Positions 1 through 20,794 of a DNA stretch of 20,794 nucleotides are shown here, one piece after another. The DNA is from a virus. Made by a program: the position numbers and the translations under genes. Below the pieces are notes generated by a model, which saw nothing but the letters and a program-made list of their open reading frames with translations, was not told the DNA's origin and did not search any database. Every line of letters starts with the position of its first letter. Positions within the stretch are counted from its first letter, which is position 1. Location: IMG/VR virus record IMGVR_UViG_3300034683_000339, positions 1 to 20,794 of that record; one strand, given 5' to 3'.

Positions 1-330
1 CGGGCCATTGTGGACGCCGCGCCCGATACGGAGGGGGCCATCAACGAGGCGTTGATGCGCCTCGTGCAGGAGAAGCTCTTCTCGGTGCTCAAGGATTTGG
101 AGGTAAACCCGGAGAAGATCAACCTGGCCAGCCTGGCCCGGAGCATCGCGGACCTGGGGCGCGCATCGGTGGCCCAGAAGAAGTACGTGGAAGAGGTGCG
201 CGAACAGGAAAGGCGACGGGCGCGCGAGGAAATGGCCGCTCGGGTCAAGGCGTTAGGCAGTGCCGCAGACTTGAAGAGCTTGAGCGACGAGGAACTGGCG
301 CAGCGCATCGCCGCCCTGGCAGGGGCGTGA
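1..330 (+). CDS. Small terminase-like protein, Mu gp27/DUF3486-like (5' end outside window)
   Basis: The frame is open from the first base, so the gene probably starts upstream; a GTG at 10 is the first start codon inside the window. About 109 residues are visible. They are mainly helical and highly charged, with a SLARSIADLGRASVAQKKY-type segment followed by a basic coiled-coil-like stretch (EEVREQERRRAREE). This pattern resembles the C-terminal half of Mu gp27 (DUF3486), which sits directly before the large terminase in Mu-like phages and is thought to act in recognising DNA for packaging. The family is usually near 180 residues, which fits a truncated view here. The stop lies one base before the ATG of the large terminase. 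Position is the strongest argument; the family call rests on recalled similarity and is moderate. Confidence 0.6.
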   Translation, partial: RAIVDAAPDTEGAINEALMRLVQEKLFSVLKDLEVNPEKINLASLARSIADLGRASVAQKKYVEEVREQERRRAREEMAARVKALGSAADLKSLSDEELAQRIAALAGA

Positions 331-331
331 C

Positions 332-1753
332 ATGGCGCACCCCCTGGACGCCCTGCTCACCGAACAAGAACTGCGCGTCCTCCATGCGGAGCAGGCCCGG
401 CGGACCATGGCCGCTTTTGTTTCTTTCACCAAGGCCGATTATATCCACGGCCCCTTTTCCATGGCGGTATGCGAGGCCCTGGACGTGTTTCTCGCAGACG
501 TGGTCGCCGGGCTGCGACCGGTGTTGGTGCTCCAGGCCCCGCCCCAACATGGCAAGTCCGAATTGGTTTCGCGCCGGTTCCCCGCCTATGTGTTCGGACG
601 GCACCCGGACATGCGCATTGCGGCGGCTAGTTATGCGGCGGACCTCGCTCAGGACATGAACCGGGACGTACAGCGCATCATGCTGGAGGACCGTTATTCC
701 ACGGTGTTTCCTGAATCGTCCCTGAATCCGAAGCGGGTGGTAACAATGGAGGGGCAAGCACTGCGCAACGCCAGCCGCTTCGACATCCTGAACCACCGTG
801 GGTACTATATCTGCACCGGCGTGGGTGGACCGTTGACCGGCAAAAGCGTGGACATCGGGATCATCGATGACCCCATCAAGAACATGCAGGAAGCCCGCTC
901 CCCGGCAACCAAACGGGCCATCCAGAGCTGGTACAACACGGTCTTTTTGACCCGCCTCTCCAAGCGCAGCGGGCAACTCATTATGGCCACGGCCTGGGCC
1001 GTGGACGACCTGGCCGCCGCTGTGGCTCAAACCAACCCCAGAGCCCGGGTGCTGAAGTTCCCGGCCATCAACGAGGACGGCACGGCGCTTTGCCCGGAGC
1101 TCCACCCGCTGGACAAACTTTACGAGATCAAGGCTCAACTGACGCCTGCGGAGTGGAGCGCGCTGTACATGCAGTCTCCGGTGCGAGAGGGCGGCAACAT
1201 CTTCCAGGAGGATTGGATCAGGCGCTGGAACCGGGCCACGCTGCCAGCGACTTTCGACGAGATGATTCAGTCCTGGGATATGACGTTCAAAAACACCGAT
1301 GGTTCCGACTATGTGGTCGGCCAGGTTTGGGGCCGCAAGGGTGTTTACTATTATCTGCTGGCCCAGGTGCGCGACCGCATGGGGTTCACGGCCAGCCGCA
1401 GCGCGGTAAAGGCCACCGGCGTCATGTTCCCATCGGCCACAGCCGTGCTCATTGAGGACAAGGCCAATGGCCCGGCGGTCATTGATGCACTGCGTGATGA
1501 CGTGCCCGGACTCCTGCCCATCGAGCCGGATGGCTCCAAGGTGGCCCGGGCGCACGCGGTGACCGCCCTGTGGGCCGGTGGCAACGTGCTCATCCCTGCG
1601 GATGACGAGTTTCCGTGGGTTAAGGACTTCGTGGCGGAGCTGATCAGCTTCCCTGCGGGCGGCAATGATGATCAGGTTGATGCAATGACCCAGGCCTTGC
1701 GTTACCTCAAATCGCACGGTCTGAGCGTATGGGAGGCTCTCGCCGATGGGTAG
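332..1753 (+). CDS. Phage terminase large subunit
   Basis: This is the DNA-packaging motor: an N-terminal ATPase that pumps DNA into the prohead and a C-terminal RNase H-fold nuclease that cuts the concatemer or flanking DNA. The 473 residues are normal for the family. The Walker A motif is APPQHGKSE at residues 69-77 (K75), Walker B is IGIIDDP at 175-181 (D179/D180), and the coupling motif ATAW is at 219-222. In the nuclease, WDMTF carries D316, LIEDK carries E375/D376, and GGNDDQVDA carries D450, giving the expected acidic cluster. The ATG at 332 follows the upstream stop by one base. The 3' end overlaps the portal start by 8 bases, so the two are probably translated together. All key residues appear intact. 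Confidence 0.95.
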   Translation: MAHPLDALLTEQELRVLHAEQARRTMAAFVSFTKADYIHGPFSMAVCEALDVFLADVVAGLRPVLVLQAPPQHGKSELVSRRFPAYVFGRHPDMRIAAASYAADLAQDMNRDVQRIMLEDRYSTVFPESSLNPKRVVTMEGQALRNASRFDILNHRGYYICTGVGGPLTGKSVDIGIIDDPIKNMQEARSPATKRAIQSWYNTVFLTRLSKRSGQLIMATAWAVDDLAAAVAQTNPRARVLKFPAINEDGTALCPELHPLDKLYEIKAQLTPAEWSALYMQSPVREGGNIFQEDWIRRWNRATLPATFDEMIQSWDMTFKNTDGSDYVVGQVWGRKGVYYYLLAQVRDRMGFTASRSAVKATGVMFPSATAVLIEDKANGPAVIDALRDDVPGLLPIEPDGSKVARAHAVTALWAGGNVLIPADDEFPWVKDFVAELISFPAGGNDDQVDAMTQALRYLKSHGLSVWEALADG

Positions 1754-3329
1754 ACGACGCGACCACAAGCCGGGCGGGCGCGCGGCGCGCACCGCCGACG
1801 GCTTTGAGAACTTCACGGCCCGCCTGGGCCTGGGGCAGGACAACGCCCTGGCATCATCGGGCTACAGGCGCGGGCGGCCCCTGTCCGCCGATCGGCCAAC
1901 CCTGGACGCCATGTACCGCAGCTCCTGGGTGGTGGGGCGCATGATCGACGTGGTGGCCGAGGACATGCTGCGCGGCGGGCTGGACATTCAGTCCAGCCTG
2001 GCCCCCGGCGAGGTGGACAGGCTGCTGCTGCACATGCGCCGCCTGGGTGTCCCCGGGCGTCTGTCGGGCGCCATCAAATGGGCACGGCTCTACGGCGGGG
2101 CCCTGGCCGTGATGCTCATCGACGGCGCGCGGACCGAGGCGCCCCTGGACGTGCGTGCCGTGCGGCAAGGGAGCTTCCTGGGCCTGCATGTGCTCGACCG
2201 CTGGCAGGTCACCCCGAGCACGGACTGTGTGGGCGAGCTGGGGCCCATGCTGGGCTACCCCGAGTATTACACCGTCAACGACTCCCAGGGCCTGGGCGCA
2301 ATGAAGATTCACCACAGCCGTTGCTTGCGCTTTGTGGGCGTGGATCTGCCGTACCACGAGCGCCTGGCCGAGCAAGGCTGGGGCGCGTCGGTTGTGGAGC
2401 GCGCCTACGACCGCATCGTGGCGCTGGACAGCTCCACCCACGGCTCGGCCAACCTGATGCTGCGCAGCTACCTGCGGACCATCGGCGTGGACGGCCTGCG
2501 TGAGATACTGGCCGCCGGTGGACAGGCGGAAAAGGGCCTGCTCAAGATGTTCGAGATGATCCGCCAGATGCAGACCAACGAGGGCCTGACCCTGCTGGAC
2601 GCCAAGGACACGATGAGCACCTACAACTGGACGTTTTCCGGGGTCTACGACGCGATCCAGGCGTTCTCCGAGCAGATCGCCGGGGCCACGGGCATCCCCC
2701 TGGTGCGCCTGCTCGGGCAGTCGCCCAAAGGATTTTCCACGGGTGACAGCGACCTGCGCAGCTACTACGACACCATCGCCACCCAGCAGGACGACGACCT
2801 CCGCCCGGCGTACGAACGGCTGCTGCCCGTGGTGGCCATGAGTCTGTTTGGCCGCCCGCTACCGGAGGGCACGCAGTTCGAGTTCCGCGACCTGTGGCAG
2901 CCCACGGAGGCGGACAAGGCCCAGATCGCCACGGCGGACGCCCAGAGCGTGGTCGGGCTGTACGGCGCCGGGCTGATTTCCGAGGCCCAGGCCCTGGCCG
3001 AGTTGCGCGACGCGGGCCGCGTCACCGGGCGCTGGACGGGCCTGAGCGACGAGGCCATCCGGGCCGCCCAGGTGCAGGCCGCTCCTGCTGCCCCTGGCCT
3101 CGCCGTCCCGTCCGCCCCGTCCGGCGACGAGCCCACGCCACAGGAAGTCAGCCTCAACGGCGCTCAGGTGGCCTCGATGATGGAGATCGTGGCCCAGGTG
3201 GCCACCGGGCAGTTGCCCCGGGCCAGCGGCGTGGAGATGCTGCTGGCGGCGTTCCCCCTGTCCCGCGAGCAGGCCGAACGCATTATGGGCCAGGTAGGCC
3301 GGGAGTTCCGGCCTGCCGAGGGCGCCTGA
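1746..3329 (+). CDS. Portal protein, DUF1073 type
   Basis: The portal forms the ring at the unique capsid vertex, where the terminase docks and DNA enters and leaves. The protein has 527 residues, typical of this family. Features seen are LDAMYRSSWVVGRMIDVVAEDMLRGG split over residues 55-80, an IHHSRCLRF segment at 188-196 (the common portal IH.SR motif), KGFSTGDSDLRSYYDTI around 328-344, and a C-terminal SLNGAQV element from residue 469 followed by alternating helices. The ATG overlaps the terminase end. The stop TGA shares its A with the ATG of the MuF gene. Databases may label this family by the phage anti-CBASS protein Acb1 because they share an N-terminal domain name. I see no paired HxT phosphoesterase motifs here, so a portal is the better call. 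Confidence 0.9.
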   Translation: MGRRRDHKPGGRAARTADGFENFTARLGLGQDNALASSGYRRGRPLSADRPTLDAMYRSSWVVGRMIDVVAEDMLRGGLDIQSSLAPGEVDRLLLHMRRLGVPGRLSGAIKWARLYGGALAVMLIDGARTEAPLDVRAVRQGSFLGLHVLDRWQVTPSTDCVGELGPMLGYPEYYTVNDSQGLGAMKIHHSRCLRFVGVDLPYHERLAEQGWGASVVERAYDRIVALDSSTHGSANLMLRSYLRTIGVDGLREILAAGGQAEKGLLKMFEMIRQMQTNEGLTLLDAKDTMSTYNWTFSGVYDAIQAFSEQIAGATGIPLVRLLGQSPKGFSTGDSDLRSYYDTIATQQDDDLRPAYERLLPVVAMSLFGRPLPEGTQFEFRDLWQPTEADKAQIATADAQSVVGLYGAGLISEAQALAELRDAGRVTGRWTGLSDEAIRAAQVQAAPAAPGLAVPSAPSGDEPTPQEVSLNGAQVASMMEIVAQVATGQLPRASGVEMLLAAFPLSREQAERIMGQVGREFRPAEGA

Positions 3330-4561
3330 TGCCCTGGGCCCGTCCCTGGACCTGGCAGGACGCCGCCGCAGGCCGGGCCGCCTCGGCGGCCTGGCGCCCG
3401 TCCAAGGCCGCCGAGCGACGTTACGCCGAGCAGCTGCGCAGCGTGGCCACGCAGGTCACCGGGCTGCTGGCCCAGGGGCAGGAACCCCGGGCCGTGCAGC
3501 GCCAGCTGCGAGCCTACGCCCAGGCTCTGGATGCCTGGGCTAGGCAGGCGGCCACGAACATGGTCGGCACCGCGCGCCGCCACAACGAGCAGGGTTGGCG
3601 CGCCGCCGCCCAGCGCTGGGGCATCGACCTGCGGGCCTTCCTGGAGGCGGACATCGAGCAGGCCGTGCAAGACAAGGTCGAGGCCAACATCCTGCTCATC
3701 AAGAGCTTGCCGTTCCACGCCGCCCAGCGCGTGGGCGAGCTGGCCCAGCGCGCCGTGGTGGAGGGCACCCGCGCGGAGACCCTGGCCCGGCAGATCGTCG
3801 CCCAGGGCGAGGTGACCCAGGCCAGGGCGCGGACCATCGCCCATACCGAGGTCAGCAAGGCCCAGACGGCGCTGACCCAGGCCCGGGCCCAAGGCGTGGG
3901 CAGCGAGGGCTACATCTGGCGGACCACCCGCGACGGCCAGCGCCGCAGCTCCCACGCCGCCATGGAGGGCCGCTTCGTGCGCTGGGACCAGCCGCCGACC
4001 CTGGACGGCATGGTCGGGCACGCGGGGGAGACCCCCAACTGCCGCTGCTATCCAGAGCCCGTGGTGCCCGACGCCAAGGGCCGCCCCTCGCCCAGCCCGC
4101 TGCCCACGCAGGCGCAGGAGCGTCAGGCCGGAGAGATAGTGCCACGCAGCCATTGGGAGCGCCAGGGCACGAACCCCCTGATCCCGCACCAGCCCGGAAC
4201 GCCGTTGCACAACGTGGATCGGGCCAGGTTCGCCGCCTCAAAGCTGACCAATTACTCCATGGACCCGACCAGCCCGCGCGGCAGGGACAAGGCCCGGGTC
4301 TGGCAGGCGGCCCTGGGCATGGACAAAGGCCATGCCCAGGAGGTTGAGCGGCAAATCATGGCCCGTTTGGCCGAGTTGCCTGCCGTGAAGAGCGATGCCG
4401 ACGAGTATGGGGAGCGTTACAGCGTGTTCGTGCCTGTCACCGGTCCCAACGGGCGCACAGTTGACGTGCTGTCGGCCTGGATATATGAGCGGGATAAGAA
4501 GACAGGGGCCGTCAGCACCGTGCCCCGGATGATCAACTGCTACGTGCCGAGGCAACAGTGA
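3329..4561 (+). CDS. MuF head-morphogenesis protein with C-terminal DUF6883-like (putative toxin) domain
   Basis: Residues 1-245 form a Mu F/SPP1 gp7-type minor head protein, which binds the portal and is packaged in the virion. Seen are IAHTEVSKAQ near 169-178, an RTTRDGQRRSSH...EGRFVRWDQPP region from about 197 (H208), and the cysteine pair in PNCRCYPEP near 236-244. After a Pro/Gln-rich linker (about 245-292) comes a domain that does not belong to plain MuF: LTNYSMDPTSPRGRDKARVW near 305-324, DEYGERY near 357-363, SAWIYER near 382-388 and a terminal INCYVP. This matches my knowledge of the DUF6883 family, which occurs at the ends of MuF-type polymorphic toxins and beside DUF4926 genes. The start is the ATG at 3329 (TGATG junction with the portal); the longer upstream frame is an artefact. 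The MuF call is strong, the DUF6883 call good, and toxicity is inferred. Confidence 0.85.
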   Translation: MPWARPWTWQDAAAGRAASAAWRPSKAAERRYAEQLRSVATQVTGLLAQGQEPRAVQRQLRAYAQALDAWARQAATNMVGTARRHNEQGWRAAAQRWGIDLRAFLEADIEQAVQDKVEANILLIKSLPFHAAQRVGELAQRAVVEGTRAETLARQIVAQGEVTQARARTIAHTEVSKAQTALTQARAQGVGSEGYIWRTTRDGQRRSSHAAMEGRFVRWDQPPTLDGMVGHAGETPNCRCYPEPVVPDAKGRPSPSPLPTQAQERQAGEIVPRSHWERQGTNPLIPHQPGTPLHNVDRARFAASKLTNYSMDPTSPRGRDKARVWQAALGMDKGHAQEVERQIMARLAELPAVKSDADEYGERYSVFVPVTGPNGRTVDVLSAWIYERDKKTGAVSTVPRMINCYVPRQQ

Positions 4562-4803
4562 TGGAAGAATTCGCCCAGGTCCGCCTGCTCCGGCCCCATG
4601 TCGGGCACGATGCCTACGGGGTTGGCGGGGAGCACAGCCTGCCTGCCGGGTCGGTGGGCACCGTTGTCGCACGCCTGGGCAACGGTGCGGCCTTCGAGGT
4701 CGAGTTCACGGTGCGCCCGCCGCTGTTCGACGGCGACGCGGTGCTCGACGCCGGGGAATATCACCACGTGACCCTCACCCCCGACCAGATCGCCCCTGCC
4801 TGA
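4561..4803 (+). CDS. DUF4926-like small protein, candidate immunity protein for the MuF-DUF6883 partner
   Basis: This gene encodes an acidic 80-residue protein, with the ATG sharing a base with the MuF stop (a GTG codon at 4558 would add one residue). Its pattern is LLRPH..., then LPAGSVGTVVARLGNGAAFEVEF, then a short loop and VTLTPDQIAP. That is the signature of DUF4926: a small SH3-like beta barrel with an L..G..GTVV......EVEF core and a C-terminal L..dQl motif. DUF4926 genes are often found immediately beside DUF6883 genes. The tight coupling to the toxin-like MuF end suggests that the two products are made together and that this one neutralises its partner. It is the last gene of the packaging block; a hairpin starts at its stop codon. 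The family call is fairly good; the immunity role is inferred from context. Confidence 0.7.
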   Translation: MEEFAQVRLLRPHVGHDAYGVGGEHSLPAGSVGTVVARLGNGAAFEVEFTVRPPLFDGDAVLDAGEYHHVTLTPDQIAPA

Positions 4804-4831
4804 AACGCCCGCCCGGGCGTTTCTCCGTTTC
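4803..4831 (+). terminator. Hairpin terminator after the MuF/DUF4926 cassette
   Basis: A perfect 8-bp inverted repeat, AAACGCCC (4803-4810) and GGGCGTTT (4815-4822), encloses a 4-base loop. It starts at the last base of the DUF4926 stop codon. The 3' arm ends in TTT and is followed by CTCCGTTT, a weak T-rich tail, so it looks like an intrinsic terminator that could work on both strands. It separates the packaging block from the capsid block and lies before the largest gap in the first half of the window. Confidence 0.55.
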
Positions 4832-5011
4832 TGCCCGCGCCCATGCAAGGGCCATGGCCGCCCGACGCCTCCTGACCCGTTCATGAACGCTTTTGAACAC
4901 CCCTGCGCGGCGCCCCGAAGGCGCCTCGCCCCTCCCAGCCTGGGCCAGACCCCGGGCAATTTGTAAACCCCTTTACAAGACCCCATCGCGGCAGCGGGCT
5001 ATCAGGGCCCC
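4832..5011 (+). promoter_or_regulatory. Intergenic region with several inverted repeats, possible promoter or operator of the capsid operon
   Basis: This non-coding stretch carries three dyads. CGTTCATGAACG (4878-4889) is a perfect 12-bp palindrome with a further TGAAC half-site just downstream. GGCGCC occurs twice (4909-4914 and 4920-4925) around CCGAA and could form a hairpin. TTGTAAA (4961-4967) and TTTACAA (4972-4978) form a perfect 7-bp inverted repeat around CCCC. The last lies about 35 bases before the protease ATG in an AT-richer patch, as expected for a promoter or operator. I cannot find a convincing -35/-10 pair, so the regulatory call rests on the dyads and on the upstream terminator. 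Confidence 0.35.
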
Positions 5012-6286
5012 ATGCCGCGCTTCCACCTACCCACCCGCCTGTCGGAACATCTGGCCGAAACCCCCGAGGGATTCCTGGTCTGCCGGGACGTGCCCATCGC
5101 CCGTGTCGGGGTCCAGGAATACGCACCGGGTGAGGCTCCCGAAGTGCAAGCCGCAGGACAGGCGCTGGTACGCATCGAGCGCGGCGAGGACGAGGTGTTT
5201 GCCCCCGAGGCCGTGGCCTCATTCGAGGGCAAACCCTTGACCGTGGGGCACCCCGACGAGGACGTGACCCCCGCGAACTGGCGGGCGCTGGCCGTTGGCC
5301 ATGCCCAGAACGTCCGGCGCGGGGCGGGAGTCCAATCCGATCTGCTGCTCGCCGACATCGTCGTCACCGACGAGCGGGCCATCACCCTGGTGCGCGCGGG
5401 GCTGCGGGAGGTCTCCTGCGGCTACGACGCCGAGTACGAGCAGACAGGCCCGGGGCGGGGGCGCCAGACTGCCATACGGGGCAACCATATCGCCCTGGTG
5501 CCCCGGGGGCGTTGCGGCCCCCGCTGCCGCATCACCGACAACCACGACAAAGAGGACGCCATGACCAAGATGAAGAAGAAAACCTCCGTGACGGACCGGC
5601 TGCTGGACGTGTTCCGGCGCCCGGAAGTGCGCAAGGCGCTGGACGAGGCCGAGCCCGACCCCGTGGCTTCCGCCGAGGCGGGTGCCGAGGAAACCGCCAA
5701 GGACGAGGAAGGCGGGCAGCGCTTGGCCGCCCTGGAAGCCTCCCTGGCCGAACTGGTCATTGAGGTGCGGCGCATCGCCGCCAAGGTGGACAAACCGGAG
5801 CCCGGCGCCGCCACGGATGACGAGCCGGACCCCGAGGAGGTCAAGGACGAAGACGAGCCGCAGGGTGAGACCGGCGAAAAGGCCAAGAGCGGCGGGGCGC
5901 GCGACGCCGCGCCCGCCCGCGTCCGCGACGCCGCTACCGTGGACAGCGACACCCGCCGCCGGGCCGAGGCCATGGTGCCCGGTCTGCGTGTGGCCGCCGC
6001 CGACAAACGCTGCGCCGTGCAGCGCGTGGCCCTGCGCTCCGCCGTGCGCGACGCCGCCGTGGCCCGGACCGTCAACGGTGTGCTGCGCGGCTCCACCCTG
6101 GACGATTGCGACTGCGTGACCCTGGACGCGGCGTTCCTGGCCGCCAGCGAGGTGGCCGCCGCCAACAACAACCGCCGCACCGCCGACGGCCTGGCCCGGG
6201 CCAGCGTACGCGATTTCGGGCACACCGTGACCCCGGCGGACATCAACAAGCTCAACGCCGAGTTCCACAACAAGGGAGGCAAATAG
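5012..6286 (+). CDS. DUF2213 prohead protease with C-terminal scaffold region
   Basis: Residues 1-180 match the DUF2213 family, a maturation protease that clears scaffold and trims capsid proteins in the prohead. Visible blocks are GKPLTVGHPDEDVTPANW at 73-90 (H80), REVSCGYDAEY at 132-142 (S135) and GNHIALVPRGRCG at 157-169 (H159). H80 and S135 are my candidate catalytic residues, by analogy with other prohead proteases. Residues 184-424 differ sharply: very acidic and basic, low complexity, with a coiled-coil-like LAALEASLAELVIEVRRIAAKV segment in the middle and a compact C-terminal domain, as in scaffold proteins. The ATG at 5012 has only a weak AGGG upstream. A better-placed internal start at 5561 could yield the scaffold alone. 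The next gene follows after 2 bases. Confidence 0.85.
   Translation: MPRFHLPTRLSEHLAETPEGFLVCRDVPIARVGVQEYAPGEAPEVQAAGQALVRIERGEDEVFAPEAVASFEGKPLTVGHPDEDVTPANWRALAVGHAQNVRRGAGVQSDLLLADIVVTDERAITLVRAGLREVSCGYDAEYEQTGPGRGRQTAIRGNHIALVPRGRCGPRCRITDNHDKEDAMTKMKKKTSVTDRLLDVFRRPEVRKALDEAEPDPVASAEAGAEETAKDEEGGQRLAALEASLAELVIEVRRIAAKVDKPEPGAATDDEPDPEEVKDEDEPQGETGEKAKSGGARDAAPARVRDAATVDSDTRRRAEAMVPGLRVAAADKRCAVQRVALRSAVRDAAVARTVNGVLRGSTLDDCDCVTLDAAFLAASEVAAANNNRRTADGLARASVRDFGHTVTPADINKLNAEFHNKGGK
5561..6286 (+). CDS. Candidate nested scaffold protein from an internal start in the protease gene
   Basis: An in-frame ATG (Met184 of the protease) begins MTKMKKKTSVTDRLL. It lies exactly where the protease domain ends and the acidic, coiled-coil scaffold region begins. 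AAAGAGGA at 5549-5556 gives a plausible ribosome-binding site four bases before the ATG, better than the one at the full-length start. A 241-residue free scaffold would result, co-terminal with the fusion. Lambda C/Nu3 and several other phages make scaffold this way so that scaffold outnumbers protease. The start and ribosome-binding site are seen in the sequence; their use is inferred. Confidence 0.5.
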   Translation: MTKMKKKTSVTDRLLDVFRRPEVRKALDEAEPDPVASAEAGAEETAKDEEGGQRLAALEASLAELVIEVRRIAAKVDKPEPGAATDDEPDPEEVKDEDEPQGETGEKAKSGGARDAAPARVRDAATVDSDTRRRAEAMVPGLRVAAADKRCAVQRVALRSAVRDAAVARTVNGVLRGSTLDDCDCVTLDAAFLAASEVAAANNNRRTADGLARASVRDFGHTVTPADINKLNAEFHNKGGK

Positions 6287-6288
6287 CC

Positions 6289-6732
6289 ATGACCGCCTAC
6301 ATTGACCGTATGCCCGCCGGATGGCCCGGCGACGTGACCCGCCCTGCGGGGCTGGTGCTGGAGCCCGCCGTGGTCGGCGCGACCGCCGTGCCCTACGGCG
6401 CGCCCGTGAAGATCTCCGGGGGCAAGGTCGTGCTCCTGGAAGAGGACGACACCGCCGCCGACCTCTACGGCTTCGCCACCCGCAGCTACCCCAGCCAGGG
6501 CGGCGCTGTGCCTGTTGCCGGGGCGCTGGGGCCGGGGTCGCTGTGCGACGTGCTGCGCAGCGGCTACCTGCTCGTGCCCCTGGCGGCGGGCACCGCCGCC
6601 CTGGGCGGCGCCGTGTACGTGCGCCTCGGCGACATCGAGGCCGCTTCCGCCGAGGGCAACGTGCCCATCGGCGCCACGTTCCTGGGCGAGGCCGACGCCA
6701 GCGGCAACGTCGAGATCTGCTTCAACATCTAG
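6289..6732 (+). CDS. Capsid decoration (structural cement) protein
   Basis: The 147-residue product is rich in Gly, Ala and Val, with short beta-type stretches (VPYGAPVKISGGKVVLLEE, YGFATRSYPSQ, GYLLVPLAAGTAALGGAVYVRL). This matches the structural cement or Gp24-like proteins that lie just before the major capsid gene in phages with DUF2184 capsids. Such proteins bind the outer capsid surface and stabilise it after expansion. A GGGAGG ribosome-binding site sits at 6274-6279 inside the end of the protease gene. The stop codon TAG is part of the TAGGAGG that serves the major capsid gene. The role rests on recalled family similarity and on gene order. Confidence 0.7.
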   Translation: MTAYIDRMPAGWPGDVTRPAGLVLEPAVVGATAVPYGAPVKISGGKVVLLEEDDTAADLYGFATRSYPSQGGAVPVAGALGPGSLCDVLRSGYLLVPLAAGTAALGGAVYVRLGDIEAASAEGNVPIGATFLGEADASGNVEICFNI

Positions 6733-6740
6733 GAGGCAAC

Positions 6741-7676
6741 ATGCCCACGTACGATTCGCGCACCATCGACTCTGCCGGGGCGTTCCTGGTCGGCGAGCTG
6801 GAGCGCCTGGACCGGGATCTGCACCTGCCGTTGGCCAACGTCACCTGGAACCGCGACATTCGCCTGCGCGAGGACGTGACCATCGGCGACGAGGCCACCA
6901 GCTTCGTCAACACCGACTTCGGCGTCGTTGGCTCGGCGGGCAGCGGCAAGAACTGGGTCAGCCCCCAGGCCAACGCCATCGCCCAGATCAGCATGGACAC
7001 CAGCAAGACCACCCAGCCGCTGCGGCTGTGGGCCATGGCCCTGGGCTGGTCCATCCCCGAACTGACCCGCGCCCAGCAGCTCGGGCGGCCCATCGACACC
7101 CAGAAACACGAGGGCCTGACCCTCAAATTCAACATGGACACCGACGAGCAGGTCTACATCGGCGACGAGGCGCTGGGCAGCACCGGACTGGTCAACAACC
7201 CGGACATCACCCCCGACGGCTACGACGCCGCGTGGGCCGCCGACACGGCTCCGGACACCATCCTGAGCGACATCAACGACCTCATCGCCGCCACCTGGGA
7301 GCGCAGCGCCTACGCCGTGTGCCCGGACACCCTGCTGCTGCCGCCCGCCAAATTCGCGCACCTGACCCGCCCGGTGACGACGGCGGGCAGCGCGTCGATC
7401 CTGAGCTATGTGTCGCAGCAGTGCCTGTCCGCCGTGACCAACGGACGGCCTCTGGCCATCCGGGCGCTCAAGTGGCTGACCGGGCGTGGCGAGGCTGGCG
7501 TGGACCGGGCCGTGGCCTACACCGACAGCAAGGCCTACGTGCGCTTCCCCATGGTCCCCTTGCAGCGCACGCCGCTGGAGCATCGCGGCATCCACCAGCT
7601 GACCACCTACTTCGGCGCCCTGGGCGAGGTGGAGTTCGTCTACCCCGAGACCGTGGGCTACGCCGACGGTCTGTAA
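6741..7676 (+). CDS. Major capsid protein, DUF2184 family
   Basis: The 311-residue protein forms the icosahedral shell, with an HK97-type fold expected. Recognisable parts are the N-terminal Gly/Asp-rich segment, the stretch ANAIAQISMDTSKTTQPLRLWAMALGWSIPEL around residues 73-104 in which polar residues pack between helices, IGDEALGSTGLVNNPDI near 134-150, the spine-helix region DINDLIAATWERSAYAVCPDTLLLPP, and a C-terminal GEVEFVYPETVGYADGL, a common ending in DUF2184 capsids. AGGAGG at 6731-6736 lies at ideal distance from the ATG and is the best ribosome-binding site of the head block, as expected for the most abundant product. A strong hairpin follows the gene. Confidence 0.9.
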   Translation: MPTYDSRTIDSAGAFLVGELERLDRDLHLPLANVTWNRDIRLREDVTIGDEATSFVNTDFGVVGSAGSGKNWVSPQANAIAQISMDTSKTTQPLRLWAMALGWSIPELTRAQQLGRPIDTQKHEGLTLKFNMDTDEQVYIGDEALGSTGLVNNPDITPDGYDAAWAADTAPDTILSDINDLIAATWERSAYAVCPDTLLLPPAKFAHLTRPVTTAGSASILSYVSQQCLSAVTNGRPLAIRALKWLTGRGEAGVDRAVAYTDSKAYVRFPMVPLQRTPLEHRGIHQLTTYFGALGEVEFVYPETVGYADGL

Positions 7677-7684
7677 CCCCTGAC

Positions 7685-7708
7685 GGGGCGGCCTTTGCTG
7701 GCCGCCCC
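7685..7708 (+). terminator. Hairpin after the major capsid gene
   Basis: GGGGCGGCC (7685-7693) and GGCCGCCCC (7700-7708) form a perfect 9-bp GC stem with a TTTGCT loop, eight bases after the capsid stop. No T-tract follows, so it may be a leaky terminator, an RNA-end stabiliser or a processing site rather than a full stop. The next gene begins 15 bases later with no room for a separate promoter, so partial read-through is the likely mode. Confidence 0.55.
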
Positions 7709-7722
7709 GACCTGGAGCCCCC

Positions 7723-8118
7723 ATGCCTACCCTCATTGTGCAACAGCGTTTCAAGGTTCGCCTGGCTCCCGGCCAGGCCATGCGCGAGTTCGCTCCCGGG
7801 CCCCACGAGCTGACGGCCCAGGAACTGGAGCACTGGTTCATCCAGGCCAGCATCCGGGCTGGCCGGGCGGCCCTGGCCGCCGCGCCGCAGAGCGCCGCCA
7901 GCAGCGGCCAGCAGGGCGATGCCGCACGTTCCCGGCTGCTGGCCGTTTTCCCTGGTCTGCCCATGTCCGCCTACAAGAAGGACGGCGTTCCCAAGGTTCA
8001 GGCCGTGGAGGCCGCCCTGGGCGAGGCCGTCAGCGCGGGCCAGGTCGCCGAGGCCTGGGCCGAATACTTGGCCGACCAGGCCGACCTGGCCGACCAGGGC
8101 AAAGAGGCGCAGGTCTAG
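7723..8118 (+). CDS. Small head-region protein of unknown function (STY1053-like N-terminus)
   Basis: A 131-residue protein. The first 45 residues (FKVRLAPGQAMREFAPGPHELTAQELEHWFIQA, given here only as a pattern: a beta strand, an FxPGxHEL turn and an HWF helix) resemble small phage-associated proteins of the STY1053 type. After an Ala/Gln linker, residues 70-125 contain AVFPGLPMSAYKKDGVPKV and AVEAALGEAVSAG, a helical module that I associate with Mu-like prophage head genes. Its place between the capsid and DUF4054 genes suggests a virion or assembly part. A TGGAG at 7713-7717 may be the ribosome-binding site. I cannot name a function. Confidence 0.55.
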   Translation: MPTLIVQQRFKVRLAPGQAMREFAPGPHELTAQELEHWFIQASIRAGRAALAAAPQSAASSGQQGDAARSRLLAVFPGLPMSAYKKDGVPKVQAVEAALGEAVSAGQVAEAWAEYLADQADLADQGKEAQV

Positions 8119-8120
8119 CC

Positions 8121-8513
8121 ATGGACGTGCCCGGGTTCCGCACAGCGTTTCCTTCGTTCACCGAGGCGCTGCACCCCGCCGAGCGCGTGGCTTTCTGGCT
8201 GCGCGCGGCGGCCTTGCGGCTGCCGCAGGGGCGTTGGGGCGAATTGCATGAGGACGGCGTGGCCCTGTTCGTGGCGCACCATCTGACCCTGGAGGCCGAG
8301 GCCAACAAGGCCAAGGACGGCACGGGCGGCGCTGCTGCGGCACGCGGGCCCGTGGCCTCGGAGGCGCGTACCGTGGGGCCGGTGTCCACGTCCAAGGCCT
8401 ACGCGGGCGCGGCCACGGCCCGGGCCGAGGCCGGGCACTGGAACGCCACCATCTATGGGCAGCAGCTGCTCGACCTCATGCGCCTGGTGGGCGCCGGGGG
8501 GGCGATCGTATGA
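8121..8513 (+). CDS. DUF4054 head-tail connector protein
   Basis: The 130-residue protein starts FRTAFPSFTEALHPAERVAFWLRAA and continues with a helical region ending LFVAHHLTLEAEANK. The second half has GPVASEARTVGPVSTSK and a C-terminal NATIYGQQLLDLMRLVG helix. This is the layout of the DUF4054 family: helical adaptor proteins that follow the capsid gene and form the first ring below the portal, like HK97 gp6. It starts two bases after the upstream stop. Its stop overlaps the next ATG (ATGA). The family call is confident; the precise ring position is inferred. Confidence 0.75.
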   Translation: MDVPGFRTAFPSFTEALHPAERVAFWLRAAALRLPQGRWGELHEDGVALFVAHHLTLEAEANKAKDGTGGAAAARGPVASEARTVGPVSTSKAYAGAATARAEAGHWNATIYGQQLLDLMRLVGAGGAIV

Positions 8514-9040
8514 AGTCCGGCGTGCGCGAGATCAAAAGCAAGACCGTGGATGTGGCCGCCGCCATGCGCCTGCTCTCCCGGTCCAGCGTCCTGGTGGGCG
8601 TGCCCGCCGACAAGGGCGCACGCAAGGATGGCGAGGTGACCAATGCCGAGATCGGCTACGTGCAGGAGCACGGATCTCCGGAAGCCAACATCCCGGCCAG
8701 GCCGTTCCTGCGCCCTGGGGTACGCGCAGCGCATGAGGAGATCGTGGCCCAACTGCGCGACGCCGGACGCCAGGCCTTGCGCGGTGACACGGGCGGCGTG
8801 GCCCGGGCCCTGGCCCGCGCTGGGCTCGTCGCCCAAAACAGCGTGCGCGCGCAGTTTGTGGACAACGACTGGCCCGAGCTGGCCGATGCCACCCTGGACA
8901 AGCGCCCCCCGGCCCAGCGCGACGACGAGGGCAAGATCGTCAAGCGTGGCAAAAGCCGCCGGGAGCGCGGCGCCGTCAACCCGCTCATCGACACGAGCCA
9001 GCTGCGCAAGTCCATAACCTTTGTGGTGGAGCAGAAGTGA
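8510..9040 (+). CDS. Head-tail joining or tail-completion protein, HK97 gp10/virion-morphogenesis type
   Basis: A 176-residue basic protein. The diagnostic stretch is IGYVQEHGSPEANIPARPFLRPG at about residues 45-67, where EHG.P...IPaRPFLRP is the hallmark of gp10-like and Mu gpG-like neck or tail-completion proteins. Before it lies a beta hairpin (SSVLVGVPADKG). After it come long helices, then a charged loop and a last block NPLIDTSQLRKSITFVV, also typical. Such proteins cap the tail shaft or link it to the head. The gene starts in an ATGA overlap with DUF4054, and its stop shares a base with the next ATG. Confidence 0.75.
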   Translation: MKSGVREIKSKTVDVAAAMRLLSRSSVLVGVPADKGARKDGEVTNAEIGYVQEHGSPEANIPARPFLRPGVRAAHEEIVAQLRDAGRQALRGDTGGVARALARAGLVAQNSVRAQFVDNDWPELADATLDKRPPAQRDDEGKIVKRGKSRRERGAVNPLIDTSQLRKSITFVVEQK

Positions 9041-9417
9041 TGCTGGACGTTGCATTTCTGGCAGATGACCCCGAGTTGGGTGCCACCGGCGTCGCGTTGA
9101 CGCGCAGCCTGGAAAGCGTGGACGCACACGGGCGTACCGTGCTCACTCCCACCACCACCCAGGCCCAGGGCGCCGTGCTGCCCGCCACTCCCCAGCAGTT
9201 GGAACGCCTGGACGCGGCGGACCGCGTCGGCGAGACCGTGGCCATCTATACGCCTGTGCTGCTCACTGCGGGCTCAGACTCCTTGGCCGCCGACGTGGTG
9301 ACCTGGCAGGGACGGGAGTACGAGGTATTCCAGGTCGAGGATTATACGACGCTGCCGGGCGGGTTTTGCGTGGCCTTGGCCCGGGCCGTGTCCGGGCATG
9401 GGCGGAGTCTGCCGTGA
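9040..9417 (+). CDS. Head-tail connector or stopper-like protein
   Basis: The product has 125 residues from the ATG at 9040 (TGATG junction; a GTG at 9037 is less likely). It is mostly beta: GRTVLTPTTTQAQGAVLPATPQQLERLDAADRVGETVAIYTPVLL..., then VTWQGREYEVFQVEDYTTLPGGFCVALAR, read here as successive strands. The order of an 'AVLPA.P..L.RL...DR.gE' block and a 'D.V.W.GR.YeV' block is a recurrent pattern of small neck proteins in phages with this gene order. By position it should close the portal channel or join the connector to the tail terminator. No catalytic motif is visible. The function is inferred from place and fold type. Confidence 0.6.
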   Translation: MLDVAFLADDPELGATGVALTRSLESVDAHGRTVLTPTTTQAQGAVLPATPQQLERLDAADRVGETVAIYTPVLLTAGSDSLAADVVTWQGREYEVFQVEDYTTLPGGFCVALARAVSGHGRSLP

Positions 9418-9986
9418 CCGACACCCGCACGCCTGGCTACCTGGCGCCCCGAGCCGAGCCCCTGGGCCAGACGGCGCTGGAGGATACCCTCCAGGCCGTG
9501 GTGGCGGGAGTCACCGGGCTGGCCCCACAGCTGGTGCGCCCGCGCTGGCAGCCCAAGCCTCCCACCGCGCCGGATCGCGCCGTGACCTGGTGCGCCGTCG
9601 GCGTGACAGACATGCTCCCCGGCGTCAGTTCTGTGAGCCACTCCGGCGCCGGGGACGGCACCGGCGTGGTCACCGCCTGGTGGCCGTTGACCCTGCTGAC
9701 CACGTTCTACGGCCCTCAGGCCCAGGCCCAGGCCCTGCGCCTGGCCGCCGGGCTGACCCTGGGCCAGAACCGGGTCGCCCTGCGCGACGCCGGGCTGGCG
9801 TTGACCAGCGTGGGCGCACCGCGCCTCGCTCCCGAGCTGCGGGACGGCATCTGGCTGCCCCGCGTGGACCTGGAAATCACCCTCACCTGGGAAACGCGCG
9901 CCGAGTACGGCGTGTGCAACCTCACCGCCGCAACCGGAGAGATCGTCACCGACACAGGCGGACACCGAACTTTAGAGGAGGCCTGA
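9414..9986 (+). CDS. Neck/tail terminator protein, gp12-like (LIC_12616 type)
   Basis: The 190-residue product probably forms the terminator ring on top of the contractile tail. Visible are an N-terminal helix ALEDTLQAVVAGVTGL, then LVRPRWQPKPP, a WCAVGV strand, WWPLTLLTTFYGPQAQAQALRLAAGL in the middle, and a C-terminal LPRVDLEITLTWE strand. This order matches the phage neck terminator family as I know it. I chose the GTG at 9414 because it overlaps the upstream stop as GTGA and has GGCGGAG at 9401-9407; a TTG at 9366 would run deep into the previous gene. The gene ends two bases before the sheath start. Confidence 0.7.
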   Translation: MTDTRTPGYLAPRAEPLGQTALEDTLQAVVAGVTGLAPQLVRPRWQPKPPTAPDRAVTWCAVGVTDMLPGVSSVSHSGAGDGTGVVTAWWPLTLLTTFYGPQAQAQALRLAAGLTLGQNRVALRDAGLALTSVGAPRLAPELRDGIWLPRVDLEITLTWETRAEYGVCNLTAATGEIVTDTGGHRTLEEA

Positions 9987-9987
9987 C

Positions 9988-11469
9988 ATGGCAACCGGAC
10001 TTTCTGTCGACCGCGTGGTGCGCGTCACCGTCAACCTGTCGCCCATCGCCACGCCGCGTCGCAATTTCGGGGTGCTCTGCGTGGCGGGCGATTCGCCCGT
10101 CATCGACGCCCTGGAGCGCCTGCGCTTCTACACCACCCTGGACGCCGTGGCCGACGACTTCGGGTTGGACGCCCCGGAGTACCAGGCCGCCGCGCTGTAC
10201 TACGCGCAGAGCCCCCGACCCGCCGTGCTGGCCGTTGGCCGCTGGATCGCCGAGGACAGCCCCGCCATCCTGCGCGGCGGGGTGGCCGTCACGGAGCTGG
10301 CCGCCTGGACCGCCGTCGAAGACGGCGCCCTGGACATCGAGGTGGACGGGGTGGTGGCCGAGCTGCGCGGCCTGGACTTCTCTAGCGCGGCCAACCTCAA
10401 CGGCGTGGCCAGCGTCCTGTCCGCCGCTCTGGCCGGGGCCGGGCAGGCGGGCGCCGCCTGCGTGTGGGACGGGGGCCGCTTCGTGGTCACCACCCAGGCC
10501 GTCGGCTCCACGGCCTACCTGGGCTACTCCACCGCGCCCGGGGCGGGCACGGACGTGGGCGCCATGGCTGGCCTGACCCAGGCCCTGGCCTACACGCCCG
10601 TGCCCGGCGCGGACGCCGAGACCCCCGCCGAGTGCGCCGCCGCCCTGGCGGACCAGTCCGGCGACTGGTACGGCCTGCTGTTCGCCAGCCAGATCCCCGT
10701 CACTGACGATGCTCTGGTGGCCGTGGCCGCGTTCATCGAAGGGGCGGGCAAGAGCCGCGTCCTGGGCTGCACGGTGACCGACCGGCGTATCCTGAGCGCC
10801 TCGTTCACGACGGACCTGGGGTCGCGCCTGAAGGCCCTGGGTCTGGCCCGCAGCGTGGTGCAGTACAGCGCCAATCCGTATGCCGTGGCCAGCCTGTTCG
10901 GGCGGGCCTTCTCGGTGAACTTCAGCGGCAACAAGACCACCATCACCCTGAAGTTCAAGCAGCAGCCGGGTATCACCGCCGAGGCGCTCACCGAGAGCCA
11001 GGCCCAGGTGCTGGAGGACAAACACGTCAACGTGTTCGTGGCCTACGACAACGACACGGCCATCCTCCAGGAGGGCGTGGTCAGCTCCGGCGCGTTCTTC
11101 GACGAGATCCACGGCCTGGACTGGCTCCAGAACGCCGTGCAGACCGAGGTCTACAACCTGCTGTACACCTCCAAGACCAAGGTGCCCCAGACCGAGCAGG
11201 GCGTGGCGCGCATCGTGGCGAGGGTCGCCGGGGTGCTGGACCAGGCCGTGGCCAACGGCCTGGTTGCCCCCGGCACCTGGACTGCCGACGGATTCGGGCA
11301 GTTGCGCGAGGGCGACTACCTGCCCTCGGGCTACTACATCTACAGCCAGCCCATCGTGGATCAGGCCCAGAGCGAGCGCGAGCAGCGCAAGGCCCCGCCC
11401 ATCCAGGTCGCGGCCAAGCTCGCCGGGGCCGTGCATTCCGTGGACGTGCAGATCGACATCAACCGCTAA
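9988..11469 (+). CDS. Contractile tail sheath protein, DUF3383 family
   Basis: The 493-residue protein forms the outer sheath that contracts to drive the tube through the host envelope. It starts with a short strand (VVRVTVNLSP), as sheath subunits do for handshaking between neighbours. The block FGVLCVAGDSPVID...RFYTTLDAVADDFGLDAPEYQAAALYYAQ, in segments, is the DUF3383 signature. Later segments include NFSGNKTTITLKFKQQPGI, LEDKHVNVFVAYDN and a C-terminal PPIQVAAKLAGAVHSVDVQIDINR-type strand, read in parts. A strong GAGGAGG at 9975-9981 lies just before the start. It proves that the particle is a myovirus type if the genome is functional. Confidence 0.9.
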   Translation: MATGLSVDRVVRVTVNLSPIATPRRNFGVLCVAGDSPVIDALERLRFYTTLDAVADDFGLDAPEYQAAALYYAQSPRPAVLAVGRWIAEDSPAILRGGVAVTELAAWTAVEDGALDIEVDGVVAELRGLDFSSAANLNGVASVLSAALAGAGQAGAACVWDGGRFVVTTQAVGSTAYLGYSTAPGAGTDVGAMAGLTQALAYTPVPGADAETPAECAAALADQSGDWYGLLFASQIPVTDDALVAVAAFIEGAGKSRVLGCTVTDRRILSASFTTDLGSRLKALGLARSVVQYSANPYAVASLFGRAFSVNFSGNKTTITLKFKQQPGITAEALTESQAQVLEDKHVNVFVAYDNDTAILQEGVVSSGAFFDEIHGLDWLQNAVQTEVYNLLYTSKTKVPQTEQGVARIVARVAGVLDQAVANGLVAPGTWTADGFGQLREGDYLPSGYYIYSQPIVDQAQSEREQRKAPPIQVAAKLAGAVHSVDVQIDINR

Positions 11470-11484
11470 GGCTCAGGAGGCACC

Positions 11485-11934
11485 ATGCCCAGCTACAGCT
11501 TCGCAGACGTGGAAGCCGTCATCGACGGCCCCGGCGGCAACTTCTCCATCAAGGACGGCACGGCCAACGAGGGTATCGACATCGCCCCGGTGGGCGACCG
11601 GAGCACCATGACCCCCGGCGCCGACGGCTCGGTCATGCACAGCCTGTCCGCCAGCAGCGCCAGCGCCGTGACCGTGCGCCTGCTCAAGACCAGCCCTGTC
11701 AACGCGCAGCTCATGCAGCTGTTCAACCACCAGGTGGCCAGCTCCGCCCGCCATGGGCAGAACGTCATCACCGTGCGCGACGCCGCGCGGGGCGACCTGG
11801 TCACCGTGAGCCAGGCGGCCTTCAAACGGCCCCCGGCGATCAAATACGCCGTGGACGGCGGCATCCAGGAATGGGTGTTCGACGGCGGGTGGACCACCTA
11901 CGTGCTGGGCTCCGGCAGCCCCGAGGCGGAGTAA
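11485..11934 (+). CDS. Tail tube protein, DUF3277 (KPP10 ORF10-like)
   Basis: The 149-residue protein is the likely inner tube subunit, made in equal number to the sheath. The start YSFADVEAVIDGPGG and the block GADGSVMHSLSASSASAVTVRLLKTSPVNAQL, read in segments, fit the DUF3277 family found directly after DUF3383 sheaths. Further on are VITVRDAARGD and a C-terminal EWVFDGGWTTYVLGSG strand. AGGAGG at 11474-11479 is well spaced, and the gap after the sheath gene is 15 bases. The next gene follows after three bases. Confidence 0.85.
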   Translation: MPSYSFADVEAVIDGPGGNFSIKDGTANEGIDIAPVGDRSTMTPGADGSVMHSLSASSASAVTVRLLKTSPVNAQLMQLFNHQVASSARHGQNVITVRDAARGDLVTVSQAAFKRPPAIKYAVDGGIQEWVFDGGWTTYVLGSGSPEAE

Positions 11935-11937
11935 CCC

Positions 11938-12378
11938 ATGGGCAAGACCGTGACCGTCGCGGGACGCGACTACACCGTCGGGCGCCTGTCGGCCATGCAG
12001 CAGTTTCATGTGGTGCGCCGGCTGGCGGCTGTACTGGCTGGGGTGGACAACGCCCAGGAGTTGCATGCCACCCTGCGCGCCGGCGCTGAGGGGCTGGACC
12101 TGCTGCCCGCCCTGGCCAGGGGCGTGGCCGCCCTGGACGACGCACAGGCGGAGTTCGTGGTGCTGACCTGCCTGGGCGTTGTCCAGCGCCAGCAGGCCGG
12201 GGGCGGCTGGGCGGGCGTCGTGGCCGGTGGGCGCCTGATGTTCGAGGACATGGACCTGCCCGCCATGCTGACGCTGGTGGGCCATGTGCTGGCGGAGAAC
12301 CTTGGGGGTTTTTTCGCCGCCCTGCCGGGGGTGTCCCCCGGCGCGGGCCAGACGTGTCCGCCGAGTGGGTCGCAATGA
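11938..12378 (+). CDS. Tail assembly chaperone, short (0-frame) product
   Basis: This is the first of two overlapping frames between tube and tape measure, the standard place for tail assembly chaperones (lambda G/GT, P2 E/E'). The 146-residue protein begins VTVAGRDYTVGRLSAMQQFHVVRRLA, then is helical, with a C-terminal Gly/Pro-rich tail PGVSPGAGQTCPPSG. It should bind the tape measure and recruit tube subunits. Near its end the mRNA carries TTTTTTC (12309-12315) in the register T TTT TTC, followed by a strong hairpin. A -1 shift there would replace the last 20 residues by the DUF6889-like frame. The stop overlaps the next ATG (ATGA), so ordinary coupled reinitiation is also possible. Confidence 0.8.
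   Translation: MGKTVTVAGRDYTVGRLSAMQQFHVVRRLAAVLAGVDNAQELHATLRAGAEGLDLLPALARGVAALDDAQAEFVVLTCLGVVQRQQAGGGWAGVVAGGRLMFEDMDLPAMLTLVGHVLAENLGGFFAALPGVSPGAGQTCPPSGSQ
12309..12342 (+). promoter_or_regulatory. Programmed -1 ribosomal frameshift signal (slippery heptamer plus hairpin)
   Basis: The heptamer T TTT TTC (12309-12315) is in the correct zero-frame register of the chaperone gene, so both Phe codons can re-pair after a -1 slip. After an 8-base spacer comes a perfect 8-bp stem, GCCGGGGG (12324-12331) and CCCCCGGC (12335-12342), with loop TGT. The -1 frame then has no stop until 12560, passing through the whole DUF6889-like reading frame. P2 uses a near-identical heptamer (TTTTTTG) at the same place in its tail genes. 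All three parts of a classical signal are present; use in vivo is inferred. Confidence 0.8.
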
Positions 12379-12560
12379 GCACCGGCGAGGACTGGCTCCT
12401 GCGCCCCGTACTGGCCGGGTGCTGCCATTACGAATCGCTGGTGGACGGCACCCTGACCCTGGAGGATGTAGCCGTGATCAACGAAGCACTCGACGTGCAG
12501 GCCGAAAACGAGCGCCGCTACCTGGACGCCAAACGTCTGGAGTCGGGCCGTGGCTGCTGA
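12375..12560 (+). CDS. DUF6889-like tail chaperone extension (T part of a G/GT-type pair)
   Basis: Read from its own ATG at 12375, this is a 61-residue protein with the pattern WLLRPVLAGCCHYESLVDGTL, then VINEALDVQAENERRYLDA. It resembles the DUF6889 family (W..RP...G...yesL.dGtl.l.D....N.aLd...ENe.R). The open frame extends back without a stop to at least 12312, which allows fusion by -1 frameshifting: 126 residues of the upstream chaperone, then 81 in this frame, about 207 in all. In lambda the matching T domain contacts tube subunits while G coats the tape measure. The 3' end overlaps the tape-measure GTG by 11 bases. Whether the ATG is also used alone cannot be seen. Confidence 0.75.
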   Translation: MSTGEDWLLRPVLAGCCHYESLVDGTLTLEDVAVINEALDVQAENERRYLDAKRLESGRGC

Positions 12561-14184
12561 GGTTTTGCACGACTTCCTGGCCCGGCTGGGCTTCGAGGTG
12601 GACGGCGAGGGCGCCAAGCGGTTCAATGCCGCCCTGGCCACCTCGGCCACCCGCGTGGCCGCGTTTGGCGCGTCCATCCAGGCCATGGCCGTGGGCGCCT
12701 ACGCGGCCATCTACCGGGTCGCTCAGTCCAAAAGCGAAATGCTGGCCCTGGCCGACTCCGTGGGCGTGCCCGTGGCGCGCATCCAGGAGCTGGGCTACGT
12801 CGCCGAGGCCAACGGCGCGTCCGTCGACGCGCTCACGTCCTCCCTGGAGGGGCTGACCAGTTCCCTGGGGCAGGCGGCCATCGGCCAGGGCGGCGGACGG
12901 GAGGCCTTCCATCGCCTGAGCATCGCCGTACACGATGCCAATGGTCGGTTGCGCAACTCGGCGGACGTGCTCCTGGAGGTCGGCGACCGCCTGCGCGGGA
13001 TGGACCCGGCCAAGGCCAGCATGTTCATGGACCAGTTGGGCATCGACCGCAGCCTGCTGCGCATGGTGACCAGCGACGTGGACGGCCTGCGGGCCGCCTA
13101 CCAGCAGATGTACCAGGCCGTTGGCGTGGACGCGGACCAGGCCGCCGAGGACAGCCGGAAATTCGTCGGCGAGGTGGGCGCCCTCAAAGCCATGCTCCAA
13201 TTGGTGGCCGACGCCGTGGCGTCCATCTTCATGGGCCAGATGGGCGCCGATGTGCGGGCCTTCCGGGTCATGGTCCAGGACAACGTCGGCAAGATCGTTC
13301 CCGTCCTCAAGACGGTCATCGACGTGATCCTGCGCTTGGGCAAGGCCTTCGGTGCGCTCACCGCCCGCCTGCTTGGCTGGGTCGGGACCATCATTGACTG
13401 GTTCGGGCGGCTCGACGCCTCCACCCAGACGTTGATCCTGGGCGTGCTCGGTTTCGCGGCGGCCTGGCGGTACCTCAACCTGAGCTTCCTGCTCACCCCG
13501 CTGGGCGCCATCATCGCCGGGTTCGTGGCCTTGCTGGCTTTGATAGATGATTTCACGGTCTGGCGATCCGGCGGTGACAGCCTCGTGGACTGGGGCCCCT
13601 GGGCCGAGGACATCGACACCGTGGTCCAGGCCCTGGGCGTGTTGCTCTCCGCCCTGGGCCAGGTCTGGGACGTGGTCAAGGGGCCGCTGGTGCAGGCCCT
13701 GCGCGAGTTTTGGCAGTTGGCCATCGCCGTGTTCGGCGGATTGGTCGGCGCAGTGGCCAAGTTGGTGGTGGCCCTGGTGCAATTGTTCCAGGGCGATGTG
13801 TCCGGGGCGCTGGGCAGCCTGCTGGACGGGCTGGGGGCCCTGGGGCAGGCCGCCGACGCGCTGGTCGGGTATATCTTCAAGGTGTTTTCCGGCCTCGGGG
13901 ACGCAATCGGCGGCTCCCTGGGCTGGCTGGTGGAGGGCGTGGGCAAGCTGTTCGGGTTCCGGGCCGAGGCAGAGCCCGCGTCCCAGGGCGCCCCCGTGCT
14001 GGCCCCCAGCCCGACGCAGGCTGCGGCGGCCACGGCGGCGGGCGGTGGGGCGACCGTCAATGCCCAGACTACCATCCAGGTCTCCGGCACGGGCGAGCCC
14101 GAAGCCGTGGCCAGGCGCGTGGCGTCGTCGCAGGACCGCGTCAACGCCGACATGGTGCGCCATGCCAAGGGGGCGGCCAGATGA
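12550..14184 (+). CDS. Tail tape measure protein
   Basis: The 544-residue protein sets tail length and later leaves through the tube during infection. It is Ala/Gly/Leu-rich and helical, with an N-terminal FLARLGFEVDGEGAKRF...-type segment common to tape measures of this group. Two hydrophobic stretches could cross a membrane: about residues 294-336 (LILGVLGFAAAW, then LTPLGAIIAGFVALLALI) and about 391-412 (AIAVFGGLVGAVAKLVVALVQL). The last 80 residues are a Pro/Ala-rich linker and a short conserved-looking tail. The start is GTG at 12550 with GGAG at 12539-12542. The length is short for a tape measure; at the usual 1.5 angstroms per residue it implies a tail of roughly 80 nm. The stop overlaps the next ATG. 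Confidence 0.85.
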   Translation: MAAEVLHDFLARLGFEVDGEGAKRFNAALATSATRVAAFGASIQAMAVGAYAAIYRVAQSKSEMLALADSVGVPVARIQELGYVAEANGASVDALTSSLEGLTSSLGQAAIGQGGGREAFHRLSIAVHDANGRLRNSADVLLEVGDRLRGMDPAKASMFMDQLGIDRSLLRMVTSDVDGLRAAYQQMYQAVGVDADQAAEDSRKFVGEVGALKAMLQLVADAVASIFMGQMGADVRAFRVMVQDNVGKIVPVLKTVIDVILRLGKAFGALTARLLGWVGTIIDWFGRLDASTQTLILGVLGFAAAWRYLNLSFLLTPLGAIIAGFVALLALIDDFTVWRSGGDSLVDWGPWAEDIDTVVQALGVLLSALGQVWDVVKGPLVQALREFWQLAIAVFGGLVGAVAKLVVALVQLFQGDVSGALGSLLDGLGALGQAADALVGYIFKVFSGLGDAIGGSLGWLVEGVGKLFGFRAEAEPASQGAPVLAPSPTQAAAATAAGGGATVNAQTTIQVSGTGEPEAVARRVASSQDRVNADMVRHAKGAAR

Positions 14185-14729
14185 GCGTCCTGTCCAGCGC
14201 GCCCCAGCCCGTCTACGTCCGCCCGGCGCGCAGTATCGGCGGCATCGTCATGGACGTGACCGTGGAAGAGGCGCACACCGACGAGCTGGAGATCACCGAG
14301 CACCCGGTGCAGCAGGGCGCCAGCGTGGCCGACCATGCGTTCCTCTTGCCCGCCAAGGTGAGTATTACCGCCGGGGCGTCCGATTCCGGCGGCTCCGGGG
14401 GCGACCGCCGCTGCGTGGAAATTTACGAGGCGCTGCTGGATCTCCAGGGCAAGCGGGATCCGTTCGACCTGGTGACGGGCAAGCGGGTCTACCGCAACAT
14501 GCTGATCAAAAGCCTCTCCACCACCACCGACGAGCGCACCGAACGGGTGCTGTTGGTCACGGCGGAGTTGCAGGAGGTCATCCTGGCCACCGTGCAGACC
14601 GTGGCCGTGCCCCGGTCGCGCCAGCGCAACGCCCTGGCCACCGGCGGAGTGGACCAGCGCGGGCGCCAGCAGATGGAGCCCGTGCAACCCGGTAAATCCG
14701 CGCTCAAAATCGGCTCGGAGATTTTTTGA
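14181..14729 (+). CDS. Baseplate/distal tail protein, Dit-like
   Basis: The 182-residue product begins ARSIGGIVMDVTVEEAHTDELEITEHPVQQGASVADHAF, described in parts: a beta strand, a charged turn, and the E(I/L)T.HPV..GA.V.DHAf motif. That motif is characteristic of Dit-like phage proteins that replace the T4 gp48/gp53 position and sit between tube and hub. KRDPFDLVTGKRVYRNMLI and the TDERTERVLLVTAELQEV block are also typical, as these proteins contain a LysM-like or barrel core. The start is the ATGA overlap with the tape measure, far downstream of the first possible start in this frame. The following gene starts on its stop. Confidence 0.75.
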   Translation: MSVLSSAPQPVYVRPARSIGGIVMDVTVEEAHTDELEITEHPVQQGASVADHAFLLPAKVSITAGASDSGGSGGDRRCVEIYEALLDLQGKRDPFDLVTGKRVYRNMLIKSLSTTTDERTERVLLVTAELQEVILATVQTVAVPRSRQRNALATGGVDQRGRQQMEPVQPGKSALKIGSEIF

Positions 14730-15058
14730 TGGCCGCCGCGTACCGCATGCCCCTGACGCCTGTGCCGCAGACCCTGGAGGTCTCCCTGGCCGGAGCGGAA
14801 TACGCTTTGACCGTGCGCTACAATACCGCGCCCCAGGGCGGCTGGGTGCTGGACATCGATCTGCCAGACGACGCCGGGCCCGTGGTGGGCGGTGTGCCGC
14901 TGGTCACCGGCGTCGACCTGCTGGCCCCCTACGGACACCTGGGCATCGGCGGGCGCCTGGTGGTCTGGGCCGACGATCACGATCTGCCCCCGGGGCCGGA
15001 TGATCTGGGCCAGGGCGTGGACCTGTTGTTCGTGGTGCCCGAGGAGGACGACGCATGA
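14729..15058 (+). CDS. Baseplate plug protein, Pam3 gp18-like
   Basis: A 109-residue acidic beta protein: MPLTPVPQTLEVSLAGAEYAL, then VRYNTAPQGGWVLDIDLPDD, VGGVPLVTGVDLLAPYGHLGIGG and LVVWADD. The pattern (Q.f...L.g..y.l.l.yN...ggW.ldi.d..g..l..gvpLv.G.dLL..y..l) matches the small plug proteins described for cyanophage Pam3, which close the tube at the baseplate before infection. It lies between the Dit-like gene and the hub gene, as in related phages. The ATG shares a base with the upstream TGA, and the stop overlaps the hub start as ATGA. Confidence 0.75.
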   Translation: MAAAYRMPLTPVPQTLEVSLAGAEYALTVRYNTAPQGGWVLDIDLPDDAGPVVGGVPLVTGVDLLAPYGHLGIGGRLVVWADDHDLPPGPDDLGQGVDLLFVVPEEDDA

Positions 15059-15975
15059 GCGGCGAGCGCCTGTATCTGCGCCGGTGCAGCCTGGTGGTCG
15101 GCGCGGCTGGCCAGGGCCTGGAGCTGGCCGACCTGCGTGTGGTCTTCCAGGTCCATCACGCGGACTATGAAACGCCGGGTCATGCGGACATCCGGGTCTT
15201 CAACCTGGCTGAGGACACCGCTCGGCGCGTGCGGCGCGAATTCACGCAGGTGGTGCTCCAGGCGGGCTACGGTGACACCCTGGGCCGGATATTCTCCGGC
15301 CAGGTCCGCCAGGTGCGCCTGGGCCGCGACGGGGCGGATACCTTCGTGGACATCCTGGCCAGCGACGGCGACCAAGCCTACAACTACGCGGTGGTCAACA
15401 CCACCCTGGCCGCCGGGGCCACGGCTCAGGACCAGTTGCGCGTTGCCCAGGGCGCTCTGGCCGGTGAGGGGGTCGCCGCTGGCGACCTGCCCGACCTGCC
15501 CGCCCAGGCCCTGCCGCGCGGGCGGGTCATGTACGGTATGGCCCGCACGGCCATGCGCGAGGCCAGTGCGGCCACCGGCACCACCTGGTCTATCCAGGGC
15601 GGCAAGACCCAGGTGGTGCCGGTGCAGGGCTACCTGCCCGGCGAGGCCGTGGTGCTCACCGCCGCCACCGGGCTGGTCGGCCAGCCGGAGCAGACCAACG
15701 AGGGCATCCGGGTCCGTGCTCTGCTCAATCCGCGTCTGCGCGTTGGGGGGCGCATCCGCCTGGATAACGCCAGCATTCAGGAGTACCGGACCGACATCAA
15801 GGTCGGCGCGTTCAACAAGGCCCCGCGCCTGGACGACGACGGCTTCTACCGCATCCTGGCTATCGACTACCTGGGCGACACCCGGGGCGGCGACTGGTAC
15901 GCCGACCTGATCTGCGTGGGTATCGACGCCAGCGCGCCTATCGGCTCCAAACTCATCGACACCCGGGGGGCGTGA
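15055..15975 (+). CDS. Baseplate hub protein (gp27/gpD-like)
   Basis: The 306-residue protein forms the hub ring that holds the spike under the tube. It has the tube-fold beginning (LRRCSLVVGAAGQGLEL, then LRVVFQVHHADYETPGHADIRVFNL), in which FxV...d.etpn.a.I.i.NL is a widespread hub signature. FTQVVLQAGYGD and IFSGQVRQVRLGRDGADTFVDILASDGD follow, read in segments, again as in gpD-like hubs. The C-terminal half is a second barrel and insertion region ending IDYLGDTRGGDWYADLICV. GAGGAGG at 15041-15047 is an excellent ribosome-binding site. It overlaps the plug gene by four bases and shares its stop with the spike ATG. Confidence 0.8.
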   Translation: MSGERLYLRRCSLVVGAAGQGLELADLRVVFQVHHADYETPGHADIRVFNLAEDTARRVRREFTQVVLQAGYGDTLGRIFSGQVRQVRLGRDGADTFVDILASDGDQAYNYAVVNTTLAAGATAQDQLRVAQGALAGEGVAAGDLPDLPAQALPRGRVMYGMARTAMREASAATGTTWSIQGGKTQVVPVQGYLPGEAVVLTAATGLVGQPEQTNEGIRVRALLNPRLRVGGRIRLDNASIQEYRTDIKVGAFNKAPRLDDDGFYRILAIDYLGDTRGGDWYADLICVGIDASAPIGSKLIDTRGA

Positions 15976-16775
15976 TGGATCGACGCGAACGGTTCTCCGA
16001 CCCCCTCGAAGCCCTGCGTGCGGCACAGGATGGACGCCTGACCGAACTCTGGACGGCGCTGCCCGGTATCGTCGAGAGCTACGACCCGCAGGCCATGACC
16101 GTGGTGGTCCAACCCGCCATCAAGGGCGTGGTGTCCCGCCCCGACGGCACGTCCCGCGCGGTGGCATTACCGCTGCTGGTGGACGTGCCCGTGGTGTTCC
16201 CCGCCGGGGGCGGCTTCGCCCTGACCTTTCCGGTGGCAGCGGGGGACGACTGCCTGGTGGTCTTCGCCGCCCGTTGCATCGACGCCTGGTGGCAGTCCGG
16301 CGGGGTGCAGGCTGCCCTGGAACCCAGGATGCACAACCTTTCTGACGGCTTCGCACTGGTCGGGCCTTTTGCGCAACCGCGCAGGTTGCCGGGGGTCAGC
16401 GCCCGCGACGTGCAACTGCGCAGCCGCGACGGGCAGGCATTTGTGGCCATCCGGCCCGACCTGACCATCGAGGCCCAGGGCCCGGCGGCCCGGGTGATGC
16501 TCACGCCGGATGGCGAACTGGAGGCCGCCGCGCAGCAAACAATCCGCCTTCGTGCTCCAAACCTGGAGATCGCGGCTACGTCTCTGGTCATGGCCAGTCT
16601 CGACGGCGGGGCCATGGACGCCCGGATGGTCGGCAACGTCCACCTCACCGGCGACATCGACCAGGTTGGCGGCATAGAGAGCACCGACGACCACCGGGCC
16701 GGTGGCATCAGCCTGACCAGCCATGTGCATGGCGGGGTTGCTGCTGGCGGCGAAACCACAGGAGAGCCGCAGTAA
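15975..16775 (+). CDS. Membrane-puncturing spike, Gp138 family
   Basis: The 266-residue protein should form the trimeric needle that pierces the outer membrane. The N-terminal part (residues 20-115) fits the Gp138 OB-fold region: LPGIVESYDPQAMTVVVQPAIKGV, LPLLVDVPVVFPAGGGFALTFPVAAGDDCLVVF and WWQSGG, given in separate pieces. Then come repeated short strands of a beta helix (ARDVQLRSRDGQAFVAIRPDLTIEAQG, IRLRAPNLEIAA, MVGNVHLTGDI). The tip SHVHGG (residues 249-254) has the H.H pair that binds a metal ion in P2 gpV and phi92 gp138 spikes, followed by a Gly/Thr tail. The ATG at 15975 shares a base with the hub stop; the GTG at 15972 is less likely. Confidence 0.85.
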   Translation: MDRRERFSDPLEALRAAQDGRLTELWTALPGIVESYDPQAMTVVVQPAIKGVVSRPDGTSRAVALPLLVDVPVVFPAGGGFALTFPVAAGDDCLVVFAARCIDAWWQSGGVQAALEPRMHNLSDGFALVGPFAQPRRLPGVSARDVQLRSRDGQAFVAIRPDLTIEAQGPAARVMLTPDGELEAAAQQTIRLRAPNLEIAATSLVMASLDGGAMDARMVGNVHLTGDIDQVGGIESTDDHRAGGISLTSHVHGGVAAGGETTGEPQ

Positions 16776-17128
16776 TGCGCTACCGCAAATGGACGTCCAC
16801 CGGCGACGCGCAGTTCGGGCACGGCCAGGCGGACTACTGGCAGGACGACGCCCGGGGCGTGGCCCAGGCCGTGGTCTCGCGGCTGCGGCTGCTGGCTGGG
16901 GAGTGGTTCCTGGATCTGGCCGAGGGCACGCCCTATGTGGGCGGTGTGTTCGGCAAGCACACCCGGGAGAGCTACGACCCCGTGATCCGCGCGCGCATCC
17001 TGGAGACCCAGGGCGTGACGGGCATCGTCAGCTACGCATCCTCGTTCGACGGCAACACCCGCAAGCTCTCGGTCGCGGCGGAAATTACGACCGAATACGG
17101 CCCGGCCACGGTCCAGGAGGTATTGTAA
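16775..17128 (+). CDS. Baseplate wedge protein, gp25-like/Mu gp46-like
   Basis: A 117-residue protein with the pattern ARGVAQAVVSRLRLLAGEWFLDLAEGTPYVGGVFGK, in parts, then IRARILETQGVTGIVSY and a terminal VAAEITTEYG. GEWFLD...GtPY....GK and R..Il.t.GV..I cover the core of the gp25-type fold, which starts sheath assembly on the baseplate wedge. It directly precedes baseplate J, the usual partner in the wedge. The TAATG junction ties it to the spike gene, and its own end overlaps the next start in the same way. The name is functional; sequence families for this group vary. Confidence 0.75.
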   Translation: MRYRKWTSTGDAQFGHGQADYWQDDARGVAQAVVSRLRLLAGEWFLDLAEGTPYVGGVFGKHTRESYDPVIRARILETQGVTGIVSYASSFDGNTRKLSVAAEITTEYGPATVQEVL

Positions 17129-18303
17129 TGGCTCTGGTCGCCTCCATCGACGCCTACGGCATCCATTCGCCCACCTATCCCGAGATCCTTGCCGATTTGC
17201 AGGCCAGCTACCGAGCGATATTCGGGACGGACCTCTACCTGGAGGCCGACAGCCAGGAGGGGCAGATGCTGGCCGTGTTCGCCATGGCCCTGTACGACGC
17301 CAACCAGTTGGCCGTGAGCGTGTACAATTCGTTCTCGCCTGCCACGGCCCAGCGCGAAGGGCTGTCTCGCGTGGTGCTCGTCAACGGCATCGCCCGGCGG
17401 ACCGCCAGCCACTCCACCGTTGACCTGACCCTCACCGGCCAGGCCGGGACGGTCATCACCGGCGGCGTGGCTCAGGACGTGGCCGGACAGAAATGGGATC
17501 TGCCCGCCAGCGTGACCATCCCCCTGGCAGGCGAGGTGACGGTGACGGCCACGGCCCAGGATGCAGGAGCGGTGCAGGCCGCGTCCGGCGAAGTCAGCGC
17601 CATCGCCACCCCCACGCGGGGCTGGCAGGCCGTGACCAACGCCCTGGCTGCCACCCCGGGCACAGACGTGGAAACCGACGCGGCCCTGCGCCAGCGCCAA
17701 CGGTTGTCCACCGCGCTGCCCTCGCAGACTGTACTGGACGGCATCGAGGGCGCCCTGGCCAGCCTGACCGGGGTCACCCGCTGCCGCTGCTATGAAAACG
17801 ACGAGGACGCCCCCGACGCGCGCGGTATCCCCGCCCACAGCGTGGCCGTGGTGGTCGAGGGCGGCGACACCGACACGATTGCGCAGGCCCTGGCGCGCAA
17901 GAAGACGCTGGGTGCGGGCACCCACGGTTCGACCTCCGTGACCGTGGCGGGCAGCAGCGGGCAGCCTGTCACGGTGAGGTTCTTTCGACCGACGCTGGTG
18001 TCGCCGACCGTGGAGGTCGTGATCGCGCCCCGGGCGGGGTACGTCTCCACCACAGGAGCCGCGATCCAGGCCAACGTGGCCGCGCATCTGGCCGCGCTGC
18101 CCATCGGCGAGGACGTGCTGCTCTCCAAGCTCTACACGCCCGTTAACGCGGCGGAACCGATGGAGGGCAAGCGGACGTTCGATGTGAGGGCCCTGGGCAT
18201 CGCCCGGCCGGGCGATGGGTTGGCCGCCGTCAACCTGCCCCTGGCCTACACGGAGGCCGCCGTGGGCGCGGCGGCCAACGTCACCGTAACGGTGGAGAGC
18301 TAG
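17128..18303 (+). CDS. Baseplate J-like wedge protein
   Basis: The 391-residue protein belongs to the baseplate J/T4 gp6 family, which forms the inner wedge ring. The N-terminus is typical (YGIHSPTYPEILADLQASYRAIFGTDLYLEADSQEGQMLAVFAMALYDANQ, in segments). ARRTASHSTVDLTLTGQAGTVI and the central TPGTDVETDAALRQRQ block are diagnostic; the E(T)D..lR.R motif is near residues 178-190. GIPAHSVAVVVEGGD and DVLLSKLYTPVN close the domain. I chose the ATG at 17128 because AGGAGG at 17115-17120 is well spaced and the TAATG overlap matches its neighbours. The upstream part of the same open frame overlaps two other genes and is not coding. Confidence 0.9.
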   Translation: MALVASIDAYGIHSPTYPEILADLQASYRAIFGTDLYLEADSQEGQMLAVFAMALYDANQLAVSVYNSFSPATAQREGLSRVVLVNGIARRTASHSTVDLTLTGQAGTVITGGVAQDVAGQKWDLPASVTIPLAGEVTVTATAQDAGAVQAASGEVSAIATPTRGWQAVTNALAATPGTDVETDAALRQRQRLSTALPSQTVLDGIEGALASLTGVTRCRCYENDEDAPDARGIPAHSVAVVVEGGDTDTIAQALARKKTLGAGTHGSTSVTVAGSSGQPVTVRFFRPTLVSPTVEVVIAPRAGYVSTTGAAIQANVAAHLAALPIGEDVLLSKLYTPVNAAEPMEGKRTFDVRALGIARPGDGLAAVNLPLAYTEAAVGAAANVTVTVES

Positions 18304-18306
18304 GCC

Positions 18307-18975
18307 GTGGCCATGCTGGATTCATATCTTGATCTCGTGACCTCCCTGTATCGGGGGCAGCCAAAATTCATGGCCCTGGTGGCAGAGCTGGCCGGGCCTC
18401 TCGTGGATATCCAGGCGCTCATGGAAGCCGTGCGGGCCGCCTTCGGGCTCAGTGACGCGATAGGCGTGCAGTTGGACGCCGTGGGACTGTGGGTCGGGCG
18501 CTCCCGACACTTGGAAACGCCGCTGTCAGGAGTCTACTTCGCCTGGGGCACCGCGAGCGTGGGCTGGAACGAAGGCACCTGGCGCGAACCCTACGATCCG
18601 GAGACAGGATTGGTCCGCCTGCCAGACGACGCCTACCGCACCCTGTTGCGCGCAAGGGTCGCCGCCAACAGCTGGGACGGCACAGGGGCAGGCGCCGACG
18701 CGGTGTGGAGCGTTCTGTTCGACGGCACCGGGTTCCTGGTGGTCATCCAGGACAACCAGGACATGAGCGTCAAGGTCGGCCTGGCTGGCCGCCGTCCCGA
18801 CGCGGTGACCCTTGCGCTCCTCACTGGGGGCTATCTGCTGCTCAAGCCCGCCGCCGTGCGCGTGGAATATTACGCCGTCAGCGCCGGAGGCGGGGCACTG
18901 TTCGCCTGGGATTGTGATTCCGATGCCCTGGCTGGCTGGGGTGACGGCGCCTGGCCGACGATCATTATACCTTAA
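18307..18975 (+). CDS. DUF2612 baseplate/tail protein
   Basis: The 222-residue protein takes the place of T4 gp7 or Mu gp48/P2 gpI at the outer baseplate, between J and the fibre. SLYRGQPKFMALVAELAGPLVDIQALMEAV is followed by IGVQLDAVGLWVGRSR, the clearest DUF2612 mark. LPDDAYRTLLRARVAANSWDG comes next. Two Trp-rich units are similar: FAWGTASVGWNEGTW at 78-92 and FAWDCDSDALAGWGDGAW at 199-216. The start may be GTG at 18307 (GGAGAG at 18294-18299 at a good distance) or ATG at 18313, two codons on. A clear AAGGAGG for the next gene lies across its stop codon. Confidence 0.8.
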   Translation: MAMLDSYLDLVTSLYRGQPKFMALVAELAGPLVDIQALMEAVRAAFGLSDAIGVQLDAVGLWVGRSRHLETPLSGVYFAWGTASVGWNEGTWREPYDPETGLVRLPDDAYRTLLRARVAANSWDGTGAGADAVWSVLFDGTGFLVVIQDNQDMSVKVGLAGRRPDAVTLALLTGGYLLLKPAAVRVEYYAVSAGGGALFAWDCDSDALAGWGDGAWPTIIIP

Positions 18976-18986
18976 GGAGGAAGCCC

Positions 18987-19745
18987 ATGACGAATGAGAT
19001 ATTGCCCTTCGGGTCGCAGGGGACGGTCGCCGCGAATGACGTGCTGGCCCTGTCCGCCTACGAGTCCGCAGCCGAGCGCCTGGTCGGAAACCAGCCCGGG
19101 ATTGCCAGCCGGGCGCTGGTCAACACCGTCCTGCGGCAGGTGTCGCATGTGGCCGCCGGGCTGGCGACGTTCGTCGCGGCGCGCTACGAGCCTGGCGTAG
19201 TAGACGATGGCGACCTGGCCAAGGTCCATGCCGGGCTGGTGGCCGCCATTGCCAGCGTCATTGCGGAACAGGTGGATGTGGACCACGCCACCCGCACCGA
19301 CAACCCCCACGCGGTGACCGCCGCGCAACTCCCGGACCTGCTGGCCCATCTGCGGGAGCACGCCCAGGCCACCGAGGCGTTACTCGGCCTGCTGCGGATC
19401 TCCACCACCGCCGAGGCCCAGGGGCTGGCGGACAACCTGACCGCCCTGACACCGCTGGGGCTCGCCCGGGCGTTCGGTGGCAGCAACCAGCTCCTGGCGG
19501 CACAGGGCTATCAGCGCCTCCCGGGAGGGCTGATCGTGCAGATGGCGGGCGTCAACGCGACCACCTCGGGCGCGGCCGTGACGTGGCCGATCGCGTTCCC
19601 CGGCGGCCTGCTGGCGCTCGCCGGCGCGGGCACCAGCGAGCTGAACACCTATTCGTGGTCCGTGCGCGCGCTGACCAACGGCGGGGCCACGGTCTACTCC
19701 CAGAGCGGCACGGTCGGCGTGCGGCTGATCGTGTTGGGATACTAG
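18987..19745 (+). CDS. Short tail fibre protein with gp53-like C-terminal domain
   Basis: The 252-residue protein is the likely receptor-binding fibre. The N-terminal 80 residues (LPFGSQGTVAANDVLALSAY to HAGLVAAI, by position) look like the baseplate-attachment part. Then comes the tail-fibre motif NPHAVTAAQ at 106-114, a helical or coiled segment to about 160, and a C-terminal domain starting GYQRLPGGLIVQ at 174-185 and ending VGVRLIVLGY, which fits the gp53-like fibre tip. It is short compared with many fibres, having no long repeat shaft. AAGGAGGA at 18974-18981 is a strong ribosome-binding site. The gene is followed by a fibre-assembly-like gene. Confidence 0.85.
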   Translation: MTNEILPFGSQGTVAANDVLALSAYESAAERLVGNQPGIASRALVNTVLRQVSHVAAGLATFVAARYEPGVVDDGDLAKVHAGLVAAIASVIAEQVDVDHATRTDNPHAVTAAQLPDLLAHLREHAQATEALLGLLRISTTAEAQGLADNLTALTPLGLARAFGGSNQLLAAQGYQRLPGGLIVQMAGVNATTSGAAVTWPIAFPGGLLALAGAGTSELNTYSWSVRALTNGGATVYSQSGTVGVRLIVLGY

Positions 19746-19758
19746 GAGGTTGGTTACC

Positions 19759-20127
19759 ATGGGTATTCTGTATTCCGCCACCACTGGCTGGTTCTACGAT
19801 GAGGCCGACGCCGCGATCCCGGAGGACGCGGTGCCGGTATCCGCCGCCGAGCACCGGGCCCTTCTGGACGCCCAGGGCGCGGGGCAGGTGATCCGGCCCG
19901 ACGAGGACGGGCGCCCGCAGGCCACGCCGCACGTCCCGTCCGCCAGCGGCGTGCGCGTCCAGCGCGACGTGCTGCTCGCGGCCTGCGACTGGACGCAACT
20001 GCCCGACGCCGTCCTGGACGCCGAGACCCGGTCCGCCTGGGCCGCCTACCGCCAATCCCTGCGCGACGTGCCCCAGCAGCCGGGCTTCCCGGCGGCGGTG
20101 GACTGGCCGACGGCGCCGGGGAGCTGA
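19759..20127 (+). CDS. Tail fibre assembly-like protein
   Basis: The 122-residue product begins YSATTGWFYDEADAAIPEDAVPVSAAEHRALLDAQ, in segments: a Y/F-rich strand, a turn and an AEH..LL helix, as in fibre-assembly (Tfa-like) proteins. After a GRP loop it ends with VQRDVLLAACDWTQLPDAVL and RSAWAAYRQSLRDVPQQPGFP, then WPTAP. The block R...L..cDWT.lpDa....r..Wa.YRq.LRd....GFP...WP is a hallmark of small phage proteins next to fibre genes. They assist folding and trimerisation of the fibre tip. TAGGAGGT at 19743-19750 supports the ATG at 19759 rather than the TTG at 19750. It ends the tail operon. Confidence 0.75.
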   Translation: MGILYSATTGWFYDEADAAIPEDAVPVSAAEHRALLDAQGAGQVIRPDEDGRPQATPHVPSASGVRVQRDVLLAACDWTQLPDAVLDAETRSAWAAYRQSLRDVPQQPGFPAAVDWPTAPGS

Positions 20128-20151
20128 CCCCGCAAGCTCTTTGACAAGGAG

Positions 20152-20176
20152 GCCCGGCCCCAAGACGGGGCCGGGC
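20152..20176 (+). terminator. Hairpin at the end of the tail operon
   Basis: GCCCGGCCCC (20152-20161) and GGGGCCGGGC (20167-20176) form a perfect 10-bp GC stem with loop AAGAC, 24 bases after the fibre-assembly stop. No T-tract follows. It is the strongest dyad in the window and comes at an operon end, so I call it a terminator-like structure, with the caveat that it lacks the tail of a standard intrinsic terminator. Confidence 0.55.
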
Positions 20177-20320
20177 GCATGAGAGGAACAGGCGGGGGCG
20201 TTGCCGCGCCCCCACTGGCCCGGTGTTCGCGCACCGGACCACCGCCCGCAGGCAGCTGCTCCATTCCCCTGATCAGGGTGCGAAAAGCTAACAGGCGCGG
20301 GCAGAATCGTAAAGAGAGCC
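20177..20320 (+). promoter_or_regulatory. Intergenic region before the methyltransferase: two more hairpins and a GATC palindrome
   Basis: GGGGGCG (20194-20200) with CGCCCCC (20207-20213), and CCGGTG (20220-20225) with CACCGG (20232-20237), form two further short stems after the terminator-like hairpin. CCCTGATCAGGG (20267-20278) is a perfect 12-bp palindrome centred on GATC, 42 bases before the methyltransferase ATG. The stretch from 20279 to 20320 is less GC-rich (GCGAAAAGCTAAC, then GAATCGTAAAGAG) and could hold the promoter, but I cannot name clear -35 and -10 boxes. An open frame starting at ATG 20179 crosses the region but looks spurious. Confidence 0.35.
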
Positions 20321-20794
20321 ATGACAACCCAGGAGACCGCCACAGTGTCACCGGTCGCCCCCTACATCGGGGGCAAACGCCGCCTGGCGGCGCGCGTCAT
20401 CGAGCACATCAACGCCTGGCCGCATGAAACCTACGCCGAGCCCTTCGTGGGCATGGGGGGAGTGTTCCTGCGGCGGCCCACCCCGGCCCGGTGCGAGGTC
20501 ATCAACGACGCCTCGCGCGACGTGGCCACCTTCTTCCGGATTCTCCAGCGCCATTACCCGCAGTTCATGGAGACGCTCAAGTTCCAGATCACGAGCCGCG
20601 CGGCGTTCGAGCGGCTGTGCGTCACGGACCCTGACACCCTCACGGACCTGGAGCGCGCCGCGCGGTTCCTTTACCTCCAGCGGCTGAGTTTCGGGGGCAA
20701 GGTCACGGGCCGGACGTTCGGTGTGGACCAGGGCCGTGGGGCCCGTTTCAACCTCAACACCCTGGGCACGCGCCTGGAGGAGCTGCACGAGCGC
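20321..20794 (+). CDS. DNA N6-adenine methyltransferase, Dam/D12 class (3' end outside window)
   Basis: The first 158 residues are visible and the frame runs off the window. The enzyme transfers a methyl group from S-adenosylmethionine to adenine in a short DNA site. PYIGGKRRLA (14-23) is the N-terminal motif X of D12 enzymes, YAEPFVGMGGVFLR (38-51) is the cofactor-binding motif I, and VINDASRD (60-67) is the acidic follow-on. LYLQRLSFGGKVTGRTFGV matches the part of Dam-like enzymes ahead of the catalytic DPPY, which must lie beyond the window. No restriction enzyme is seen beside it so far, so it is probably an orphan phage enzyme that shields phage DNA or affects regulation. AGAG near 20313 is a weak ribosome-binding site. 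Confidence 0.9.
   Translation, partial: MTTQETATVSPVAPYIGGKRRLAARVIEHINAWPHETYAEPFVGMGGVFLRRPTPARCEVINDASRDVATFFRILQRHYPQFMETLKFQITSRAAFERLCVTDPDTLTDLERAARFLYLQRLSFGGKVTGRTFGVDQGRGARFNLNTLGTRLEELHER

What the first reader, a model, noticed from the sequence alone, without database searches (positions are those of the whole stretch)
3329..4803. MuF head protein carrying a DUF6883-like toxin domain, with a DUF4926-like immunity candidate
Seen: the MuF domain ends at the CRC motif near residue 240, yet the protein continues through a Pro/Gln linker into a separate domain of about 115 residues (SPRGRDKARVW, DEYGERY, SAWIYER, INCYVP). A tiny gene starting on its stop codon has the DUF4926 pattern. 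Established: MuF proteins of temperate phages can carry polymorphic toxin domains, and DUF6883 and DUF4926 genes are recurrent neighbours. Inference: the phage packages or delivers this domain with its virion and protects the host or lysogen with the small protein. The activity of DUF6883 is not known to me, so this is a candidate effector-immunity system inside a packaging operon.
Basis: partly seen in the sequence, partly recalled or inferred. Interest (0 to 1): 0.8.

Follow-up and report, generated by a model that had tools for sequence, protein, structure and literature searches.

The report
Phage head protein with toxin domain
A phage that probably infects sulphate-reducing bacteria has fused a predicted RNA-cutting toxin domain to a protein of its DNA-packaging head and keeps what looks like the matching antidote gene right behind it, suggesting a function for two protein families that had none assigned.

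Summary
Window 3329-4561 encodes a MuF head protein ending in a full-length DUF6883 domain (residues 293-406); the gene starting on its stop codon (4561-4803, 80 aa) matches DUF4926.

The pair behaves as a toxin-immunity module. Of 81 related MuF genes, 26 carry DUF6883, each followed by DUF4926; the other 55 are short and never are. The pair also stands alone on plasmids and chromosomes, ends a MuF protein of an unrelated prophage, and ends a haemagglutinin-repeat protein. The small protein's divergence tracks DUF6883 more closely than the MuF part, portal or next gene.

The DUF6883 model (pLDDT 92) has a BECR-type RNase fold, closest to the CdiA-CT tRNase of Klebsiella 342 (Z 9.4); family-conserved Lys, Tyr, His, Arg and Thr/Ser fall at or near its published active site. 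I predict a capsid-delivered tRNase with an SH3-like immunity protein.

Caveat: this copy has Ser for the His and Asn for the Thr, though apparently under purifying selection. Activity, neutralisation and virion delivery were not tested. It is a new member of a known kind, MuF polymorphic toxins; my searches found no published function for either family.

The parts
332..1753 (+). large terminase subunit
   Evidence: Terminase_6N and Terminase_6C, Pfam
1746..3329 (+). portal protein; its TGA overlaps the MuF ATG by one base
   Evidence: Phage_portal_3, E 1.5e-100; sequence
3329..4561 (+). MuF-DUF6883 fusion, 410 aa
3731..4048 (+). MuF (Phage_Mu_F) domain, residues 135-240
   Evidence: PF04233, 66.6 bits; PHROG 324 head morphogenesis, E 4.6e-69
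4049..4204 (+). linker between the MuF domain and DUF6883, residues 241-292
   Evidence: gap between the two Pfam matches
4205..4546 (+). DUF6883 domain, residues 293-406: predicted BECR-fold RNase. Family-conserved residues here: K305, Y309, K321, W384, R400; the predicted catalytic His is S315 and the Thr/Ser is N403
   Evidence: PF21814; model pLDDT 92; fold matches; conservation
4561..4803 (+). DUF4926 protein, 80 aa (alternative GTG start 4558): predicted SH3-like immunity protein
   Evidence: PF16277 31.3 bits; model pLDDT 94; co-occurrence and co-divergence
4802..4823 (+). hairpin overlapping the DUF4926 stop codon, possible transcript end
   Evidence: 9-bp stem, -16.1 kcal/mol for the 45-nt stretch, z -2.1; hairpin with T-rich tail in 8 of 26 carriers, two of them duplicates of each other; the consensus terminator scan did not list it
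5012..6286 (+). DUF2213 protein, next gene downstream; used as a control in the co-divergence test
   Evidence: PF09979, E 1.2e-51

Best explanation
The gene pair is a toxin-immunity module carried by a phage that is probably temperate. The MuF part (shown) places the protein at the portal/head during assembly (inferred from the MuF literature). The C-terminal DUF6883 domain is a metal-independent BECR-fold endoribonuclease related in fold and active-site layout to the CdiA-CT tRNases of Klebsiella 342 and E. coli 3006 (fold and residue layout predicted here; cleavage inferred). A few copies in the capsid would enter a new cell with the DNA and cut tRNA, slowing or killing it or biasing it to lysogeny (inferred). 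The DUF4926 protein, translated from the overlapping next gene, binds the domain and blocks it, protecting the cell that makes virions and possibly the lysogen (inferred from linkage and co-divergence).
For: Domains. MuF gene directly after portal. Clean addition: 26 of 81 MuF orthologues have DUF6883, all 26 followed by a DUF4926-type ORF at -14 to +16 nt; the 55 short ones 0. Shared toxin pool: DUF6883 ends a Fil_haemagg_2 protein of Rhizobium with an unannotated, 4-nt-overlapping 74-aa ORF behind it, ends a MuF protein of an Anoxybacillus plasmid prophage, and forms annotated stand-alone DUF6883-DUF4926 pairs on Stanieria and Rubrobacter plasmids. In 297 genomes of one phylum 11 of 13 with DUF6883 also hold an adjacent DUF4926 (Fisher 8e-16). 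Co-divergence of the small protein with DUF6883: partial Mantel r 0.59, p 0.0002 given MuF; 0.47, p 0.001 given MuF, DUF2213 and portal. Fold: pLDDT 92, three helices then four strands; best solved match CdiA-CT Kp342 (Foldseek E 0.007, probability 1.00; VIA Z 9.4, 2.5 A over 101 residues), then CdiA-CT EC3006 (Z 7.4, 7.0), BrnT, a Salmonella toxin-antitoxin complex and RelE (5.2 each). Residues: K28, Y32, K44 in 41 of 41 rows, Thr/Ser126 in 38 of 41; published Kp342 active site K157, Y160, H170, R252, T255, a Lys-Tyr-Thr triad plus His and Arg. dN/dS of the domain 0.18-0.36 in eight comparisons and 0.05 in a near-identical pair.
Against: The window's copy has Ser at the His position and Asn at the Thr position; among 23 distinct phage copies 10 lack the His and 4 have Asn. 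Nine of 30 DUF6883 loci outside the phage clade have no recognisable DUF4926 behind them, seven of these being short solo genes (L067, L069-L074). Profile searches found no sequence similarity to any solved BECR toxin. No Foldseek match to solved structures reached E 0.001, and an NTF2-like protein ranked second at E 0.013. The residue match to Kp342 rests on alignment end-points, not a residue-by-residue superposition; Tyr and His are off by 1 and 3. In the co-divergence tests MuF (0.27, p 0.005, when it is the only covariate) and portal (0.28, p 0.006) also carry some signal. The clade's 26 of 26 is probably one inherited event. No virion, toxicity or binding data.
Confidence: 0.62

Rival explanations
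1. The domain is an RNase effector that serves the phage itself, for example against an RNA-based or tRNA-based host defence or for host takeover, rather than an inter-bacterial weapon; DUF4926 keeps it off during assembly.
For: Iyer et al. 2017 (PMC5512222, passages) propose such roles for phage BECR domains, which they find fused to MuF. The gene lies in the packaging operon. DUF6883 is fixed in the clade, not swapped for other toxins: each listed MuF with 48% or more identity to the query carries it.
Against: The same pair occurs behind a haemagglutinin-repeat protein and as stand-alone pairs, where a phage takeover role does not apply; no convincing PADLOC match.
Confidence: 0.2
2. A stand-alone toxin-antitoxin (addiction) module was captured by the phage and fused to MuF; its present role is stabilising the prophage, and virion loading is incidental.
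For: Stand-alone DUF6883-DUF4926 pairs on plasmids; truncated or broken DUF6883 copies followed by DUF4926 ORFs of normal length (L062, L063, L065). The fold also resembles BrnT and RelE.
Against: Fusion to a late head gene would mean little expression in a quiet lysogen (inference); no sigma-70-type promoter-like site found in 4300-5100. 26 of 26 copies found in this phage clade keep the MuF fusion, but they were found by their MuF part.
Confidence: 0.1
3. In this window's phage the domain has lost catalysis and works as an RNA-binding or structural head domain, as proposed for the inactive BECR-like C-terminus of phage Mu gpF.
For: Ser315 and Asn403 replace the predicted His and Thr. Iyer et al. 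describe an inactive BECR domain in Mu gpF (passages).
Against: K305, Y309, K321, W384 and R400 are kept; the small gene is kept, and across the clade it co-diverges with the domain; dN/dS of the window against three relatives is 0.18-0.36, similar to pairs with the full set, 0.27-0.33 (dS partly saturated).
Confidence: 0.2

Closest known systems
MuF polymorphic toxins of temperate phages (Jamet et al. 2017, PMC5576092; abstract, first part of Results, Discussion and passages read)
   Same: MuF gene directly downstream of the portal gene, C-terminal extension over 100 aa, small ORF directly downstream, toxin domain shared with another exported-toxin type
   Different: Known toxin domains there were mainly in Firmicutes phages; many proteobacterial extensions had no known domain (a third grouped as Ct_MAD, whose profile I could not obtain). 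Here related phages lie in Desulfovibrionales MAGs and the toxin and immunity families are two DUFs.
CdiA-CT/CdiI of Klebsiella pneumoniae 342 (PDB 6CP9) and E. coli 3006 (6CP8), BECR tRNases (review PMC9086364, passages and one part of a section read; the primary paper was not held)
   Same: Predicted fold (Z 9.4 and 7.4) and a conserved Lys, Tyr, His, Arg, Thr/Ser set at or close to the published active-site positions
   Different: No detectable sequence similarity; delivered by contact-dependent inhibition instead of a capsid; immunity protein not shown to be related; the window's copy lacks the His and Thr
PBECR domains fused to MuF (Iyer et al. 2017, PMC5512222; passages read)
   Same: BECR fold predicted for domains fused to MuF and portal domains
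   Different: Described with a His (or, in one family, Arg) in the N-terminal helix plus Ser/Thr; DUF6883 has an invariant Lys and Tyr and usually a downstream DUF4926 gene
Bxa and Apk2 MuF toxins (PMC11699363; passages read)
   Same: MuF N-terminus, toxin C-terminus, neighbouring immunity genes, shown antibacterial
   Different: ADP-ribosyltransferase and (p)ppApp synthetase chemistry instead of a predicted RNase

Membership tests
MuF polymorphic toxin | MuF domain in a gene directly downstream of the portal gene | tested here: met
MuF polymorphic toxin | C-terminal extension of at least 100 aa absent from canonical short MuF proteins | tested here: met
   170 aa in the window; 55 of 81 orthologues end within 37 aa of the CRC motif
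MuF polymorphic toxin | toxin domain shared with other polymorphic toxin families | tested here: met
   DUF6883 at the C-terminus of a Fil_haemagg_2 protein; one such case found
MuF polymorphic toxin | small ORF under 150 aa directly downstream | tested here: met
   80 aa, overlapping the stop codon
MuF polymorphic toxin | carried by a temperate phage | tested here: inconclusive
   The window is a fragment; a relative (L029) lies in a 610-kb contig of a Desulfovibrio MAG with an rve-type transposase and an AAA ATPase about 10 kb away
MuF polymorphic toxin | toxicity neutralised by the adjacent gene | not testable with these tools
   needs expression assays
[quoted passage not shown]
   predicted model
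BECR-fold RNase (CdiA-CT Kp342 class) | Lys-Tyr-Thr triad plus His and Arg, in the DUF6883 family | tested here: inconclusive
   K 41/41, Y 41/41, Thr/Ser 38/41, His 32/41, Arg 31/41; positional match by alignment end-points only
BECR-fold RNase (CdiA-CT Kp342 class) | the same set in the window's own copy | tested here: not met
   Lys, Tyr and Arg present; Ser for His and Asn for Thr
BECR-fold RNase (CdiA-CT Kp342 class) | RNase activity | not testable with these tools
   none
DUF4926 (PF16277) | score over Pfam's cut-off | tested here: met
   31.3 bits against 29.1
Ct_MAD of Jamet et al. | match to the published Ct_MAD profile | not tested
   the profile is in a supplementary file; look-ups of supplements were capped at 0

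The most novel reading that the evidence does not exclude
DUF6883-DUF4926 is one mobile tRNase-immunity cassette that moves between plasmid-borne stand-alone pairs, contact-dependent-inhibition-type proteins and phage heads, and some phage copies, including this one, have re-tuned the active site (no His, Asn for Thr) so that the capsid delivers a slow or re-targeted RNase that pauses the new host and biases it to lysogeny instead of killing it.
Probability: 0.2. Interest if true: 0.8.

Novelty: new member of a known kind. Interest (0 to 1): 0.6.

Why it matters
It gives a testable function to two domains of unknown function found here in several phyla: DUF6883 as a CdiA-CT-like RNase and DUF4926 as its immunity protein. 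It also adds a phage clade with members in Desulfovibrionales to the candidate MuF toxins, among the proteobacterial MuF extensions of which Jamet et al. left many without a known domain, and links phage-head toxins with plasmid-borne pairs and haemagglutinin-type exported proteins through one shared module.

Tried and rejected
Profile searches of solved structures with 17 and 24 aligned DUF6883 domains gave no meaningful hit, and with 32 DUF4926-like proteins only weak hits, some to SH3- or KOW-type chains, so the fold assignment rests on predicted models. Foldseek gave no solved match at E 0.001 or better for either model; NTF2-like and designed proteins follow CdiA-CT. DUF4926's best structural matches (NusG, ferredoxin-thioredoxin reductase, Z 7.8) are of a strength that the tool calls common; I claim only an SH3-like barrel. 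PHROGs gave no match to DUF6883 alone; PADLOC gave only a 12.8-bit DruD match, E 0.011, taken as chance. The DUF6883 domain had no tblastn match in the annotated phage collection at E 0.01, although predicted structures of three metagenomic phage proteins match it. A viral-contig scan with the Anoxybacillus domain found no relative. No integrase was listed on the contigs carrying the two MAG copies, which led to the transposase check. One dN/dS row (window against L003, MuF part) used a wrong frame and is ignored. Rows dropped: 8 of 45 loci (truncated, duplicate or unusual) before the alignment, to which the window, L077, L079 and L080 were added; its 41 rows still include identical or near-identical pairs (L029/L034, L049/L077, L048/L079). 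Three duplicates were dropped, and L134 as well; the portal run had 20 rows. E-values are relative to small sets of ORFs, and the profiles used contain some of the sequences tested.
Full report
What is there. The window is a 20.8-kb virus record with a packaging operon: large terminase, portal, MuF protein, an 80-aa gene, a DUF2213 protein, major capsid protein and tail genes. The MuF protein (3329-4561) has a Phage_Mu_F domain at residues 135-240 and a complete DUF6883 domain at 293-406; the 80-aa protein scores as DUF4926, just over the cut-off. The MuF and DUF4926 start codons each overlap the preceding stop by one base.

Is the C-terminal part ordinary MuF? No. I collected 80 MuF orthologues from viral contigs with an alignment of five MuF N-terminal parts (245 stretches encoded relatives and the tool kept the best 80) and added the window. 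Of these 81, 26 carry a DUF6883 extension of 164-187 aa after the CRC motif, and each is followed at -14 to +16 nt by a DUF4926-type ORF. The other 55 stop within 37 residues of the motif and none has such an ORF. A portal-based set agrees: eight loci with portals 58-72% identical carry the DUF6883 domain and a small ORF behind it, and in the 16 with portals 41-48% identical no ORF matches either one (some of those loci end before or within the MuF gene) (L011's small ORF was missed by blastp and found by profile as L117). The 26 include duplicates (23 distinct extensions) and are probably one inherited acquisition, so this shows linkage, not 26 independent events.

Independent occurrences. 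DUF6883 followed by DUF4926 stands alone on a conjugative plasmid of Stanieria and a plasmid of Rubrobacter, with both names in the annotation. It ends a MuF protein in an Anoxybacillus plasmid prophage (PF04233 and PF21814) and a head-operon protein of phage contig L080, in which PF04233 was not detected. It ends a haemagglutinin-repeat protein of Rhizobium, followed by an unannotated 74-aa ORF with a 4-nt overlap. In 297 genomes of the phylum of the Pseudodesulfovibrio MAG, at E 0.001, 13 have DUF6883, 14 have DUF4926 and 11 have both, side by side (Fisher p 8e-16). The two DUF6883 genomes without a PF16277 match (G001, G017) have an ORF of 81-84 aa in the same place; three of the 14 DUF4926 genomes (G143, G201, G211) have no DUF6883 match. 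In 398 genomes of a second phylum 6 have DUF6883. Over 30 loci outside the phage clade, 21 have a DUF4926-like ORF directly behind DUF6883 by a profile that includes some of them, and 16 by a profile built from phage-clade sequences alone; 9 have none, seven of them short solo genes (L067, L069-L074). By Pfam at E 0.01, 24 of 32 small proteins from such pairs match DUF4926. In three loci (L062, L063, L065) DUF6883 is truncated or interrupted while the DUF4926 ORF has normal length, a pattern expected if the first is harmful and the second protective, though partial matches can also reflect divergence.

Do the two co-diverge? Among 22 distinct pairs the small protein's distances follow those of DUF6883 (with linker) after the MuF part is partialled out (r 0.59, p 0.0002), and not those of the MuF part after DUF6883 is partialled out (r 0.05, p 0.28). 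With the domain trimmed of its linker the values are 0.61 (p 0.0005) for DUF6883 and 0.27 (p 0.005) for MuF. Adding the downstream DUF2213 gene gives 0.58 for DUF6883, 0.13 (p 0.10) for MuF and 0.11 (p 0.14) for DUF2213. Adding portal as well (20 pairs) gives 0.47 (p 0.001) for DUF6883, 0.28 (p 0.006) for portal, 0.04 for MuF and -0.10 for DUF2213. So the small protein's partner is most likely the DUF6883 domain, although some other signal remains. The permutations do not fully account for shared ancestry.

Fold and likely activity. The AlphaFold2 model of residues 278-410 from 17 sequences has pLDDT 92 and three helices followed by four strands. Foldseek ranks the CdiA-CT toxin of Klebsiella pneumoniae 342 first (E 0.007, probability 1.00, TM 0.54), with no match at E 0.001 and an NTF2-like protein second at 0.013. 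VIA-align, which re-aligns Foldseek's candidates, gives CdiA-CT Kp342 Z 9.4, 2.5 A over 101 residues, then CdiA-CT of E. coli 3006 (7.4, 7.0), BrnT, a Salmonella toxin-antitoxin complex and RelE (5.2 each); its first eight rows are all bacterial toxins or their complexes. The three viral structure matches under E 0.001 are two minor capsid proteins (6e-12, 6e-10) and a protein named zinc-binding metallo-peptidase (2e-8) of metagenomic phages. In 41 aligned domains K28, Y32 and K44 are invariant, W107 is in 40, His38 in 32, Arg123 in 31, and position 126 is Thr in 31, Ser in 7 and Asn in 3 (add 277 for residue numbers in the window's protein). The review of CDI toxins gives the Kp342 active site as K157, Y160, H170, R252 and T255 and describes a Lys-Tyr-Thr triad with a key His and Arg, acting on deacylated tRNA-Ile. 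Both ends of the VIA alignment (22-130 on 151-259) imply an offset of 129, which puts K28, R123 and T126 exactly on K157, R252 and T255, with Tyr and His off by 1 and 3. This is an inference from end-points. I take DUF6883 to be a BECR RNase, most likely a tRNase.

The window's own copy. It keeps K305, Y309, K321, W384 and R400 but has Ser315 for the His and Asn403 for the Thr. Among 23 distinct phage copies the His is present in 13, and position 126 is Thr in 14, Ser in 5 and Asn in 4. For the domain dN/dS is 0.23, 0.18 and 0.36 between the window and L007, L008 and L003; the MuF part gives 0.32 and 0.34 for the first two, and the small protein 0.58, 0.33 and 0.46, with dS near saturation in some rows. 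The domain therefore seems maintained, but whether it cuts RNA with these residues is open.

The small protein. Its model (pLDDT 94) is all-beta apart from a short turn of helix and matches SH3-like barrels, with NusG at Z 7.8, a strength that allows no claim of descent. The overlapping start and the co-divergence fit an immunity protein made with the toxin. A hairpin overlaps its stop codon and a similar one with a T-rich tail follows the gene in 8 of 26 carriers, though the consensus terminator scan did not list it.

Lifestyle and delivery. Relatives lie in Pseudodesulfovibrio and Desulfovibrio MAG contigs. About 10 kb from the second copy are an rve-type transposase and an AAA ATPase, as in Mu-like phages (recalled), which suggests a temperate, transposable phage; the MuF frame of that copy is shorter (327 aa). 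[quoted passage not shown] Packaging of this protein was not tested.

What is known. Full-text searches found no paper naming DUF6883 and one naming DUF4926, on cyanophages, of which I saw only the listing. MuF polymorphic toxins, BECR domains fused to MuF and antibacterial MuF toxins with immunity genes are established. Jamet et al. noted many proteobacterial MuF extensions without a known domain and named one group Ct_MAD; whether it includes DUF6883 I could not check. This is a new member of a known kind, with a functional proposal for two DUFs.

Noticed in passing
window 4802-4823: A stable hairpin starts in the DUF4926 stop codon; hairpins with a T-rich tail follow the gene in 8 of 26 carriers, suggesting that the packaging transcript may end there.
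   Followed up: partly
L067, L069-L074: Short solo DUF6883 genes that keep the Lys, Tyr and Thr but have no DUF4926-like ORF behind them; their role is unclear.
   Followed up: partly
L049 4004-4324 and L077 4001-4321: DUF6883 lies as an orphan cassette about 0.3 kb behind a large protein gene and a 93-aa ORF, with a small DUF4926-like gene behind it in L049, like orphan toxin cassettes of polymorphic toxin loci.
   Followed up: no
L060 1-1887: A MuF-like protein (by eye) with DUF6883 in a bacterial genome, directly behind ORFs whose repetitive translation looks like a CRISPR array.
   Followed up: no
L027 7562-7942: A Nudix-like ORF (recognised by eye) lies downstream of a short MuF gene.
   Followed up: no
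L012 7415-7666: A small ORF with an SH3-like GHTGVV stretch follows a short MuF gene; it was not compared with DUF4926 by profile.
   Followed up: no
L062, L063, L065: Truncated or interrupted DUF6883 genes followed by DUF4926 ORFs of normal length in bacterial genomes, possible orphan immunity genes.
   Followed up: partly
L029 and L134: The MuF-DUF6883 frame of the Desulfovibrio MAG copy and of one viral contig is only 327-328 aa, lacking about 80 residues of the usual N-terminus.
   Followed up: no

Follow-up and report, generated by a model that had tools for sequence, protein, structure and literature searches.

The G/GT frameshift of phage lambda is an established case of -1 ribosomal frameshifting, and frameshifting of this type is widespread among long-tailed phages; in lambda the G part binds the tape measure protein and the T part binds the tube protein, with a fixed ratio of the products (PMC5009743). 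An SD sequence located 5' of the slip site is a known stimulator of -1 shifts in dnaX and in many IS elements (PMC5009743). Among phage records, those of Klebsiella phage Mulock (MN098327, QFG06716/QFG06717) and of Burkholderia phage Magia (MT701587, QPB08697/QPB08698) carry the annotation 'tape measure chaperone frameshift product'. The Magia paper itself states a tape measure chaperone frameshift (PMC7883833), and a literature search on Mulock found no paper.

The locus described here belongs to a 20.8-kb viral contig, the whole length of which was analysed and is referred to as the window. It is very probably a programmed -1 ribosomal frameshift of the lambda G/GT type in a contractile-tailed phage, with G and a G-T fusion as the predicted products. 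The principle is a textbook one, so that the locus is to be seen as a correct but, in kind, ordinary example of a known frameshift.

The tail module and its likely host

The gene order in the window can be read directly: the gene of a tube-like protein is followed by that of a TAC_15 chaperone, by the DUF6889 frame and by the tape measure gene, with the genes of a Dit-like protein, a Pam3 gp18-like plug and an E217 gp41-like hub further 3'. The main genes of the module around the locus are:

9988-11469, plus strand: tail sheath (PF11863, DUF3383, E 6.5e-139; phrog_205, tail sheath, E 3.1e-129)
11485-11934, plus strand: tail tube-like protein (KPP10_Orf10), the gene before the chaperone (PF11681, E 6.7e-42)
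11938-12378, plus strand: 0-frame tail assembly chaperone (G half), Phage_TAC_15, 146 aa (PF21822, E 1.3e-21; phrog_1688, tail assembly chaperone, E 3.2e-28)
12550-14184, plus strand: tail tape measure protein, the next gene, overlapping the end of the T frame (phrog_2276, E 5.7e-63)

Judging from these matches, the module is that of a contractile tail. Among named relatives in genomes, prophages of Pseudodesulfovibrio and of Desulfovibrio come closest, and a sulfate-reducing host is therefore likely, the assignment being taken from the hosts of these relatives. A related prophage (L136) is that of Pseudodesulfovibrio pelocollis. Tail length follows the length of the tape measure protein at 1.5 Å per residue. 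By this rule the short tape measure protein of the window (544 aa, start codon apparently GTG) suggests a short tail of roughly 80 nm.

The two halves of the predicted chaperone fusion

The match of the G half to PF21822 is above the cut-off, and its AlphaFold model (pLDDT 87.6) has a chaperone-like fold: in the VIA comparison, the only PDB relatives listed are 5IR0 (Z 8.1) and the tail assembly chaperone of HK97, 2OB9, the latter with a moderate Z of 6.5 over 81 residues at 3.7 Å. A Foldseek search of the same model against the PDB returned no significant match. On the basis of the profile matches and of the model, the G half is a tail assembly chaperone with a predicted fold like that of 2OB9.

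The -1 frame, in which the initial annotation had noticed a DUF6889-like sequence, does match the Pfam model of this family (PF21829, E 5.1e-14) with 52.2 bits, above the gathering cut-off of 23.9; it also matches phrog_4364, annotated as of unknown function. The model of the T half consists of short helices and one long C-terminal helix (pLDDT 86.4), and its comparison with BFVD yielded no significant or convincing viral fold match. Sequence searches of the PDB with both halves gave nothing convincing, no NCBIfam model matches the G or T half proteins, and a literature search on DUF6889 found no paper.

The putative slip site in the window

The elements of the putative frameshift signal and of the second frame are:

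12294-12297, plus strand: SD-like GGAG, 11 nt 5' of the heptamer (anti-SD duplex -6.6 kcal/mol)
12306-12312, plus strand: G GGT TTT, a second heptamer overlapping T TTT TTC
12309-12315, plus strand: slippery heptamer T TTT TTC, its phase set by codon boundaries 12310 and 12313 of the ORF at 11938-12378
12316-12323, plus strand: spacer of 8 nt from heptamer to stem
12324-12342, plus strand: stem-loop, in which 12324-12331 (GCCGGGGG) pairs with 12335-12342 (CCCCCGGC) over a perfect 8 bp, with the loop TGT at 12332-12334
12315-12560, plus strand: T half in the -1 frame after the slip, 81 residues and a stop (open frame with DUF6889)
12375-12560, plus strand: candidate independent start at ATG 12375 for a T protein of 61 residues, which would replace the fusion or be made besides it
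12423-12530, plus strand: DUF6889 core, profile positions 1-36 of 40, residues 38-73 of the translation of window positions 12312-12557

The initial annotation had described a complete signal, made of TTTTTTC in the register T TTT TTC, a spacer of 8 bases, a perfect stem of 8 bp and a -1 frame that meets no stop before 12560. Heptamer, register and spacer agree with the letters base for base, the stem is present in them as described, and the -1 frame is free of stops from about 12090 up to the TGA at 12558-12560; of the completeness claimed, heptamer, spacer and stem stand, but the SD-like element on the 5' side had been overlooked. The window has the components of a canonical -1 PRF signal, namely an in-phase X XXY YYZ heptamer, a spacer within 5-9 nt and a downstream stem (or, in other cases, a pseudoknot). 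Starting at 11938, the predicted fusion would comprise 126 + 81 = 207 residues with the junction ...GGFF-RRPAGG..., so that the earlier figure of about 207 residues and the FF-RRPAGG junction hold as arithmetic on the frames.

Over the main genes of the window, in which 4017 in-phase positions were scanned, the sole canonical X XXY YYZ heptamers are T TTT TTC at 12309-12315 and the overlapping G GGT TTT. A second T6 run is found at 14721-14731, at the TGATG stop-start overlap of the Dit-like and gp18-like genes, in a phase that is not canonical for a slip.

Perfect 8-bp hairpins with loops of 3-8 nt, some of them overlapping, number 18 in the 20.8-kb window, and for this reason the stem by itself is weak evidence, which is not the case for its placement 8 nt behind the window's only heptamer. 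The 55 nt downstream of the heptamer have an MFE z of -2.2, and an Rfam scan of the window returned no match.

Conservation among homologous loci

Relatives were drawn from IMG/VR, GenBank phages and GTDB genomes, leading to 177 distinct loci with both halves that form 96 clusters at 70% identity; they are related by descent, so the counts do not stand for independent events, and the searches return the most similar loci, so that a different arrangement is possible in DUF6889 members that are very distant. In 175 of the 177 loci, which stem from isolates, genomes and metagenomes, the DUF6889 frame is -1 relative to that of the chaperone. The two exceptions are L125 (near 2441), with a slip run one T shorter than that of its close relatives, and L014, with a chaperone frame broken upstream. 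All clusters except L100 have a -1 frame that runs without a stop from the slip site across DUF6889, and closure by stops before the DUF6889 part, which the initial annotation had named as the observation that would speak against a fusion, is confined to that cluster. In L100 (near 2450) there is no canonical heptamer, and the -1 frame is not open where the slip site is usually placed.

Of the 96 clusters, 85 have an in-phase canonical heptamer at the homologous site. Synonymous recoding of the 0 frame would lead one to expect 8.9 ± 2.7, and scanning windows shifted upstream give 0-1 of about 96. By phase, the matches are 85 in phase 1, 26 in phase 0 and 4 in phase 2. A wider scan leaves eight of the 96 clusters without a canonical heptamer, several of which keep the near-canonical A CCT TTT or G CCT TTT. 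The type of heptamer varies by lineage (TTTTTTC, TTTTTTT, CCCTTTT, GGGTTTT, GGGAAAT, AAATTTT), which is what would be expected under selection for slipperiness and not for residues. A genome search with the Pfam model alone produced 15 loci, 10 of them new, with DUF6889 in the -1 frame in all 15 and a canonical heptamer in 13, the other two having G TTT TTT. By these counts (175/177 and 15/15), a general role of DUF6889 as the T half of such fusions, as suggested in the initial annotation, is well supported for the sampled family.

Structure 3' of the slip site is also a property of the family, in that the 55 nt that follow it have more structure than shuffled sequences (mean z -1.0, as against -0.2 for an upstream control, p 3e-5). 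The particular stem of the window is found at the same place in L003 and L168 and in weaker form in L138, L169 and L170; beyond these nearest relatives its conservation was not found, other relatives having different or no clear stems. An alignment of homologous loci had been proposed in the initial annotation as a check on the signal, and its outcome is divided: the heptamer keeps its position while its sequence type varies, but the stem is kept only in the closest relatives.

On the 5' side, SD-like cores in 85 clusters show a sharp spacing peak at 11-12 nt before the heptamer, and across these clusters anti-SD pairing of the region is stronger than when its residues are recoded synonymously (-4.0 as against -2.7, p 2.6e-8). 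One shifted control window, 90 nt upstream, paired with the anti-SD even better than the SD-like region, so that raw pairing energy is not the support of the claim, which is carried by the spacing peak and by the recoding test. With these two results taken into account, the GGAG at 12294-12297 is a probable candidate for a 5' frameshift stimulator. In dnaX-like signals the stimulating SD-like sequence is placed 10-14 nt 5' of the heptamer, a range in which the 11 nt of the window falls.

Alternative explanations

The DUF6889 frame might be a separate small gene instead of part of a fusion, with its start at ATG 12375, or at GTG 12354, and with an ATGA overlap that couples it to the chaperone gene. 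Indeed, the ATG at 12375-12377 overlaps the G stop TGA at 12376-12378, its anti-SD duplex amounts to -6.1 kcal/mol, and an ATG just before the core occurs in 42 of the 96 clusters, the window included. However, 53 clusters are without an ATG between slip site and core, and 36 have no ATG, GTG or TTG in the -1 frame over this stretch, so that in these 36 the fusion must be the route to DUF6889. Moreover, the SD strength before these ATGs (-2.7) is that of random sites (-3.0), as opposed to -7.3 at chaperone starts, and the conserved, phased heptamer would be left unexplained. A separate gene in place of the fusion is thus improbable. The -6.1 duplex and the ATGA overlap make it possible that, in the phage of the window, an extra 61-residue T product is made besides the fusion.

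Slippage of the transcript on the T run, and not of the ribosome, has a smaller chance still of being what joins the two frames. It would fit the six-T run of the window and the seven T of many relatives, but other relatives carry C CCT TTT, G GGA AAT or A AAT TTT at the same place, the homopolymers are short when compared with the runs of about nine A or T of known bacterial cases (PMC5009743), and the phase of the heptamer is that of ribosomal slippage. The two frames could also be an artefact, with an indel brought into one intact gene by sequencing or assembly, or the remains of a decayed fusion; homopolymers are prone to error, and the missing T of L125 does break the frame relation. Against this, 175 of 177 distinct loci of such different provenance agree in the -1 relation, with no in-frame fusion seen among the loci compared; the explanation is thereby refuted, and practically no weight is given to it.

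Proposed mechanism and meaning for DUF6889

Several features place the locus with the lambda G/GT type: its first product is predicted to be a tail assembly chaperone encoded between the tube and tape measure genes, the last part of this first frame is shared with a second one, in the -1 register, that has no stop across the slip site, and a conserved slippery site is located near the end of the first frame. A locus of this type would also be expected to make its two products in a fixed ratio and to leave neither of them in the mature virion. On the programmed-frameshift reading, most ribosomes would translate the 146-residue chaperone (G), and a minority would slip one base back on T TTT TTC, leading to the 207-residue G-T fusion with DUF6889 at its C-terminus. 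The stem-loop would aid the slip, and so, probably, would pairing of the anti-SD with the GGAG 11 nt upstream. If the two parts act as in lambda, coating of the tape measure protein would fall to G and recruitment of the tube protein to DUF6889, the tail being thereby built to the right length. That ribosomes slip here in the living cell, how often they do so and which partners G and T bind are points that we infer.

DUF6889/phrog_4364 is likely to be best read as the T domain of a tail chaperone fusion. We also consider it quite probable that the family as a whole (PF21829, phrog_4364) is not free-standing, and that it provides the T domain of frameshift-made chaperone fusions, with a three-part signal (SD-like element, heptamer and RNA structure), in contractile-tailed phages and prophages of Desulfovibrio-like hosts, Pseudomonadota and Synergistota. 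The gain is modest, in that a 'domain of unknown function' is given a concrete and testable role as the T half. The DUF6889 frame is also one that annotations repeatedly miss: of 40 GenBank phage records that match DUF6889, 12 have no gene at all annotated at that place.

Comparison with known systems

In the window, as in lambda G/GT, P2 E/E' and the HK97 chaperone, the chaperone gene has the tube gene on one side and the tape measure gene on the other, and close to its end a -1 shift takes place or, for the window, is predicted; it is the HK97 chaperone (2OB9) that the G model of the window resembles. The comparison with lambda rests on the G half and on the gene layout, the DUF6889 model having no convincing viral fold match. 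In E. coli dnaX the -1 shift leads to a truncated product at about 50%, whereas an extended fusion is predicted for the window. The signals have in common an SD-like element upstream, a slippery heptamer and a stem-loop downstream (PMC5009743). Mulock and Magia differ from the phage of the window in their hosts and in their heptamers, which are GGGAAAT/AAATTTT/TTTTTTG in Mulock and CCCTTTT in Magia, but share with it homologous chaperone and DUF6889 halves, the -1 relation between them and the same gene order.
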